Origin: Cellvibrio sp. KY-YJ-3
GTDB taxonomy: Bacteria; Pseudomonadota; Gammaproteobacteria; Pseudomonadales; Cellvibrionaceae
NCBI RefSeq assembly: GCF_008806955.1
Contig: NZ_CP031727.1
Location: 4,416,001 to 4,480,000, forward strand
Length of the DNA stretch: 64,000 nt
Reading direction: 5' to 3'
The notes beneath the pieces are model-generated. The model saw nothing but the letters and a program-made list of their open reading frames with translations, did not search any database and was not told the origin of the DNA. The first letter of the stretch is position 1, and the number at the start of each line of letters is the position of its first letter. Of this stretch, positions 1 to 64,000 are shown piece by piece. The position numbers were made by a program, and so were the translations under genes.

Positions 1-393
1 ACGCCGGTCAGTCGATGTAAGTTCAATTTCCAAACGGGGATACCGCTGGTTAAACGCGGGAATTAGCGGCGCTAATACATGACGACTGAATGCGGCGGTG
101 GAGGCGATGCACAAGCGCCCTTGTAACTCTTGCTGCGTGTCGGTGACCGCTGATCTCGCCAACTCCAACTCGTGAATCAGCAGCGCGACTTTGTCGTAAT
201 AGACTTGCCCTGCGTCAGTTGTCGCAAGGCTTCGCGTAGTCCGCGTCAGCAAGCGCACACCGAGATAAGACTCCAGGCGAGCGATATTCTGGCTGGTCGC
301 CGCGGCGCTAATCCCCACCCGCCGCGCCGCAGCCGCAATACTGCCGCCTTCAACTGCCTTCACAAAACACTCAATCCCACGCAGGGTATCCAT
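1..393 (-). CDS. LysR-family transcriptional regulator (3' end outside window)
   Basis: The reverse strand reads from an ATG at 393 through 131 codons to the window edge without a stop. The first ~60 residues form a typical LysR winged helix-turn-helix (starts MDTLRGIECFVKAVEGGS, then AAARRVGISAAATSQNIARL and LGVRLLTRTTR), followed by the linker helix and the beginning of the effector-binding domain (LAPLIPAFNQRYPRLEIEL). The C-terminal half is missing because the window starts here. Such regulators usually control a divergent or nearby gene; the divergent neighbour is the DUF6795 gene at 601. Target and co-inducer cannot be told. The family call is firm. Confidence 0.9.
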   Translation of the reverse strand, partial: MDTLRGIECFVKAVEGGSIAAAARRVGISAAATSQNIARLESYLGVRLLTRTTRSLATTDAGQVYYDKVALLIHELELARSAVTDTQQELQGRLCIASTAAFSRHVLAPLIPAFNQRYPRLEIELTSTDRR

Positions 394-433
394 AGTTTTC
401 GCTTCCGAATTTGCAAGTCAATTAATAAGCTTT

Positions 434-449
434 ACTTAATACAATAAGT
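434..449. promoter_or_regulatory. Candidate LysR-type operator (inverted repeat)
   Basis: ACTTA-N6-TAAGT forms a perfect 5-bp dyad about 40 bp upstream of the lysR start codon, in the T-N11-A arrangement typical of LysR-family autoregulatory sites. This rests on position and symmetry only; the flanking sequence is AT-rich, so chance is possible. Confidence 0.35.
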
Positions 450-600
450 GCCCCTATTTATCCACCCTAGGTAGATTTATGCCCCACATCTCAAACCGGC
501 ATGGATAACCAATGCTAAAATCGCCGCCGCTTATTCAACAGAAAAAGCAACCAACGCCTGATCCACTCAGGATAGGAGTCAATAAAACGGAGTACAGCCA

Positions 601-1113
601 TTGAAAACCAGGCGAATATTTATCCTTTTATCCTGTTTAATTTCGTTTTTTTACATTCAGAAAGGAGTTGCTATGTCATTATTTTTTGGCGGAGAGAAGA
701 AAGAAGCCGTGCTTTTTTCACCACTCGAGGGAAAAATTACATTTGAGGGTAAACCTGCCGCCGGGGCGAAAATAAAATTGTGGTTTGCCTGGAAAGATAA
801 AGAGGGAGAAAGCGAATATTTCACTGCAGATGATCAAGGGTATTTTTCAATTCCAACAAAAACTGCCGTATACAAACAAACCCCCTTGGCTCAGATATCC
901 ATTGGGCAAATGATCACAGTTGATTTTAACGGGAAAGAATATCTTATTTGGAGAGGTGGAAAATCCAGTACACATCTTTATGGTGAGCTTGGAGGCCAAC
1001 CTCAAAATGTAACCTGTGAGCTCACTACAGAAGAAATGGATGCTCATTTAGAAAATGCCCTTATAGAAACGTTATGTAAATGGGATCAGTTAATTAAAAA
1101 GGACGGTAAATAA
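601..1113 (+). CDS. DUF6795-type small protein, possibly secreted
   Basis: A 170-residue frame from TTG 601. Residues 1-24 look like a signal peptide (MKTRR, hydrophobic IFILLSCLISFFYI, then QKGVA). A second start, ATG 673, has an excellent Shine-Dalgarno (AAAGGAG, 5 nt spacing) and would give a 146-residue cytosolic form beginning MSLFFGGEKKEAV. The core VLFSPLEGKITFEGKPAAGA resembles the DUF6795 family, a small beta-rich domain of unknown function. The stop lies 1 nt before the lipase ATG, so the two genes are surely co-transcribed. Function is unknown; a chaperone, adaptor or immunity-like role for the lipase is conceivable. The gene is more AT-rich than downstream housekeeping genes. Confidence 0.7.
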   Translation: MKTRRIFILLSCLISFFYIQKGVAMSLFFGGEKKEAVLFSPLEGKITFEGKPAAGAKIKLWFAWKDKEGESEYFTADDQGYFSIPTKTAVYKQTPLAQISIGQMITVDFNGKEYLIWRGGKSSTHLYGELGGQPQNVTCELTTEEMDAHLENALIETLCKWDQLIKKDGK

Positions 1114-1114
1114 T

Positions 1115-2287
1115 ATGGTTGATTTAAATCCAACTGCTGCGGCTACCCTCGCTGCAAGAATATACGACGTTCAAAACCCAATGTTGGTTGATTTATTTTT
1201 GAAGTTACCTTATTTCAAACGATCTGATAAATCCACCACAGCCCAACATACACACTTAAAAGCCGAAGTTGGCGGTCGAGTGGTGCTGAATCATGAAGAT
1301 GGTTTCGGTGTTTGTGCCGAAGGGGGTGAAAATAATAAAGGCGAGATTTTCTTAATATTCCGTGGCACTACTATGGAAAATAAAAAGGCCGATGTACTTA
1401 CTGATGCACGCATTGGCCTCTCATTCTCAAGCACAAGTAAATGGCCAGTGCATTCGGGATTCCAACACTGTTTTGAATCTATGCTACCGGCTATACGTAG
1501 CTTTTTTACATCATTTAAAGGCAGCGTCAAAACTGTTCACTGCATTGGGCACAGTCTTGGTGGCGCCGTGGCATCACTGGCTGCTGACTGGGTTGCACAA
1601 ACATTGAAACTCCCAACCAAGCTATACACCTTTGGTGCCCCCAGAGTTGGCACTGAGTTGTTTGCCAAAAGTACAACATCAGCTATCGGCGAAGGCAACA
1701 TTCATCGTGTCTACCACCGCACAGATCCAGTACCTATGGTTCCACTCTATCCATTCGTACATGCACCTTACGACAGACAAGGGCACTATCTTTATTCTGC
1801 TCATCCGTTAACGTCAGCCGCCGCGCACTTTATGGCGAATTACATAGCGTCGGTAGACGGGAAATCCTGGCAACAAATGTGCGATGCACCTGACCAGCCT
1901 TATACAATTGAAAGCGCAATTGAAGACTGGCTCAAATCCAAATCGCCAGTGGATACCTCATCCTCAACATTTTGGCGCTGGGTAGATTCAGCCATCATTT
2001 ATGTCATTAAAAAAGTGGCGATGACGGCAATTATGGGAATACAAGCCACATTTATCAGCACTTTTACTGTTGCAGATAAAATCGCTTATATCCTCGCAAA
2101 AGGGATTGATCTGGCAGAAAACATAAGCGTATGGGTTGAGCGATTGATGCGGAAATTAATGCAGGCAATCGGAATGACTGTAGCCAAAAACAAAAAAGAA
2201 CTTACTCGCAGTTTAATTCGGCAGGTTTTAACGCGCCTGAGTGAAAAAGCTAACCAGCATGCGCGTAATGCCTTGAGAAAACTGTAA
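1115..2287 (+). CDS. Class 3 lipase-like alpha/beta hydrolase
   Basis: A 390-residue protein with the nucleophile elbow GHSLGG at residues 145-150 (Ser147), the following YTFGAPRVG stretch typical of lipase_3 (fungal-lipase-like) proteins, and a candidate acid Asp204 in HRTDPVPMVP; the catalytic His is probably one of H224, H230 or H238. There is no N-terminal signal peptide. The C-terminal ~110 residues (about 280-390) are helical, alternating hydrophobic stretches (AIIYVIKKVAMTAIMGI) with basic ones, which could associate with membranes. It follows the DUF6795 gene by 1 nt. Similar lipase plus small-partner pairs occur among type VI secretion lipase effectors, but no other secretion gene is nearby, so that role is speculative. 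Confidence 0.85.
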   Translation: MVDLNPTAAATLAARIYDVQNPMLVDLFLKLPYFKRSDKSTTAQHTHLKAEVGGRVVLNHEDGFGVCAEGGENNKGEIFLIFRGTTMENKKADVLTDARIGLSFSSTSKWPVHSGFQHCFESMLPAIRSFFTSFKGSVKTVHCIGHSLGGAVASLAADWVAQTLKLPTKLYTFGAPRVGTELFAKSTTSAIGEGNIHRVYHRTDPVPMVPLYPFVHAPYDRQGHYLYSAHPLTSAAAHFMANYIASVDGKSWQQMCDAPDQPYTIESAIEDWLKSKSPVDTSSSTFWRWVDSAIIYVIKKVAMTAIMGIQATFISTFTVADKIAYILAKGIDLAENISVWVERLMRKLMQAIGMTVAKNKKELTRSLIRQVLTRLSEKANQHARNALRKL

Positions 2288-2297
2288 CGGCTTTTGT

Positions 2298-2333
2298 GCT
2301 ATGCCTGTTCAATGCACATGCGGCAGGCATAGC
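2298..2333 (+). terminator. Hairpin after lipase gene
   Basis: GCTATGCCTG and CAGGCATAGC form a perfect 10-bp stem with a 16-nt loop, 10 nt after the lipase stop. No T-run follows, so it may be a rho-dependent end or an mRNA-stabilising hairpin. Confidence 0.45.
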
Positions 2334-2394
2334 TATTCACATCAAAGCTGTGAGTTTTGAATATTTTGTTAACATCACAATAAATTTATTTGAT

Positions 2395-2580
2395 ATGTCT
2401 TTCATTTTAACCGCGCTAAAAATACTTGCCTCTATCTTTCTAGTCGCACTGTTCATCACCAGTGTTTTTAAAGCTCATCCCCGGACACATAATCCAAAAA
2501 ATGGCCACCTTGCCGAATATACAACGGGTTTTATTCTGTTCACTGCGTCACTAGCGGGGCTGTACTACCTTTGGAGCTAA
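2395..2580 (+). CDS. Small two-helix membrane protein, hypothetical
   Basis: A 61-residue frame starting MSFILTALKILASIFL. Two hydrophobic segments (residues ~3-20 and ~43-60) are separated by a hydrophilic loop (KAHPRTHNPKNGHLAEYTT). An upstream in-frame ATG at 2296 would start inside the hairpin that follows the lipase and gives an unconvincing N-terminus, so the internal ATG is preferred. No family is recognised and the ribosome binding site is weak; it could be a chance frame. Confidence 0.4.
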   Translation: MSFILTALKILASIFLVALFITSVFKAHPRTHNPKNGHLAEYTTGFILFTASLAGLYYLWS

Positions 2581-2790
2581 ATTAGTACTAAGAATTAGCC
2601 TGGCGAAGGCTTTGAATAGCGATTACTTACGAAATAATTGGTCGATTACCAAGCTTTGCTTAATATAGCAAATAGCTTTGCTGATCTACTGCCAATCCGG
2701 TCTGCCGCGTAGAGTGGCCCTTTGTTAAACCTGCGCACAACACTTGGGCATTACAACTGCTCTCACCAATTGCACCGACAGTAGAAGGGC

Positions 2791-3051
2791 ATGCCTATGC
2801 AAAACTCCATCGCCACTACCAATCGCAAACTACACCCCAAATACACCCCCGTTGTGTTTGCGTTTTATATGTCGCTGATCATGGCGTTTTTGATGTCGCT
2901 GATTATTGTTGCGGCCAACAGTGGAATTGCCGATCACTACTTCCAGCAGGTGTTGCATGCTTATCGCATCGCTATGCCATCCGCATTTGTGTGTATTTTA
3001 ATTGTGCGCCCGCTGGTTATGCGCCTGGTGAAACTCACCGTAAATAATTAA
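2791..3051 (+). CDS. DUF2798 family small membrane protein
   Basis: An 86-residue protein with two predicted membrane helices: FAFYMSLIMAFLMSLIIVAA at about residues 24-43 and AMPSAFVCILIVRPLVMRLV at about 61-80. The double-helix pattern with YxxxMSxxMxxxMS and the late VRPLVxRLV motif matches the DUF2798 family, common in Proteobacteria and of unknown function. A strong AGAAGG precedes the ATG. It stands alone, with about 100 bp to the next gene. Confidence 0.75.
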   Translation: MPMQNSIATTNRKLHPKYTPVVFAFYMSLIMAFLMSLIIVAANSGIADHYFQQVLHAYRIAMPSAFVCILIVRPLVMRLVKLTVNN

Positions 3052-3150
3052 TTGCCGCCCCTTTTTATGCGCTACTCTCGCCCATAGATCGCAGCTACGC
3101 CTCAATGAATTAGCTCAATCAATGAACTCAATAAATGCGTGGAGTAATAA

Positions 3151-3816
3151 ATGATGAAAACAGCAGTAATTACCGGTGCTAATCGCGGCATTGGCTTGGC
3201 ATTAACGCAAAACTATCTCGCCCAAGGCTGGCAAGTAATCGGCATTTGCCGCACTACATCGCCTGAGCTGGAGACCTCAGGTGCGCAAGTTATTAGCGGT
3301 GTGGATGTCACCGATGGCAAGGCAGTTGCGGCGCTCGCACAACAACTCAAGGGCAAGCAGGTTGATTTGTTGATCAATAACGCGGGAATTTTTCAACACG
3401 AGCAACTGGGCAATATCGATTATGAATCGATACAACAGCAATTTTTGGTCAACGCTGAAGCGCCGCTGCGCGTGACCGAAGCACTGCTGGGCAATTTGAC
3501 CAGCGGTGCCAAAATCGCGTTTATCACCAGCCGTATGGGCTCTATTGCCGACAATACTTCTGGTGGTTATTACGGCTATCGTATGTCCAAAGCCGCACTC
3601 AATGCAGCGGCTATGTCGCTCGCACGGGACTTAAAACCACGCGGCATTGCAGTGGCAATTTTGCACCCAGGTTATGTACAAACGGCGATGGTGAATTTTG
3701 GTGGCGATATTTCCGCCGCTGAATCTGCCCAGCGCCTGACCCAGCGCATTGCCGATTTAACTCTGGAGAATTCCGGCGGCTTCTGGCATTCCAATGGCGA
3801 GACATTGCCCTGGTAA
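3151..3816 (+). CDS. Short-chain dehydrogenase/reductase
   Basis: A 221-residue NAD(P)-binding Rossmann enzyme of the classical SDR family. The cofactor motif TGANRGIG is at residues 8-15, NNAG near 80, and the catalytic Y-x3-K is Y143-R-M-S-K147, with the Ser in the preceding FITSRMGS. The short length and C-terminus (GGFWHSNGETLPW) resemble the CsgA/YciK-like single-domain SDRs found widely in gammaproteobacteria. GGAG precedes ATG 3151; a second ATG lies 3 nt downstream. The substrate cannot be inferred. The gene appears monocistronic, ending in a hairpin at 3881-3901. Confidence 0.88.
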   Translation: MMKTAVITGANRGIGLALTQNYLAQGWQVIGICRTTSPELETSGAQVISGVDVTDGKAVAALAQQLKGKQVDLLINNAGIFQHEQLGNIDYESIQQQFLVNAEAPLRVTEALLGNLTSGAKIAFITSRMGSIADNTSGGYYGYRMSKAALNAAAMSLARDLKPRGIAVAILHPGYVQTAMVNFGGDISAAESAQRLTQRIADLTLENSGGFWHSNGETLPW

Positions 3817-3880
3817 AAAACCGTTAACCAATCACGGGTGAGTGTTTTAAACGCGTAATTTTGCCCCTTGATCTGGCCCT

Positions 3881-3901
3881 GCGGCTCACGCTTTGAGCCG
3901 C
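3881..3901 (+). terminator. Hairpin after SDR gene
   Basis: GCGGCTCA-CGCTT-TGAGCCGC is a perfect 8-bp stem with a 5-nt loop, lying between the SDR and the Gfo/Idh/MocA gene. It has no clear T-run, so it is a possible weak terminator only. Confidence 0.4.
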
Positions 3902-3975
3902 GCTTGGGCTACACTGACAGCACTTTTTTAGATCCCTGTCTGTAGTGGCCCTGCGCCGTATCAAGGAACACAATT

Positions 3976-4986
3976 ATGTCGACTAGCATTTCATCATCCG
4001 CAAAAATCCGTTGGGGTATTCTCAGCACCGCCAAAATCGGCCGCACCAAAGTGATTCCCGCATTGCAAAGCTCTGCACACAATGAAGTGCTCGCCATTTG
4101 TTCACGCGATAGCCAAAGTGCGCGCAACGCTGCCGATGAATTGGGTATTGCCCGTGCCTACGGCAGCTACGAAGAATTGCTCGCCGACCCGGATATCGAT
4201 GCCATCTACAACCCGCTGCCCAATCACCTGCATGTGGATTGGTCGATTAAAGCCCTGCAAGCTGGCAAACATATCCTCTGTGAAAAACCTTTGGGGCTAA
4301 ACGCTGACGACGCCCAGCGCCTGCTCGATGCCGCCAAGGCGCACCCGCATTTACACGCGATGGAAGCCTTTATGTATCGCTTTCATCCGCGCTGGCAAGC
4401 GGCCAAAGCGCTGATCGATTCCGGTCGCATTGGTAAATTGCTCACCCTGCATTCACATTTTTCTTACAACAATCGCGAGCCGCAAAATATTCGCAACAAT
4501 GCCGATATGGGCGGTGGTGCATTAATGGATATTGGCTGCTACTGCATTTCGCTCTCGCGCTGGCTGTTTAATGCCGAGCCGACACAGGTGATTGGCCAAA
4601 TCACCCCCTACGAAGATTATGAAGTGGATTGTTTGGTCTCAGGCATTTTGGAATTTGATCAAGGCAGCGCAACGTTTACGGCTTCCACTAAAATTGAAGC
4701 GCATCAATACATGGAGGCTTACGGCGAAAAAGGCAGTATTTTGCTGCCGATTCCATTCAACCCGATTAGCGACAGCGCCACTGAAATTCATATCAAACAC
4801 GATGGTGAAACTGAAATTATTGCGATTGAATCCAGCGATCACTATCGCGAAATGGTCGACGCTTTTGCGCGCAGCATCCTCAACAAGCAACCGACACCCA
4901 CACCGCTGACTGATGCAATTAATAATATGCGTGTGATCGATTCCGTTTTTGCCAGCGCCGCCGAGGGCCGCTGGGTAGAGCTATAG
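3976..4986 (+). CDS. Gfo/Idh/MocA family oxidoreductase
   Basis: A 336-residue NAD(P)-dependent dehydrogenase. The N-terminal Rossmann half starts IRWGILSTAKIGRTKVIPAL, and the family hallmark EKPLG (HILCEKPLGLNADDA) lies near residue 102. The C-terminal substrate domain includes GGGALMDIGCYCISLSRWLF, which resembles the glucose-fructose oxidoreductase / dihydrodiol dehydrogenase subgroup. Start: AAGGAA stands 9 nt before ATG 3976. Members oxidise sugars, inositols or related polyols; the exact substrate cannot be assigned, and no sugar operon surrounds it. Confidence 0.9.
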   Translation: MSTSISSSAKIRWGILSTAKIGRTKVIPALQSSAHNEVLAICSRDSQSARNAADELGIARAYGSYEELLADPDIDAIYNPLPNHLHVDWSIKALQAGKHILCEKPLGLNADDAQRLLDAAKAHPHLHAMEAFMYRFHPRWQAAKALIDSGRIGKLLTLHSHFSYNNREPQNIRNNADMGGGALMDIGCYCISLSRWLFNAEPTQVIGQITPYEDYEVDCLVSGILEFDQGSATFTASTKIEAHQYMEAYGEKGSILLPIPFNPISDSATEIHIKHDGETEIIAIESSDHYREMVDAFARSILNKQPTPTPLTDAINNMRVIDSVFASAAEGRWVEL

Positions 4987-5081
4987 TTTGTAAACAAAAG
5001 CTCACAAACAAGCGCTGGCAAACGAGAACCGCCAAGCGCTAATTGCTCAACGAATTTTTAATGTAAAGTGCAGGAAAAAAC

Positions 5082-6386
5082 ATGCAGACACAAAAACCAC
5101 GCATTGTTGTTGTCGGCGGTGGCGCTGGCGGATTAGAACTGGCCACTAAACTGGGCGATAAACTCGGGCGTAAAAACAAAGCGGAAATTACCCTGATTGA
5201 TCGCAATACCACTCACCTGTGGAAACCACTGCTGCACGAAATTGCGGTGGGCACCATGGATGAAGACGTGGATGCAGTGAGCTATCGCGGTCACGCCAAT
5301 GCGCATCACTTTTTCTTTCGCGTGGGCACCATGATTGATTTGGATCGCGAACAACGCGAAGTAGTATTGGCGCCCATGCGCGACGAAGATGGTGTGGAAT
5401 TTTTACCCTCTACACGCATCCCTTACGATTATCTCGTCATTGCACTCGGTTCTGTCTCGAACGATTTCAATACCGCTGGCGTAAAAGATCACTGCTTGTT
5501 TTTGGACAGCCCAACACAGGCACACAAATTCCACACCAAACTGCTCAATAAATTTTTGCGTATCCAGCGTGTTACTGGCGCCGACGACAATGTGCGTATT
5601 GCCATTGTGGGTGCAGGTGCAACCGGTGTGGAACTCTCCGCAGAATTGCATCACGCCGTACACGAAATTCACAACTACGGTTTCAATGCGGTCACCAACG
5701 AACATTTACACGTAACACTGATTGAAGCTGGCCCACGTATTTTGCCCGCACTGCCCGAACGTATTTCCGGCTCAGCGCACAGTGAATTGGTAAAAATTGG
5801 TGTAGATGTAAAACTCAATACCATGATCACCTCCGCCTCTACCGAAGGGCTGCACACTAAAGACGGTCAATTAATTCAAGCGGATATCATCGTGTGGGCA
5901 GCAGGCATTAAAGTGCCCGACTTTATGGCCAACCTCGCCGGTCTGGAAACTAATCGCATCAATCAATTGCATGTGAATGAATTTTTACAAACCACCCGCG
6001 ACGCGACCATTTTTGCCATCGGCGACTGCGCACAATTTGTAAACCCGGACGGCAGCCGTGTGCCACCGCGCGCGCAATCCGCCCACCAAATGGCGAGCGC
6101 CTGTTACAAAAATATTATCGCGCACCTGAATAACAAACCGCTCACCGCCTACAAATACACCGACTACGGCTCACTCGTTTCCCTCGCGAGTTATTCCACC
6201 GTCGGCAATTTAATGGGCAATCTGAGCAAAGGCAGCATGTTCATCGAAGGCCGCTTGGCGCGCATGGTTTATATCTCCTTATATCGCATGCACCAAATCG
6301 CCATTCACGGTTTACTGCGCACTGGCTTGATTATGCTCGGCGGCCGTTTAAACCGCTGGTTAAGACCGCGCTTGAAGTTGCATTGA
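5082..6386 (+). CDS. ndh: Type II NADH:quinone oxidoreductase-like flavoprotein
   Basis: A 434-residue FAD/NAD protein. The FAD dinucleotide fold is at the N-terminus ([17 protein letters not shown], residues ~9-25), the NADH-binding fold near 168 ([17 protein letters not shown]), and the FAD-anchoring motif [10 protein letters not shown] near 310. The basic, amphipathic C-terminus ([19 protein letters not shown]) fits a monotopic inner-membrane enzyme. It would oxidise cytosolic NADH and reduce quinone without pumping protons. AGGAAAA precedes the ATG. It appears to be a single-gene unit ending in a 12-bp hairpin. Confidence 0.88.
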
Positions 6387-6406
6387 TTTAAATTCTCCGT
6401 GCAACC

Positions 6407-6436
6407 AACTACAGCCCTGCACAGAGGGCTGTAGTT
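6407..6436 (+). terminator. Strong hairpin after ndh
   Basis: AACTACAGCCCT-GCACAG-AGGGCTGTAGTT is a perfect 12-bp stem with a 6-nt loop, starting 21 nt after the ndh stop. The T-run is missing, so termination efficiency is uncertain. Confidence 0.6.
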
Positions 6437-6677
6437 AAACATCCCGCATAAATATCAATTCCTCGCACTACAATAATTTAATTCATCCGCAATTAGCGAC
6501 ATACATTCCTTTGCGCTGCACAATACTGGACATATTTATTATCCTAATAACAATTACTACAGCCTTGATGATTACAGTTGGTTGGAATAACTAAAAAGAC
6601 TAAAAGATTTTTTTAACATTCGTATTGCTTCAACAACTCAATAAATTAACCATTCATGCCTCATGTTGCTGGCTTAT

Positions 6678-6693
6678 TGTGATCAATGTCACT
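6678..6693. promoter_or_regulatory. CRP/Vfr-like binding site upstream of diguanylate cyclase
   Basis: TGTGA-TCAATG-TCACT matches the CRP/Vfr consensus TGTGA-N6-TCACA at 9 of 10 half-site positions and lies 55 bp before the cyclase ATG. It suggests cAMP control of a c-di-GMP enzyme. Inferred from the motif alone. Confidence 0.55.
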
Positions 6694-6748
6694 ACTCTTA
6701 GGATGTCGCTTAAAGAAACATAGGCCCAGCCGCTAAAGGTGTCTGCTT

Positions 6749-8143
6749 ATGAATGGCATAGACGCAATCAGCCTACAAACACTCCTTGAAAATGCCCATA
6801 TAGGTGTTGTCATACATCGCTGGGACACATCTATTGTCTACGCTAACCCCACGGCGCTGAAACTGCTGCGACTCACTTATGAGCAAATCATTGGCCGGGA
6901 TTTAGCGGATCCACAATGGCGTTTTATTGATGATGGCAACCGGGTGTTACACCACAATGAGTTTCCCGCTAACAAAGTAAAACGTTTTAGAAACCCGGTT
7001 ACCAATGAAATCATGGGGGTTTTAGATGGCAACCGTAAAAATGCCACCTGGTTTTTAGTCAATGCTTATATGGATGAAGCGGACAAACTCGAAGACAGTT
7101 TTATTATTGTCACTTTTAATGACATCACCGACAGCAAAAATCTTTTTTCCTACGAAAATATTCTGCAAAACAGCCAAGACATTGTCATAGTTACCGAAGC
7201 CGGAGATATAGACTCACCCACCGGCCCCAAAATTATTTATGTAAACGCCGCATTTGAAAAACTAACTGGCTACAGCGCGAGTGATGTTATCGGTGAAACA
7301 CCGCGTATTCTGCAGGGAAAACATACAGACCCGGACACACTCGCACGCATACGTACTGCGCTGCTTGAAAAAAAATCCATTCGCGAAAAAATATTAAATT
7401 ACGGCAAAACCGGCCACCCCTATTGGCTGGACATGAATATATTCCCGCTCACTAATCGCTATGGTGACATCACGCATTATGCCGCTATAGAGCGCGATAT
7501 CACTGAGCAAATGTATCACGCCGAGCAACTGGAAAAACGCAATAAAGATTTGAAACTACTGAAAGATAACCTGGAACAATTGGTATCCCAACGCACCGAT
7601 GAATTGCGCATGGCCAATCAACAACTGGAACGTTTGGCATTTAATGACAGCCTCACCAATCTACCCAATCGGCGCAGTTTTAACGATCATGCCGCCAAAC
7701 AAATTTTTCGCGCACAGCGCAATCAATTTTTTCTGCTGACGGGCATTTTGGATCTCGACAATTTCAAAAACATTAACGATACCTATGGCCACAGCGCTGG
7801 CGACCAGGTATTGGTCAGCTGCGCTGAGTGCATCATGCAATTTTTTCGTCAGGAAGATATTTACGGCCGCATTGGCGGTGAAGAGTTTGCATTTAGTATT
7901 ATTATTGGTAACAAAAGCGATGCCGAACTTATCTGTAACAGGCTGCTCGACAGTCTGCGTGAAAAAAAGATACTGCTCGACTGCAACCAACACATTTCCA
8001 TCACTGCCAGCATTGGTTACAGCTTAGCCTCACCGAATACTGAGATATGTTTTGACGAGGAAATGCGCCGCGCCGATCAGGCACTCTACCAAGCCAAAAA
8101 TAATGGCCGTAACCACGCGGTCGCATTTTTAACGGCTGAGTGA
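6749..8143 (+). CDS. PAS-PAS-GGDEF diguanylate cyclase
   Basis: A 464-residue soluble signalling protein. PAS 1 spans about residues 10-125 and PAS 2 about 130-255, including NAAFEKLTGYSASDVIGE then TPRILQG, which resembles LOV domains but lacks the flavin-binding Cys. A coiled-coil linker (EKRNKDLKLLKDNLEQLVSQ) covers ~258-295 and a GGDEF domain 296-464. The active-site motif is GGEEF at 376-380, preceded at the correct 5-residue spacing by RQED (367-370), an intact RxxD product-inhibition site. It should make c-di-GMP from two GTP with feedback control. AAAGGTG precedes the ATG. The gene converges with the GNAT gene, only 6 bp apart. Confidence 0.93.
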   Translation: MNGIDAISLQTLLENAHIGVVIHRWDTSIVYANPTALKLLRLTYEQIIGRDLADPQWRFIDDGNRVLHHNEFPANKVKRFRNPVTNEIMGVLDGNRKNATWFLVNAYMDEADKLEDSFIIVTFNDITDSKNLFSYENILQNSQDIVIVTEAGDIDSPTGPKIIYVNAAFEKLTGYSASDVIGETPRILQGKHTDPDTLARIRTALLEKKSIREKILNYGKTGHPYWLDMNIFPLTNRYGDITHYAAIERDITEQMYHAEQLEKRNKDLKLLKDNLEQLVSQRTDELRMANQQLERLAFNDSLTNLPNRRSFNDHAAKQIFRAQRNQFFLLTGILDLDNFKNINDTYGHSAGDQVLVSCAECIMQFFRQEDIYGRIGGEEFAFSIIIGNKSDAELICNRLLDSLREKKILLDCNQHISITASIGYSLASPNTEICFDEEMRRADQALYQAKNNGRNHAVAFLTAE

Positions 8144-8149
8144 TTAACG

Positions 8150-8668
8150 TTAACCTTCCAACCCCACCCGCATCACATTCACCTGACGCCCACCCAATTT
8201 CGTGCGGCGTACAATTTCCCAGCCGCGTTTTTGGTAGTAGTCGGTGTAGTCTGTCGCGGATAGCCAGAGCTCTTCCAAACCTAAATCCAGTGCGTAATTT
8301 TTTGCGGCATCGATCAAGCTATTGCCTATACCTTGATGACGCAAATTTTCCTCTACAAATAAATTGCTGAGCCACACCGGACTGGCGCTGGTGACTTTGG
8401 GCATACGTTCGCTACTGCGATAGGTGTAATCCACCAGGCTAACGCAACCGACCAGTTGATCGGCTTGCAAGGCGATAAGCGTTTTGGGGATGGTACTTTC
8501 ACGGATATGCATAACCAAGCGCTGTTGACGCAGGGCGAGAGTTGATTTTAAGCCTTGGCGCTCACATTCCTGATGGTGCCAACGCGCGACCTGCGCAAAG
8601 AATTCCGGTTTGGATTCCAGTGCGCAGACGCTGATCCTAATGTCTTTTTTTACTGCCGATAATTTCAC
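8150..8668 (-). CDS. GNAT family N-acetyltransferase
   Basis: A 172-residue protein with the GNAT acetyl-CoA signature LFVEENLRHQGIGNSLI (R/Q-x-x-G-I-G) at about residues 107-123, and the late beta-strand/helix pair ELWLSATDYTDYYQKRGWE typical of the fold. The N-terminal ~85 residues form the usual substrate-binding part. The substrate is unknown. It reads away from lipA and is separated from it by two terminator-like hairpins, so it is probably its own unit. The stop lies 6 bp from the stop of the convergent cyclase. Confidence 0.85.
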   Translation of the reverse strand: MKLSAVKKDIRISVCALESKPEFFAQVARWHHQECERQGLKSTLALRQQRLVMHIRESTIPKTLIALQADQLVGCVSLVDYTYRSSERMPKVTSASPVWLSNLFVEENLRHQGIGNSLIDAAKNYALDLGLEELWLSATDYTDYYQKRGWEIVRRTKLGGRQVNVMRVGLEG

Positions 8669-8687
8669 AATCGTTACTCGATGCGCA

Positions 8688-8715
8688 CAAAAAGCAGTGC
8701 CGAACGGGCACTGCT
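8688..8715 (-). terminator. Rho-independent terminator (minus strand)
   Basis: On the minus strand AGCAGTGCC and GGCACTGCT pair over 9 bp around a 5-nt loop, followed directly by TTTTT. It lies between lipA and the GNAT gene and would back up the terminator at 8792-8820. Confidence 0.65.
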
Positions 8716-8791
8716 ATAAAAAATGGGGATGCTTGAAGTGGGGCAATCTACTTAGTGAGACAGTCTAATTAATGGGACAACAGGCAGAGAC

Positions 8792-8820
8792 AAAAAACTC
8801 CCGGCTAGCGGGAGTTTTTT
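8792..8820. terminator. Bidirectional rho-independent terminator after lipA
   Basis: AAAAAACTCCCG and CGGGAGTTTTTT give a 12-bp stem with a 5-nt loop and T-runs on both strands. It lies 21 bp beyond the lipA stop and ends the lipoate operon. Confidence 0.85.
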
Positions 8821-8841
8821 AAACACCAGTAAACAGGTCCG

Positions 8842-9876
8842 TTAATTGGTTTTGGTTTCACCGAACCATTTTACGTCTTCACCGTGCGCTTGTTTGTCCG
8901 CGTGGTACGACGAGCGCACCAGTGGGCCGCAGGCGGCGTGTTTAAAGCCCATTTCTTCCGCGAGTTTGGTGTACTCGGCAAATTCGTCAGGGTGAACAAA
9001 ACGCTCAACTGGCAAATGGTCTTTAGAAGGCTGCAAATATTGGCCGATGGTGAGCATGTCGATGTCGTGCGCACGCATGTGTTTCATTACTTCAATAATT
9101 TCTTCTTTGGTTTCGCCGAGGCCAACCATCAAACCGGATTTGGTGAGTACATCGGGACGACGCGCCTTGTATTGTTTGAGCAATTCCAGCGACCATTCGT
9201 AATTCGCACCGGGACGCGCCTGGCGGTACAAACGCGACACGGTTTCCATATTGTGGTTGAACACATCGGGCGCTTCTTTTTCCAGAATATCCAAGGCGAT
9301 ATCCATACGGCCCCGGAAATCCGGTACTAATACTTCCACTTGCAATTTCGGGCTGAGTTCGCGTGCTTCGCGGATACAGTCGGCAAAATGCTGGGCGCCG
9401 CCATCACGCAGATCGTCGCGGTCTACCGAGGTAATCACCACGTATTTCAACCGCATCTCCGCAATTGCTTCAGCGAGTTTGCGTGGTTCCTGTTCGTCGA
9501 GTGGATTGGGTTTGCCGTGGCCCACATCGCAGAAGGGGCAGCGACGGGTACAGATATCACCCATGATCATAAAGGTCGCGGTGCCGCCGCTGAAACATTC
9601 ACCCAGGTTCGGGCAGTTGGCTTCTTCGCACACGGACGACAATTTGTTTTTGCGCAGAATAGATTTAATGCGATCAATTTCGGGCGAGGCGGGAATACGC
9701 ACACGAATCCAGTCAGGTTTGCGCTGGGTTTCGTCGCGATCGCTGGCAATCACTTTTACCGGAATACGCTCGACTTTGTCGGCATCGCGCAGCTTTTCAC
9801 CCTGTTTGTAGCGCTCGGTACGTTTGACCGGCTGCAGTTCGGGTACGAAAGTCGATACGGGTGGAAGGTCTGTCAT
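8842..9876 (-). CDS. lipA: Lipoyl synthase
   Basis: A 344-residue radical SAM enzyme that inserts two sulfurs into protein-bound octanoyl groups, the last step of lipoate synthesis. The auxiliary 4Fe-4S cluster ligands are C82, C87 and C93 ([12 protein letters not shown]); the radical SAM cluster ligands are C109, C113 and C116 (CTRRCPFC). The C-terminal family motif [11 protein letters not shown] is present. Upstream in-frame starts at 9906 and 9999 would extend the frame into the palindromic element and give atypical N-termini; ATG 9876 ([10 protein letters not shown]) fits the usual length of 320-340. It is last in ybeD-lipB-lipA, but a 92-bp palindromic element separates it from lipB. Confidence 0.96.
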
Positions 9877-9921
9877 AAGAATCTCGTTGTTGGCTGACTG
9901 TGCCATTAACCCGTTGCGAGC

Positions 9922-10012
9922 CAGGAATAGCCTTGTGAGACACGCCGTGAACCCATCCATGGGGGCTTGTCGTCGACATCCTGTCTCCGGCAGTCTCACA
10001 AGGCTATTCCTG
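9922..10012. repeat. Palindromic MITE-like element between lipB and lipA
   Basis: Perfect 19-bp inverted repeats (CAGGAATAGCCTTGTGAGA at 9922-9940; its complement at 9994-10012) flank a 53-bp core. The core contains two smaller dyads (GACAGGATGTC and CCCAT-CC-ATGGG) and the stretch ATGGATGGGTTCACGGCGTG on the minus strand, a type of core I recall from multicopy intergenic palindromes of related gammaproteobacteria. There is no coding capacity of its own. It splits the lipB-lipA spacing to about 170 bp and may form a very stable mRNA hairpin. Confidence 0.75.
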
Positions 10013-10046
10013 CCTCACAACTCACTATGATGAAAATTCAGGCGTA

Positions 10047-10697
10047 TTAATTGGCGCGCATTGTACAGGTTTCATAACCCAATTTCCGCGCAAATTCTGC
10101 GACAAGTTGGGTTTGAACATCCGCCAATGCGGGCGGATTGGGCAATAAATCTTTCATTTGCGTCATCGCCAAGCCCTGATAACCACAGGGGTTGATGCGC
10201 TGGAAGGGCGCTAAATCCATCGCCACATTGAGCGCCAAGCCATGAAAACTGCAGCCGCGCCGCACGCGCAGGCCGAGAGAGGCGATTTTATCGCCGTTCA
10301 CATACACGCCCGGAGCATCCGCCTTGGCGGCAGATTCAATGTCGTAGTACGCGAGCGTGGCAATAATAGTTTGCTCGATGCGAGTCACCAGCTCACGCAC
10401 ACCGATGTTCAGGCGACGCAAGTCCAGCAACGGGTAGGCCACCAACTGGCCGGGGCCGTGATAAGTCACCTGCCCACCGCGATCCGTCTGGACTACGGGA
10501 ATATCACCGGGGAACAGCAAGTGCTCGGCTTTGCCGGCCTGCCCTTGGGTAAATACCGGCGGATGCTCCACTAACCACAGCTGATCCGGTGTTTCCGGCG
10601 TACGCTGGTTGGTGAAATCGGTCATGGCTTGCCAACTGGTTTGATAATCCTGCTGGCCGAGGTTGATGACTTCCAGCGCTAAAGAGGATTGCGCCAA
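10047..10697 (-). CDS. lipB: Octanoyl-[ACP]:protein octanoyltransferase
   Basis: A 216-residue LipB. It moves octanoyl from acyl carrier protein to lipoyl domains, making the LipA substrate. Family motifs are [20 protein letters not shown] (about residues 74-93), the catalytic Lys in [11 protein letters not shown] (~135-145) and the catalytic Cys in RINPCGYQG (~168-176). Length matches the family. The start codon lies 1 nt after the stop of ybeD, so the two are translationally coupled. Confidence 0.96.
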
Positions 10698-10698
10698 G

Positions 10699-10971
10699 TT
10701 ACATCACCATTTTAATGCTGCGATTAATACGCAGATCTTCGTGAATTGCCGTCAGCTGCTCTACGCCTGTAGCGGTAATCCACACAGTTAATGAGTTGTA
10801 ACGGCCTTTGCTGCTTTCTTTGATAGTGATGCGCGTCTGATCGAAGCCGGGCGCGTGGCGCTCCATAATTTCTATCACATAGGTATGCAGATCCGGCCCT
10901 GCCTCACCCAGCACTTTGATGGGGTAGTTTTCGCAGGGAAACTCAATTTTGGGGGGCTGTTGGTCTGACAT
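10699..10971 (-). CDS. ybeD: DUF493 family protein YbeD
   Basis: A 90-residue small alpha/beta protein of the DUF493/YbeD family ([20 protein letters not shown], then [18 protein letters not shown]). It almost always sits just before lipB, as here, and is thought to have a regulatory, ACT-like fold; its biochemical role is not settled. It is the first gene of the lipoate operon. In Pseudomonas the gene upstream is a PBP5-type carboxypeptidase, but here that gene lies 26 kb away at 36826. Confidence 0.92.
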
Positions 10972-11282
10972 AAGGTATCTCGGCTATCGACAAGTTGGGC
11001 AAACGGGCTGTCCTTGATACTTGCGCGGGTACTTGTCTTGGTAAATAGAGGGATAAAAGCTGGCGCAAATTATAGCCTCAGTATGGGGGCGAAATCCTCT
11101 TTAACAAGCCGGAAAAGGTGGTTTTGACTATTCAGATATAGGCTTATCCGTTATGCTCGCCGCCAATCTTGGCGTTAAAAAAACAATTATTTGCGCCAAA
11201 AAAGAATAACTTTTGCGCCAACTACGGTAGCCATCACCTACGCTGATACGGCCCCAGTGACATGTAAAAAGGATAGCCAGAC
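10972..11282. other. Divergent intergenic region between ybeD and the RDD operon
   Basis: This 311-bp region should hold both divergent promoters. It contains the TATAAT for ybeD, a 14-bp dyad CGCCAA-TC-TTGGCG at 11161-11174, and two direct copies of TTGCGCCAA (11191-11199 and 11213-11221) whose starts are 22 bp apart, about two helical turns, all just upstream of the RDD gene. They could be operator half-sites for an unknown regulator. Confidence 0.45.
11069..11074 (-). promoter_or_regulatory. Candidate -10 element for the lipoate operon
   Basis: A perfect TATAAT on the minus strand, about 100 bp upstream of the ybeD start. No good -35 hexamer is seen 17 bp further up, so the promoter call is tentative. 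Confidence 0.35.
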
Positions 11283-11978
11283 TTGTCATCACACTCGCAC
11301 CCACTACTCGACACCCGCCACGCCATTGAAACCCCGGAAGGTGCGCTCCTGCCGCTCACGCCCGCTGGGTTTATGGTGCGCTGTTTAGCGCAGCTGATCG
11401 ACATTCTGATTCGCGGTGTGATTACCACGATTATGTTTGTCCTGCTCTCCCTGCTCGGCAAAATGGGCACCGGAGTCGCGCTGATTCTGGCGTTTTTACT
11501 GGAGTGGTTTTACCCGGTATTTTTTGAAGTGACACGCAACGGTCGCACGCCCGGCAAAAAATGGCTGGGCATTCGCGTGGTAAACGACGACGGCACACCC
11601 ATCACTTTCGGGCCATCGCTGCTGCGCAATCTGCTGCGCGTGGTGGATTTCCTGCCCATGCTCTACCTCACCGGCATTATCACCAGCCTGTGCAATCGCC
11701 AATTCAAACGCCTCGGTGATTTAGCCGCCGGCAGCATGGTGGTGTACGACGCAACCACCGCCCAACACACCGACTTTGCCGTGCGCGGCCAACTGCCGGT
11801 GCCAGCCGATTTCTCCACCGACGAACAGCGCGCGCTGCTCGCCTTTGCCGAGCGCAGCAATTATTTGTCTGCCGAACGCCAGGCTGAACTCGCGGCACTC
11901 TTAGTACCGGTGATAGGCGCGCAGGACCCGGTCACGCGCATTAAACAAATGGCCAACAGCATGGTCGGCAAACACTAA
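11283..11978 (+). CDS. RDD family membrane protein
   Basis: A 231-residue membrane protein. The RDD domain starts AGFMVRCLAQLIDILIRGVI (R and D residues in the first helix), followed by a second helix (LILAFLLEWFYPVFFEV), the typical NGRTPGKKWLGIRVV loop and a third hydrophobic stretch. The start is a TTG at 11283; AAGGA lies ~10 nt upstream and no better start exists. The C-terminal ~70 residues are cytosolic and helical. It is the first gene of a six-gene operon with SpoIIM, DUF4129, DUF4350, MoxR and DUF58 proteins, a combination common in gammaproteobacteria and of unknown overall function. Confidence 0.85.
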   Translation: MSSHSHPLLDTRHAIETPEGALLPLTPAGFMVRCLAQLIDILIRGVITTIMFVLLSLLGKMGTGVALILAFLLEWFYPVFFEVTRNGRTPGKKWLGIRVVNDDGTPITFGPSLLRNLLRVVDFLPMLYLTGIITSLCNRQFKRLGDLAAGSMVVYDATTAQHTDFAVRGQLPVPADFSTDEQRALLAFAERSNYLSAERQAELAALLVPVIGAQDPVTRIKQMANSMVGKH

Positions 11979-12017
11979 GCCCACCGCTGCAGCATTCAGC
12001 CAAGGAAAAAATAGCCG

Positions 12018-13013
12018 ATGAAACAAGGCCAATTTGAACAAACCTATCAACCCTTATGGGAATTGCTGGAACAGCAAATCATTGCGCTGGAAAGCCCCAA
12101 TCGCCAGCTCTCCGGCGGCGAACTGGCGAGCTTTGCCAGTCGCTATCGTCGCCTTTGCCACTTACATGCACTGGCAACAGACCGCCATTACTCCAGCCAT
12201 TTGGTGGATAAATTAGGCGATTTGGTGGTGCGCGGCCATCAACAACTTTATCGTCGCAAACAACCGTTTATGCAGCAAATGATCAGCTTTGTAGTCGCGG
12301 GTTTTCCGCGTTTGGTGCGCGCACAACAATCCTATATTTGGTGGGCGACAGCATTGCTCTATGTACCTGGGCTAATTATTTATTTAGCGATTTTGTGGCA
12401 GCCGGATTTGGTTTACACCATTACGCCACCGGCGCAAGTCAGCAGTTTTGAAGAAATGTACGATCCACAAAACCGCACCCTGGGCAGTGCACGCGAATCC
12501 GACACAAATGTGCAGATGTTTGGTTTTTATATTCGCAACAATATCGGCGTGAGTTTTCGCACCTTTGCCTCGGGCATTTTATTTGGTGTCGGCTCAATTT
12601 TTTTCCTCGTTTACAACGGCTTGTTGATGGGCGCCGTGGCGGGGCATTTAACCAATGCGGAATTTACCCAAACTTTTTTTACCTTTGTGGTGGGGCACGG
12701 CAGTTTTGAATTAACGGCGATTTGTATTTCCGGCGCCGCCGGTTTGAAACTCGGTTATGCGCTGCTGGCGCCGGGCAACCTCACGCGCACCGAATCGCTA
12801 AAACGCGCGAGTAAAATTGCCATCCAATTAATTTACGGCGTGATTATCATGTTGGTGATTGCGGCGTTTATTGAAGCCTTTTGGTCCTCCAACAATATTT
12901 TATTGCCCTGGCAAAAATATCTGGTCGGTGGATTTTTATGGACCTTGGTCATTAGCTATTTTGTCTTTAGCGGGCGCGGGCTGGATACACGCGCAGAGGG
13001 AAGCCCGTCATGA
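12018..13013 (+). CDS. Stage II sporulation protein M-like membrane protein (DUF95)
   Basis: A 331-residue membrane protein of the SpoIIM/DUF95 family. The N-terminal ~95 residues are cytosolic and helical, followed by several membrane helices (IWWATALLYVPGLIIYLAIL; ASGILFGVGSIFFLVYNGLL) and the family core FFTFVVGHGSFELTAICISG. The name comes from Bacillus sporulation, but this is not a spore former; homologues sit in MoxR-DUF58 operons of Gram-negatives. AAGGAA precedes the ATG. The stop overlaps the next start (ATGA). Confidence 0.87.
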   Translation: MKQGQFEQTYQPLWELLEQQIIALESPNRQLSGGELASFASRYRRLCHLHALATDRHYSSHLVDKLGDLVVRGHQQLYRRKQPFMQQMISFVVAGFPRLVRAQQSYIWWATALLYVPGLIIYLAILWQPDLVYTITPPAQVSSFEEMYDPQNRTLGSARESDTNVQMFGFYIRNNIGVSFRTFASGILFGVGSIFFLVYNGLLMGAVAGHLTNAEFTQTFFTFVVGHGSFELTAICISGAAGLKLGYALLAPGNLTRTESLKRASKIAIQLIYGVIIMLVIAAFIEAFWSSNNILLPWQKYLVGGFLWTLVISYFVFSGRGLDTRAEGSPS

Positions 13014-14686
13014 ATCTGGATCAGGTCACGCTGGAAATTCGCCCGCGCTCAGCGTGGGAAGCAGTGGATTTAGGTTTGCTGATGGCCAAGCGTTGGTGGC
13101 TGCCGATGATAAAAGTCTGGCTACTCGCCAGCGCACCTTTTTTGGCGCTGGCACTCATGGTGCCAGAACATTATTTCTGGGTCGCTTTTGTATTGCTCTG
13201 GTGGTTTAAACCACTTTACGAGCGCCCGCTGTTGCACATTCTAAGCCGCGCAGTATTTAACAATTTACCCACGACACGCAGCACGTTAAAAGAATTCACC
13301 AAACTCGCGCGCCAACACCTGTTTATGAGCCTGACGATTCGCCGCTTTAGCCCCACGCGCTGCATGGATTTACCGGTGCTGCAACTGGAAGGACTTGCTG
13401 GTAAACGTCGCCAAGCTCGTTTATTGGTATTACACCGTGAAGATTCAACACCCGCCGGCTGGCTGAGTTTTATCGGGCTGTTGCTGGAAATTTTTCTCAC
13501 CATCGGCATGATCACTATTCTCTGGTCGATGGTTCCGCAGGAACTGGAAATCGAATGGCGACATTTCTTTTTTAATCAGGAAAAGTCGTGGCTGCCTTAT
13601 TTACAACTGGGGCTGTGGTATGTGGCCCTGGGTTTAACCGCACCTTTTTATACGGCCTGTGGATTTGCGCTTTATTTAAATCGCCGCGTGAAATTAGAAG
13701 CCTGGGATATAGATATCGCCTTCCGTCGCATTGCCAACAAACGCACCGCTTCATCGCAACTGGTTTCGCTGCTCGGCGCTATCGCGCTGGGCTGTTGTTT
13801 GTTAATCGATGCTGCACCACACGCTTATGCCGATGACCCATTGCCGACCATGGAAGCTGCGCAAGAGCAAACGGAAAATAGTGCGCAAGAATTACTTGAG
13901 CAACCACTGGGCGATTATCAGGACATTAACCGTGAGCAAGCGCAGAAAGCGATTACCGAGGTAATGCAACAAGCGGAATTTAGTCGCAAAGAAATAAAAC
14001 GCACGCTCACCTTTATAGAAAAAGAGGAAGAAAAAAATTGGTTTTTTGAATTTCTTGATAAACATTTTGGCGATTTTTTTGACGAATTTGAGGATTTCAA
14101 AGGCTTTGGTTTTTTCGCCAGTGGTTTGGAAATACTCTTGTGGAGCGCCGTGCTGCTACTTGTCGCACTGGTAGTGTATCGCTACCGCCATTGGTTGTCA
14201 GCGCAATTTGTACGCATTGCGCCCACCAAGGTACCGCGCAGTAAACCGCAAACACTATTTGGTATGGAGGTCACGCAGGAGTCATTGCCCGACGATGTCA
14301 GTGCCAATGCCCTGCAACTCTTGCAACAAGGCAATAGCCGCGCAGCGCTTGCCCTACTCTACCGCGCCAGTTTGTTTCAATTAATTTATAAAGGCGCCGA
14401 TATTCACGAAGGCCATACAGAAGGTGAATGTGTACAACTTATGCGCGACCTGCTGAATCATGTCTCTGCCGCGCAGCATCCGCAGCAACAACATTTACAT
14501 CAGAAAATACTGCAACAACAAATCGACTATTTTGCCGAGCTAACGCGCTCGTGGCAGCAACTTGCCTACGGCCACAAGCTACCGGAATTTGCATTGGCGG
14601 AGCAGCTCTGCCTGCAGTGGAATAGTTGTTGGCTATTACCAGTCGCACCGACATCGCCAGTTGCTGGCAAGACGGGTGCGCAATGA
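13010..14686 (+). CDS. DUF4129 domain membrane protein
   Basis: A 558-residue membrane protein. Hydrophobic segments are at about 30-75, 150-180, 197-225 and 255-270; a periplasmic region of ~100 residues rich in Gln, Glu and Lys (about 275-365) follows, then a further membrane helix (LEILLWSAVLLLVALVVY). The soluble C-terminal DUF4129 domain (about 420-540) contains AALALLYRASLFQLIYKG. DUF4129 proteins accompany MoxR and DUF58 proteins. It overlaps SpoIIM and the DUF4350 gene by 4 nt each (ATGA), indicating tight coupling. Confidence 0.82.
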   Translation: MNLDQVTLEIRPRSAWEAVDLGLLMAKRWWLPMIKVWLLASAPFLALALMVPEHYFWVAFVLLWWFKPLYERPLLHILSRAVFNNLPTTRSTLKEFTKLARQHLFMSLTIRRFSPTRCMDLPVLQLEGLAGKRRQARLLVLHREDSTPAGWLSFIGLLLEIFLTIGMITILWSMVPQELEIEWRHFFFNQEKSWLPYLQLGLWYVALGLTAPFYTACGFALYLNRRVKLEAWDIDIAFRRIANKRTASSQLVSLLGAIALGCCLLIDAAPHAYADDPLPTMEAAQEQTENSAQELLEQPLGDYQDINREQAQKAITEVMQQAEFSRKEIKRTLTFIEKEEEKNWFFEFLDKHFGDFFDEFEDFKGFGFFASGLEILLWSAVLLLVALVVYRYRHWLSAQFVRIAPTKVPRSKPQTLFGMEVTQESLPDDVSANALQLLQQGNSRAALALLYRASLFQLIYKGADIHEGHTEGECVQLMRDLLNHVSAAQHPQQQHLHQKILQQQIDYFAELTRSWQQLAYGHKLPEFALAEQLCLQWNSCWLLPVAPTSPVAGKTGAQ

Positions 14687-16179
14687 GTAAAAAATCCCTG
14701 TCGCTGCACCAAATTATTATCTTGCTTGCGTTTGCTGCCGTGGTGATTGCCGGGCTGGTTTACTGGGCAATCAGTAACTTTCGCTGGGAAGAAAAAGAAA
14801 TCGATTTAGGTTATTCCAGCGAAGCCAAACGAAATGATTTTCTCGCCGCCGAAATATTTTTGCGTAAACACGGCGTGCAAGCGACCAGCATTAAAAACCT
14901 CAGCCTGCTTGATGACCATCGCTGGCGCAATATTCCCTTGGGGCAGGACGATACCATCGTACTGATTAACGCCAATAAAACCCTCACCCAGGAACGCTAT
15001 GAGCGTTTGTACGAGTGGATTGAAAACGGCGGCACACTGATTACCTCCACGCAAAACCCCTTTATCGGCTCCCACACCGATGAAGAGGATTTACTACTGC
15101 GCGATTTTGGCATCACCCCCGCCGCTGATCATGTGCCGGATTTAGCGCAGTCATTGTTTGACGCTTTTGATAACAAGGATGACGAAGAACAGGAGGAATC
15201 AGAAGAAGACTCAACCGAAGCTACTGATAGCCAAAATGCTAAGCAGCTCCCCAAACAAGAAACTGAAGAAAACACTAAACAAGAAAGCACCACGCAAGAA
15301 AATAAAGAAGAAGCAAAACAAAACGATAAAAAATCAACCACTAAAAAAACCAAAAAAGAAGATAAACCGGAAAACTATTATCGCTGCAACTTGGGTGATG
15401 AGCCGAACGAAGTAGAATTTGCCGAAGAAGAAAAACCCTTGCGTTTTGACTTTAGCCGTTACGATCCATTTTTTTATGAGGATGAGGACTACGACGAAAG
15501 TGAAACAACTGCAGAAGATGAAATATTTGCAGAGGATGAGGAAAACACGGCGGAAGTGAGCACAGAAGAAAACAACAAAAGCACCGACGATTCAGAAACA
15601 TCGCACATGGTTTATTTTGAAGTTGGCGCTGGCGGCATCACCATTACCAGCGACAATACTATTTGGAGCAACCGCCGCATTGATTGTCACGACCACGCCT
15701 ATGCACTCTGGAGCCTTGCTAACCACAATGGTCGCGTGTGGTTTTTAAGCAATCAGGATGCGCCCTCACTCGCCGCAATCCTGTGGCGCAACGCGCCCTA
15801 TGGTGTACTCGCCGCACTGCTTGCGCTGCTGCTGTGGCTCTGGGCAAAAAGCCAACGCTTCGGGCCCATTTTTGTGAACAAGGAAACCGCGCGCCGCAGT
15901 TTGGCGGAACATATTTTTGCCAGCGCCATGTTGCTCTGGCGCAATCAGCAACACCCACAATTACTCACTGTATTGCGCCAGCAAATTTTTACTCGTCTGG
16001 TGCAACAGCATCCGCAGTTAGCACAAGCCGACAAACAACAGCGCAGTGTATTTTTACAGGAATTAACCGGCATTGATCTCGCGGCAATCCAGCGCGCACT
16101 CTATGCCGAGGATTTGCATCAACCGCAAGACTTTGCCAACGCCATCGCCCATTTGCAAACCATCAGGAAGCAACTATGA
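14683..16179 (+). CDS. DUF4350 domain protein with acidic low-complexity insert
   Basis: A 498-residue protein. One N-terminal membrane helix (IIILLAFAAVVIAGLVYW) precedes a DUF4350/GATase-like domain (residues ~40-150; DTIVLINANKTLTQ and LYEWIENGGTLITST). A highly acidic, Glu/Asp/Lys/Thr/Gln-rich segment at about 160-305 interrupts it, with one more ordered piece in the middle. The domain resumes with YFEVGAGGITITSDN, followed by a second membrane helix (YGVLAALLALLLWLWAK) and a cytosolic tail. ATG 14683 overlaps the previous stop; it is preferred to an ATG at 14626 that would lengthen the overlap. The insert is not typical of the family. Confidence 0.8.
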   Translation: MSKKSLSLHQIIILLAFAAVVIAGLVYWAISNFRWEEKEIDLGYSSEAKRNDFLAAEIFLRKHGVQATSIKNLSLLDDHRWRNIPLGQDDTIVLINANKTLTQERYERLYEWIENGGTLITSTQNPFIGSHTDEEDLLLRDFGITPAADHVPDLAQSLFDAFDNKDDEEQEESEEDSTEATDSQNAKQLPKQETEENTKQESTTQENKEEAKQNDKKSTTKKTKKEDKPENYYRCNLGDEPNEVEFAEEEKPLRFDFSRYDPFFYEDEDYDESETTAEDEIFAEDEENTAEVSTEENNKSTDDSETSHMVYFEVGAGGITITSDNTIWSNRRIDCHDHAYALWSLANHNGRVWFLSNQDAPSLAAILWRNAPYGVLAALLALLLWLWAKSQRFGPIFVNKETARRSLAEHIFASAMLLWRNQQHPQLLTVLRQQIFTRLVQQHPQLAQADKQQRSVFLQELTGIDLAAIQRALYAEDLHQPQDFANAIAHLQTIRKQL

Positions 16180-17243
16180 CCGAGTCAATACATAGCAGTG
16201 AAAGCGCCGATATCAATTTACAAAATGCTGAACATGCGCAAGATGTCGCCACCAGTCCAGCAACAGGTGCCGATGAAAACCTGCAGCAACGTTTACAGCA
16301 AGCCAGCGCACTGGCCAATAATTTATTAAACGAAATAAAACGCGTATTAATCGGTCAGGATGCGATTATCGAACAAGTATTAATTGCTTTGATTGCACGC
16401 GGCCACGTATTAATCGAAGGCGTTCCAGGCTTGGGTAAAACCCTGCTGGTACGCAGCTTGGCAAAATGTTTTGGCGGGCAATTTTCGCGTGTGCAATTTA
16501 CGCCGGACCTAATGCCTAGCGATGTCACCGGTCACGCCATGTTCAATATGGCAAAGCAGGAATTTGAAATCCGCAAAGGCCCGGCCTTCACTAATTTATT
16601 ACTCGCCGATGAAATTAACCGCGCGCCCGCCAAAACCCAGGCAGCGCTATTGGAAGTGATGCAGGAAGGTCAGATTACGATTGAAGGAGAATCCTTTAAA
16701 ACCGGCGAGCCGTTTATGGTATTGGCGACCCAAAACCCGGTTGAACAGGAAGGCACTTACCCGCTGCCAGAGGCGGAGCTGGATCGTTTTATGTTGAAGG
16801 TCATTATCGATTACCCCAGCGAAAACGATGAGCAATTAATGTTGCGCCAGGTTACTTCGCAAGCACAAGGCGGTTTTGGTTTGGAACATATTCGCACCCT
16901 GTTAAAACCAGCACATGTATTAAGCCTGCAAAAAATCGCCGAGCAAATTACGGTGGATGACCAAATTCTGCAGTACGTAGTAAAACTGGTGCGCGCCACC
17001 CGCAGCTGGTCAGGTATTGCGCGCGGCGCTGGCCCACGTGCTTGTATCGCATTACTCGCGGCAGCGCGTGCCTACGCATTAATCAGCAACAACACCTTCG
17101 TCACACCCGACGACGTCAAAAAAATGTTTATCCCCGCGCTGCGCCACCGTATTTTGTTATCGCCGGAATTGGCGATTGAAGGCATAGCGGCCGAGCGGAT
17201 ATTGCACAATATTTTATTGCAGGTTGATGCACCGCGGAATTAA
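16176..17243 (+). CDS. MoxR-family AAA+ ATPase
   Basis: A 355-residue AAA+ ATPase. Walker A is GVPGLGKTLLV (about residues 88-98), Walker B LLADEINRAPAKTQAALLEV (~144-163), sensor 1 VLATQNPVEQEG (~183-194); the ELDRFMLK and C-terminal lid regions are conserved. The first ~40 residues are a polar, Gln/Ala-rich extension. MoxR ATPases act as chaperones that assemble or activate vWA-type partners; the DUF58 protein encoded downstream is the likely partner. It overlaps the DUF4350 gene by 4 nt. A palindromic element separates it from the DUF58 gene. Confidence 0.93.
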   Translation: MTESIHSSESADINLQNAEHAQDVATSPATGADENLQQRLQQASALANNLLNEIKRVLIGQDAIIEQVLIALIARGHVLIEGVPGLGKTLLVRSLAKCFGGQFSRVQFTPDLMPSDVTGHAMFNMAKQEFEIRKGPAFTNLLLADEINRAPAKTQAALLEVMQEGQITIEGESFKTGEPFMVLATQNPVEQEGTYPLPEAELDRFMLKVIIDYPSENDEQLMLRQVTSQAQGGFGLEHIRTLLKPAHVLSLQKIAEQITVDDQILQYVVKLVRATRSWSGIARGAGPRACIALLAAARAYALISNNTFVTPDDVKKMFIPALRHRILLSPELAIEGIAAERILHNILLQVDAPRN

Positions 17244-17265
17244 TTGGATTTTTAAATCCGCGCCC

Positions 17266-17365
17266 TTGAAATAAAGGCTTCATTTCGAAAACGCATGAAT
17301 ACATCCCTGCAGCTCCCTCAAGTCGTCCATGACTTGAGGGTTTCGAAATAAAGCCTTTATTTCAA
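17266..17365. repeat. Nested palindromic (MITE-like) element in the MoxR-DUF58 spacer
   Basis: Terminal 25-bp inverted repeats (17266-17290 and 17341-17365; one mismatch, TTGAAATAAAGGCTT... ) surround a core with a second perfect hairpin, CCCTCAAGTC-GTCCAT-GACTTGAGGG (17315-17340). No gene lies inside. The whole 100-bp unit fills most of the 175-bp gap in an otherwise tightly packed operon and could fold into a stable mRNA structure. It differs in sequence from the element at 9922-10012. Confidence 0.75.
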
Positions 17366-17418
17366 AACCGCTAACACCAATACCACATCAAAATATTTTC
17401 AGCCCAACCGGAAATTTT

Positions 17419-18765
17419 ATGCGCAGAAAATGGATTCCCAGCTCACGATTGATTACCGCGTTTTCGCTGTTGGGCGCAGCGGTTTTTATTAATGCCTTCA
17501 GCAAAAGTTATTTTAATACGGGGCTGGCCGACTATTTACCCGCAGCGCTGTTTGGTGGGCTGATAATTATAGCGCTGCTGGATTTTATGTTGTCGCGCCG
17601 CCTGCCTCCAGTAGAAATAACTCGCGAAGTCGCCGGCAACCTCGCTGTGGATAAGTGGGCACCGGTAACGCTGCGCATTAAACATCGCTTCACCCAGCCC
17701 ACGCAGATTAAAATTTTTGACGGCGTTCCCAATAGCGCCGACCACGACAACCTGCCACTCACCATTGCATTACAACCCAATCACAACAGCCGCAACGAAT
17801 ATCAATTGCGCCCGCTTGTGCGCGGTGCAGAACAGATTAAGCAAGCGCAGGTGGAGTTTTATAGCCCACTCGGTTTCTGGGCGATTCGCTACTGGACGGG
17901 TGACATAACCCCCATCAAGGTCTATCCGGATTTTGTCGCCATTGCGAATTACGCGATTCTCGCCACCGAAAATCACACCAGTCAAATGGGCATTAAAAAA
18001 CGTCAGCGACGCGGTGAAGGTATGGAGTTTCATCAATTACGCGAATATCGCCAGGGCGACAGCTTGCGTCAATTGGATTGGAAAGCTACCGCGCGCCGCC
18101 AGAAATTAATGGCGCGGGATTATCAAGACGAACGCGACCAGCAAATTGTATTAATGATCGACAGCGGCCGACGCATGCGCGCCAAAGACGACGAACTCAG
18201 CCATTTTGATCACGCGCTTAATGCGATGTTACTCGTCAGTTATATTGCATTGCGCCAGGGCGACAATGTCAGCCTGCTCAGTTTTGGTAGCGAAGGCAAC
18301 AAAAAACACCGCTGGATTCCACCACAAAAAGGCGTGGAGCGTGTAAAAACTTTGCTCAATGGGATTTACGATTTGCAAGCCACCCAAGCCACGGCAGATT
18401 ACATCACTGCCGCCGAAAAACTCGCCATCCTGCAACCTAAACGCTCACTGGTAATTCTCGTCACCAATTCCCGCGACGAAGACAACAACGAATTATTACT
18501 CGCGGTAAACCTGCTGAAGAAACGCCACTTGGTCATGGTCGTTAACATCCGCGAACACATTCTGGACAAACTCGCCGACACCCCCGTCCGCGATTTTGAT
18601 GACGCCCTGCACTATGCCGGCGTACAACAATTTTTACACGAGCGCAGCGAAAGCCACCAACAACTAACCTCCTCCGGTATCTACGCCATCGACTGCACCG
18701 CCAATGAATTAGCAGTGCGTGTAGCGAATGCGTATTGGGAAATTAAGGGGGCGGGGGTTTTGTAG
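17419..18765 (+). CDS. DUF58 domain (vWA-like) protein
   Basis: A 448-residue protein with two N-terminal hydrophobic segments (about 10-28 and 38-55), a beta-rich region, and the DUF58 signature GEGMEFHQLREYRQGDSLRQ followed by DWKATARR (about residues 198-225). Next comes a vWA-like domain in which QQIVLMIDSGRRM replaces the canonical MIDAS DxSxS, so metal binding may be partial. Family members work with MoxR ATPases. A 175-bp gap holding a palindromic repeat separates it from moxR. It ends the operon. Confidence 0.88.
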   Translation: MRRKWIPSSRLITAFSLLGAAVFINAFSKSYFNTGLADYLPAALFGGLIIIALLDFMLSRRLPPVEITREVAGNLAVDKWAPVTLRIKHRFTQPTQIKIFDGVPNSADHDNLPLTIALQPNHNSRNEYQLRPLVRGAEQIKQAQVEFYSPLGFWAIRYWTGDITPIKVYPDFVAIANYAILATENHTSQMGIKKRQRRGEGMEFHQLREYRQGDSLRQLDWKATARRQKLMARDYQDERDQQIVLMIDSGRRMRAKDDELSHFDHALNAMLLVSYIALRQGDNVSLLSFGSEGNKKHRWIPPQKGVERVKTLLNGIYDLQATQATADYITAAEKLAILQPKRSLVILVTNSRDEDNNELLLAVNLLKKRHLVMVVNIREHILDKLADTPVRDFDDALHYAGVQQFLHERSESHQQLTSSGIYAIDCTANELAVRVANAYWEIKGAGVL

Positions 18766-18999
18766 CCTGGCACGAGCAATCCAAACGGAAAAACTCGCAT
18801 GGCATTAGCCATAGCTATTAGCCTTTTTTCGTACACACTGAGAAACGAGTTTTATCCAAAGTAATTTCAAATTTTTATTTGATAAAAAACCGAAAAACCA
18901 CTCTTATACACTAGGATTTTCATAGCTCTCATTATGGGATACAATCCCACCGGCGTTATTTCAGCGCAATTAACTCGGATTAACAACTTAGGGATATTT

Positions 19000-20367
19000 A
19001 TGAAATCAATAGTTAAGAAATATTTAATTTTATCTATATCGATGCTTTTTTCTACCACAGGTCTCGCAGATTATCCTCTCGCCATATTAAAAAACGGCAC
19101 CGATACAACAGTTGTTTCAGCAAAAACATATGAAGACAATAGCTTTGCCGCCACTCATTTAATTGGTATTACTAAAAATGGAGAAAATGTATTTCTGGAT
19201 CCATTAGCACCTGCCAAGTTTGGTGCACCAGAGATTGAGATTATGCATGGTTATTGCGCAGTTATTTCAGATAACAGCTTATTTACTGGAACGAAAACTC
19301 GATATTTTGGAGAAGGGAAGTACAATTTAAAAAGAGACTATGGCTATACAGATGGCATTAAAGCATTGGCATTATACTGGAGCGGAAGAAACACAAAATG
19401 TCAAACACTCAAAGATATACCAATTATATTTAATGCAGAAAAAACCCAGCTTTTTCCACTAATAGACACCAGTCAACAAAGATTGTATTTCACTAAAGTA
19501 ACCAACCCAACCGGTTTTGGAAATGCCATTAGCGAGACTTATTTTGCCACCGAGTCCACCAAGCGCTACGTGCGATTAAATGATTTTTTCTACGTTAAAA
19601 ATGGTGCCTTATTTTACGATGTGCACAGCAACCGCGGCGGATTTATTGATTCCGCTTTCTTGTTGAGTGTACCAAAATGTTACGAAGTGGAGATCACTGA
19701 CACCAATACATACATAAGCAAAGTATACAGAGCAGGCATGCACAATTTGAAATCAGACTTTAAGCAGGTTCATGTTGCTGATGCAAAAACCATTTCAAAC
19801 TGCATACCAGAGCGGACCACAGGATTAATAGCATCGGAATATGACGACCTGCCTACTTTCTCCGCCGATTATTATCTAGCTGCTAATGATGATATTTCAA
19901 ATGCATATGGACGACAGAACTTCAAGGCAGCCAGATTGCATTGGGATACACACGGTAAAAAAGAAGGAAGAATTAGCTCACCAAGCTTTAATGTAAAAGA
20001 GTATCTACAACTTAACCCCGACTTGGTTTCTGCATTTGGAAACAGTTACGTCAACGTTATTGAGCACTTTAAAAATTACGGCATAAAGGAAGGGAGGCAG
20101 TCTAGCCTGAGTTTTAACGTGAGACAGTACTTATCACATTATCCAGACTTACAAAATGCGTTTGGAACAACCGGGTTTTTGAAAGCTCACAACCACTGGA
20201 TTCATAGCGGCCTGAATGAGGGAAGAAGATCTTCAGCTACATTTTATGTAGCTAGTTACCTGACAAAATACTCTGATCTTGCTACCGCATTTGGTAACCG
20301 CGACTATGTTCGCGCGTTAGTTCACTATCACCAGTTTGGCATATCAGAGGGAAGAACAGCTAACTAA
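19000..20367 (+). CDS. Secreted protein with four C-terminal NPDL-AFG repeats
   Basis: A 455-residue protein from ATG 19000, which gives a clean signal peptide (MKSIVKKYLILSISMLFSTTGLA). The first ~280 residues have WG/YF-rich features resembling lectin-like or DUF5648-type beta repeats, but no family is certain. Residues ~290-455 hold four tandem ~45-residue repeats with the pattern F-x-x-x-x-Y-L-x-x-(N/Y)-P-D-L-x-x-A-F-G, then A-x-x-H-(W/Y/F)-x-x-x-G-x-x-E-G-R. This repeat is seen in diverse large secreted bacterial proteins. The gene is clearly AT-richer than its neighbours, suggesting transfer. It is monocistronic and ends at a strong hairpin. Confidence 0.7.
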   Translation: MKSIVKKYLILSISMLFSTTGLADYPLAILKNGTDTTVVSAKTYEDNSFAATHLIGITKNGENVFLDPLAPAKFGAPEIEIMHGYCAVISDNSLFTGTKTRYFGEGKYNLKRDYGYTDGIKALALYWSGRNTKCQTLKDIPIIFNAEKTQLFPLIDTSQQRLYFTKVTNPTGFGNAISETYFATESTKRYVRLNDFFYVKNGALFYDVHSNRGGFIDSAFLLSVPKCYEVEITDTNTYISKVYRAGMHNLKSDFKQVHVADAKTISNCIPERTTGLIASEYDDLPTFSADYYLAANDDISNAYGRQNFKAARLHWDTHGKKEGRISSPSFNVKEYLQLNPDLVSAFGNSYVNVIEHFKNYGIKEGRQSSLSFNVRQYLSHYPDLQNAFGTTGFLKAHNHWIHSGLNEGRRSSATFYVASYLTKYSDLATAFGNRDYVRALVHYHQFGISEGRTAN

Positions 20368-20371
20368 CTAA

Positions 20372-20408
20372 ATACAGCCGCTTGGACAACAAAATCAAGC
20401 GGCTGTAT
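20372..20408. terminator. Hairpin between convergent genes
   Basis: ATACAGCCGCTTG and CAAGCGGCTGTAT form a perfect 13-bp stem with an 11-nt loop just after the stop of the NPDL-repeat gene. No strong T-run is present on either strand. Confidence 0.6.
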
Positions 20409-20517
20409 CTACCCCAAGAATCAAAAAAGTACTCCTTTGTAAAGTCTACCAATCCGCACATAGTGAAAATTAATCCTACCTACTGTTATTCATAATTCCA
20501 TCCGAGATTGTAGCTAT

Positions 20518-21492
20518 TTATAAAGATTCAATGAATGCATCATCACTGACAAGGCGAACGTAAACAAACTCCGTTTTTTCAACATCGTTTACCTTACCCA
20601 CAGCAAAATTGATTGCCCAAGCGTTATATTCCGTGTAAGCAAAACCTTCCCGGCTCCAATAGTAATCACTTTGGGTAAGCGGAAAATATTTAATGTCAAC
20701 AGCAGGATTATGTTGCCCAGATTTAACTATAGATTCTAATTCCAATACGCTTGGAACATGCCAACTATTTGTGCCACAAAGCGACATCGAATTTATCGCA
20801 ATGCTGTGCATGGATATATTGCAATCTTTCAAATTACCCGTTTTATCTTCCGTAAAATATGGGCAATTACTAACAATCCGCTGATTATCCTCTATTGACA
20901 GCGAGCCTGACGCGTCGTCACTCCAGCGGTACCGAAACTCGTGAGATAATCCCGGCGCACTTACACTTTTACTTTCCCATAAAAGGTTGGTTTTGTTGTC
21001 GAATATACATGACCAAACTTCAGCATCATCGGCAAGCCGGTTTCCAAATGAATCTATCTTGATAAAACGATGCCTTTTAGGCAGGTCGTTATCTTTATCA
21101 TCGAGATTCAACTCACTTCCAAGCGGTGCTTCAGACGACTCACTAGGCGCATCGTCAACTGACATATCTTTTATTTTTCGCTCTGACTCAAATACTTCGG
21201 TGATATCCTGAGCATGTTTTTGAGATTCTTTATCAAGATCCGAGAGGGCGATACTACTTGAGTGTTTATTTGAAGAGGTTGGCTGTATTGAATCAGATAG
21301 CTTTTTTTCAAACTTATCTTTCTCTCCAATATTTTCATTCACACCAGAACCAGCATGATGAATGGTTTCATTAGAGTGGTGTGCTGACTTAGTTTCTGAA
21401 TTTTCCTTAAGAAATTCTTTAAAATGCAACGCGAAGAATGTTGCGGCTATGCTTACAGCCACCAAAATTGTAAGTAATCGTTTTGTTTGCAT
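20518..21492 (-). CDS. Membrane-anchored DUF1566 (Lcl C-terminal-like) protein
   Basis: A 324-residue protein. The start is ATG 21492, which has AAAGGGA 5 nt upstream; an earlier in-frame ATG at 21528 lacks one. One N-terminal membrane helix (LLTILVAVSIAATFFAL) is followed by a ~130-residue polar, Ser/Glu/Lys-rich disordered linker. The C-terminal DUF1566 domain (about 160-324) shows WSCIFDNKTNLLWESKS, WHVPSVLELESIV, YYWSREGFAYTEYNAWAINF and VRLV. DUF1566 domains resemble C-type-lectin folds on cell-surface proteins. AT-rich like the preceding gene. Role unknown. Confidence 0.75.
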   Translation of the reverse strand: MQTKRLLTILVAVSIAATFFALHFKEFLKENSETKSAHHSNETIHHAGSGVNENIGEKDKFEKKLSDSIQPTSSNKHSSSIALSDLDKESQKHAQDITEVFESERKIKDMSVDDAPSESSEAPLGSELNLDDKDNDLPKRHRFIKIDSFGNRLADDAEVWSCIFDNKTNLLWESKSVSAPGLSHEFRYRWSDDASGSLSIEDNQRIVSNCPYFTEDKTGNLKDCNISMHSIAINSMSLCGTNSWHVPSVLELESIVKSGQHNPAVDIKYFPLTQSDYYWSREGFAYTEYNAWAINFAVGKVNDVEKTEFVYVRLVSDDAFIESL

Positions 21493-21572
21493 AAATCCCT
21501 TTCCGTGAGCGCGTAGCTTCAGCGCCATTTCTGCTCGACATTCCTGTTGAATTTACTCGATCATAAATAAAA

Positions 21573-21602
21573 AAACTACCTATCATCACTGACAGATAGT
21601 TT
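21573..21602 (-). terminator. Rho-independent terminator of the DUF1552 unit
   Basis: On the minus strand a 12-bp stem with two mismatches and a 6-nt loop is followed by a run of seven T. It lies 25 bp past the DUF1552 stop codon and separates that unit from the DUF1566 gene. Confidence 0.65.
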
Positions 21603-21626
21603 CTTTGATTACTTTGCAAAAAATAA

Positions 21627-22958
21627 TTACAACAAGAAACCACTAATCCCCCCATAACTATTCCCATACCGCCCCCAGTTCAAACCAAAGGCTTTGGCGA
21701 TATCCAGATATAAGTTGGACATGCCGTTATTCATTGCATCAATGGCCTTGCCGTTTTGGATGGCGCCACCGGCGCCGCCTGCGACATAGATGCCGGGGTT
21801 TTCTTGTTGGTGGTTGCCGCCGCCGACTTCTGACATAACTAATATCAGCGTGTTATCCAGCAGTGTGCCGCCGTAGGCGACATCTGGACGAACGGCGAGT
21901 TCGTCCATGAGGTAGGCGACCATCATGTTGTACCAGCGGGTTTGTGAATCAAATAATGCGGATTCATTGTGAGAACTCACATGGCTGCGGGTTTCGTTGT
22001 AATTTAATTTATCGCCCGAACCGAAATCGCCCATGTAGGGGCGCACGCTGGGGAAATTAATTTTTAACGATTCATCCTGCGCACCCATAAATTGAAAACT
22101 AGCGGTGCGGGTAATGTCTGCTTGAAATGCCATGGCGATATTGCGCATTTGCGCTTTGGCAATTAATTCCGCGTCGTCGTTTACGCCGGTCATGCCGATG
22201 CTGGGGCGGCTAAAGCCGGTGCCGCCGCCGATATCCAGCGTGCCGGTGAGTGTGCTCTGGTAATAATTGAGCGCTTCTTCGTGGGTGAGTAATTTCCCTT
22301 GCTGTTTAATGTTGAGGGTATTGGCCTGCAACAAATCCAAATTTTCGTGCAGGCTTTCCAATACTTTTTTGCGGCGTTCCGCTTCCGGGTCCGGTGTACC
22401 ACTGCTGCTGCCAACAATGTCGGCGAGTAAATTGTCGTACACCTGTTGCGGGTTGTCGGACACTTGAATTTTATTGCCGTTTTTATTGGTGAAGGGCAAA
22501 TACTCTGCGCCTATCGCCCGGCTTGACCACACGCCGACATGCATATTGTTGGTGAGGCGACCACCCAATGCTTCGCCCATAGCAACATCAAAAGACGGTG
22601 CACGCTCGACACCGCCGGAGAACACGCCGCGACAGGCTTCCGGGTGACCCGAACTGCCGCCGTGGCCGTTGTAGCTGAGATTTTTAAACGCGACAATTTT
22701 GTTGATATGCGCGTTTAAATGTTGCAGCGGGCTGGTATCAAAACTGCCACTGCCGAGTGCGCCAGTATTGTAGGAATGCCATTTGTCGCGCACACAACCG
22801 TTGGGGTAAAACACCATCACAAACCGTTTGGCGCCGCCCACTTGGGCGAATACATTGGCCGACAACATAAACTGACTGGTGAACGCGGTGGTTAAACCGG
22901 CCTTCGCAAGCGTGCGGAGGAAATCGCGACGCTGCATTTTATTTTTTAAAATATTCAT
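21627..22958 (-). CDS. DUF1552 exported protein
   Basis: A 443-residue protein with a Tat-type leader: QRRDFLRTLAKAG followed by a hydrophobic stretch and ANVFAQ (cleavage near residue 38). The remainder matches DUF1552, a sulfatase-like/DUF1501-like exported family: FVMVFYPNGCVRDKWHSY, GHGGSSGHPEACRGVFSG, and near the end LDNTLILVMSEVGGGNHQQE. DUF1552 genes are nearly always next to DUF1592/DUF1588-type cytochrome-like proteins; here the partner is the giant protein immediately upstream, 17 nt away. The biochemical role is unknown; Tat export suggests folding or cofactor loading in the cytosol. Confidence 0.88.
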   Translation of the reverse strand: MNILKNKMQRRDFLRTLAKAGLTTAFTSQFMLSANVFAQVGGAKRFVMVFYPNGCVRDKWHSYNTGALGSGSFDTSPLQHLNAHINKIVAFKNLSYNGHGGSSGHPEACRGVFSGGVERAPSFDVAMGEALGGRLTNNMHVGVWSSRAIGAEYLPFTNKNGNKIQVSDNPQQVYDNLLADIVGSSSGTPDPEAERRKKVLESLHENLDLLQANTLNIKQQGKLLTHEEALNYYQSTLTGTLDIGGGTGFSRPSIGMTGVNDDAELIAKAQMRNIAMAFQADITRTASFQFMGAQDESLKINFPSVRPYMGDFGSGDKLNYNETRSHVSSHNESALFDSQTRWYNMMVAYLMDELAVRPDVAYGGTLLDNTLILVMSEVGGGNHQQENPGIYVAGGAGGAIQNGKAIDAMNNGMSNLYLDIAKAFGLNWGRYGNSYGGISGFLL

Positions 22959-22975
22959 GCTGATGTCCTCCGCAA

Positions 22976-25900
22976 TTATTTGCGCAAAATGTAGTTTTTG
23001 GTTTGAGTGAATTCCACCATCAAATCCAACAGGTTGGCATTGGTGGCGGTTTTGAATTCACGACCAAAAACTTGCAAGGTACAGCTGTCGCTCGCCTCCT
23101 CCAGTTGGCCGCGAGTGTAGCGATACCACTGACGCGCATAACAGGCTTGCGCATTCGGGCTTTGGGCGAGCAAATCGGTCAACTCATCCATGCCGTGATA
23201 CAGAGTCACAGGTTCGGACTCGGATAAATAAGTCTCGGCCGAATTCAAGCTGCCTATTTCACCCAGCGAGTTGATGGCTTTTACCAGACCGTTGTCGGTG
23301 GTTTCGCTGTTCACATACAGGCCAAGGGCGTTGTAATTTTCCAAACCAAAACCTATGCCGTCGATGTACTGGTGACAGGACTCGCAGCCCTCTTGCAAAT
23401 GCGCGGATTCAAACCGCTCACGCACGGTGAGGCTTGGATCTTCCTGCGGTTTTAACTCCGCGCCCACTGGCGGTGGCGGGAAGTCCTGACACAACAAATT
23501 GCGTCGCACAAACAAACCGCGTTTGACCGGATGGGTTTTCTCCGAGGCGGATTGAATCGCCAGAATACCGGCATGCCCCAATACCCCACGACGCTCGGCA
23601 TTCACGCCGCTGTAATCCACGCGCTGCACGCCGCTACCACCCGGCCAGTTCAGGCCGTAATGGTTGGCCATCTGCTGGGTCATGTAGCTGTAGTTAGCGG
23701 TGAGCAATTCCTTGTAACTGCCGCCGCCAAATACTGTGCGTTTTACAAACTCGATGGTCTCGGCCTTCATGTCCGCCTTGAGGCTATTACTGATGGCGGT
23801 GGTTTTGATGTCTTTGTCCAAATCCAGCCAACCGGTAATAAAGCGCTCAAAAGCGACTTGGGCTTTTGGATCCTGCAACATGCTGCGCACGCGGGTGGCG
23901 ATTTGTTCCGGCGAACTCAACTGCCCAGCATCGGCGGCGGCCATAAGAGTGGCATCCGGCGTAGTCGCCCAGTAGGTATAGGAGATCATGGCGGCGACTT
24001 CATAGTCGGTCAGCTCGTAATAGTTCCCTACTGGCACACCCACTTCCGAGCGATAGAGCATGGAGGGCGAGGACAAAATCGCCGTGAGCAAGGCCAAGTC
24101 GCCCTGCGCACTGTGCAGTGCCACCAGCTTGGTTACTTCGCTCGAACTTAATGGCCGACGGAAGGCGCGCTTGCCAAAGTTCTGCACAAAACAAGTCACG
24201 TTGTTACAACCGGGAGCGAGGCTGTAGAGGTTGGTCACCATGCCCGCCGCCGCTTCTGCCGCGAGTACATAACCTTTGGCATAGTCGTTGGTGAACACCG
24301 CATTGGCGTTGGTTTTGAAGCCGTTAACCGGCAAGTCGCCCGGAATACGGCCACTGGTGACATCGATAGGGGTGGTTAAACCCAGTAAATCGCGCACCGA
24401 GTTGTTGTATTCCAGCGTTGATAACAAGCGGAAACTGCGATCTTGTGGGATCAAATCGTCCAGGCTTTCAGCATCACACACACCTGCGGGCGGCAGTATG
24501 GCATCCGCCAAAATCATCGCGGCGATACTGGTAGCACAACTGCCAGTACAGGTGCCAAGGCTCGCACCATTGGTGTCTTTGGGCATATTGGTGGCGATGT
24601 AGTCCGCCAATGTTTGCAGGTTGTAGCGACCAGCAATCGCTTGGTTAGTGAGCTTGTAACTGCCGGTCTGACCATCGCTACCGTGACAACCCACACAGCC
24701 CTGACTTTGGTAATGGCCGCGCGCTACTTCATGTTGATCGGTGATGGCATCAAACACCGCCAGCAGCGTCAGCGACAGCGCATTGCCCACCACCATTTGG
24801 GTAGTGGCACTATTGGCATCCAACAAGTAAGCCGCGCCGGTACCTTCCCAGTGCACAAACTGCATGCCGGGGCCGGCGGGATTGGCGTTGATATCCAACA
24901 AAGTACCAGGCACAAACAACTTGCCACTCAGGTTGCCGCTGGCGCCGATACTCGCACTGCCGTTACCGACCTGAATCTGGGTGCCTGCTTCCACTGCAGC
25001 TGCAGCGGGTTCAGCAGCCAGCCAGCCATTGTCATACCAGCTTGGCTGGGCCTGATTCACGGTAAGGCCGGTGCCGGTCTGGTTAGCGCCGTTATTGCTG
25101 AAAATAATATTGGTCGCACCGCTGGTGTTCGCCCAGCTGGCGGGAATCACCAAGCGCAGCCAGCCTGCGCCATAGGCCGTGGCCGCCTCGGTCAGCGCAG
25201 TTCCCGGCCATGGGCCAGTGCGCGGTGTTTCTACACCGTTTTGGTTAGTCCACACATAGGCTGACACTGTGCCCCAGTTGGCAGGCTTTTTCACATACAC
25301 ATACTGCCCCTGCCCCAACCCCGTCACGGTGTAACTAGTAGTCAGGTCGCCGTAGAGGGCGTTAATAGTGGTGGTACCTGCTGCGGTGCCTGCGGTGAGT
25401 AAACCGAAGGCCGATACAGTCGCCACCTGTGGGTTGCTGCTGGTCCAAATCACCCGTGAAGTCATGCCCTGCAAGCCATCTGCCGCCGTAGCCACGAGTG
25501 CCAGCTGGTGCTTTTCACCTGCCAGCAAACGCACATTGGCACGGCCGACAATAGTCAGTGCGGTGATGGGGTTGGATGGCGGCACCACCTCCAGCGTGAT
25601 GCTATCGCTGTAGCCGTCACTGCTCGCGGTGATGGTTACCGTGCCGGTGCTTAATGCCGAGAGGTTGATGGCGGCGCCGGTTTTACCTTGGGTAGAAATC
25701 ACCGCCGGGTTGCTGGAACTCCAGCTCACCTCACCCACCGCAGGCAGTTGGGTGCTGTTGCTGTAGAGCATCGCCAGACTCAGGCCGATGACCTCGTTCA
25801 CTTCGGCGCTGGTTTTACTGGCGCTGAGTGCAACACCGGTTTGCACTACATCCACACCCAATTCATTGATCCAATTGCGGAACAGGGTTTCCGCCTGGGC

Positions 25901-28900
25901 ATTGGTTTCGGTGGAGCCAAAAGGCATGCGCATACCGGAACCGGTTTGGTATTTGTAAAGGTTGCTATTGGCGGGAATGCCCGGAATTACCCGGTTGCTC
26001 TGGTTGACCAGCTTCATGGATTCCAGCGCGGTGTCAAAACGCAAATCCATACCGCCTGAGGTACCGGCGTGACAGTGGGCGCAGTTAACATCCAGGTAAG
26101 CCTTGGCGCGTTCGGTCAAACTCGCGTTGCTATCGGTTGGCGCCGCAAACTGCGCATAGCTGCTGGCATTGCCAATGGCGCTGCTAAACAGGTTGATGCT
26201 GTTGAGCACTGTCAGTTGGTTAGCGGTCACGCCCTGGTAATTGAAGTTGCCGTTGAGTTGACGGGTGCTTAGCGCCAGCGGGGTGAGTTGACCCTCGGCA
26301 TTTTTATGACAGCCGCCACAGGTGCTGCCGGTTTCCACTTTGCGCGTCACACTCACCAAGCCGCCATCCGGCACCACGGCCGATTCAGTAACCAAATCGG
26401 CATCAGTTCCGGCGCTATTCCACTGGTAGTTAGCGGCCTGCCAACCGGTTTCCTGACGGAACAAAACCGAGGTGGTAAAGGGTTTATTGGCATTGCTGGC
26501 GGTGGCTACGGCCAGGTGTTTTACCACCACCGAGCCGACCGGCAAGTCCCAGAGTGCTGTCGGGTCAAAGCCCGTTGTGCTGCTATTGGGCAGGGCGATA
26601 AAGTGGCGCATTTTGCCGCCATCAAACCAACCGCCGCTATTGAGCGAATACTCAATCACGCCGTGGGCCGGAATCAGGTTAGCCAAATCGGCAAACAGAC
26701 CGGTGGTGGAAAGTTTGGTCGGGATCTGCGCGGTAGCGACATCGTCATCCACCACTTTGAAAATGCTGGATGGCCCACCCAATTCGCGGCCGTGGCTGGA
26801 GATCAGCAGGTTCTTCTGTAAATCCTTGCCTATCGACGAGATGTAGTAAGGGAATGCTTCGCTGATCAGTTTCTTCGCCTGCCCGTCATTGCTCACCGAC
26901 CAGAGGCGCTTGGTCACGTAATCGCCAAAAATAAAACTGCCATTGAGCGCCGGTAATTGGGTGCCGCGATAGACAAAACCACCAATGATCGACACGCCGG
27001 AAGTACGGCCATAACCATCGCGCGGCGGCACATAATCCGTCAGGCAATTTTTGCTGGCAGCACCACCCAAGGTGCCACGGTTACGGGTGCCTTCACACAC
27101 CGGCCAACCATAGTTTTGGCCTTTGGTGATGATGTTTACTTCCTCATAGGCCAGATCGGTGTCCTGCCCGATTTCGGTTTCCCACAGGGTGTAGGGGGCA
27201 TCGGTATCAAACGCCCAGCGCCAGGGGTTGCGATGGCCCATAGACCAGATCTCCGGCAAATAACCCGCCTGCCCGACAAAAGGGTTGTCCGCCGGCACGC
27301 TGTAATACTTGCCATTCACTGGCGTCGCCAGCGGCTGAATGCGGATAAATTTGCCGCGCAAGGTAGTCGGATCTTGCGCGCTGTTGTTGTGGCGGCGCTG
27401 ATAAGCATCGCTCGGCTGCGGGTTGAGTGGGAAGGCGCTATGTCCATAACCGCCCTCGCCGATGCCTACATAGAGGTAACCCTCGGTGGGGTGGAATTGC
27501 ATCATGCCACCCTTGTGATCCTCACCCGGTTGCGGAATGCGCAGCAGCTCGACCTTGGACCCAGCAGAGGTTGGGTTTGCCGGGTTATCAAGCGTCCAGC
27601 GCTCGATAATCGCATCGCCGGTTTTCCCGCCCACTATCCCATCGGTGCGCGGGTAGAAATTATCGCTCTCACCAAAAATGTAATAGACGTAGATAAAACC
27701 ATTGCTGGCGTAGTGCGGGTCAAAGGCCATGCTGAGCATGCCGCTTTCGTTGCTGTTGAGCACAGTGGTTTTGATATCCAACAACTTGCGCACTTCTGCC
27801 GGCACTACCGATTCTTTGTTGGGGAATGCGTAGATCGCGCCCTCTTTATCCACCACGTACACCAAATCATTGGCGCCGTCGTTAGTCACCATTACCGGTG
27901 AAAAGAAAAAGGATTCCAACGCCGGGAAGGCGTTCACAAAGCGGTATTTACCGCTGCTCACCGTGCCGGTAATCGGGAAGCCAAGTGGCGCTGCCAATTG
28001 TGGGCGCTCAGGTAAACCTTGAGTCGCCGCAACAACATTGATCACCAGGGTATCGGTCACTGTTGAGCCGTTTGCAGCCGTGAGTGTGAGTGTGACCGTG
28101 TGATTGCCAAGACTGGTCAATGGCGGCGTCACCACTTGTTTACCCACCAGCGCGCCCGCCCAAGCGGTACTGGTCCAGCTGGCCGTCGTGTAATCGCCAG
28201 TGGATGCTGCCGCCGACAATGCCTGACGACCATTCACATTTGCTTTGCGATCCACCCCCGCATTAGCGACCAGGGTTGCAGGCACGCCGCAGGCCGCCGG
28301 TGTTTTCCAGGACGCAGTACCAAAGTCATAACAATTATTGGGTGCGACAAAATTTAAATCGCCCGTTTTAGGGTTGCCGTTTGCGCTAAACACCATGCCC
28401 GCCGATGTGAGCGCGCCCGTGAATTGATAGCTGTAAATTGTCGGTGCATTCGCAAGGCGAACCATCGCAGGCCCCGGCCACACACTGCCAGTACGCGCAG
28501 GCACGGCATTGAAAAAATGCACGTTTACACTGGCCCAGTTAGCGGTATTTTTAAAATACAGGGTGGTATTTGTGGCGGCCACGCTTGAGGGGGTACTGGA
28601 AGAGGTTTGTGCAACGCTTGACGATGCTATCGACAGACTGGATGAGCTTGGCGCAACACTTGAAGAAGCAGGTGCAACACTGCTTGATGCCGGTGCAGAG
28701 GAGGATGCCACTGCAGTGGTAAAGCCGCACTGCGCAAGAGTTTTCCATACAGTATTTTCATAACAACCGGCGCCGGTAAATTTCAAATTCGCACTTTGCG
28801 GCGCACCGGTATTGTTAAAAATAATATCCAGCGAGGTTGGCATAACACCAGCAGCCAAGTCCGCGCTAAAGTCGTAACAATAAAAAACGCCACGCTTGGT

Positions 28901-29803
28901 CATACTCTTACCGGGCCAAGCGGGCAAAGCGGTAATGGCCCCTGCAGGAGCAGGGTTCCAAAAATAAAGTGAGGGGTTTGCGTAATTAGCAGGATTATTA
29001 AAACAAATCGAATTGGCGCTAATGATTTGCGTCGCTACCGATGATGCCGCGACACTGGATGGCACGCTCGAAGGTGCAACACTGGAGGCGACAATGGAAG
29101 AAACCGCACTGGACGATGACGCCGCATTTGCTAAATAAAACCCGCACTGCGGCAAACTTTTCCACACGGTATTTTCATAACAACCCGCGCCGCTACCTGA
29201 ACCATTAAAAGTGAGATTGGCGGTTTGATTTGCACCGTTGTTACTAAAAATAATACTGAGCGATGTTGGCAATGCACTCGCTGTTAAATGGCTCGCCAAA
29301 TCATAGCAATAATAATTGCCAATCTTGACCATCGCCCTGCCCGGCCAGGCAGGTAAATTGGTCATGCTGGACGCAGGTGTAGGCGCCCAGAAATAAATAC
29401 TGGGGTTGGCAAAATTGCCGGGGTTATTAAAACAAACACTGCTGCCTGAGACTGTCGCCGCTAATTTTACGGCAGAAATTGCCTTGCTCGTTTCATTGAA
29501 AGCAATGTGATAATCACCCGTAGAGGCGATTAAAAAATCTTGCGCCGGAAAGGTTTCATTCCAATTGTCGGTATAGCGACCAACCTTAAAGCGCGGATTA
29601 GTCCCTGCAAAATTTTGTCGCGTCTCCCACAAACCTGTTGCGGTGTTTTTCGTCATGGCAGTGGCGACCCAATCCGTGGGAGTACCGCGAAAATAAGCAT
29701 TGCTCCACTGGGCGCTACTCCCATGGGAATAAGCAAGGGCGACAACACTGAACAAAAGAGTGAACCACCCTTTTGCCGCAAAACAGGCTGATAACTTACG
29801 CAT
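22976..29803 (-). CDS. Giant secreted starch-binding / PQQ dehydrogenase-like / multihaem / DUF1592 fusion
   Basis: 2275 residues. Signal peptide ~1-32, then a CBM-like beta domain (33-115). Three starch-binding CBM26-like modules (118-222, 266-360, 412-500), each with WPGxxM, are joined by Ser/Ala linkers (223-262, 361-411). A PKD-like domain (503-595) and a PQQ glucose/sorbosone dehydrogenase-like propeller (~605-1020, HKGGMMQFHPTEGYLYVGIG, QNYGWPVCEG) follow. A region with haem motifs CGGCH (1162) and CAHCH (1241), two Big2 domains (~1317-1492), a fourth CBM26-like module (~1497-1585), a repeat domain, and cytochrome c CVGCH (1703) come next. DUF1587/1595/1592/1588/1585 occupy ~1785-2275, with CESCH at 2140. 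Known parts suggest oxidation of a starch-type glucan with electrons passing through haems; this is inference. Frame intact. First gene of a pair with DUF1552. Confidence 0.85.
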   Translation of the reverse strand: MRKLSACFAAKGWFTLLFSVVALAYSHGSSAQWSNAYFRGTPTDWVATAMTKNTATGLWETRQNFAGTNPRFKVGRYTDNWNETFPAQDFLIASTGDYHIAFNETSKAISAVKLAATVSGSSVCFNNPGNFANPSIYFWAPTPASSMTNLPAWPGRAMVKIGNYYCYDLASHLTASALPTSLSIIFSNNGANQTANLTFNGSGSGAGCYENTVWKSLPQCGFYLANAASSSSAVSSIVASSVAPSSVPSSVAASSVATQIISANSICFNNPANYANPSLYFWNPAPAGAITALPAWPGKSMTKRGVFYCYDFSADLAAGVMPTSLDIIFNNTGAPQSANLKFTGAGCYENTVWKTLAQCGFTTAVASSSAPASSSVAPASSSVAPSSSSLSIASSSVAQTSSSTPSSVAATNTTLYFKNTANWASVNVHFFNAVPARTGSVWPGPAMVRLANAPTIYSYQFTGALTSAGMVFSANGNPKTGDLNFVAPNNCYDFGTASWKTPAACGVPATLVANAGVDRKANVNGRQALSAAASTGDYTTASWTSTAWAGALVGKQVVTPPLTSLGNHTVTLTLTAANGSTVTDTLVINVVAATQGLPERPQLAAPLGFPITGTVSSGKYRFVNAFPALESFFFSPVMVTNDGANDLVYVVDKEGAIYAFPNKESVVPAEVRKLLDIKTTVLNSNESGMLSMAFDPHYASNGFIYVYYIFGESDNFYPRTDGIVGGKTGDAIIERWTLDNPANPTSAGSKVELLRIPQPGEDHKGGMMQFHPTEGYLYVGIGEGGYGHSAFPLNPQPSDAYQRRHNNSAQDPTTLRGKFIRIQPLATPVNGKYYSVPADNPFVGQAGYLPEIWSMGHRNPWRWAFDTDAPYTLWETEIGQDTDLAYEEVNIITKGQNYGWPVCEGTRNRGTLGGAASKNCLTDYVPPRDGYGRTSGVSIIGGFVYRGTQLPALNGSFIFGDYVTKRLWSVSNDGQAKKLISEAFPYYISSIGKDLQKNLLISSHGRELGGPSSIFKVVDDDVATAQIPTKLSTTGLFADLANLIPAHGVIEYSLNSGGWFDGGKMRHFIALPNSSTTGFDPTALWDLPVGSVVVKHLAVATASNANKPFTTSVLFRQETGWQAANYQWNSAGTDADLVTESAVVPDGGLVSVTRKVETGSTCGGCHKNAEGQLTPLALSTRQLNGNFNYQGVTANQLTVLNSINLFSSAIGNASSYAQFAAPTDSNASLTERAKAYLDVNCAHCHAGTSGGMDLRFDTALESMKLVNQSNRVIPGIPANSNLYKYQTGSGMRMPFGSTETNAQAETLFRNWINELGVDVVQTGVALSASKTSAEVNEVIGLSLAMLYSNSTQLPAVGEVSWSSSNPAVISTQGKTGAAINLSALSTGTVTITASSDGYSDSITLEVVPPSNPITALTIVGRANVRLLAGEKHQLALVATAADGLQGMTSRVIWTSSNPQVATVSAFGLLTAGTAAGTTTINALYGDLTTSYTVTGLGQGQYVYVKKPANWGTVSAYVWTNQNGVETPRTGPWPGTALTEAATAYGAGWLRLVIPASWANTSGATNIIFSNNGANQTGTGLTVNQAQPSWYDNGWLAAEPAAAAVEAGTQIQVGNGSASIGASGNLSGKLFVPGTLLDINANPAGPGMQFVHWEGTGAAYLLDANSATTQMVVGNALSLTLLAVFDAITDQHEVARGHYQSQGCVGCHGSDGQTGSYKLTNQAIAGRYNLQTLADYIATNMPKDTNGASLGTCTGSCATSIAAMILADAILPPAGVCDAESLDDLIPQDRSFRLLSTLEYNNSVRDLLGLTTPIDVTSGRIPGDLPVNGFKTNANAVFTNDYAKGYVLAAEAAAGMVTNLYSLAPGCNNVTCFVQNFGKRAFRRPLSSSEVTKLVALHSAQGDLALLTAILSSPSMLYRSEVGVPVGNYYELTDYEVAAMISYTYWATTPDATLMAAADAGQLSSPEQIATRVRSMLQDPKAQVAFERFITGWLDLDKDIKTTAISNSLKADMKAETIEFVKRTVFGGGSYKELLTANYSYMTQQMANHYGLNWPGGSGVQRVDYSGVNAERRGVLGHAGILAIQSASEKTHPVKRGLFVRRNLLCQDFPPPPVGAELKPQEDPSLTVRERFESAHLQEGCESCHQYIDGIGFGLENYNALGLYVNSETTDNGLVKAINSLGEIGSLNSAETYLSESEPVTLYHGMDELTDLLAQSPNAQACYARQWYRYTRGQLEEASDSCTLQVFGREFKTATNANLLDLMVEFTQTKNYILRK

Positions 29804-30391
29804 AGTATCTTCCTACAGGAAACCAAACGACCGGCGTTACGCGCCGCGAAGCCTGGAAATATTATTGTTATGTAAATTGATATTATTTAAAGAATAACGA
29901 ACCCGTGGAGCGGAGTTATCGCCCAACCAGTGCAACGTTTTGCAAATTATTTTCAGAAAAACATTAAGCAAAAGTATGCCGCTACCCAGCCACAGTAATG
30001 CCCGCAACTGTTGCGTACCGGATCCATAGTCTTTTGTAACGTAAGAGTATTTGTAAGGCGCTGAAACAACGCAGGGTGATACTTGTTCGAATTACTTTAT
30101 TTTTTTAGTGTGTTGTTTTTTTACTGTATTGATCGATGCGAGAAAGCAGATGATTGCGCTAACACAAAAGTATTAAAACGATCACCATCGCCATTGCAGA
30201 ATAGTTTTGTTCCGTTGTTGCAAGCAATATGAATACGTATGCAGAAAACTCAGGCAGGGAATACAAAAGTATTGGGTGACAATTAGTTACATCGCGTAAC
30301 AGCGGAGCAACCCATAGTCGAATGGAAAACCACTTGCTAGCCGCATCACTTCAAGCAGCTAGCATTGGTTGAGAAATTAACGGATAAAGTG
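29804..30391. other. 588-bp intergenic region between the giant gene and eboC
   Basis: No credible gene is seen. It must hold the promoter of the giant gene near 29804-29900, where the sequence is AT-rich without a clear hexamer pair. The 9-mer CAAAAGTAT occurs three times on the plus strand (29969, 30165, 30264). A 7-bp hairpin TGCTAGC/GCTAGCA near 30333-30363 lies past the eboC stop and may mark the end of the ebo transcript. Confidence 0.5.
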
Positions 30392-31117
30392 TTAGTCACC
30401 ACGCACATAGCGTTGACCAAAACGCGTTAATACTGCCAGCGCGATGCCAACCAATAACCAAACTGGCGCAACCACTAGCGCGAGCAATATGCCATCCACC
30501 ACCGCCATGCCCGCAATCATGCGTGGAATAACCGGCCCGGTGTAAGGTTTGCCGCGCATATGCTCATAGCGTGCAACAAAGGTTAGCGATAGGGTGTACA
30601 GAAACTGCAATATGGCGGCAATAATCACCCACTGCAACCACTGGGCGGTTAACGCCATAAGCACCACTACAAATACCAGTGCACGCGCTAACCCCATTAC
30701 CAAAATACTGGCGGCCGTTTTTTTATGGAACACATCATAAATTGCAATGGTTGCAAACAGTGCGCTTGCAGCACACAGACCTGCCAGCGCAAAGGGTGTG
30801 AGTGCGACAAGAATAAAACCCGTTAAAAATAATGTAATCGCAATAATCACCGCCGTTTTTACGCTGACACTGCCAGTCACCAGCGGGCGATAGGGTTGGT
30901 GTTGTTTGTCCCATTGATAGTCACACAGATCATTCAGCACCATGCCGCCGCAATAAAATGCCGACAGCGCAAGCGCCAATACCGGCAGCCACACCCACTG
31001 CACCGTAGCAGGAACAGCATGATCAATTAACACCACGGCCGTGAGCACATTCATCCACACTGTGGGCAAGTTACTGATACGGCACAGAGCCAAGAGTGGT
31101 TTTATTTTCATGTACAT
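30392..31117 (-). CDS. eboC: EboC, UbiA-like prenyltransferase
   Basis: About 241 residues from ATG 31117 (an ATG 2 codons later is equally possible; a far upstream start at 31174 adds an unlikely N-terminus and overlaps a palindromic repeat). A polytopic membrane protein of the UbiA superfamily: start RISNLPTVWMNVLTAVVL, and the Mg2+/diphosphate motif NDLCDYQWD followed by PYRPLVTGSVS. The second Asp-rich motif is degenerate (IYDVFHK). It is likely to transfer a prenyl group or anchor a lipid-type product. It is the last gene of the ebo cluster, following eboF with a palindromic repeat in the spacer. Confidence 0.87.
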   Translation of the reverse strand: MYMKIKPLLALCRISNLPTVWMNVLTAVVLIDHAVPATVQWVWLPVLALALSAFYCGGMVLNDLCDYQWDKQHQPYRPLVTGSVSVKTAVIIAITLFLTGFILVALTPFALAGLCAASALFATIAIYDVFHKKTAASILVMGLARALVFVVVLMALTAQWLQWVIIAAILQFLYTLSLTFVARYEHMRGKPYTGPVIPRMIAGMAVVDGILLALVVAPVWLLVGIALAVLTRFGQRYVRGD

Positions 31118-31169
31118 ATCCCAAGAGACAAAGTTGAACGCCAAGAAATTTCTGATAAATACACTTTTT

Positions 31170-31200
31170 GTCATACTCGCGAACGCGAGTATCCATAAAA
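31170..31200. repeat. REP-like palindrome, copy 1 (eboF-eboC spacer)
   Basis: A 31-bp unit containing the perfect dyad ATACTCGCG-AA-CGCGAGTAT. It is repeated with one mismatch at 32591-32621, and both copies are in intergenic spacers of the ebo operon. The form resembles the widespread GTCAT...CCCGCG-NN-CGCGGG...ATCCA REP family. Confidence 0.8.
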
Positions 31201-31201
31201 G

Positions 31202-32566
31202 TTAATCAAACACATGGCGCAGCATTAAATCGCATACGTCAGTGGCGGCAATAGGTTCACGGGGCACCAGACGCGCCTCGGTGGACATAAAAATCGGCGT
31301 AGAGTCTGCACCAGGCAATGCCAAGCCGTGTGAACCTTTTACCTGTTCCGGCTGCATGGAAATCACATCCATTAAATAGCGGAAGCCTAATTTTTTGCGC
31401 AGCACCTTACCCGCCATGCGCAGCATAGGGAAACGCAATTTGGGATTGAAAAATAATTCGCAGGGGTCATAACCGGGTTTGCGATGAATCTCTACTGTGG
31501 GTGCAAAATCCGGCGCCTTGTTATCGTCCAGCCAATAATAATAAGTAAACCAGGCATTGGCGTCGGCCAATAAAATAAGTTCGCCCGAGCGCTCATGATC
31601 CAAGCCCAGCTCGCGTTTTCCTTCTGTATCCAACACCCGCGCAATGCCAGGTTGCTGCTCAAATAATTGTTTAACGGTGGGAATTAATTCAGCGTTTTGA
31701 ATATATACATGGGCGATTTGATGGTCGGCCACGGCAAAGGCTTTACTGGTTGCAGTTTCCAAATACTCGCGCCCCAAATCGGTTTTTACCGCGAGTAAAT
31801 TCGCTTCGCGCAAAATACGATTGGGGTGTACCGGTGTGTCCACCGCGCCAATACCGTATTCAGATAACACAATCACCCGGCAATTGCGCGCGGTAAAAAA
31901 GTCGAGCAGTTTGCCCACCAATCCATCCACTTCTTGCAGGTCTTTGCTGATATCGCCTTGGGGGCCGACTTTTTGTAAGCAGTAATCCAAATGCGGCAAA
32001 TACACCAATTGCAAACTGGGGGATTTTTTTAGCTCCACGTTTATCGCGGCGTCGGCAATCCAGGCGCTGGATTTAATGGAAGTCGCTGGCCCCCAAAATT
32101 GAAACAAGGGAAATGGCCCAAGTTCTTGCGATAATTCTTCGCGCCATTCCAGCGGGTAGGTATAACAATCCGGCAGCTTGCTACCATCGGCGCAATAGAG
32201 CGGGCGCGGCGTTAGTGTGTAGTCGGCACCGGTGGCCATGGCATACCACCAGAAGGTATTGGCGCAGGTGAACGACGAATCTTTTGCGCGTGCTATATCC
32301 CAAATTTTGGGCGCTTGAATTAAGCGGTTACTCTGCCGCCACAACCAAACTTCATTAAGGTCGCGAAAATACCAGCCGTTGGCAACTATGCCGTGCTCTG
32401 CCGGTGTTTTTCCGGTGAGGTAAGTGGCTTGCACGGCGCAGGTCACGGCGGGCACCATGGGTTTTATATCCACACTGTTGCCCAGCAACTTTTGTAAGTT
32501 GGGTGTGTGCTCGCCAATTAAATTGCGCGTTAGCCCCACCACATTAATCACCAGCGTTCGTTGCAT
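31202..32566 (-). CDS. eboF: EboF, nucleotide pyrophosphatase/phosphodiesterase-like protein
   Basis: A 454-residue protein of the alkaline phosphatase / type I phosphodiesterase superfamily. The N-terminus MQRTLVINVVGLTRNLIGEHTP carries the expected first metal-site region, with Asn where many phosphatases have Asp; the nucleophile region is VTCAVQATYLTGKTPAEHG, then IVLSEYGIGAVDTPVHPNRI, and LALPGADSTPIFM near the end. No signal peptide is seen. In ebo clusters this gene is annotated as EboF; its substrate is unknown, and the altered metal residues may mean a changed or lost phosphatase activity. It lies between eboE and eboC. Confidence 0.85.
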   Translation of the reverse strand: MQRTLVINVVGLTRNLIGEHTPNLQKLLGNSVDIKPMVPAVTCAVQATYLTGKTPAEHGIVANGWYFRDLNEVWLWRQSNRLIQAPKIWDIARAKDSSFTCANTFWWYAMATGADYTLTPRPLYCADGSKLPDCYTYPLEWREELSQELGPFPLFQFWGPATSIKSSAWIADAAINVELKKSPSLQLVYLPHLDYCLQKVGPQGDISKDLQEVDGLVGKLLDFFTARNCRVIVLSEYGIGAVDTPVHPNRILREANLLAVKTDLGREYLETATSKAFAVADHQIAHVYIQNAELIPTVKQLFEQQPGIARVLDTEGKRELGLDHERSGELILLADANAWFTYYYWLDDNKAPDFAPTVEIHRKPGYDPCELFFNPKLRFPMLRMAGKVLRKKLGFRYLMDVISMQPEQVKGSHGLALPGADSTPIFMSTEARLVPREPIAATDVCDLMLRHVFD

Positions 32567-32590
32567 AAAACTTACCTATTGTATTTTTTC

Positions 32591-32621
32591 GTCATACTCG
32601 CGAACGCGGGTATCCATAAAA
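32591..32621. repeat. REP-like palindrome, copy 2 (eboE-eboF spacer)
   Basis: Same 31-bp unit as 31170-31200 with one substitution in the second arm (CGCGGGTAT for CGCGAGTAT), same orientation. It occupies half of the 58-bp spacer between eboE and eboF. Confidence 0.8.
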
Positions 32622-32624
32622 ATC

Positions 32625-33728
32625 TTAATTATTTTGGCCGAGCAGATTTTTCACCCACTGCAATTCGCGCGCAATGGATACATCCAGCGGGTAATCCCGT
32701 AAGTGGGCGGGCAGATTTTTAAAACTGTAGGTTTCCACTTCTAATGGAATAGACGCATCCAATTGCGGTAAAAAATCGGTCAGGAAAAATTGCGTGGTGG
32801 TACATGGCCCGAGGTTATCGATAAAAATCGGCACATGAAAATGCACACGGCATTCGCTGTAAACTTCGCCATTTTCAAGTGCAGCTTGCAGCTCCGGCAA
32901 ATCGCTAAAACGATGCAAACCCTGCGCATGTTTGGCAACCGCCTGATGCAAATACACCGGCTCGTTAAATTGCATTAGCGTGGCAATTTGCTCGTCTTGC
33001 GCCCGCAGGGCACTGGAGACTTGTACTTTCGCAATAGTGATATTGGCAGCGCGCAGCCGCGCGAGCACATCGGCGGCATCTTCAAACTCTACCGCCTGAT
33101 GGCAACAGTCGAAACAAATCCCAATGTAGGTTTTTAGTTCCGCCGGAAAATCCATGCGCGCAAAAAAGTCGATGGTTTCAGCGGTGGTTTCTAATACACA
33201 GCAGGGTTCAGGTTCCAGCGCCAACTGGATCAGAATGCCATTGCGGTCATGCAGTGATTTTAAATGCTCAAGTACGGCGATTACGTTTTTGCGCACTAGC
33301 GGCCAATCGGCTTCCGCAAAACCTTGTTTATAGGCAATAGGTACAGTGGAAATCGATAATTGCTGCGCACGCGTGGTTAAAGCCACCGCCAGATCGGCTA
33401 AACGCTGGGTATAAACCACTCGCTCCTGCGTGCGCCAGTCGGGCTCATAGACAGCTTCTTTTACCGGCTGATCATGAAATGTGCCGTAGGGAAAACCGTT
33501 AATGGTAAGCAAGTAACAATCGTGTTGTTCACACCAGGTGCGGAACTCGGCGATTTTTTTATCGTCCAGTTCAACGCTGGCCTGCTGGGCGATACGCAGC
33601 CCGAGCGGGAACGCCGCATTAGGTGAAACTTGTTGTTTTACACTCAAGCCGTGGGATTCAAGGTTATCCAGCACGTGCTGCCAGGATTCGCCGGGGTGAA
33701 TATTGCTGCAGTAAGTTAATTGGCGCAT
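32625..33728 (-). CDS. eboE: EboE, TIM-barrel metabolite traffic protein
   Basis: About 367 residues from ATG 33728, 2 nt after the eboD stop; a TTG two codons earlier is an alternative. The sequence follows the xylose-isomerase-like TIM barrel pattern: LTYCSNIHPGESWQHVLDNL at the start, GFPYGTFH, then LALEPEPCCVLETTAETIDF and IGICFDCCHQAVEFED, which supply metal-binding Glu, Asp and His residues. It is the EboE member of the ebo set, linked in other bacteria to export or trafficking of a small metabolite rather than sugar isomerisation. The exact reaction is unknown. Confidence 0.87.
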   Translation of the reverse strand: MRQLTYCSNIHPGESWQHVLDNLESHGLSVKQQVSPNAAFPLGLRIAQQASVELDDKKIAEFRTWCEQHDCYLLTINGFPYGTFHDQPVKEAVYEPDWRTQERVVYTQRLADLAVALTTRAQQLSISTVPIAYKQGFAEADWPLVRKNVIAVLEHLKSLHDRNGILIQLALEPEPCCVLETTAETIDFFARMDFPAELKTYIGICFDCCHQAVEFEDAADVLARLRAANITIAKVQVSSALRAQDEQIATLMQFNEPVYLHQAVAKHAQGLHRFSDLPELQAALENGEVYSECRVHFHVPIFIDNLGPCTTTQFFLTDFLPQLDASIPLEVETYSFKNLPAHLRDYPLDVSIARELQWVKNLLGQNN

Positions 33729-33730
33729 GG

Positions 33731-34879
33731 TCAATTGGTGGCCGGAAAATCACTAAGTAATTTATCAATACTGCGCTGCATCACATCAAGCTCAATATGA
33801 TTAAATTGCGCCGCCTGCCCTTCGCCAGTTAATAAGGTAATACATAATTCCCCGCCCAAATGCTCGCGGAAATCCTGCAGGGCTTTGTGAATATCCAGGC
33901 GCGTTAACGCACTGTGACTCAGGTTAAAACCCAAATCGCGCAGTGTTGCCACTATTTTTTCCAACAGTGTTTGGGTAATAAAACCCATGTTGGCGGAATA
34001 GAGTGAATCCAGCGCAATGCCAATCGCGACTGCTTCGCCGTGACGTAAATCGTGGCCGGATAATTCTTCCAGGCGATGTGCCGACCAATGGCCAAAATCG
34101 AGTGGACGCGCGCTGCCGTACTCAAAGGGGTCGCCGCTGGTGGCGATATGATGCAAGTGCAATTCGGCGCAGCGACGAATCATATAGGCTACCGCTTGCT
34201 CATCAAATTCAGCGAGCAAGTGGCGACTCTCGTGCAGCCAATTAAAAAAATCCGCGTCTTTAATCAGCGCGACTTTTACCGCCTCGGCAATACCGGCGCG
34301 TTGGTCGCGTTTGGGCAGGGTTTGTAAAAAAGCAAAATCGTTAATCACTGCAAAGGGCGGTACAAAGGTACCCAAATAATTTTTGCGGCCTAAAAAGTTC
34401 ACCGCATTTTTTACACCGATGCCCGCATCGTTTTGCCCCAGCACGGTCGTGGGCATACGAATTAAACGAATACCGCGGTGTGCTGTTGCTGCCGCATATC
34501 CCATCGCATCAATCACAGAACCACCGCCAATCACCAGTACAAAACTGTGACGATCGATTTTGTAATCCTGTGTCAGGCGATAGAATTCTTCGACTTCTTG
34601 CGGATCGCTTTTGCAAATCTCACCACTGCGCACAATTAACGGCGGTAGAATTAAATTAATCGTATCGCTGTGACAGCGTGCATATTCCGCTAGGTCATCT
34701 ATTAATTGCGGGTGATTTTTCAATACATCAGCGTCTATAACCGGAAATACTTTATGCTCGCGATCGCCAGCGCGCTGCAGAATTTCGCGCAGCACCGGGT
34801 TTTCTACTGCAAAGGTATGCCGGGTAAAACTCACCGGAAATTCATAGCTGACACTGAAGCGTTGGATAATTTGCGACAT
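33731..34879 (-). CDS. eboD: EboD, 3-dehydroquinate synthase-like sugar phosphate cyclase
   Basis: A 382-residue protein of the dehydroquinate synthase superfamily. NAD-binding GGGSVIDAMGYAAATAHRG (about 118-136), PTTVLGQNDAGIGVKNAVNF (~143-162), the metal-site region GIAEAVKVALIKD and FGHWSAHRLEELSGHDLRHGE with the Zn-binding His residues are all present. It is a paralogue, not the shikimate enzyme, because it sits in the ebo cluster; EboD-type enzymes are thought to form a cyclitol from a sugar phosphate. The start is ATG 34879, 18 nt after eboB. Confidence 0.9.
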   Translation of the reverse strand: MSQIIQRFSVSYEFPVSFTRHTFAVENPVLREILQRAGDREHKVFPVIDADVLKNHPQLIDDLAEYARCHSDTINLILPPLIVRSGEICKSDPQEVEEFYRLTQDYKIDRHSFVLVIGGGSVIDAMGYAAATAHRGIRLIRMPTTVLGQNDAGIGVKNAVNFLGRKNYLGTFVPPFAVINDFAFLQTLPKRDQRAGIAEAVKVALIKDADFFNWLHESRHLLAEFDEQAVAYMIRRCAELHLHHIATSGDPFEYGSARPLDFGHWSAHRLEELSGHDLRHGEAVAIGIALDSLYSANMGFITQTLLEKIVATLRDLGFNLSHSALTRLDIHKALQDFREHLGGELCITLLTGEGQAAQFNHIELDVMQRSIDKLLSDFPATN

Positions 34880-34897
34880 CTTTTTTTACTACGTCTT

Positions 34898-35794
34898 TTA
34901 GTTGGGAACAGGTTCGTCAACACGGGGTTTTTGCCCGCGCAATACCGAGTTATCACTGTAAGACTGGCGCTGATCAATCACCGGCGTTTGCATTAACGCA
35001 TCCACATCAATTTGACCCGACTGGGCGTAGGCGCTAATCGCATTGGTCCAGGTGGTGAGTTCAACGGCAGCGGGATCAATGCCGCGCTCTAACATCAGTT
35101 GCGCGGTTTTGGGAACCGCGAGCGGATCGCTCACGCCCCAGTCGGCGGAGCTGTCGATAATAATGCGTTCAGGGCCATATTCGCGCACAATTTCCACCAT
35201 GCGCGCCGAGCCCATTTTGGTATTGGGGTAAATAGTAAACGCCGCCCAGGCGCCGTAATCCAATACGTCGCGCACGGTTTCTTCGTTGTTGTGATCCATA
35301 ATGAGTTTGTGCATGGGCACACCCATTTCGCGCGCGACATCCATGGAGCGCAACACGCCGCGTTTTTTATCGCGATGGGGCGAATGCACCATCACCAGCA
35401 TGTCGTAATCCACTGCCATTTTTAATTGCGCTTGATAGGCATATTCTTCGGCGGGTGTCATTTCGTCGTAGCCAATTTCGCCAATCGCGACCACGCCTTC
35501 TTTTAAAATAAATTGCGGCAAAATTTCCAATACTTCGCGTGCTAGACCTTCGTTGTTGGCCTCTTTGGAATTTAAGCCCATGGCACAGTAATGGGCGATA
35601 CCGAATTGCGAGGCGCGAAAGCGCTCCCAGCCAATTAAGCTGGCGTAGTAATCGATAAACGAACCGACATTGGTGCGCGGTTGCCCCAACCAGAACGCCG
35701 GTTCAATCACGGCGCGAATGCCGGCGGCGGCCATGGCCTGGTAATCGTCTGTTGTGCGACTGCACATATGAATATGCGGATCAAAAAATTTCAT
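34898..35794 (-). CDS. eboB: EboB, TatD-like metal-dependent hydrolase
   Basis: A 298-residue amidohydrolase-like TIM barrel. Metal-site elements: FFDPHIHMCSR at the N-terminus (HxH), GEIGYDEMTPAEE (Glu ligand), MVMVHSPHRDKKRG, LIMDHNNEETV, and IIIDSSADWGVSD near residue 220 (Asp ligand). The sequence matches the EboB branch of the TatD family more than genuine TatD DNases. It follows eboA by about 55 bp and precedes eboD by 18 bp. Confidence 0.9.
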   Translation of the reverse strand: MKFFDPHIHMCSRTTDDYQAMAAAGIRAVIEPAFWLGQPRTNVGSFIDYYASLIGWERFRASQFGIAHYCAMGLNSKEANNEGLAREVLEILPQFILKEGVVAIGEIGYDEMTPAEEYAYQAQLKMAVDYDMLVMVHSPHRDKKRGVLRSMDVAREMGVPMHKLIMDHNNEETVRDVLDYGAWAAFTIYPNTKMGSARMVEIVREYGPERIIIDSSADWGVSDPLAVPKTAQLMLERGIDPAAVELTTWTNAISAYAQSGQIDVDALMQTPVIDQRQSYSDNSVLRGQKPRVDEPVPN

Positions 35795-35849
35795 AATTAA
35801 AATTCCCGGTGATTGTCTGTCGCACTGACAGAGAAAATATTGAGGCCTA

Positions 35850-36521
35850 TTACCCCACTAATAACTGCACATCCGCTGGAATATCGCGCCCGGCACTGCG
35901 TCGTTCATCGATATAGTCATTTACCATCGCGACTAATTCTGGCGTAGTACGCAAATTAACGCCGTAAATATTGCCCAGCGGTTCGCCAATAAATAAAGCT
36001 TTGAGTAGCATTTGATTCCAGGCGAGAGCGTCGAAATACAAAAACGGATACGGCGAATCGCAGGCGACAGCAGAAAAGACCGAGCGCATATTGGTGCGAC
36101 ACCCTTCGGCGGCGCGCCAGACATGTTGTTGTGACTCAGGCAATAAACAGAGCGCGCGATAGTAAGCGCAGGACTCACCCTCATCGGCAAAGCGAAACCA
36201 TTGATTAAAACGCTGGGCAAAGGCGGGCTCCGCCAGATCCGCGCGCGCCAGCACAAAACTGACACGCACCGTATCCAGCAAGCTCCAGGCCTTGGGGCTC
36301 CATCCGGGAATTAACGCGGCGGCGCGTTCAAGGTCCGCACCAGAGGGGGCAAGCGGCTGGCGCGGCACATGCCGGCTCGCCAACGAAACCAGCTGGGTAA
36401 ATCGATCGTCCGTAACGCCAGTGGAAATTTGATCCTGAGTGCGCTGTATAAATTCCTGGGTGGTTGAATTCACACGCACTGCCAACACACTATTCAATAG
36501 CGCCAGACAGGGTTTACTCAT
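35850..36521 (-). CDS. eboA: EboA domain protein
   Basis: A 223-residue soluble helical protein. Central motifs SPKAWSLLDTVRVSFVLAR, EGESCAYYRALCLLPE, EGCRTNMRSVFSAVACDSPY and LAWNQMLLKALFIGEPLGNI match the EboA family, with its conserved R-T-N-x-x-x-V-F core and W-N-Q-M-V-L-K-A-L-F-x-G motif. It has no known enzymatic fold and defines the ebo cluster. It is the first gene of the minus-strand cluster A-B-D-E-F-C; the promoter must lie in the 304-bp gap before dacA. Confidence 0.92.
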   Translation of the reverse strand: MSKPCLALLNSVLAVRVNSTTQEFIQRTQDQISTGVTDDRFTQLVSLASRHVPRQPLAPSGADLERAAALIPGWSPKAWSLLDTVRVSFVLARADLAEPAFAQRFNQWFRFADEGESCAYYRALCLLPESQQHVWRAAEGCRTNMRSVFSAVACDSPYPFLYFDALAWNQMLLKALFIGEPLGNIYGVNLRTTPELVAMVNDYIDERRSAGRDIPADVQLLVG

Positions 36522-36825
36522 GGTTTGCAGCTTTTAGGAGAAGGTTATTGTTTTTATCTTGCTTCAACCTCAGGGTAGTTTTAGGCAGGAGAGCGGAGCA
36601 AGATGAATACGTATGCAAGGTATTAGCACCCACCAAATCCCTGATGACAAGCCAGCCAATATAAATATGACTTTATTAGACCATTACCAACGAAACGGGA
36701 AAAGCGAAGAATCGCTAAGAAAAGAAAAGAGAGGGGATTTACCTGAACCGCGCGGGGCAAAAAAGCACAAGGTAGTGGATAAGCGGCCCTATACTGCGAT
36801 ACAAGCAATATAGAGCCACAATGGC
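36522..36825. other. 304-bp gap between dacA and eboA
   Basis: This region holds the eboA promoter area and the end of the dacA transcript. An open plus-strand frame of 66 codons at 36613-36813 has no ribosome binding site or recognisable family and I do not call it a gene. The 15-mer ATGAATACGTATGCA at 36603-36617 recurs at 30229-30243, the other side of the ebo cluster. No clear terminator was seen. Confidence 0.45.
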
Positions 36826-38040
36826 TTAGCTAAACAAATTGCGGAAGAACAATTTCAAGTTATCCAATAAACGCGCGAAAAAGCCCGCTTCTTCTACAGC
36901 CTGAACCGCCACGATTGGGGTATTTACCAACAGCTGCCCATCCAATTCCACCGTAAGGTTACCCAGCTCCTGACCAACTGCAATCGGCGCTTTGATGATT
37001 TCGTTGATATGCATTTTTGCTTGCAGTGACTGCTCGCGTCCCTTGGGCAGAGTGAGCACTATATCCTTGGGTATCGCGAGGCTGACTTCGTCGGCCTGAC
37101 CCGCCCATACACGGGAAGTACCTACTTGCTGACCCGCTTGATACAGCGATGTAGTTTGGAAATAACGGAAACCATAGGCCAATAACTTTTCCGTTTCTGC
37201 CGCGCGCGCGCGCTCTGACTCAGTGCCCATTACCACAGCGATAAAACGGGTGTTATCACGCTTGGCTGAGGCCACCAAACAATAGCCCGCCTCGTCGGTG
37301 TGACCAGTTTTTAAACCATCCACCGCGTCGTCGCGGAATAACAGCGTGTTGCGGTTGGGCTGGCGAATATTGTTGTAGGTGAAATACTTTTCCGCATACA
37401 GAGGATAATGGGTTGGGTGATCATTAATAATCGCACGCGCCAGCACCGCTAAATCTTTTGCGGTAGTTAAGTGGCCTTCGGCGGGCCAGCCCGATGAATT
37501 TTCAAAATGGGTACTGACCATGCCCAGGCGGGCGGCGGTTTGATTCATTAAATCCACGAATGCATCTTCATTGCCGGAAATATATTCGGCCAAAGCAACC
37601 GTAGAGTCATTACCGGATTGAATAATTACCCCGCGCAGCAAATCGATTACTGGAACCTGGGTGCCCTCTTTTACATACATGCGCGAACCGCCCATCTGCC
37701 AGGCTTTAACACTGATATTTACCAGTGAGTCTTCGCTAATTCGCCCCTTCTCAATTTCATCCACCACCAAATAGCTGGACATCATTTTAGTAAGGCTCGC
37801 GGGAGGCAAGCGTTCCGCCGAATTAAACTCCGCAACAATCGCTCCAGTAGTGGCATCTACCAAAATGTAGCCCGTAGCCGCCAATTGCGGCGCAGAGGGA
37901 ATTGCTTGTGGCTGTTGCTGAACAACCTGACCGGGTGTAGGAGTTGGCAAAGTGGTAGCAGGGACAGGAGCCGAAGGCTGTTGCGCAAACGCGATACTCG
38001 CGCCGGCAAGAAAAATACTGGCAGCAATTTGTTTAATCAT
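36826..38040 (-). CDS. dacA: D-alanyl-D-alanine carboxypeptidase (PBP5/6 type)
   Basis: A 404-residue periplasmic, membrane-anchored PBP. Signal peptide MIKQIAASIFLAGASIAFAQ, a Pro/Gln-rich spacer (~20-50), then the S11 peptidase domain with SLTK in LPPASLTKMMSSY (catalytic Ser ~83), SGN in IQSGNDSTVALA, and KTG in GLKTGHTDEAGYC. The C-terminal beta domain is followed by an amphipathic anchor (FFARLLDNLKLFFRNLFS). It trims the terminal D-Ala from peptidoglycan stem peptides. It is last in the rod-shape block; in Pseudomonas the next gene would be ybeD, here absent. Confidence 0.95.
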   Translation of the reverse strand: MIKQIAASIFLAGASIAFAQQPSAPVPATTLPTPTPGQVVQQQPQAIPSAPQLAATGYILVDATTGAIVAEFNSAERLPPASLTKMMSSYLVVDEIEKGRISEDSLVNISVKAWQMGGSRMYVKEGTQVPVIDLLRGVIIQSGNDSTVALAEYISGNEDAFVDLMNQTAARLGMVSTHFENSSGWPAEGHLTTAKDLAVLARAIINDHPTHYPLYAEKYFTYNNIRQPNRNTLLFRDDAVDGLKTGHTDEAGYCLVASAKRDNTRFIAVVMGTESERARAAETEKLLAYGFRYFQTTSLYQAGQQVGTSRVWAGQADEVSLAIPKDIVLTLPKGREQSLQAKMHINEIIKAPIAVGQELGNLTVELDGQLLVNTPIVAVQAVEEAGFFARLLDNLKLFFRNLFS

Positions 38041-38137
38041 GATGAGATAACACTCTTTAAAACGAAAAATAAAAATGAATGACGAATTGTAACAGTAAAG
38101 CAGCGCAGTGAATCAAACCTGAATCACTTTGCCACCG

Positions 38138-39040
38138 TTACTGATAAACCACATGGGCTTCGTATATTTTTATGCGCGCCAATTGATCGCGCGCTTCCTG
38201 TAAGGATTTAGCATTGGCGAATGGGCCAACACGCACACGGTGAATTTCTTTGGGCGACTGAGCAGAATTAATAGTGAGTGGATAGGTTAATTTAGTGCCA
38301 ATACTTGCGGCAAATTGCTGCGCTGCATTTTTTTGCGAAAAAGCACCAACTTGCAAATAAGTACCTGGTGGCAACGCAGACTCGACCTGTGCAGCGGAAT
38401 TACCACCCGCACGCAAAGGCACCGGTGCTGCGTCATTCGGCAACGCGATTTCAACTTCAACACGTCCGGTTCCTGTTTTATGAATTCCGATACGCTGGGC
38501 AGCGGCATAACTTAAATCAACAATTCGCCCGTGATGAAAAGGCCCGCGATCATTAATACGCACCACGACACTTTTACCATTGTCGAGATTTTTCACCCGC
38601 ACATAGGATGGAATAGGTAAGGTTTTGTGCGCGCCGGTCATAGCGTACATGTCGTAGACTTCGCCGTTTGAGGTGCGATACCCGTTGAATTTTTTACCAT
38701 ACCAGGAGGCATAACCCCGCTCTTTGTATGAAGACTCATCTGCGATCAAGTGATAAGTTTTGCCCAACACGGTATAGGGATTTTTGTTGCCCGCACGGGT
38801 GCGCACTTCATAACGCGGCACCGCATCTGGCACGTGAGACAGATCGACATCTTCATCCGGGCCAAAATCTTTATCGTGGGCATAGCGCCCATCGTTGGGA
38901 TTATAGGGCGGTTTGGTTTTTCCAGTGGGCGCTTTTTGTGGTGCGGAACAAGCGGCAAGCAAAACACACAGGCCGAGCAGACAGAGAAAATAAATCTGGC
39001 ATCTGCCAAAAAATTGTTTTGCGCGCGCCACCCATTGCAT
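38138..39040 (-). CDS. rlpA: RlpA septal lytic transglycosylase / lipoprotein
   Basis: A 300-residue lipoprotein. The lipobox LLAAC puts the lipidated Cys near residue 31. A double-psi beta-barrel at ~100-195 (YASWYGKKFNGYRTSNGEVY, VVVRINDRGPFHHGRIVDLS) carries the family Asp-Arg-Gly-Pro-Phe motif. A C-terminal SPOR domain (about 225-300, YLQVGAFSQKNAAQQFA) binds denuded glycan at the septum. RlpA cleaves stem-peptide-free peptidoglycan. Its ATG overlaps the mltB stop by 1 nt (TAATG). Confidence 0.94.
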   Translation of the reverse strand: MQWVARAKQFFGRCQIYFLCLLGLCVLLAACSAPQKAPTGKTKPPYNPNDGRYAHDKDFGPDEDVDLSHVPDAVPRYEVRTRAGNKNPYTVLGKTYHLIADESSYKERGYASWYGKKFNGYRTSNGEVYDMYAMTGAHKTLPIPSYVRVKNLDNGKSVVVRINDRGPFHHGRIVDLSYAAAQRIGIHKTGTGRVEVEIALPNDAAPVPLRAGGNSAAQVESALPPGTYLQVGAFSQKNAAQQFAASIGTKLTYPLTINSAQSPKEIHRVRVGPFANAKSLQEARDQLARIKIYEAHVVYQ

Positions 39041-40071
39041 TAGTTTGCTCCCGCTACTTTTTGGTTGGATTTATTCATCGCATTTTTGATTTCTACACTC
39101 AAGTCATACACCGCCATGGCATACATCGGACTGCGGTTATAACGGGTAATCGTGTAAAAATTTTGCAGGCCAAACCAATATTCCAGACCTTTTACGCCTT
39201 CAAATTCAATGGCGATAGCCGGGATCTTGCCGCTCGCCTTAGTGACAGGGACCACACCGGTTTTTTTCCATTCATTTAATGTCAGTGTGGGTGGCACCAC
39301 TTTATTAAATGCGTCGTTGGCGATCACTTTACTGCGCGCCTGCGACAGTTTTGCCGGTACCACTACTGCCTTATCTGTCTGCCAGCCATGTTGTTTAAAA
39401 TAATTGGCCACACTGCCAATCGCATCGGTGGGGTTGTTCCAAATATCGGTAAAACCATCACCGCTAAAATCAACCGCATAATTGCGGTAGCTGGAGGGCA
39501 TAAATTGCCCGTAGCCCATAGCGCCCGCGTAAGAGCCTTTGAATTCGAGCGGATTATGCTGTTGTTCACGCGTGAGAATTAAATAATTCACCAACTCCGA
39601 GCGGAAAAATGGTGCGCGCGGTGGGTAATCAAACGCCAGTGTGCTCAGGGCATCAATCACTTTCCAGCTGCCCATATTGCGGCCGTAGTTAGTCTCCACG
39701 CCAATAATCGCCACGATAATTTCGGCGGGCACACCGTATTCTTTTTCAGCCAACGCCAGTGCCGCGCGATGTTCATTCCAAAAGGCAACGCCATTAGCCA
39801 CGCGCATGGGCACAATGAAAATAGGGCGATACTCTTTCCAGGTTTTGGACTTTTCTGCCGGGCGTGCAATTGCATCCAGGATCGGCTGGCGTTTTTCCGC
39901 CTTGTTTAACAACTGCGTCACTTCGGCCGCCGTAAAACCATGCTGCTGTACCATTTCGTCGATAAATGCTGGCGCCAAAGGGTGCTGGCTGTAATCTGCC
40001 CAGGCCGGAAGCGCCGCACCCAGCAACAGCGGCAGTGATTTTTTTGCTAAACAACGTATTGAAGAAAACAT
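39040..40071 (-). CDS. mltB: Membrane-bound lytic murein transglycosylase B-type
   Basis: A 343-residue GH103 enzyme. A signal peptide (MFSSIRCLAKKSLPLLLGAALPAWA) is present, with no lipobox Cys at the cleavage site, so it is probably soluble periplasmic (like Slt/SltB1 forms). The catalytic Glu is in IIGVETNYGRNMGSWKVIDA, followed by SYAGAMGYGQFMPSSYRNYA and FSGDGFTDIWNNPTDAIGS. It cleaves the glycan MurNAc-GlcNAc bond to form 1,6-anhydro ends. Its place between rodA and rlpA matches the Pseudomonas sltB1 position. Confidence 0.93.
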   Translation of the reverse strand: MFSSIRCLAKKSLPLLLGAALPAWADYSQHPLAPAFIDEMVQQHGFTAAEVTQLLNKAEKRQPILDAIARPAEKSKTWKEYRPIFIVPMRVANGVAFWNEHRAALALAEKEYGVPAEIIVAIIGVETNYGRNMGSWKVIDALSTLAFDYPPRAPFFRSELVNYLILTREQQHNPLEFKGSYAGAMGYGQFMPSSYRNYAVDFSGDGFTDIWNNPTDAIGSVANYFKQHGWQTDKAVVVPAKLSQARSKVIANDAFNKVVPPTLTLNEWKKTGVVPVTKASGKIPAIAIEFEGVKGLEYWFGLQNFYTITRYNRSPMYAMAVYDLSVEIKNAMNKSNQKVAGAN

Positions 40072-40107
40072 AAGACCTCGATTCCTGTTGTGCCCCGCCC
40101 CCGGTCG

Positions 40108-41265
40108 TTAACCTTGCGGAGTCATTACCCGTTTTTTCTCTGTTGATATGGCCATCAAAATGCCGAAGCCGGCAAAGAGCGCAACAATCGCGGTTCCACC
40201 CTGGCTAATCAGGGGCAAGGGCACCCCCACCACCGGCAGCATGCCCGATACCATACCCATATTGACGAACACATAGACAAAAAACGTGGAGCTAATACTC
40301 GCCGCCAAGAGGCGACCAAAGGTGTTTTGCGAATTGAGTGCGATCATCAAGCCGCGAATAATGAGCATGGCGTAGATGGTTAACAGCAGCAGCACACCAA
40401 GCAGACCAAACTCTTCCGACATCACCGCGATAATAAAATCTGTATGCCCCTCCGGCAGAAAATCCAGCCGCGATTGGGTGCCTTCCATCCAACCTTTGCC
40501 CGAGAGGCCGCCAGAGCCAATCGCTGTTTTGGACTGGATAATATTCCACCCCGTCCCCAGCGGGTCTTGCGTGGGGTCAAGCATGGTTAACACCCGCTGG
40601 CGCTGATAGTCATGCATCATAAAATGCCAAATAGGCCAAAGGCTGGCGAGAAAGACCACGACCGCCGCCGCGATGTAACGCCACAATAATCCACTAAAAA
40701 ACAGCACCATAATGCCCGAAGTCGCGACCAGGATTGAGGTGCCCAAGTCAGGCTGTTCAATGATCAAGGCCGTAGGCACACCAATAAGCCCCAGCACCGC
40801 CAACACATGCTTGAAACGCGGCGGCAAAAAACGCCCACTCAAATAAGCAGCAATCGCAATCGGCAGTGCAAGCTTCATAATTTCAGAAGGCTGAAAGCGA
40901 AAGCCGCCAATTTGCAACCAGCGCTGCGCGCCCATAGCAACATTGCCAAAGATGGTGACTGCAACCAGCAGAATAACGCCGCCCACATAGGCAAAGGGGG
41001 CCATGCGCCGCATGAAATCCACCGGTATTTGCGCCACCACAAACATAGTGATGTAAGCGATCACAAAAAAAGTGGCCTGCTTTTCCACGCTCGGCAAGTT
41101 GTGACCGCTGGCGCTGTAGAGCACGGTCAAGCCTATCACCGTCAATATCAGCAGCAGTCCCAGCAAAAAGAAGTCGATGTGCAAGCGCTCCGCCAGCCGC
41201 GCCCGGCGACTGAATGCACTGGCAGCCTCGGGCATACGCCGTAAAAAATCCTGTCTACTCATCAA
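40108..41265 (-). CDS. rodA: RodA peptidoglycan glycosyltransferase
   Basis: A 385-residue SEDS membrane protein with about ten helices. Family elements: ADRLH-type start (ARLAERLHIDFFLLGLLLIL), TVLYSASG, the periplasmic loop (WNIIQSKTAIGSGGLSGKGW) and DFIIAVMSEEFGLLGVLLLL, then GVPLPLISQGGTAIVALFAG. It polymerises lipid II in the elongasome with PBP2. It directly abuts mrdA (no spacer), reflecting their functional complex. Confidence 0.96.
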   Translation of the reverse strand: MMSRQDFLRRMPEAASAFSRRARLAERLHIDFFLLGLLLILTVIGLTVLYSASGHNLPSVEKQATFFVIAYITMFVVAQIPVDFMRRMAPFAYVGGVILLVAVTIFGNVAMGAQRWLQIGGFRFQPSEIMKLALPIAIAAYLSGRFLPPRFKHVLAVLGLIGVPTALIIEQPDLGTSILVATSGIMVLFFSGLLWRYIAAAVVVFLASLWPIWHFMMHDYQRQRVLTMLDPTQDPLGTGWNIIQSKTAIGSGGLSGKGWMEGTQSRLDFLPEGHTDFIIAVMSEEFGLLGVLLLLTIYAMLIIRGLMIALNSQNTFGRLLAASISSTFFVYVFVNMGMVSGMLPVVGVPLPLISQGGTAIVALFAGFGILMAISTEKKRVMTPQG

Positions 41266-43272
41266 TCAGTTTCCTGCAGCACTGAGGGCTGATGATGATG
41301 CAGCGGCACTGCTGCTAGCCGCCGCTTCACGCGCAGCTTTGCGCTCAGCGATATAGTTGTTGGCGCGCTTGACGATGGCAGCATGGTGATAGCCCAGCGG
41401 CGGCACAAATTCATCCTGTTTCAGGTAGTAACCCAACAGGTGGGCATCCATCATGGCGCGCGCCACCGGTGCCGCCTGACTGGATCCGCCCTCGGCGTTT
41501 TCCAACATCACCGCTACCGCGATTTGCGGGTTTTCCACCGGCGCAAACGCAATAAACAAGGCATGGTCACGATGGCGCTCCTTGAGCAAACCGGAGTTGT
41601 ACTTGGCATTTTGCGCTATACCTACTGCCTGTGCTGTCCCCGACTTGCCAGCCATTCGGTATTCAGACCGCTCGGCCGCCCTGCGCGCCGTACCACGGGC
41701 GCCGTGCATTACCTCGGCCATGCCGTCAAAGATGGCATCCCAGTATTCAGGCTTGGTTTCCAACTGGCTTTCAATGATCGGCGCTTGTGGTTGATCGCCA
41801 ATCTGCCTCACCAATTGCGGGCGAAAGCGAGTGCCACGGTTGGCAATGGTGGACGCCATAACCGCTAATTGCATGGGGGTCGTCAACACAAACCCCTGCC
41901 CCACGGACATATTCACTGTATCACCCGGATACCAGGCCTGACCTTTGGTGGCACGCTTCCACTCGCGGGATGGCCACACACCTCTGCGCTCGTTGGGAAT
42001 ATCGATCCCAGTCAGCATGCCCAAACCAAAATGGGCGCCAAACTCACTCATATGATCAATACCCATACGCACCCCCAAATCCCAAAAATAGGTGTTACAG
42101 GATTCAGCAAGCCCGGTTTTCAGGTTGACCATACCGTGACCGCCGCCAGTTTTAGCCAGAATCCAGTCGCGATAAATACGCGAGCTGCCTGGCAGGGTAT
42201 AAAAACCCCGATCGGCGATGGTGCGGTTAACATCGGTAAAACCATGATACAAGCCCGCCATGCCCACCACCGGTTTGACCGTTGAACCGGGCGGATATTG
42301 GGCCTGCAGGAAGCGATTAAACAAAGGGGTATCTATGTCATTGTTGAGCGCGCGATACTCAGGAACACTGATGCCCGTCACGAATAAATTGGGGTCAAAC
42401 CCGGGATAACTGACAGCCGCCAAGACCCCTCCGGTTTTTACATCAATCGCGACAACGGCACCGCGCCGACCGCGCATAACTGCCGTCGCAGTTTCCTGCA
42501 GACGGGAATCAAGATGCAGGTGCAAATCGCCCCCCTGCTTGGGGTCGATACGATCCAGAACCCGCATTACCCGACCGCGAGCATTAGTTTCTACGTTCTG
42601 GCTCCCCACCTGCCCCAACAAGGTATCTTCATAACTGAGTTCTATACCGCTTTTGCCAACCGAGTGAGTGCCTGAATAACGCTGGATTTGCTCGGGAGTA
42701 AATGCGGCCACCTCTTTTTCGTTGATGCGCCCGGTGTAACCAATAACATGGGCAAACAGGTCGCGGTATGGGTAGTTACGCACCAGCTCTGCATTCACCT
42801 CTACCCCGTCAAGCAGATGCTGATTAACCGCCAAACGGGCAATTTCTTCTTCGGTGAGGCGATAGCGCAGGGGCACCGGGTCAAGTGAATGGCGCCGCTG
42901 TTTTTTGGCCTTGTAAAACTTTTCCAGATCCAGAGGGGTGACCTCGATCAGGCTTTTTAGTAAATCGATGGTCGCATCCAGCTCATCTTGACTGGAGCTG
43001 ATGACATAGAGAGTAAAACTGGGCTTGTTGTCGGCGAGCAACTCGCCGTTGCGGTCAAAAATCAACCCGCGGGTAGGCGCAACCGGCTGTACATGCACGC
43101 GGTTGCGCTCGGATTGAGTGGCATACTCCTCGTAGTTCACAATTTGCAAATCGTAATAGCGATACACCACGGTAGAGACCAAGGTCAGCATAAAGGCGGC
43201 CATCACCAGAATGCGATTGCGGAATAATCGAGCCTCGCGCTGGTGATCTTTAAACTGTTGGTCTTCTTGCAT
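41266..43272 (-). CDS. mrdA: Penicillin-binding protein 2
   Basis: A 668-residue class B PBP. A single N-terminal membrane anchor (about 22-40, ILVMAAFMLTLVSTVVY), a dimerisation/pedestal domain, and a transpeptidase domain with STVK (PPGSTVKPVVG, active-site Ser ~336), SCN (AESCNTYFWDLG) and KSGT (MAGKSGTAQAVG) motifs are seen. It ends in an Ala/Ser-rich tail (AAREAAASSSAAASSS) that is unusual beside E. coli PBP2. It crosslinks lateral-wall peptidoglycan together with RodA. Confidence 0.96.
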   Translation of the reverse strand: MQEDQQFKDHQREARLFRNRILVMAAFMLTLVSTVVYRYYDLQIVNYEEYATQSERNRVHVQPVAPTRGLIFDRNGELLADNKPSFTLYVISSSQDELDATIDLLKSLIEVTPLDLEKFYKAKKQRRHSLDPVPLRYRLTEEEIARLAVNQHLLDGVEVNAELVRNYPYRDLFAHVIGYTGRINEKEVAAFTPEQIQRYSGTHSVGKSGIELSYEDTLLGQVGSQNVETNARGRVMRVLDRIDPKQGGDLHLHLDSRLQETATAVMRGRRGAVVAIDVKTGGVLAAVSYPGFDPNLFVTGISVPEYRALNNDIDTPLFNRFLQAQYPPGSTVKPVVGMAGLYHGFTDVNRTIADRGFYTLPGSSRIYRDWILAKTGGGHGMVNLKTGLAESCNTYFWDLGVRMGIDHMSEFGAHFGLGMLTGIDIPNERRGVWPSREWKRATKGQAWYPGDTVNMSVGQGFVLTTPMQLAVMASTIANRGTRFRPQLVRQIGDQPQAPIIESQLETKPEYWDAIFDGMAEVMHGARGTARRAAERSEYRMAGKSGTAQAVGIAQNAKYNSGLLKERHRDHALFIAFAPVENPQIAVAVMLENAEGGSSQAAPVARAMMDAHLLGYYLKQDEFVPPLGYHHAAIVKRANNYIAERKAAREAAASSSAAASSSALSAAGN

Positions 43273-43349
43273 TCTTGGGCCAGAGGTTGATCAAAATCAG
43301 TAATTGAAGTTATGGCCATCGCAGCCCTTAGGGGTGCAAACAGCCGATG

Positions 43350-43826
43350 TTATTTGTGATAAGGATGGTTTTGCAAAATACTGCAGGCGCGATACAACTG
43401 TTCAATGACCAGAATGCGAACCAATGGATGGGGTAAGGTCAGCGGTGACAGAGACCATTTAACCGATGCCATGGCCAAACATTCGGGCGCTAAACCATCG
43501 GGGCCGCCAATCAATAAGCAATAATTAAAACCGCTCATCTTCCAGCTGGCGAGATTCTCTGCCAATTGTTCAGTGCTCCAGGGTTTGCCCTTTACATCCA
43601 ACGCAATTACCTGCTCGCCCTTGCCACCTTTTTCAATCGCCGCAAGCATGGCCTCGCCTTCTTTGGCCATGGCAGTGGCGATATCGGTATTTTTGCCGCG
43701 CTGGGCGAGCGGCAACTCCAGCATTTCAACCGTGACATCGCGCGGCATACGCTTGGCGTATTCCGCGTAACCCTGCTCGACCCAGTCGGGCATTTTGGTG
43801 CCCACGGCTATAATACGAATACGCAT
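43350..43826 (-). CDS. rlmH: 23S rRNA (pseudouridine1915-N3)-methyltransferase
   Basis: A 158-residue SPOUT methyltransferase (family length 155). Landmarks: [20 protein letters not shown] at the start, [16 protein letters not shown], the SAM-binding knot LLIGGPDGL, the [17 protein letters not shown] stretch and the C-terminal QNHPYHK. It modifies helix 69 of 70S ribosomes. It lies between rsfS and mrdA, as in Pseudomonas. Confidence 0.96.
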
Positions 43827-43853
43827 TCGCTGTTAACCCGTCACTCATTAACG

Positions 43854-44186
43854 TTAAAGGCGATTAGCGGGTTTCATTGACCAGAGTTTTTCCAGCTCGT
43901 AATAATCGCGCGCTTCCTGCTGCATCACGTGCACAATGGTATCGCCGTAATCGACCAGCACCCAATCACCGGCGTCCAGCCCCTCAACACCCAGAGCGCG
44001 AAAACCGGCCTTTTTAGTCTCTTCCACCAAGTTTTCCGCCAGCGAGCGGGTGTGACGGCTGGAGGTACCGCTGGCAATAATCAGGGTGTCGGTCACATCG
44101 GTGAGTTCATGCACATCGAGCGTCACTATCTCTTTGCCTTTGAGGTTCTCAAGGGCGTTAATGATCGCTTGGTTTAAATCAGACAT
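43854..44186 (-). CDS. rsfS: Ribosome silencing factor
   Basis: A 110-residue RsfS/YbeB/Iojap protein that binds ribosomal protein L14 and blocks subunit joining under starvation. Family features: ENLKGKEIVTLDVHELTDVT, DTLIIASGTSSRHTRSLAE, and the conserved GLDAGDWVLVDYGDTIVHVM. It follows nadD by about 55 bp and precedes rlmH by about 25 bp. Confidence 0.95.
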   Translation of the reverse strand: MSDLNQAIINALENLKGKEIVTLDVHELTDVTDTLIIASGTSSRHTRSLAENLVEETKKAGFRALGVEGLDAGDWVLVDYGDTIVHVMQQEARDYYELEKLWSMKPANRL

Positions 44187-44243
44187 TCAATTACCTATAA
44201 GTTTTAAAAAATCAGACTGTGTTAGAAAATAAAAAATAACAAT

Positions 44244-44882
44244 TTAACGGTACAACTGCTGAGCATGGATGTATTCAAGGACAGCATCCGGCAGTAAAAA
44301 TTGCGGTGACTGCCCGGTCTTTAGCTGTGCGCGAATATCCGTGGCCGATACCGGTAACAGGCGCGGCGCAACAATGACGACTGCCCCCATCGCAGCCGTT
44401 TTAATCGCGGCGACATCGGCACTATGACGACGCACAAGCTCCGCCACTGGTCCTACAGCTGGCAATTCATAGCCAGGGCGCTCTACCACCACAATATGCG
44501 CAAGGCGAATTAACTGCTGCCACTCGTACCAGGTATCCAGGGTGCAAAAGCTATCCATACCCATGCACAAGCTGAGACTTGTTTGCCCCCCCTGCTCCGC
44601 ACGTATTTCCCTGAGCGTATCCAGGGTATAAGAAGGTTTATCGCGCTGTAGTTCGCGCTTATCTATCTGCAACTCGGGGCAGTTATGCAAGGCCAGCTGC
44701 AACATGTCCACTCGCTGCCCGGCACTGGCGCCCGGCGCAGCGCGATGGGGCGGCAAATAACAGGGCAGCAAATGCATTTCATCCAGCGCCAACTGTTGTT
44801 TTAATTCCAGTGCCAAGCGCAAATGACCGATATGAATAGGATCAAAGGTGCCACCAAAAATACCGATACATTTGCGCATCAT
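44244..44882 (-). CDS. nadD: Nicotinate-nucleotide adenylyltransferase
   Basis: A 212-residue nucleotidyltransferase that makes deamido-NAD from nicotinate mononucleotide and ATP. The signature GGTFDPIHIGHLRLA near residue 10 has the HxGH motif (HIGH). MDSFCTLDTWYEWQQL and the late LPVSATDIRAQL (ISxTxIR-type) motif are also seen. The start is 4 nt after proA, so coupling is likely. Confidence 0.94.
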   Translation of the reverse strand: MMRKCIGIFGGTFDPIHIGHLRLALELKQQLALDEMHLLPCYLPPHRAAPGASAGQRVDMLQLALHNCPELQIDKRELQRDKPSYTLDTLREIRAEQGGQTSLSLCMGMDSFCTLDTWYEWQQLIRLAHIVVVERPGYELPAVGPVAELVRRHSADVAAIKTAAMGAVVIVAPRLLPVSATDIRAQLKTGQSPQFLLPDAVLEYIHAQQLYR

Positions 44883-44886
44883 CTAA

Positions 44887-46149
44887 TTACTGACGAATAT
44901 GCCCATCGCCAAACACCACCCATTTTTGCGAGGTCAGCCCCTCCAGACCAACGGGGCCGCGCGCATGGATTTTGTCAGTGGAGATCCCAATCTCCGCCCC
45001 CAAACCGTATTCAAAACCATCCGCAAAACGGGTGGATGCATTGACCATCACCGACGCTGAATCCACTTCAGTGATAAAACGGCGCGCGCGGGTATAGTCT
45101 TCAGTCACTATGGCATCGGTATGCTGCGAGCTGTATTGGTTGATATGTGCAATGGCTTCATCCAAACCGGCCACTAGCTTAATCGACAAGATCGGCGCGA
45201 GATATTCCGTCGCCCAATCCTCTTCGGTGGCGACATTGGCCTGAATAATCGCGCGGGTTTTTTCATCGCCGCGCAGCTCAACACCTTTTTCGCCAAAGGC
45301 GGCAGCAAGGCGCGGGAGAATATCGGCGGCAACTGTCTCATGAACCAATAAGGTTTCCATCGCATTACACACACCATAACGATGGGTTTTGGCATTCATG
45401 GCAATGGTAAAGGCTTTATCAAGATCCGCCTTATCGTCGATATACACATGGCAAATACCGTCGAGATGTTTAATCACGGGTACCTTGGCATCGTTGCTAA
45501 TACGCTCGATCAGGCTTTTGCCGCCGCGCGGCACAATCACGTCCACAAACTGCGGCATGGTGATCAACTCACCCACAGCAGCGCGGTCCGTTGTTTCAAT
45601 TACCTGCACCACATCGGTAGGTAAGCCAGCGGCTTTTAAGCCAGCCTGCAAACAATTGGCGATGGCGCGATTGGAGTGAATGGCTTCACTGCCGCCGCGC
45701 AAAATTGCAGCATTGCCGGATTTCAAACACAGGCTCGCTGCATCGATCGTCACATTCGGTCGGGATTCATAAATAATGCCTACCACGCCCAGTGGTACCC
45801 GCATTTTCCCCACTTGAATACCACTCGGGCGATAGCTCATCCCAGTGATTTCACCACAGGGATCAGGCAGCGCAGCAACCTGACGCAGCCCTTCGATCAT
45901 GCTATCAATCGCCGCAGGTTTAACGGCGAGGCGATCCAGCATGGCGACATCCAAACCATTGGCCTTACCGGCGGCCAGGTCTTTTTGGTTCTCTGCAACC
46001 AGGGTGATACGGGATTTATCCAATTCAGTGGCAATCGCCAAGAGCGCTGCATTTTTCACTGCAGAGGGTGCGGCGGCAATCACACGGGAGGCAGCACGCG
46101 CTTTGCGGCCAACTTCGGCCATATATTCTTTGACGTTCAATTCAGACAT
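44887..46149 (-). CDS. proA: Gamma-glutamyl phosphate reductase
   Basis: A 420-residue NADPH-dependent enzyme giving glutamate-5-semialdehyde for proline synthesis. The start at ATG 46149 ([14 protein letters not shown]) fits the family length of ~417; a frame extension to 46212 is unlikely. Motifs: [29 protein letters not shown], the catalytic Cys in [13 protein letters not shown], and [20 protein letters not shown] near the end. It is the first gene of the long minus-strand block. Confidence 0.96.
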
Positions 46150-46437
46150 GAAACAACCTGTTGCGGGTAATCCGGAAAAAATGGCCGCGATTATAACCTG
46201 AGTGCCGCCCAAAGTTGGCGCTGCTTGCGCCTTTATTTCAGTCTTTTGGCCGATTCACACAATTGCGATGGGGCGCACAAGAAAATGATTTGCGCCATAA
46301 ATAGGCCGATAAGCTTCAGTTTTGATTCAGTTTATGAGGACTAGTCTGATCCTGTGCAATCACTGCACAAGACGTAACCGCGGCGTCAGCCATCCACCAT
46401 TAATGACTGGCGCAAGATCATTCTCAGGAGTCACATC

Positions 46438-46992
46438 ATGAAAAAGTTGTTAGCAATCAGCGCGCTGGCCGGCATCAGTTTGTTGCTGGCTAACAATGTC
46501 CTCGCCGATGGCAAGCACAAACACAAACATCACCACAAACACGGGCACAGCCACTATGTGGAATATCGCGATGACTATGCCCGGGTAGTGCGCAGCACAC
46601 CCGTTTATCGCGAGGTTGCCGTAAGAGTGCCGGTGGATTCCTGCCATGTCGAAACAGTTGCCTATACCGAACGTCGCGGCGGCGACTCTTTCCAAGGCAC
46701 CGTGGTAGGCGGCTTGATTGGTGCAGCTATCGGCCATGAAGTAGGCCGTAACGGTCACGCCACAGCAGCGGGCGGATTGATTGGTGCAGCAGTTGGTAAC
46801 AATGTCGCTGGCGGCAGTCGTCGGGTAACCAGCTATGAAGATCGCGAGGTGTGCACTACCCGTTACCGCACCGAATATCAGCGCGAACTGGTGGGCTATG
46901 ATGTCACCTACCGCTATGATGGTCGCGTCTATACTACCAATACCCGCCACCACCCCGGCGACCGTATTGTGCATGTCAGAGATCGCTACTAG
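46438..46992 (+). CDS. Glycine-zipper 2TM envelope protein
   Basis: A 184-residue exported protein. Signal peptide MKKLLAISALAGISLLLANNVLA, a His/Lys-rich stretch (GKHKHKHHHKHGHSHYVEY) that could bind metal, then a glycine-zipper domain GTVVGGLIGAAIGHEVG repeated as AAGGLIGAAVGNNVAG (about 96-130), like the SlyB/OmpA-type Rick-17kDa family. A Tyr/Arg-rich C-terminus follows. AGGAG precedes the ATG. It is transcribed divergently from proA and appears monocistronic. Probable outer-membrane-associated stress protein. Confidence 0.82.
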   Translation: MKKLLAISALAGISLLLANNVLADGKHKHKHHHKHGHSHYVEYRDDYARVVRSTPVYREVAVRVPVDSCHVETVAYTERRGGDSFQGTVVGGLIGAAIGHEVGRNGHATAAGGLIGAAVGNNVAGGSRRVTSYEDREVCTTRYRTEYQRELVGYDVTYRYDGRVYTTNTRHHPGDRIVHVRDRY

Positions 46993-47085
46993 TCACTGTT
47001 AGTCCCCTCCGGGCGGAGGCCGAATTGACCTTTGCCCCATCAGCGGCGATAGTGAAGCAGTGCTATTACCCAGTTGGAATTTGTT

Positions 47086-47481
47086 ATGTTGCAGTCAAAT
47101 ACCTTCCGCGCCGTGTTATCCATCGCTATGCGCCAAGCGCGGGTCAGCCTGACCCAGTGTATTCTGGCAGCGAGCCTTGCGCTGGCCAGCACCCAAGCCC
47201 TTGCCGACCCCTCGCTGCTGGAAGGTGATATGGGCCTGGCCTCCAGCGCGCCCAGCAATTCATTAATCGACAACCAAAGCTTACCCGACGAACCCGTACC
47301 ACCGAAATTCTCCCCGGCCCAAGCGGCGGCACTGGTACGCACCAAAGTGGGCGGCCAAGTGATGAGCGTAAATAGCCAGCGCGGTGAATCCGGGGTTATT
47401 TACGGTGTTAAAGTGCTCAATGGCGGCCGCATGCGCGTCATCAATGTGGACGGTCAAACCGGTCAGTTACTCAATCAATAA
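47086..47481 (+). CDS. PepSY-domain exported protein
   Basis: 131 residues from ATG 47086, which has GGAA 6 nt upstream (a TTG 4 codons earlier and an ATG at 47128 are alternatives). Hydrophobic leader SLTQCILAASLALASTQALA, then a short acidic spacer, and a C-terminal PepSY domain (about 75-131, SPAQAAALVRTKVGGQVMSV and GGRMRVINVDGQTGQLLNQ). PepSY proteins beside two-component systems are believed to modulate the sensor kinase or inhibit proteases. It precedes the response regulator by about 35 bp and is likely co-transcribed. Confidence 0.78.
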   Translation: MLQSNTFRAVLSIAMRQARVSLTQCILAASLALASTQALADPSLLEGDMGLASSAPSNSLIDNQSLPDEPVPPKFSPAQAAALVRTKVGGQVMSVNSQRGESGVIYGVKVLNGGRMRVINVDGQTGQLLNQ

Positions 47482-47515
47482 CCCAGCCTCTGAATAATAA
47501 GGTCAGGATTCACCT

Positions 47516-48193
47516 ATGCGCATATTGATAGTCGAAGACGAAAAACCCCTGCGCGAGCAAATTCTCGCCCTGATGGCAGACGAAAAGTACGCCTGCGACA
47601 GCGCTGCCGATGGCCGTGAAGGTTTATTTTTAGGCAGTGAATACGACTATGATTTGGCGATTATCGATTTGGGCCTGCCGCTGCTGGACGGCACCCAGCT
47701 GATCCGCGAGCTGCGCAGCAAATCGCGCAATTTCCCTATTTTAATTTTGACCGCGCGCGGCAATTGGCAAGACAAGGTGCAAGGGCTCGAAGCCGGTGCC
47801 GACGACTACCTCACCAAACCCTTCCATCCGGAAGAGTTGCGCGCGCGCATTCACGCCCTGCTACGCCGCGCCAGCGGCCACGCCTCCTCGGTGCTGCGTT
47901 ACGGCCCCATCACCATCGATACCAGCGCCAAGCGCGTACACCGCGATGACACCGAAGTTGAATTGACCAGCTTTGAATACAACACCCTCACCTATCTCGC
48001 CTTACATGCGGGCAAAAACATCTCCAAAAGCGAGCTTACCGAACACCTGTATGCGCAGGATTACGACCGCGACAGCAATGTGATTGAGGTTTTTGTCGGA
48101 CGCCTGCGCAAAAAGCTCGACCCGGACGGCAGCCTCAACTTAATTAGCACCCAACGGGGCTTGGGCTATCGCTTCAATCTGGATGTTCAATAA
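47516..48193 (+). CDS. OmpR/PhoP-type response regulator
   Basis: 225 residues. A receiver domain (1-115) with the acidic pocket E7/D8, the phosphorylated Asp51 (LAIIDLGLPLLDG), Thr ~79 (ILTARG) and Lys ~101 (DDYLTKPF). A winged-helix DNA-binding domain (about 128-222) shows ELTSFEYNTLTYLALHAGK and SNVIEVFVGRLRKKLD. The sequence is closest in style to PhoP/QseB-class regulators; the target is unknown. The kinase gene starts 3 nt after its stop. Confidence 0.92.
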   Translation: MRILIVEDEKPLREQILALMADEKYACDSAADGREGLFLGSEYDYDLAIIDLGLPLLDGTQLIRELRSKSRNFPILILTARGNWQDKVQGLEAGADDYLTKPFHPEELRARIHALLRRASGHASSVLRYGPITIDTSAKRVHRDDTEVELTSFEYNTLTYLALHAGKNISKSELTEHLYAQDYDRDSNVIEVFVGRLRKKLDPDGSLNLISTQRGLGYRFNLDVQ

Positions 48194-48196
48194 GCC

Positions 48197-49597
48197 TTGT
48201 CCAGACTGAAGGCGCGCTTTTCCTCTATTGCCGCCCGGCTGCTGCTGGCATCGGCCGTATTGCTACCATTATTTTTGGGGTTGACCGGCTTTTTTCTCGA
48301 CCGCGCCTTCGAAAACAGCCTGAATGTCGCCGAGAGTTCGCGACTACGCGGGCATATCAATTTGCTATTCAGTGTCGCCGAACCGGAAGGACGGAATGGC
48401 CGGTTTGATAGTTTAAGAATGCCCGTCACCCTCAGCGAGGCTGATTTTGAACACCCCAACTCCGGGCTCTATGGCTATATTTTCAACGGCAAAGAAAAGT
48501 TGGTCTGGCATTCCAACTCTGCCGCCCTACTCGACCCACCCGCCTTCAGCAAAGTGGTTACCAAAGACTCCCCCGGCCAGCTGGTTTTTAGCGAGCAAGT
48601 GCTGGATAAAAAGCGGTATTTTGTGGCGAGTTACGCCGTTAATTGGGAGGGTGCCAGCGGCAAACCCACGCCCTTTTATTTTGTGGTTGTTCACGGGGCG
48701 ACTGAATTCAAAGCCGAACTCAAAGCCTATCGCAATGAACTGTGGCGCTGGCTGGGTGCAGCAGGGATTTTCCTGCTAATCGCCCAAACCATGATCTTAC
48801 GCTGGGGCTTGCGCCCGCTGGGCAAACTCGCCGTGGCGCTAAAAAAGATGCAAAGCGGAGACACCAGCAATATTGCCGGCGAACATCCCAAAGAATTACA
48901 AAAAATTGTCGACAACCTCAACCAGGTACTTGAGCGCGAGCAAGCGCTGCGCCAGCGCTACCGCAACAGCCTCGCCGACCTTGCGCACAGTTTGAAAACA
49001 CCGCTCGCCGTGCTGCAAAGTAAACTCGGGCAAGGCACTGAATCTGACAGTGAATTGCAACAAATTGCCAGCGAACAAGTTGCCCGCATGAGCCAGGTAG
49101 TGACCTATCAATTACAGCGCGCCGTTTCCAGCCAGCAACAGGGCAGCTTCCGCCGCACCCGTATTGAACCCATTGCACAGCGCCTGTTTGCCGCACTGCA
49201 AAAGGTGTACGCCAACAAACAAATGAAACAGACATTGGACCTTTCGCCTAACGCGGTCGTCGCGGGGGATGAACAGGATGTGATGGAACTGCTCGGCAAC
49301 CTGCTGGAGAACGCCTTTAAGTATGGCTACAAAGAAGTGCGCATGAGCTCAAGCCTAAGCGCCAATAAACTCTGTATCGATATAGAAGATGACGGTCCCG
49401 GCGTCCCCGAAGACCAGACCGAACGGATTCTGGAGCGCGGCCAGCGACTGGACACCAACCAACCCGGCCAAGGGATTGGCCTGGCTGTGGCCGCCGAGAT
49501 CATCCGCAGCTATGACGGCGACATACACATCAGCCGCTCCGACTTGGGCGGCGCACGCTTTAGCATTCTGCTGCCACTCCCCACCGCTTCCGACTGA
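48197..49597 (+). CDS. Two-component sensor histidine kinase (PhoQ-like)
   Basis: 466 residues from a TTG start 3 nt after the regulator stop, so it is translationally coupled. A first membrane helix (~16-35), a periplasmic sensor of ~130 residues (about 36-170) without a clear acidic metal-binding patch, a second helix (~177-195, WLGAAGIFLLIAQTMIL), HAMP, DHp with H264 in LAHSLKTPLAVLQ, and the ATP-binding N box (LLENAFKYGYKEV), G1 (DIEDDGPGVP) and G2 (GQGIGLAVAAEI) are seen. With the PepSY protein it forms a three-gene unit. The PhoQ call is by general similarity only. Confidence 0.87.
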   Translation: MSRLKARFSSIAARLLLASAVLLPLFLGLTGFFLDRAFENSLNVAESSRLRGHINLLFSVAEPEGRNGRFDSLRMPVTLSEADFEHPNSGLYGYIFNGKEKLVWHSNSAALLDPPAFSKVVTKDSPGQLVFSEQVLDKKRYFVASYAVNWEGASGKPTPFYFVVVHGATEFKAELKAYRNELWRWLGAAGIFLLIAQTMILRWGLRPLGKLAVALKKMQSGDTSNIAGEHPKELQKIVDNLNQVLEREQALRQRYRNSLADLAHSLKTPLAVLQSKLGQGTESDSELQQIASEQVARMSQVVTYQLQRAVSSQQQGSFRRTRIEPIAQRLFAALQKVYANKQMKQTLDLSPNAVVAGDEQDVMELLGNLLENAFKYGYKEVRMSSSLSANKLCIDIEDDGPGVPEDQTERILERGQRLDTNQPGQGIGLAVAAEIIRSYDGDIHISRSDLGGARFSILLPLPTASD

Positions 49598-49803
49598 CAG
49601 GCTGTAAGCCAAAGCGCACACAACTCCCCCTCCAAACCTCACAACATACGCAGCTTTTCGCGACTGGTACGAGGGTCAACAACCGCCGATACTGGCACCA
49701 TCACCAAGAATTGTGCACACAGCGACGTGAACACCACAACATCTACCATGGACGGCGCCCCACTCATTTGTCAAAAAAGAAAGACTTCGAGGAGAGAAGA
49801 GCC

Positions 49804-50751
49804 ATGACCGCCAGGACTTGCATTGCCGTAGATTCAACCTGCGATTTGCCCGCTAAATTTATTCAACAGCACAACATAGAAGTGCTGCCTATTTATATCA
49901 ATCACGCCAAAGGTCAGGAGCTGGATTACCGCGACCCACAAACCATGCTCAATTTTTACAAAAACCACAGCCGCGACGTGTATGGTTTGGCGCAATCAGA
50001 CCCACTCTCGGTTAACGATATGACCGATATTCTCAAACAGCGCCTGCTCCCCAAATACGACCTGGTGCAAGTTGTCACCATCAACAGCAAAAAAAGTGAT
50101 GTCTTCAAACGCGTGTCAGAAGCGGCATTGGTCAATGAACCCAAATTCCGCGAGCTGGAGCGCAACGAAGGCCGCGCCCCCTTTCGCATCCGCCTCTACG
50201 ATTCCATGTCCATGTTCACCGGCCATGCACTGCTAGTTTACGAATTGGTAAAACGCATTCAGGTAGATAAGTTGCCGCTCAATAAATCGATCCGTGAAAT
50301 CGACAATATGCGTGATCAGGTTTACGGCTATTTAATTCCTAACGACCTGTCATACATGCGTGAACGCCGCCATCTGCGCAAAGGTGACAACAATATATCC
50401 TGGGTCAACTTCAAGTTAGCGAGCGCGCTGAACCTGCGTCCGATTGTGCAGTTACACCGCGGCAATACCGACAAAATCGATACCGGTAAAGGATTTCTGG
50501 GAGCATTGGAAAAGCTGCTGGTACACGTGAAAAAGCAAATCCAGCAGGGCCTGACCAGCGACGTCATCGCCATGAGCTACGGCGGTTTATTGGAAGAGAT
50601 TAAGGATGAACCGGTACTCGTGGAGTTCCGCGAGTTTTGTAAACAATCCAACATCAAAACCATGCTATCAATGATGAGCATGACCGGCGCTGTCAATGTA
50701 GGCCCCAAATCCTTCGCCCTGTCCTTTGCGACCGATAAAGATCTGGTTTAA
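49804..50751 (+). CDS. DegV family fatty-acid-binding protein
   Basis: 315 residues from ATG 49804, which has a strong GAGGAG; a start at 49711 would add an unlikely basic N-terminus. A DegV-like fold: IAVDSTCDLPAKFIQQHNIE at the start, VLPIYINHAKGQELDYRD, and the SQSDP/S-type loop GLAQSDPLSVNDM where fatty-acid-binding DegV proteins have TSQPS. FakB-type members present fatty acids to a kinase, but no fakA is seen. It is longer than typical DegV (~280). It ends with a good hairpin. Confidence 0.8.
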   Translation: MTARTCIAVDSTCDLPAKFIQQHNIEVLPIYINHAKGQELDYRDPQTMLNFYKNHSRDVYGLAQSDPLSVNDMTDILKQRLLPKYDLVQVVTINSKKSDVFKRVSEAALVNEPKFRELERNEGRAPFRIRLYDSMSMFTGHALLVYELVKRIQVDKLPLNKSIREIDNMRDQVYGYLIPNDLSYMRERRHLRKGDNNISWVNFKLASALNLRPIVQLHRGNTDKIDTGKGFLGALEKLLVHVKKQIQQGLTSDVIAMSYGGLLEEIKDEPVLVEFREFCKQSNIKTMLSMMSMTGAVNVGPKSFALSFATDKDLV

Positions 50752-50766
50752 CTATCGCCTTAAACA

Positions 50767-50793
50767 ACAAACCCCGGATTCACCGGGGTTTGT
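50767..50793. terminator. Hairpin between degV-like gene and antiporter
   Basis: ACAAACCCCGG-ATTCA-CCGGGGTTTGT is a perfect 11-bp stem with a 5-nt loop. It lies between the convergent degV-like and antiporter genes and may serve both. Confidence 0.75.
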
Positions 50794-50814
50794 AGCAATA
50801 CCAAAAAATCACCT

Positions 50815-51777
50815 TTAGCTTTGTAAGCCAAACATGGCGGCAATATAAGTGACGTAACCAGCGAGCAAAATAGCTCCTTTAAGACGTGACAAGCGCAATC
50901 CAAAAAACAGGAACAACAACAGGATCACAGCGGCCGCCAACATAACGAACTGATCGATGTTGAGCAGACGCCCCTCAAGGGGCAAAGGCGAAATAATCGA
51001 TGACACACCCAAAATACAAAGGATGTTAAAGATATTACTGCCAATAATATTACCCACGGCAACATCTGCATGCTTGCGAATAGCCGCAATAATTGACACA
51101 GCTAATTCAGGCAGCGAAGTTCCCACTGCAACCACTGTCAAACCAATAATTGCCTCTGGCACCCCCAACTCCTGCCCCAAACCAACCGCACCAAGCAAGA
51201 ATCGATTCGCGCCCACAATCAGCATCGCCAGACCACCAATGGTCGCCAGTAGTGTCATGGGTATAGTCATAGGGACAACTTCAATTTCTTCAGACTCAGC
51301 TTGATGGAGCTGGGCCTCAGGACTGGAAGTATCCTCACGTTCAGTACGATATGCCCAAACCAGATAGGCCGTAAGGAACCCAAGCATTAAAATCCCCTCC
51401 AGACGCCCCAAACCGCCAAAGCTCGCAAGCCCCATGAACAACAGCGTTGCAAACAGCATGGTGAGGCCATCGCGACGCAAGGACTTGATATGGGTTACCA
51501 AGGGCATGATTACCGCACTAATACCCAAGATCAGCAGGATGTTTGCAATATTACTTCCCACCACATTGCCCAATGCAATTGCGGGCGAGCCGCTGATTGC
51601 CGCCTGCACCGACACCACCAATTCAGGTGCCGATGTTCCAAAACCGACGATCACCAAACCCGCCAACAACGGCGACACACCAAGCCGTCGGGCTGCAGCC
51701 AAAGCACCGCGCACCAGCGCCTCACCACCAACCGTTAGCAATACCAAGCCAACAAATAACCAGAACAAATGAATCAT
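50815..51777 (-). CDS. Calcium/sodium antiporter (CaCA superfamily, YrbG-like)
   Basis: A 320-residue inner-membrane protein with about ten helices. ATG 51777 has GGAGG at good spacing; a further upstream start is rejected. The two alpha-repeats, hallmarks of CaCA antiporters, are FGTSAPELVVSVQAAISGSP + ALGNVVGSNIANILLILG (N-terminal half) and VGTSLPELAVSIIAAIRKH + AVGNIIGSNIFNILCILG (C-terminal half). It exchanges Ca2+ or other cations for Na+/H+. It is likely a single-gene unit, separated from galE by a terminator. Confidence 0.93.
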   Translation of the reverse strand: MIHLFWLFVGLVLLTVGGEALVRGALAAARRLGVSPLLAGLVIVGFGTSAPELVVSVQAAISGSPAIALGNVVGSNIANILLILGISAVIMPLVTHIKSLRRDGLTMLFATLLFMGLASFGGLGRLEGILMLGFLTAYLVWAYRTEREDTSSPEAQLHQAESEEIEVVPMTIPMTLLATIGGLAMLIVGANRFLLGAVGLGQELGVPEAIIGLTVVAVGTSLPELAVSIIAAIRKHADVAVGNIIGSNIFNILCILGVSSIISPLPLEGRLLNIDQFVMLAAAVILLLFLFFGLRLSRLKGAILLAGYVTYIAAMFGLQS

Positions 51778-51861
51778 GGATAAGCCTCCAGAGTTTAAAT
51801 TTGGTCGCAACTATAACGGTAAATTTACGCTTTGCCTAAACCCTAATGATTCGTCAGCCAC

Positions 51862-51891
51862 AAAAAAGCCCGCGCGATGCGCAGGCTTTTT
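51862..51891. terminator. Bidirectional rho-independent terminator after galE
   Basis: AAAAAAGCC-C-GCGC / GCGC-A-GGCTTTTT forms a stem with one internal mismatch and loop GAT, with A- and T-runs either side. It ends the galE message on the minus strand, about 30 bp past its stop. Confidence 0.8.
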
Positions 51892-51920
51892 GTTCAACGG
51901 GCAGCTTGTGGTAGCAGCGA

Positions 51921-52949
51921 TTAACTATCGTACCCATTCGGGTTTTTAGATTGCCAGCGCCAGGCATCCTGCATCATGCGCTCCAGGCCAAACTCAGCCG
52001 TCCACCCTAACTCGCTTTTAGCTTTGACTGGATCAGCATAACAACTGGCGATATCACCAGCGCGACGCGGCACAATTTTGTATGGGACAGGGCGGCCACT
52101 GGCAACTTCAAACGCCTTCACCATTTCCAGCACAGAATAACCGCGGCCCGTACCCAGATTATAGGCGCGGCAGCCGACGCCAGATTTATCCAAACCCTGC
52201 AAGGCAGCGACATGTCCTTTAGCCAAATCCACCACATGGATATAGTCGCGCACACCGGTTCCATCAACCGTGCTGTAGTCATCGCCAAACACACTTAATT
52301 CCTTGAGTTTGCCAATTGCTACCTGTGCCACAAAGGGCAGCAAATTATTAGGAATACCGGCTGGATCTTCGCCAATCATGCCGCTTTCATGAGCACCGAC
52401 CGGATTAAAATAGCGCAGCAGTGAAATGTTCCACTGACTCTTGGGAGCCTTGGCGATGTCTTGCATCATCTCCTCAACCATTAATTTACTGCGGCCATAA
52501 GGATTAGTGGCAGAGGTCGCGAAGGATTCATCAATCGGCACTGAAACCGGGTCGCCATACACCGTAGCGGATGAGCTGAAAATCAGTTTCCAGACCTTAA
52601 ACTCTTCCATCACCTCCGTCAGCGACAGGCTACCCGCCACGTTGTAACGGTAGTACTTCATGGGAATTTGGTTGGATTCACCAACCGCTTTCAAACCGGC
52701 AAAGTGCATCACTGCCGCAAAGCTGTGCGCAGCAAACACCTTGCGCATAGCCTCTTTGTCATTGATATCCACTTCATAAAACACCGGCTCAACACCGGCG
52801 ATAGTTGCCACGCGCTTGAGCGCTTCAAATTTACTGTTGCAGAGGTTATCCACCACCACCGGTAAATAGCCATGATTGATAAGCTCCACGCAGACGTGGC
52901 TGCCAATAAACCCGGCACCGCCGGTTACAAGAATAGGTGTGCGAGACAT
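51921..52949 (-). CDS. galE: UDP-glucose 4-epimerase
   Basis: 342 residues from ATG 52949 (AAGGAA upstream; a longer frame to 53006 is rejected). An extended SDR: GGAGFIGSHVCVEL NAD motif at ~10-23, the catalytic Ser in FSSSATVYG, Y-x3-K in NPYGRSKLMVEEM, and GTGRGYSVLEMVKAFE near the C-terminus. It interconverts UDP-glucose and UDP-galactose, supplying galactose for lipopolysaccharide and exopolysaccharide. It has no sugar-operon neighbours and its own terminator. Confidence 0.95.
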   Translation of the reverse strand: MSRTPILVTGGAGFIGSHVCVELINHGYLPVVVDNLCNSKFEALKRVATIAGVEPVFYEVDINDKEAMRKVFAAHSFAAVMHFAGLKAVGESNQIPMKYYRYNVAGSLSLTEVMEEFKVWKLIFSSSATVYGDPVSVPIDESFATSATNPYGRSKLMVEEMMQDIAKAPKSQWNISLLRYFNPVGAHESGMIGEDPAGIPNNLLPFVAQVAIGKLKELSVFGDDYSTVDGTGVRDYIHVVDLAKGHVAALQGLDKSGVGCRAYNLGTGRGYSVLEMVKAFEVASGRPVPYKIVPRRAGDIASCYADPVKAKSELGWTAEFGLERMMQDAWRWQSKNPNGYDS

Positions 52950-53097
52950 GTAAGATTCCTTATAAATAAAAGCCGCAGGCGTGCATTGAAACAGACTTAC
53001 CAACACAACATAAGGGCTACGGAAGAATCTTTTATTAAATCATATAATTATTATTTAAATAAGATGAAACATCGATAAATCGCAAAATAACCCCAAT

Positions 53098-53126
53098 AAA
53101 AAAGGGCGAGCCGAAGCTCACCCTTT
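53098..53126. terminator. Rho-independent terminator after porin gene
   Basis: AAAAAGGG-C-GAGC / GCTC-A-CCCTTTTT with a CGAA tetraloop, A-run and T-run on either side. It lies about 25 bp past the porin stop codon on the minus strand. Confidence 0.82.
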
Positions 53127-53150
53127 TTGCATAACTGAATAACGTCAGAA

Positions 53151-53855
53151 TTACATGATTGGCAGAGACAGAGTCACCACAACATTCACTTCGTCATCTA
53201 CAGCGCCATCATTGTCATCAATGATTTTGCCTACAGTGAACGAGAGCTTATCGTTGTACTTGTAGGTTGCATCAATGTGGGAAATACCATCTACAACACC
53301 TACATCATCCATATGCTGGCCGTATTTGAAGCCAAATTTTTCAAAGTTCAGTTCAGCAGTTACATAACTGTAATCTTCATCAGCCAAAGGAGCATGATCA
53401 GCAACTACCGCATCATAATAAGTAACTTTAAATGGACCGTAACCGATGAACGGGATTACTTCTACATATTCACCAGGCTTAACCGCAGAAGGGGCGCCTT
53501 CTTCGGTTTCTTCACCCAAGGTAGGGTAAACGTAAGATACAACGCTCACACCATAAGAAAAGTCACCAGCACTACCTGAATAACCAACATAGATGTCATA
53601 TTCCGTACCGCCAAGACCATCGACAGAAGCATCGTCACCAGAAGAGGTCCATAATCCGGCAATAAAACCATTGCTGCTGACATTGATGTCACCAATCAAC
53701 GCAGCACCACCACCCAAATCAAAACCACGCCAGTAATACATGTTGGAAGCACCAACAGAGGCAGCAACTTCAGCAGCGTGAACGGCTGGCACAGAAAAAC
53801 CTGCCATTGCAGAAAGAGCGATTGCACCAGCAACTAACTTTTGTTTCATTTTCAT
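53151..53855 (-). CDS. TorF-family putative porin
   Basis: A 234-residue outer-membrane beta-barrel. Signal peptide MKMKQKLVAGAIALSAMAGFSVPAVHA, then the family N-terminus ASVGASNMYYWRGFDLGGGAAL and alternating strands with acidic loops (ASSGDDASVDGLGG; DNDGAVDDEVNVV); it ends in an aromatic-poor strand TLSLPIM. Belongs to the TorF/Gcw_chp group (PF09694). The substrate is unknown. GAAG-type ribosome site precedes the ATG. It has its own terminator and lies between galE and an EamA transporter. Confidence 0.82.
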   Translation of the reverse strand: MKMKQKLVAGAIALSAMAGFSVPAVHAAEVAASVGASNMYYWRGFDLGGGAALIGDINVSSNGFIAGLWTSSGDDASVDGLGGTEYDIYVGYSGSAGDFSYGVSVVSYVYPTLGEETEEGAPSAVKPGEYVEVIPFIGYGPFKVTYYDAVVADHAPLADEDYSYVTAELNFEKFGFKYGQHMDDVGVVDGISHIDATYKYNDKLSFTVGKIIDDNDGAVDDEVNVVVTLSLPIM

Positions 53856-54084
53856 GAGTTCTTCCTCTAATTAATGGTCTTTTAAATTGTCTTTTAATGC
53901 AGCTATTGATAATTCACACTAGCCTGACCTGACTATTGCAGATACCACGCCAATTTTATTTTTTTTATAAAAATCAAAAAGTTAGCCATTGAATACAAGA
54001 TTGAATACCAAAAACGAAACAAGCCTTAGCACCAAAATAGTGCGCACAATGCGAGCGTTTTTGCTGTGTACGCACCAATAACTA

Positions 54085-55080
54085 TCACTTATAACGAATT
54101 ACATCCTCGCGCGACTTTTCCAGCAGGATTTGCGCGTCAATTTGATCGTCAGCGGCTGGCGCCCGCAAATAACGCAACAATGCTGCACTCAGTGCAAGCC
54201 GCCACTCACGTACCGACCAGGGCGAATACAACAAGAGGGCGATAAGTACTATGCCCACCCCAATTAACGTGGTTAAAGGCAGCGCCTCATCGGCCAGTTG
54301 TTTACCTATCACTATGGCCAGCACCGGTGTCATTAAAGTGATGAGCGATACTGCGCTCGCCGATAGCCGCTGCAAAATAAAAAAGAACATCACAGCTCCC
54401 AGTAGCGACCCTACAATCGCCAAATAAACAATGGCACCGGCAGATTTCAGTGATACCTGCGTCGGCAAGCTGCCGTCCATCCACCACCAGCTGAGCAATA
54501 ATCCCGGCAATGCAAACAGCAACGCGCCGGTTGCCTGCTGAAAAGGGGATGCCTGCAGCTGAGTATCACCACTTAATTTTTTGACCCATACACTGCTGAA
54601 ACTAAACAGCACGCAGGACAACAAAATCCCCACCACACCGTAAATTGAATCGGCATCCAAACGTATTTGCTGATAAAAAATCACCAGCAGACCACTAATC
54701 GCCAACAACAGTGCGAGCACACGTTTAATGCCAAACGGATTTTGTTTTAAAAGGATCAGCGTCATCACACCAGTAGCAAACGGTGACAACGCAAAAATAA
54801 CGGCAACCAAACCAGAAGGGATAAATTGTGCCGCCCAATACACCAACGGCATATTCGGAAAAATCCCCAGCGAAGCGGCAAAATAAATATTGCGCTGCTT
54901 CCAGTAAGCTTGAAGCGATTGACGCAAGAGTGCATGAATAAATAGTGCAAGAGCCAGGGCCAATAACATGCGCGCAGTAGCCGCCGCGACAAAACTCAGG
55001 CTATCGCTACTCCATTGGATTGCAAGAGGTGTGGTAGCCCAAATGAGCACCACCGAAAAATAAGCAAAAAATACGGCCAC
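54085..55080 (-). CDS. EamA/DMT-family transporter
   Basis: 331 residues with ten predicted helices in two EamA halves (FFAYFSVVLIWATTPLAIQW at the start; AIVYLAIVGSLLGAVMFFFI in the second half), followed by a ~35-residue cytosolic tail. DMT transporters export amino acids, nucleotides or other small metabolites; the substrate cannot be predicted. It appears to be a single gene. Confidence 0.87.
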   Translation of the reverse strand: MAVFFAYFSVVLIWATTPLAIQWSSDSLSFVAAATARMLLALALALFIHALLRQSLQAYWKQRNIYFAASLGIFPNMPLVYWAAQFIPSGLVAVIFALSPFATGVMTLILLKQNPFGIKRVLALLLAISGLLVIFYQQIRLDADSIYGVVGILLSCVLFSFSSVWVKKLSGDTQLQASPFQQATGALLFALPGLLLSWWWMDGSLPTQVSLKSAGAIVYLAIVGSLLGAVMFFFILQRLSASAVSLITLMTPVLAIVIGKQLADEALPLTTLIGVGIVLIALLLYSPWSVREWRLALSAALLRYLRAPAADDQIDAQILLEKSREDVIRYK

Positions 55081-55481
55081 GGCATAACTCCTTATTGCCC
55101 TATGAGCAACATATTGGTAATTCGCCGCAGCACAACGTCAGCAATGATTGCTGATTAAAAACTGAAACCCGGAAAACAAAAAGGCCGCAGTTTTTTATGC
55201 TGCGGCCTTTGTTTATAACGATTATTCAACTAATCAACAAATTCCGCCAAGCAACGCGCCATGACCACGGCCCAAAAAATTGGTCGTAGTGCGGCGACGT
55301 GCTTGATGGAATTCATTTGGTACATAATTAATTGATCTAAGGTTATAAGGATTTGTAAAACTAAAGCGAGGTTAATTTAATTTCTGTTCAGCCACAAGTC
55401 ATTTTTGCATTTTTTTTATCCAATTAATTACCCTATACTCATGCCCTGATTTTTCATGAAAAGATGTAATGACAAAAAGCG
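55081..55481. other. 401-bp divergent region between EamA gene and cca
   Basis: It holds the orphan terminator at 55180-55210 and a 24-codon frame at 55261-55335 (MTTAQKIGRSAATCLMEFIW start) with no ribosome binding site. A TATACT at about 55433 could be the cca -10. Otherwise AT-rich with no recognised feature. Confidence 0.45.
55180..55210. terminator. Hairpin upstream of the EamA gene
   Basis: AAAGGCCGCAG-N9-CTGCGGCCTTT is a perfect 11-bp stem with A- and T-rich flanks, but it stands upstream of the EamA start on the minus strand and before cca on the plus strand, so no clear gene ends here; perhaps a leftover of a lost gene or a small RNA end. Confidence 0.55.
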
Positions 55482-56702
55482 ATGAAAACATATCTGGTTG
55501 GCGGCGCAGTCCGCGATAAATTATTAGGCCGCACCGTTACCGAAAAAGATTGGGTAGTAGTCGGCAGCAGCCCCGAGCAAATGATCGCCCGTGGCTTTAT
55601 GCCTGTGGGGCAGGACTTCCCGGTATTCCTGCATCCGCACACCAAAGAGGAATATGCACTCGCCCGCACCGAACGCAAAACCGGCAAGGGTTATGGCGGC
55701 TTTAGTTTTTACTGCGGTAAGGAAGTCACACTGGAAGACGATCTGATTCGCCGCGACCTCACCATTAATGCTATGGCACAAGATGAGTGCGGCCACATCA
55801 TTGATCCCTACAACGGTCAGCAAGATCTCGCTGACAAATTATTGCGCCATGTATCCCACGCGTTTGCCGAAGACCCGGTGCGCATTTTGCGTATCGCCCG
55901 TTTTGCCGCGCGCTACTATGACTTGGGATTTCGTGTTGCCACAGAAACAATTGCGCTCATGCAAACCATGGTTGCCAATGGCGAGGTGGATCATTTGGTT
56001 GCCGAGCGGGTATGGAAAGAAACGGAGCGCGCCCTGGGTGAAAACAACCCGGAAATTTTTATTGAGGTGTTGCGCGACTGCAATGCGCTAGCGCGTCTAT
56101 TTCCTGAAATTGATGCGCTGTTTGGTGTACCGCAAACCGCCGTTCATCACCCTGAAATAGATACCGGTATTCATACCCTGATGAGCCTGCAACAAGCCGT
56201 AAAACTAGGTGGCAATACCTGCGTCCGCTTTGCAACACTGCTGCACGATTTAGGCAAGGCCGCAACACCGCCAGAAGAATGGCCGCGCCATATTGCTCAT
56301 GAAGATCGCAGTTTGCCGCTAGTAAAAAAACTATGCGCACGTTTGGCGGCCCCCAAAGAATTCAAAGAATTAGCACTCATCACCGCGCAGTGGCATACAC
56401 ACTGTCATCGCGCCCTTGAACTCAAACCGTCAACCGTTTTAAAAGTATTGCATGCAACTGATGCCCTGCGCAGGCCAGAACGCTTTGAGCAATTTTTATT
56501 GTGCTGTGAAGCCGATGCGCGCGGACGCACGGGCTTTGAATTACGCGAGTACCCACAGGCCGATTATTTTCGCCGATGCTTACAGGCTACAAAAAATGTA
56601 GATATCGCCGCAGTTCAAGCACAGGGGTTAAGCGGCCCTGCATTTGGTGAGGCGCTCGATAAGCAACGACTTGCACTCATCACTGCATTAAAAAATACAT
56701 GA
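55482..56702 (+). CDS. cca: Multifunctional CCA tRNA nucleotidyltransferase
   Basis: A 406-residue class II nucleotidyltransferase that adds and repairs the CCA end of tRNA. N-terminal YLVGGAVRDKLLGRTVTEKD with the DxD metal site (EKDWVVVG), then EYALARTERKTGKGYGGF, RRDLTINAMAQDECG, and the RNA-binding EDPVRILRIARFAAR. The C-terminal HD domain (about 228-330, FATLLHDLGKAATP) is present, giving the phosphohydrolase activity of the gammaproteobacterial form. The start is ATG 55482. Confidence 0.95.
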   Translation: MKTYLVGGAVRDKLLGRTVTEKDWVVVGSSPEQMIARGFMPVGQDFPVFLHPHTKEEYALARTERKTGKGYGGFSFYCGKEVTLEDDLIRRDLTINAMAQDECGHIIDPYNGQQDLADKLLRHVSHAFAEDPVRILRIARFAARYYDLGFRVATETIALMQTMVANGEVDHLVAERVWKETERALGENNPEIFIEVLRDCNALARLFPEIDALFGVPQTAVHHPEIDTGIHTLMSLQQAVKLGGNTCVRFATLLHDLGKAATPPEEWPRHIAHEDRSLPLVKKLCARLAAPKEFKELALITAQWHTHCHRALELKPSTVLKVLHATDALRRPERFEQFLLCCEADARGRTGFELREYPQADYFRRCLQATKNVDIAAVQAQGLSGPAFGEALDKQRLALITALKNT

Positions 56703-56735
56703 CAACAACTCACATAGTCCGGCAGGAATAGCCTT

Positions 56736-57482
56736 ATGTCTCATAACACTAAAGTTGCATTGGTAACCGGCTCAGCAAAACGCATAGGTGCAGAAATAGC
56801 GCGCCATTTGCATGTTGCCAATTTTAATCTGGTGATTCACTACCATCACTCAGCAGCCGATGCGCTAGCACTGGTGGATGAGCTCAATAATATCCGTACA
56901 AATTCGGCTGTCGCAGTTAAAGCCGATTTAAATAATCACGAACAACTTATCGCGCTGGCAAAACAGGCAAGCGAGAAATGGCAAGGCATTCATCTGCTGG
57001 TCAATAACGCTTCCAGTTTTTATCCCACACCTTTTGGGAAAGCCGGTGGTGATGACTGGGATAATTTGATTGGCTCCAATTTAAAAGCCCCCTATTTTCT
57101 CGCCCAGGCACTGGCACCACAACTCACGGCAGCGGCGGGCTGTATTATTAATATTGCCGATATTTATGCCGAAAAGCCGCTGCGCAATCACAGTATCTAT
57201 TCTATTGCCAAGGCTGGAAATTTAATGCTAACCAAAAGTCTGGCGCAGGAACTTGCGCCGCGCGTGCGTGTAAATGGTATTGCACCAGGCGCCATACTAT
57301 GGCCAGAACAGGAAAACAAATTATCCGATGAGGATAAAGAAAAAATGCTGTGTAAAATTCCGCTGCAGCAGCGCGGGCAGGCACAGGATATCGCCAAAGC
57401 AATTTTATTTTTAGTGAATGACGCGCCCTATGTTACCGGTCAGATACTGGCGGTCGATGGCGGTCGCTCACTCACAATTTAA
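56736..57482 (+). CDS. Pteridine reductase (SDR, PTR1/FolM-like)
   Basis: A 248-residue SDR with the atypical cofactor motif TGSAKRIGAEIARHL (Arg after Lys, typical of pteridine reductases and NADPH preference), NNASSFYPTPFG, and Y-x3-K in IYSIAKAGNLML, ending DGGRSLTI. These enzymes reduce biopterin or dihydrofolate-type pterins. The folB and folK genes lie 1.5 kb downstream on the other strand, in keeping with pterin metabolism. AGGAA lies 7 nt before the ATG, in a 13-bp stretch shared with the repeat at 9922-9934. Confidence 0.87.
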   Translation: MSHNTKVALVTGSAKRIGAEIARHLHVANFNLVIHYHHSAADALALVDELNNIRTNSAVAVKADLNNHEQLIALAKQASEKWQGIHLLVNNASSFYPTPFGKAGGDDWDNLIGSNLKAPYFLAQALAPQLTAAAGCIINIADIYAEKPLRNHSIYSIAKAGNLMLTKSLAQELAPRVRVNGIAPGAILWPEQENKLSDEDKEKMLCKIPLQQRGQAQDIAKAILFLVNDAPYVTGQILAVDGGRSLTI

Positions 57483-57506
57483 CTCAAAGAAACGCAGGAA
57501 CGTATA

Positions 57507-58472
57507 ATGATCAGAGCACAATTACTTTTGGCGACTGGTGAGTGGCTGACAGGCGGCGATGAATTGGTGCAACGCTGGCGCGAGAATGTTAATAGTTTTA
57601 TTTGGGTAGATTTACTGGGTGAGGAAGCGCCCATCGAAAAAAACTTTTTACTGTCTATGGGGTGTCATCCGCTCGCTATCGAAGACGTGCAGCGCTTTCG
57701 TCACCCACCAAAAACTGAAACCTTTGACAATTACACGCTCATTTTATATCGCGGCATTACCGAATTTAATAAAGACCTGACCATCCAGCAAATGACTATC
57801 GCATTATTTGCAGGTGAACGCTGCCTCATCAGTTGTCATCCGCGCCATTCCATGGGCATTAATCATTATTGGGAAAATGCGCAGACTGAAAATTTATTGG
57901 TTAGCCCCGGCTTGTTGGCATCGCGCATTATGCGTTTTTCTGTTGGCCGCTACTTGGAAGCAATTCTGGCTTTTGAACCCTCGCTTACTGAACTTGAAGA
58001 CTCCATGCAGGAAAAGCCCAATGATGAAGTGATGCGTGAACTGATTGCTTACCAAGCGCGCCTGCGCAAACTAAAACGAATTTTTAGCTACCACGAAAAG
58101 CTAGTCACTAATTTATTACAAGATATTCCCCAACAACTCATCGAAGAAGATGGCGATATAGAACACGCGCTACAAGATTTATTTGAGCGCTGCGAGCGGC
58201 TACATGGTTTGTGCACTATGTACTATGAAATTTGCGGGGATTTAATCAACGGCTATTTATCAATCAGCTCACATCAATTGAACAGCACCATGCGCGTACT
58301 CACGGTGATCACGGCAATTTTTGTCCCGCTGACATTTATCGCCGGCATCTACGGCATGAACTTTGAAAATATGCCAGAACTGCGCGAACCCAATGGCTAT
58401 TTTTATACACTTGGCGCCATGCTGGTAATTGCTGCCGGTTTCGGTGGAATTGCTTATAAGAAATGGCTCTAG
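57507..58472 (+). CDS. CorA-family divalent cation transporter
   Basis: A 321-residue transporter. The cytosolic N-terminal domain (1-~255) is followed by two membrane helices near the C-terminus (VLTVITAIFVPLTFIAGIY and YTLGAMLVIAAGFGGIAYK), separated by the signature YGMNFENMPEL (GMN motif intact). Substrate is probably Mg2+ or Co2+/Ni2+; ZntB-type Zn2+ transport cannot be excluded. It follows the pteridine reductase by 24 bp and may be co-transcribed. Confidence 0.9.
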   Translation: MIRAQLLLATGEWLTGGDELVQRWRENVNSFIWVDLLGEEAPIEKNFLLSMGCHPLAIEDVQRFRHPPKTETFDNYTLILYRGITEFNKDLTIQQMTIALFAGERCLISCHPRHSMGINHYWENAQTENLLVSPGLLASRIMRFSVGRYLEAILAFEPSLTELEDSMQEKPNDEVMRELIAYQARLRKLKRIFSYHEKLVTNLLQDIPQQLIEEDGDIEHALQDLFERCERLHGLCTMYYEICGDLINGYLSISSHQLNSTMRVLTVITAIFVPLTFIAGIYGMNFENMPELREPNGYFYTLGAMLVIAAGFGGIAYKKWL

Positions 58473-58482
58473 GCAAGCATAC

Positions 58483-58998
58483 CTAATGCTGGGTCGAAAT
58501 TTTTCTGCCTTGCCACTCAAAATCAATTGCCCATAAGGATTGGGAGCTTTGATCATAGGCCTGCCACAACTCAGCATAGGTTTTTTGTAGCTGCGGATGA
58601 CGTATCTGCGGTGCAATTTCAGCCAAAGGCAAAAGCACAAACGCATTTTTGGTGATTTCGGCGCGCGGCAATTCAATTCCACTTTCCACGCCGACAAAAT
58701 CGCCGTAAGTCAAAATATCGATATCCAAAGTGCGCGGGCTGAATTTCGGGCCGCTACGCTTGCGGCCATTCTCATCTTCAATTCGTTTCAATACATCAGA
58801 TAGTTCGGCAATCCCGAGGCGAGTCTGCGCGCCCACTACAAGGTTAAAAAAATTACGCCCATCAAAGCCAATGGATTTACTTTCATAGACTGATGATATG
58901 GTTAAGTCGCCCAACAAATTTGCCAACGCATCCAGTGCCAACGTAATGTGTTTGTAGCGCTCAACATTACTGCCCAAGCTTAAATAAATTGCCGTCAT
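58483..58998 (-). CDS. folK: HPPK, 2-amino-4-hydroxy-6-hydroxymethyldihydropteridine pyrophosphokinase
   Basis: A 171-residue HPPK. Signature motifs: IYLSLGSNVERYKHI at the N-terminus, VYESKSIGFDGRNFFNLVV, the ATP/Mg site RTLDIDILTYGD (DxD), and PRAEITKNAFVLLPLAEIAP. It pyrophosphorylates the pterin for folate synthesis. It overlaps folB by 4 nt and ends the tsaD-folB-folK unit. Confidence 0.94.
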   Translation of the reverse strand: MTAIYLSLGSNVERYKHITLALDALANLLGDLTISSVYESKSIGFDGRNFFNLVVGAQTRLGIAELSDVLKRIEDENGRKRSGPKFSPRTLDIDILTYGDFVGVESGIELPRAEITKNAFVLLPLAEIAPQIRHPQLQKTYAELWQAYDQSSQSLWAIDFEWQGRKISTQH

Positions 58999-59366
58999 TG
59001 CGGGCGCTCTCCCGGTTTTTCCCCGCGCTCAATAATCAGCCCAACATCGCGCGCACCACGCACCGCTCCGGGTTTACTTAAACGCAAACGCAGCCAGGGC
59101 ACATCAAACTCGCTGCGAATCACCTGCGCAATTTCTTCTGCCAGCGTTTCCACCAGCAGTGCATTGCGGTTTTCCACGTAAGCAATTAATCGCTTGGAAA
59201 CCGCCTTGTAATTGAGCGCAAATTGAATGTCATCGGTGGCGGCAGCCTTGCGAATATCGCTCGCCATTTCCAAATCGATACTCACGGTCTGGCGCACTTC
59301 GCGCTCCCAATCGTAAATCCCGATAATAGTGTCGATACGTAAATCGCGAATGTAGACAATATCCAT
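58995..59366 (-). CDS. folB: Dihydroneopterin aldolase
   Basis: A 123-residue enzyme of the folate pathway: MDIVYIRDLRIDTIIGIYDW with the family IGIxxWER motif, the catalytic Lys-type region NYKAVSKRLIAYVE, and VETLAEEIAQVI and LRLSKPGAVRGARDVGLIIE. It retro-aldol-cleaves dihydroneopterin. It follows tsaD by 11 bp and overlaps folK by 4 nt. Confidence 0.95.
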   Translation of the reverse strand: MDIVYIRDLRIDTIIGIYDWEREVRQTVSIDLEMASDIRKAAATDDIQFALNYKAVSKRLIAYVENRNALLVETLAEEIAQVIRSEFDVPWLRLRLSKPGAVRGARDVGLIIERGEKPGERPQ

Positions 59367-59377
59367 AAATAATTCTT

Positions 59378-60406
59378 TTAAAGAGGAGAGAGAGTATTAA
59401 GCGGCCAGCGCGCTTTTACATTAATTGCCAAACCTTCGTGCTGTCCGGCGAGCAAGCGTTGACAGCCAGCATAGGCGATCATGGCACCGTTATCGGTGCA
59501 GAATTCATGACGCGCATAAAATACTTTTGCGCCTATGCGGGCGAGCTGGGTTTCCAAATCGGCGCGCAACTTTTTATTGGCTGAAACGCCACCAGCAATC
59601 ACCAGTGTTTTCATTCCCGCCTGCTCCAACGCGCGCTTGCATTTAATCACCAGCGTATCCACCACGGCCGCCTGAAAGGCGTTGGCAATATCGGCACAGG
59701 TTTGATCATCCGGCAAACCATTTGCCTGAGCATGAGCATTTACCGTCGTGAGTGTGGCAGTTTTTAAGCCGCTAAAGCTGAAATCCAAACCGGGACGGTC
59801 AACCATCGGGCGAGGAAATTTGAAGCGACCTTCACTCCCCTGCTCCGCCAACGCGGCTACTTGCGGGCCGCCGGGATAATCCAGATCCAGCATTTTGGCA
59901 GCCTTATCAAATGCCTCACCGGCAGCATCGTCGATGGACTCCCCCAACAACTCATACGCGCCCAAAGCATCCACTTTGACCAACTGGGTATGCCCGCCAG
60001 AAACCAGCAAGGCCACAAAAGGATAGGCAGGCGGATTAGCTTCCAACATAGGCGCCAATAAATGCCCCTCCATGTGGTGCACGCCAATCGCCGGTACGTT
60101 CCAGGCATAAGCCAATGCTCGCCCCATAGAGGCTCCGACCATCAAGGCCCCTACCAAACCGGGACCAGAGGTGTAAGCAATGCCGTCGATATCAGCAGGC
60201 GAGGAGCCACTGGCACTCAAGACTTCATTAATCAGAGGCAATAATTTGCGCACATGGTCGCGCGATGCCAATTCAGGCACCACACCGCCATATTCCGCAT
60301 GGAGCGCAATCTGACTGTAAAGCCGGTGCGCCAGCAGGCCGCGCTCACTGTCGTAGACAGCCACGCCCGTTTCGTCACAAGATGTCTCCAAACCCAGTAC
60401 ACGCAT
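59378..60406 (-). CDS. tsaD: tRNA N6-adenosine threonylcarbamoyltransferase
   Basis: 342 residues from ATG 60406 (GAGG upstream; a longer frame to 60481 is rejected). Family motifs: [19 protein letters not shown] at the start, the metal-binding HHMEGH ([11 protein letters not shown]), [21 protein letters not shown], and [12 protein letters not shown]; near the end [10 protein letters not shown]. With TsaB, TsaC and TsaE it makes t6A37 on ANN-decoding tRNAs. It is divergent to rpsU, as in E. coli and Pseudomonas, and leads folB-folK. Confidence 0.96.
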
Positions 60407-60511
60407 ACAAAGAACCTCACCCGACCCACATGCCGGACAGCAACCCGAAAAACAGGGCGCCATGATAAAGGCTGGACTCACGAAAACCCAGCACCAGTGA
60501 AGCGCCCAAGG

Positions 60512-60540
60512 TTGCGACCGCCATAATAAGTGTATAGAAT
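60512..60540 (+). promoter_or_regulatory. Candidate sigma-70 promoter of rpsU
   Basis: TTGCGA (60512) and TAGAAT (60535) with a 17-bp spacer lie about 88 bp before rpsU, in the divergent tsaD-rpsU gap. Inferred from hexamer similarity. Confidence 0.5.
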
Positions 60541-60627
60541 CCGCACCCCTCGGATACTTCGCGGTGTTTACACGCCTGTAGCTATCCTCAAGACATCATT
60601 TTTAAGCACTCTTTTAAAGGTAACAGC

Positions 60628-60843
60628 ATGCCTTCAGTAAAAATTAAAGAAAACGAACCCTTTGATGTAGCTCTGCGTCGCTTCAAGCGCGCGTGTGAAA
60701 AAGCAGGTATTTTGGCTGATGTTCGCGCTCGCGAATGCTACGAAAAGCCAACCACTATTCGTAAACGTGATGCTGCTGCCGCTGTTAAGCGTCACGCTAA
60801 AAAGGTTCAACGCGAATCTAAAAAGTTTACCCGTCTGTACTAA
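60628..60843 (+). CDS. rpsU: 30S ribosomal protein S21
   Basis: A 71-residue S21 ([20 protein letters not shown], then [20 protein letters not shown], basic C-terminus). It helps position mRNA Shine-Dalgarno sequences on the 30S platform. AAAGG precedes the ATG. First gene of the macromolecular-synthesis operon rpsU-yqeY-dnaG-rpoD. Downstream of it are two small hairpins (GCTGCC/GGCAGC at 60851-60872; CTCGTTAG/CTAACGAG at 60898-60932) that could be processing or attenuation sites. Confidence 0.97.
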
Positions 60844-60973
60844 GTTGTTAGCTGCCACTCACATTCGGCAGCCATAGTCTTAGTTTGACCGGTTCCGCTC
60901 GTTAGTCTTGTTTGCATCTGTCATCTAACGAGTTGTGCGTTCCACTCCTGTATTACTGACCAAACGGTGAGTC

Positions 60974-61429
60974 ATGAGTCAACCAACGCTAAAAGACCGC
61001 ATAAATGATGCCTTGAAAACCGCGATGCGCGCTAAAGAAAAAGAGCGCGTCGCGGTTTTGCGTCTTGTGATGTCTGAATTCAAACGCATTGAAGTCGATG
61101 AACGTATCGACGTTGATGACACTCGCGCCCTCGCCCTGCTCGATAAAATGGTCAAGCAGCGCCGTGATTCTGAACAGCAATACCTTGCCGCTGGCCGCAG
61201 CGAACTGGCCGCCCAAGAAGCTTACGAAATCAGCGAGATCCAAGCCTGGCTCCCCGCCGCACTGAGTGCAGCCGAGCTGGAAACTATTGTCGCCCAGGCG
61301 ATTGCCGATGCAGGCGTCACCGAAATGCGCGACATGGGCAAAGCAATGGCGCTGATCAAGCCCCAGGTACAAGGCCGCGCCGATATGGGCGAGGTGAGCA
61401 AACTGCTCAAAGCCAAACTGAGCAACTGA
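60974..61429 (+). CDS. yqeY: GatB/YqeY domain protein
   Basis: A 151-residue helical protein of the YqeY family: LKDRINDALKTAMRAKEKER, VLRLVMSEFKRIEVD, QLAAGRSELAAQEAYEISEI-type core and the C-terminal MGKAMALIKPQVQGRADMGE motif found in the tRNA-binding tail of GatB. Its precise role is not established. It is the usual insert between rpsU and dnaG in Pseudomonas and relatives. Confidence 0.93.
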   Translation: MSQPTLKDRINDALKTAMRAKEKERVAVLRLVMSEFKRIEVDERIDVDDTRALALLDKMVKQRRDSEQQYLAAGRSELAAQEAYEISEIQAWLPAALSAAELETIVAQAIADAGVTEMRDMGKAMALIKPQVQGRADMGEVSKLLKAKLSN

Positions 61430-61499
61430 TCGCCACCAGCCTATCTGACTGCAACAACAGCCCAGGCACTATTTCATAAGCTCATAAGCGACGCACCTC

Positions 61500-63560
61500 A
61501 TGGCCGGTTTAATCCCCCAGAGCTTTATCGATGACATGCTCGACCGCCTCGATATAGTCGATGTGGTCGATAGTCGCGTCAAACTCCGCAAAACCGGCAA
61601 AAACTACAGCGCCTGCTGCCCGTTCCACGACGAAAAGACCCCCTCCTTTACCGTAAGCCCGGAAAAGCAGTTCTATTACTGTTTTGGCTGTGGCGCGAGC
61701 GGCAATGCACTGGGGTTTGTGATGGATTACGAGCGGCTCAGCTTCCCCGAAGCAGTTGAATCCCTTGCTCGCCTGACCGGACTGGAAGTACCGCGCGAAG
61801 TCCAGACCGAAGCGCAAGCCAAACGCGAACAGGAAAAACGCAGCATTTATACATTGCTGGAAAAGGCAGACGAATTCTACCAGCAGCAGCTGCGCCATCA
61901 CCCCAGCAAAGTTCAGGCAGTTAAATACCTCAAAAATCGCGGTCTGGATGGCAAAACCGCCAAAGCCTATGGTGTAGGTTTCGCTCCTCCCGGCTGGGAC
62001 AACCTGCTCAAGGCCCTTGGTCAAAACGACGAAGACAAACACCTGCTGATTGAAGGCGGCATGCTGATTCATCAGGAACAGGAAAAGAAACTCTACGATC
62101 GTTTTCGCCACCGCATTATGTTCCCCATCCGCGATACCCGTGGGCGGGTGATCGGTTTTGGCGGGCGGGTACTGGGCGATGACAAGCCCAAATACCTGAA
62201 CTCCCCCGAAACACCGGTGTTCCATAAAGGGCAAGAATTGTATGGTCTTTACGAGGCGCGTCTGGCTTACCGCGAACTGCCGCGCTTGCTGGTGGTAGAG
62301 GGTTATATGGATGTGGTCAGCCTCGCCCAGTTTGGCATAGGTTACGGTGTTGCCACCCTCGGCACTGCCTGCGGACCGGATCATCTCGATCGCGCGTTTA
62401 AATACACCAACGAAGTCGTATTTTGTTTTGATGGTGACAAGGCTGGTCGCAGCGCTGCCCATCGCGCTCTGGAAGCCTCCATCGATACGATGATTGATGG
62501 GCGCACGGTAAAATTCCTGTTTCTGCCCGAAGGCGAAGACCCGGACACACTCGTGCGCCAAATCGGCCCGGAGAAATTCGAACGCATGATCGAACTGGCA
62601 GTGCCCTTTGAGGACTATTTATTCGACGCGGTTGCGGAAGGCATCAATATCCGTACTATGGAAGGCCGCGCCACATTCAGCAAACGTGCGGCACCACTAC
62701 TGGATCGCCTTCCCAAAGGCGTTTTCCGCGAATTGATGTTTGAAAGCCTCGCCACCCGCACAGGGCTTAATCGCAACATCCTGCAAGAGCTGATTCAAGA
62801 ACAGCAACAAAAAGGCGAGATGCAACCGCTATTTAGCGCACCACCTGCACCACAGAAACAGGAAGAAAGCATCCCACACCTTGCAATTCCTAAAAGGATA
62901 GAGCCGGAGTGGGACCACCTACCGCCAGCACCATCAGAATACCCAGACGCAGAATATGGCGACTTCCCCCAGGAACTGCCACCAGCGGATTATCACGAAT
63001 TCTACGAAGAGCCACGCCTGCGACGCGAGCCGGGTAACAAGCCGTATCAGCCTGATTTGCAAAGTCGCGCAAGCAGCAAGTACCTGATGCCCCCCGTCCG
63101 CAAAGCCTTGGCGCTACTGCTTACCCATCCAACCCTCTCCAGCCTGGAACCCAATCACGATGAATGGCTAGCGCAGGACGATGATCTGGACTGTCAAATG
63201 CTCGGGCGGCTCTTGAAAGTGCTTCATGAGCGCCCACATTACAACCTGTCACATCTGATTGGCTATTGGCGGGGCATTTATGGCGCTGAAAACACAGAGC
63301 GATTAGCCGCCGTTGCTGGCCATGATTTGTTGCAAGCCGCTAATGCCATATCGCAAACACGGCAAGACAAACCTGCCAAAGCCGACTACGACACCGAAGC
63401 CGCATTCACCCATGCGATGCAAAAGCTGCGACTCCAGCAAACACAAAAAAAAGCAGATGAATCCTTGGCTAAGTTGAAAAACACCAACTTTAATCAACTC
63501 AGCAAAGAGGAAAGAGAGGCGCTTGTGCGCGCTGCTCTGGATAAAAAGTTGCAACACTGA
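61500..63560 (+). CDS. dnaG: DNA primase
   Basis: A 686-residue primase making RNA primers at the replication fork. CHC2 zinc ribbon at about 38-65 (CCPFHDEKTPSFTVSP, YYCFGCGASGNALGF). The RNA polymerase core and TOPRIM domain are intact: VVEGYMDVVSLAQFGIG (~261-277) and the metal-binding FDGDKAGRSAAHR near 310. A ~75-residue Pro/Glu-rich linker (about 440-520) is longer than in E. coli (581 residues), and a C-terminal DnaB-binding helical domain follows. It precedes rpoD. Confidence 0.96.
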   Translation: MAGLIPQSFIDDMLDRLDIVDVVDSRVKLRKTGKNYSACCPFHDEKTPSFTVSPEKQFYYCFGCGASGNALGFVMDYERLSFPEAVESLARLTGLEVPREVQTEAQAKREQEKRSIYTLLEKADEFYQQQLRHHPSKVQAVKYLKNRGLDGKTAKAYGVGFAPPGWDNLLKALGQNDEDKHLLIEGGMLIHQEQEKKLYDRFRHRIMFPIRDTRGRVIGFGGRVLGDDKPKYLNSPETPVFHKGQELYGLYEARLAYRELPRLLVVEGYMDVVSLAQFGIGYGVATLGTACGPDHLDRAFKYTNEVVFCFDGDKAGRSAAHRALEASIDTMIDGRTVKFLFLPEGEDPDTLVRQIGPEKFERMIELAVPFEDYLFDAVAEGINIRTMEGRATFSKRAAPLLDRLPKGVFRELMFESLATRTGLNRNILQELIQEQQQKGEMQPLFSAPPAPQKQEESIPHLAIPKRIEPEWDHLPPAPSEYPDAEYGDFPQELPPADYHEFYEEPRLRREPGNKPYQPDLQSRASSKYLMPPVRKALALLLTHPTLSSLEPNHDEWLAQDDDLDCQMLGRLLKVLHERPHYNLSHLIGYWRGIYGAENTERLAAVAGHDLLQAANAISQTRQDKPAKADYDTEAAFTHAMQKLRLQQTQKKADESLAKLKNTNFNQLSKEEREALVRAALDKKLQH

Positions 63561-63658
63561 GCACAAAAGCCGGTCAAAGGTCGGCAAATTGACCCAAAAC
63601 AGTCCGAAGAACATGGCCTCAATCATATGTCGCCTAGAATCCACACACGCAAGTGGAG

Positions 63659-63664
63659 TATAAT
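63659..63664 (+). promoter_or_regulatory. Candidate -10 of an internal rpoD promoter
   Basis: A perfect TATAAT lies 46 bp before the rpoD ATG, inside the dnaG-rpoD gap. No good -35 is seen, so it might be sigma-32- or activator-dependent as in E. coli rpoD, or fortuitous. Confidence 0.4.
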
Positions 63665-63709
63665 TTCGGGCTTTGCATTTCACTCATCAGGTTTTAAATA
63701 GGGTTTCGA

Positions 63710-64000
63710 ATGTCTGAAGACGTCCAACAGCAACAGTCCCGTATTAAAGAACTGATCGCCCGCGGTAAAGAGCAGGGTTATTTGACCTATGCCGAGGTAA
63801 ACGATCACCTGCCGGAGGACATCTCTGATCCGGATCAGGTCGAAGACATCATTCAGATGATCAACGACATGGGTATCCGCGTGTACGAAACTGCACCCGA
63901 CGCCGATACCCTGTTAATGACCGATGGTGACTCCGCCGCCGACGAGATAGCCGCCGCCGAAGCTGCTGCCGCTCTGGTTGCCGTGGAGACCGAAACCGGT
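63710..64000 (+). CDS. rpoD: RNA polymerase primary sigma factor (5' part)
   Basis: The first 97 codons of sigma-70, beginning MSEDVQQQQSRIKELIARGK. The segment covers sigma region 1.1 (GYLTYAEVNDHLPEDISDPD, QVEDIIQMINDMGIRVYETA) and the start of the acidic spacer. The rest lies beyond the window. Position after dnaG completes the macromolecular-synthesis operon. Confidence 0.96.
   Translation, partial: MSEDVQQQQSRIKELIARGKEQGYLTYAEVNDHLPEDISDPDQVEDIIQMINDMGIRVYETAPDADTLLMTDGDSAADEIAAAEAAAALVAVETETG

Follow-up and report, generated by a model that had tools for sequence, protein, structure and literature searches.

Cbp2D of Cellvibrio japonicus and TERTU_3803 of Teredinibacter turnerae are the described proteins closest to the one analysed here. 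Cbp2D joins a CBM2, a YceI/X158 domain and FN3 to an X183 cytochrome and to a C-terminal block of the type that the CAZy authors call X132 (PMC8981238, PMC10916295, PMC12542752). Its X183 is reported to give electrons to LPMOs (PMC8981238), and direct cellulose cleavage by Cbp2D and Cbp2E has been proposed (PMC12542752). No electron-yielding domain is evident in Cbp2D as described there, and its coupling to an electron-generating reaction is a key question for its authors (PMC8981238). TERTU_3803 is described with a signal peptide, cellulose-type CBM10 and CBM2, X122, SGL, a GSDH-like propeller (X173), X183 and X132; its pf08450-X173 pair bound no PQQ by ITC and yielded no gluconate from glucose (PMC10916295), a negative that concerns part of the protein expressed in E. 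coli and is not proof. The fungal AA12-AA8-CBM1 pyranose dehydrogenase likewise combines a CBM, a six-bladed GSDH-type propeller and a cytochrome (PMC4133262, PMC6881789), and the PSCyt3-PSD proteins of Planctomycetes and Verrucomicrobia have PSCyt and PSD domains, CBM fusions and a usual neighbour gene family, with no GSDH-dihaem-X183 fusion mentioned in the passages that we cite (PMC5615132).

We analysed a 64,000-nucleotide stretch of the genome of Cellvibrio sp. KY-YJ-3 (the window, Table 1), in which a first-pass annotation made from the sequence alone had proposed that a 2275-residue protein is an undescribed, self-contained, PQQ-using oxidase that is targeted to starch and passes electrons along its own haems. 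The protein is best filed as a starch-directed relative of Cbp2D and TERTU_3803 with an extra dihaem domain, a kind that is known but poorly understood. This placement is firm; how the protein works is what we infer below.

Results

The single uninterrupted frame of the annotation is borne out on the minus strand, the first plus-strand frame over the same interval being full of stops. Joining of separate genes by an assembly error, a possibility raised by the annotation, was checked and is excluded by a single-contig genome and 35 like loci. The domain order is CBM26 (three copies), GSDH propeller, SO2930-like dihaem cytochrome, Big_2, CBM26, X183-type cytochrome and X132. By eye the N-terminus is signal-like, as had been claimed, with no lipobox seen, and the protein is probably secreted. 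Four CxxCH motifs, predicted to bind haem, lie exactly where they had been placed (residues 1162, 1241, 1703 and 2140), and exactly four are present in 35/35 non-redundant loci, KY-YJ-3 included. Pfam also supports Big_2 (two stretches, E 7.3e-10, over cut-off) and gives no match at E<=0.1 for the PKD domain that had been claimed. Residues 505-595 have an Ig-like look by eye.

Table 1. Features of the 2275-residue protein and its neighbourhood, in window positions.
Feature	Position	Strand	Basis or remark
Lcl_C-domain gene, after DUF1552	20518..21528	minus	also in TERTU_3803-like clusters
DUF1552 (HXXSHH) partner gene, 443 aa, Tat-like start MQRRDFLR (by eye)	21627..22958	minus	Pfam
Whole gene, 2275 aa	22976..29803	minus	one of 35 non-redundant loci
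X132 block (PSD3-PSD5-PSD4-PSCyt3-PSD2), residues 1776-2275, CxxCH 2140	22979..24478	minus	Pfam
X183-type monohaem cytochrome, residues 1690-1775, CxxCH 1703, Met1740 conserved	24479..24736	minus	
CBM26 no. 4, about residues 1501-1592	25028..25303	minus	Pfam stretch; WPG at 1532; limits by eye
Big_2-like region, about residues 1316-1500	25304..25858	minus	Pfam; limits approximate
SO2930-like dihaem cytochrome, residues 1028-1315, CxxCH 1162 and 1241	25859..26722	minus	NCBIfam
GSDH propeller, residues 649-976, HHIP-like towards C-terminus, without PQQ anchors	26876..27859	minus	Pfam and alignments
CBM26 no. 3, about residues 410-500	28304..28576	minus	Pfam stretch; WPG at 442; limits by eye
CBM26 no. 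2, about residues 262-345	28769..29020	minus	Pfam stretch; WPG at 296; limits by eye
CBM26 no. 1, residues 123-198	29210..29437	minus	Pfam
N-terminal module, residues 33-122	29438..29707	minus	part recurs in genus alpha-amylase frame
Signal peptide, residues 1-31	29711..29803	minus	by eye
ebo operon, just upstream of 2275-aa gene	30392..36521	minus	Pfam and NCBIfam
EboC-like UbiA	30392-31174	minus	
Phosphodiesterase	31202-32566	minus	
EboE	32625-33734	minus	
AroB-like (EboD), sugar-phosphate-cyclase-like	33731-34879	minus	
TatD-like (EboB by its family)	34898-35794	minus	
Frame without Pfam match	35850-36521	minus	

Searches covered 21 genomes of the genus, 144 of the family and a collection of named genomes. 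We analysed 46 loci, 35 of which, KY-YJ-3 included, count as non-redundant (differing in the last 1200 residues); L055 (contig end), L019 and L031 (G010, two contigs), L017, L020 and L032 (same genes as kept loci) and L070 and L071 (CBM part only) were left out of the count, and the start of L067 may be cut by a contig end. By hand count at least 32 of the 144 family genomes carry the protein (29 in one match, G008 and G120 as two pieces of one frame, G010 on two contigs), in a search that scored two candidates per genome. G120, added after the 35, agrees on four CxxCH motifs and a downstream DUF1552 gene. Named hosts are Cellvibrio, Marinagarivorans, Microbulbifer, an uncultured Pseudomonadales bacterium, Catenovulum and a Colwellia MAG.

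The term 'undescribed' proved half right: the X183-X132 architecture has been described for Cbp2D and TERTU_3803, and we found no description of the full CBM26-GSDH-dihaem-X183-X132 form in open-licence PMC papers. An 1867-residue protein (L092) has CBM10, SGL, GSDH, CBM2, a cytochrome and PSD/PSCyt3 in this order, an adjoining DUF1552 gene and a propeller with 35% identity to that of KY-YJ-3 (390 positions, E 1e-56). Its domains are those published for TERTU_3803 apart from X122, which Pfam does not show, and it is presumably the TERTU_3803 ortholog. TERTU_3803 lacks both CBM26 and, with two CxxCH motifs in L092 against four in the KY-YJ-3 protein, the dihaem region. Unlike the protein studied here, Cbp2D has neither CBM26 nor a propeller.

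The profile check proposed for CBM26 and GSDH puts both over their Pfam cut-offs. CBM26 scores 211 bits against a curated cut-off of 28.1 (E 1.7e-63, four stretches), so that four modules stand, but the WPGxxM motif ascribed to each is present in three (153, 296 and 442) and reads WPGTAL in the fourth (1532). A portion of residues 33-122 is found again in other genus frames (21 genomes searched), and L050, the single such frame scanned, is an alpha-amylase. The CBM26 modules and this amylase-type N-module would point the protein at starch. As a potential electron acceptor we considered a starch-directed LPMO: AA10 occurs at 50 places in 17/21 genus genomes, of which 30 were examined, and none of these 30 loci (one frame cut by the locus end) has a CBM26-like or N-module stretch, although the same queries match 35/35 of the four-haem proteins. 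The KY-YJ-3 genome has one AA10. Upregulation of the C. japonicus CBM26 gene cbp26A is reported for growth on mannans, xyloglucan or starch (PMC12542752) and for fungal necromass (PMC11497827). The gene may correspond to L018, the C. japonicus ortholog, or to a different CBM26 protein (L044, a 4012-residue frame). The main text of a starch RNAseq paper (PMC10714805) contains none of the terms looked for in connection with cbp26A.

The glucose/sorbosone dehydrogenase-like region placed at about residues 605-1020 is confirmed as GSDH at 649-976 (131.4 bits, cut-off 25, E 5.8e-38). Six of its residues, D762, H763, R858, N859, E877 and Q880, are invariant in 35/35 loci, and we take the first four to be the counterparts of Asp143, His144, Arg228 and Asn229 of sGDH. 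The protein thus shares its propeller family, the catalytic His144 (H763) and the Arg228-Asn229 pair (R858, N859) with sGDH and the aldose sugar dehydrogenase (Asd) YliI, and differs from both at the PQQ anchors. The Lys377 site of sGDH is Val in 35/35 loci, and no Arg occurs in residues 983-992, the expected place of Arg406/Arg408, in any of the 35; E. coli YliI has two in the matching stretch. The register was checked against YliI, and the Arg positions may shift by one with the outcome unchanged; profile alignments with sGDH end before the anchor region, and those with YliI (2g8s) end just before the two arginines. For sGDH Lys377, Arg408 and His144 and for the AA12 residues we follow PMC6881789.

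Among 21 genomes of the genus, 16 with a completeness of 90% or more, none yielded pqqC. That the search works is shown by 19/95 genomes of the order, in which it scores pqqC over cut-off; PQQ synthesis is judged here from pqqC alone among the pqq genes, and it touches on cofactor binding only indirectly. With the anchors lacking counterparts, pqqC not found and a tested relative that bound no PQQ, the PQQ of the first-pass annotation is not supported, and the propeller probably does not use it.

Against TIGR03806, residues 1028-1315 give E 2.9e-48 across the whole model, and their 164.7 bits lie below the cut-off of 313.3; the region reads as a relative of the SO2930 dihaem cytochrome, not filed as a member. 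PSCyt1 matches at 1241-1294 (E 7.7e-6, over the Pfam cut-off). For residues 1690-1775 phmmer finds 8q1w (E 4.7e-5) and 7b21, the X183 of Cbp2D (E 1.2e-4), and a profile of the C-terminal part built from 24 sequences, cbp2D-type included, finds 7b21 at E 1.1e-18 as well as 8q1v and 8q1w. The c555 construct 9l08 reaches E 6.2e-8 for the whole sequence through three weak repeats. Met1293 and Met1740, conserved across loci, are possible sixth haem ligands. None of the 14 Pfam matches is to a cytochrome b family, and the haem motifs are c-type CxxCH, unlike the b-type AA8 cytochrome of the fungal enzyme (PMC6881789).

The C-terminal DUF1587/1595/1592/1588/1585 block is confirmed in full, all five Pfam domains scoring over their cut-offs: PSD3/DUF1587 (E 1.2e-7), PSD5/DUF1595 (1.9e-10), PSD4/DUF1592 (4.5e-31), PSCyt3/DUF1588 (3.3e-30) and PSD2/DUF1585 (1.6e-7). 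Residues 1776-2275 are equated with X132 on two grounds, the DUF1587 label in the legend of a Cbp2D figure and the observed domain order. A relationship of X132 to dihaem peroxidase/DHOR found no support (10.5%, confined to the X183 part).

Directly downstream, on the same strand, a DUF1552 gene is present in 35/35 loci (reading as two frames in L065). Haem motifs and redox domains do stand in one chain, as the annotation had it, but self-containment is doubtful because of this constant neighbour. The Lcl_C-domain gene was not found downstream in G007. Compared with the C. japonicus type (L018), the KY-YJ-3 protein is 62% identical in GSDH, 35% in X132 and 30% in DUF1552; compared with Catenovulum (L063) the values are 56%, 71% and 69%. 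The patterns change over near residues 1330-1400, and the C-terminal half and the next gene have therefore been exchanged together between lineages. Over 34 loci (L065 dropped), distances correlate at 0.986 for X132-DUF1552 and 0.816 for GSDH-DUF1552, with partial correlations of 0.958 and -0.172, the X132-DUF1552 correlation being driven by two groups of loci. Joint exchange could be mere linkage of neighbouring genes. Given the exchange, X132 and DUF1552 look like one working unit, also beside cbp2D: in G002, which we take to be C. japonicus Ueda107, the frame of a DUF1552 gene begins about 30 bases after the cbp2D-like gene, and the cbp2D-like copies in the KY-YJ-3 genome and G004 likewise have a DUF1552 gene behind them. 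The cbp2D- and cbp2E-like frames of G002 measure 1122 and 350 aa from a suitable Met, equal to the published lengths. The three main texts on Cbp2D and TERTU_3803 do not use the name DUF1552; of names of this type DUF1587 alone appears, in one of them.

In 23 DUF1552 sequences His326, His330 and His383 are invariant. A PDB search at E<=5 yields seven matches, every one a sulfatase (E 0.09-1.7). The profile comparison with E. coli sulfatases, three in number, reaches 38.6% over 32 columns; the value is 0.2% for a GSDH control and, speaking against the relationship, 0.8% for the window phosphodiesterase. The signs that DUF1552 belongs to the alkaline-phosphatase/sulfatase superfamily are suggestive only.

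The ebo operon beside the gene was an unexpected finding. EboE occurs in 35/144 family genomes and 15/369 class genomes (KY-YJ-3 included). Genes for a GSDH, X132 or dihaem protein neighbour EboE, in several arrangements, in 13/49 ebo windows (10/35 from the family, 3/14 from other families; up to 10 kb each side, some cut by contig ends) and occur in 0/40 control windows (796,040 bases from 22 ebo-bearing family genomes; the query set was slightly larger here than for the 35 family windows). Fisher's test gives p 1.9e-4, related genomes not being independent. By genus, 7/26 (hand count) has a chance p of 5.5e-5 to 1.9e-3 at a background of 4% (estimate from the genus search) to 7.2% (upper bound for 0/40); empty control windows from only 9 genera would not decide the matter by themselves. 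In Catenovulum, three of four loci (L063, L065 and L066), not counted as they were found through the protein, have EboC, EboD and EboE beside it, and EboE is present in 3/18 named loci (L052-L069).

Of the ebo-adjacent GSDH propellers, the five aligned with E. coli YliI lack both PQQ arginines. In the three other-family windows neither site of the propeller holds Arg (L206 may have Lys there, and the Lys site is ambiguous in L198). pqqC is present in 0/35 family ebo genomes and 6/14 others; of the three other-family genomes with a GSDH window, one (G573) has it. Against a tight link, 25/35 family ebo windows have no such neighbour and 22/32 carriers have no EboE match. EboE occurs in 10/32 genomes with the protein (of at least 32) and in 25/112 without it (Fisher p 0.35), and ebo as an obligate cofactor source is therefore weakened. 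Relatives of EboC farnesylate quinoline carboxylic acids in vitro (PMC9235831), ebo has been linked to the export of scytonemin intermediates into the periplasm (PMC6282210), and among the ebo neighbours named in the part of PMC5133447 that we cite none is GSDH-like.

Discussion

With slightly better than even confidence we favour an electron-transfer protein similar in kind to Cbp2D and TERTU_3803, secreted and anchored to starch, with a propeller that has no tightly bound PQQ and a terminal site of X132 and DUF1552. The CBM26 modules and the amylase-type N-module would hold it on starch or glycogen. The GSDH propeller, of an HHIP-like branch and with its catalytic core kept, would probably oxidise a sugar end or a related substrate. 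Its cofactor would be something other than tightly bound PQQ, or else PQQ that is scavenged and sits in a changed site. Electrons would pass from the propeller to the fused dihaem cytochrome, then to X183 and on to the X132 haem, the terminal site being formed by X132 together with the DUF1552 protein. What remains of the starch-targeted oxidase with its own haems is the starch-type CBMs, the redox domains and the four haem motifs; PQQ is not supported, and self-containment is doubtful. Against this explanation, we know of no enzyme activity for any propeller of the branch, the one tested having been inactive (PMC10916295). Judging by HHIP, propellers of this sort can serve purely for binding. 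The joint exchange may reflect linkage, and the 30 AA10 loci offer no starch-directed LPMO as acceptor.

The most serious competitor, though unlikely, makes the propeller a non-catalytic HHIP-like binding domain and the whole protein an electron conduit or reductant for an LPMO or another starch partner, as proposed for Cbp2D. Searched alone, residues 905-1030 match nothing in PDB at E<=10 other than HHIP (E 0.004, 26 residues aligned), and the inactive relative (PMC10916295) and the reduction of LPMOs by X183 (PMC8981238) fit as well. Invariance of the dehydrogenase core argues for catalysis instead, as does the fact that, in the close group, no other long part of the protein is as well conserved as the propeller (0.88-0.98 identity); GSDH with a similar two-CxxCH region also exists as separate genes of about 760-800 aa, and the starch LPMO that a conduit might serve was not seen among the 30 AA10 loci.

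An AA12-like PQQ sugar dehydrogenase that acts on starch through its own haem chain and scavenges PQQ from outside is less probable still. The catalytic His, Asp, Arg and Asn are kept in all 35 loci, and an invariant Lys965 sits two residues from the Lys377 site. Fungal AA12 binds PQQ without Lys377, and PQQ synthesis has not been reported in eukaryotes (PMC6881789); by analogy, an altered site may hold PQQ, though AA12 keeps Arg621, which is described as shared with sGDH and Asd (PMC6881789). The equivalent of Arg621, which we place at the Arg406 site, is missing here. The arginine-free stretch, the 0/21 count for pqqC in the genus and the relative that bound no PQQ all speak against this alternative.

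That X132 and DUF1552 form the polysaccharide-attacking oxidative unit, which the propeller only feeds or primes, we hold to be very unlikely: the cleavage proposed for Cbp2D/Cbp2E (PMC12542752) and the DUF1552 genes after cbp2D and in all 35 loci favour it, but X132 and DUF1552 have no known fold or activity, and the weak sulfatase trace of DUF1552, not seen with the window phosphodiesterase, would rather point to a hydrolase. Least probable of all is that the orphan ebo operon makes a novel cofactor or mediator, distinct from PQQ, and delivers it to the periplasm for the HHIP-like GSDH propellers of redox proteins bound to polysaccharides; the 13/49 ebo windows and the ebo-adjacent propellers without the PQQ arginines are what speaks for it.

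The electron-transfer protein that we favour joins, in one chain aimed at starch, a candidate electron source, a dihaem relay and X183-X132, and the DUF1552 gene that always adjoins it points to a possible partner. To annotate propellers of this branch as 'PQQ-dependent sugar dehydrogenase' is unsafe. The protein bears on the question of how bacteria supply electrons for oxidative polysaccharide attack.

The ebo operon lies directly upstream of the main gene. A survey of windows reaching up to 10 kb to each side of EboE (a set that includes loci L159-L207) found a GSDH, X132 or dihaem gene in 13 of 49 such windows, against none of 40 control windows. In another family of large redox proteins, GSDH and CxxCH regions are fused to ThuA domains, with F5/8C domains in addition in two of three proteins (L040, L046 and L043); in genome G008 a gene of this family adjoins an ebo operon.

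The TonB-dependent receptor genes beside the C. japonicus copy of the main protein and beside a ThuA-GSDH gene of G009 are related to each other, and their products may import a product or cofactor. CBM26 modules also occur in a 4012-residue frame, where they are combined with PKD, CAP and teneurin-like domains (2793 residues covered).

Downstream of DUF1552, an Lcl_C-domain gene is present twice in TERTU_3803-like clusters and once in the window; a search of the 4.7 kb following DUF1552 in genome G007 found none. The third PSCyt3 gene of the KY-YJ-3 genome has a separate DUF1552 gene beside it, and Pfam shows no CBM in its protein. Three genomes (KY-YJ-3, G004 and that taken for C. japonicus) have a cbp2D-type gene followed by a DUF1552 gene, which is possibly an overlooked part of the cbp2E-cbp2D locus.

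Coordinates of the genes and loci discussed (L, sequence stretches; G, genomes)
Feature	Position	Strand	Remark
Lcl_C-domain gene	window 20518-21528	-	after DUF1552
Lcl_C-domain gene	L092 424-1302	-	TERTU_3803-like cluster
ebo operon	window 30392-36521	-	
ThuA-GSDH gene	L040 5477-11158	+	G009
ThuA-GSDH gene	L046 5655-10283	+	
ThuA-GSDH gene	L043 5784-9308	+	
CBM26 protein, open frame	L044 1-8379	-	genome taken for C. japonicus; 4012 residues
Third PSCyt3 gene	G000:C1:1137642 = L008 7331-9835	-	KY-YJ-3; 835 residues
TonB-dependent receptor gene	L048 5404-7296	-	C. japonicus
TonB-dependent receptor gene	L040 11247-13142	+	G009
cbp2D-type + DUF1552 genes	L251 2390-7047		taken for C. japonicus
cbp2D-type + DUF1552 genes	L007 6349-10993		KY-YJ-3
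cbp2D-type + DUF1552 genes	L253 2415-7072		G004
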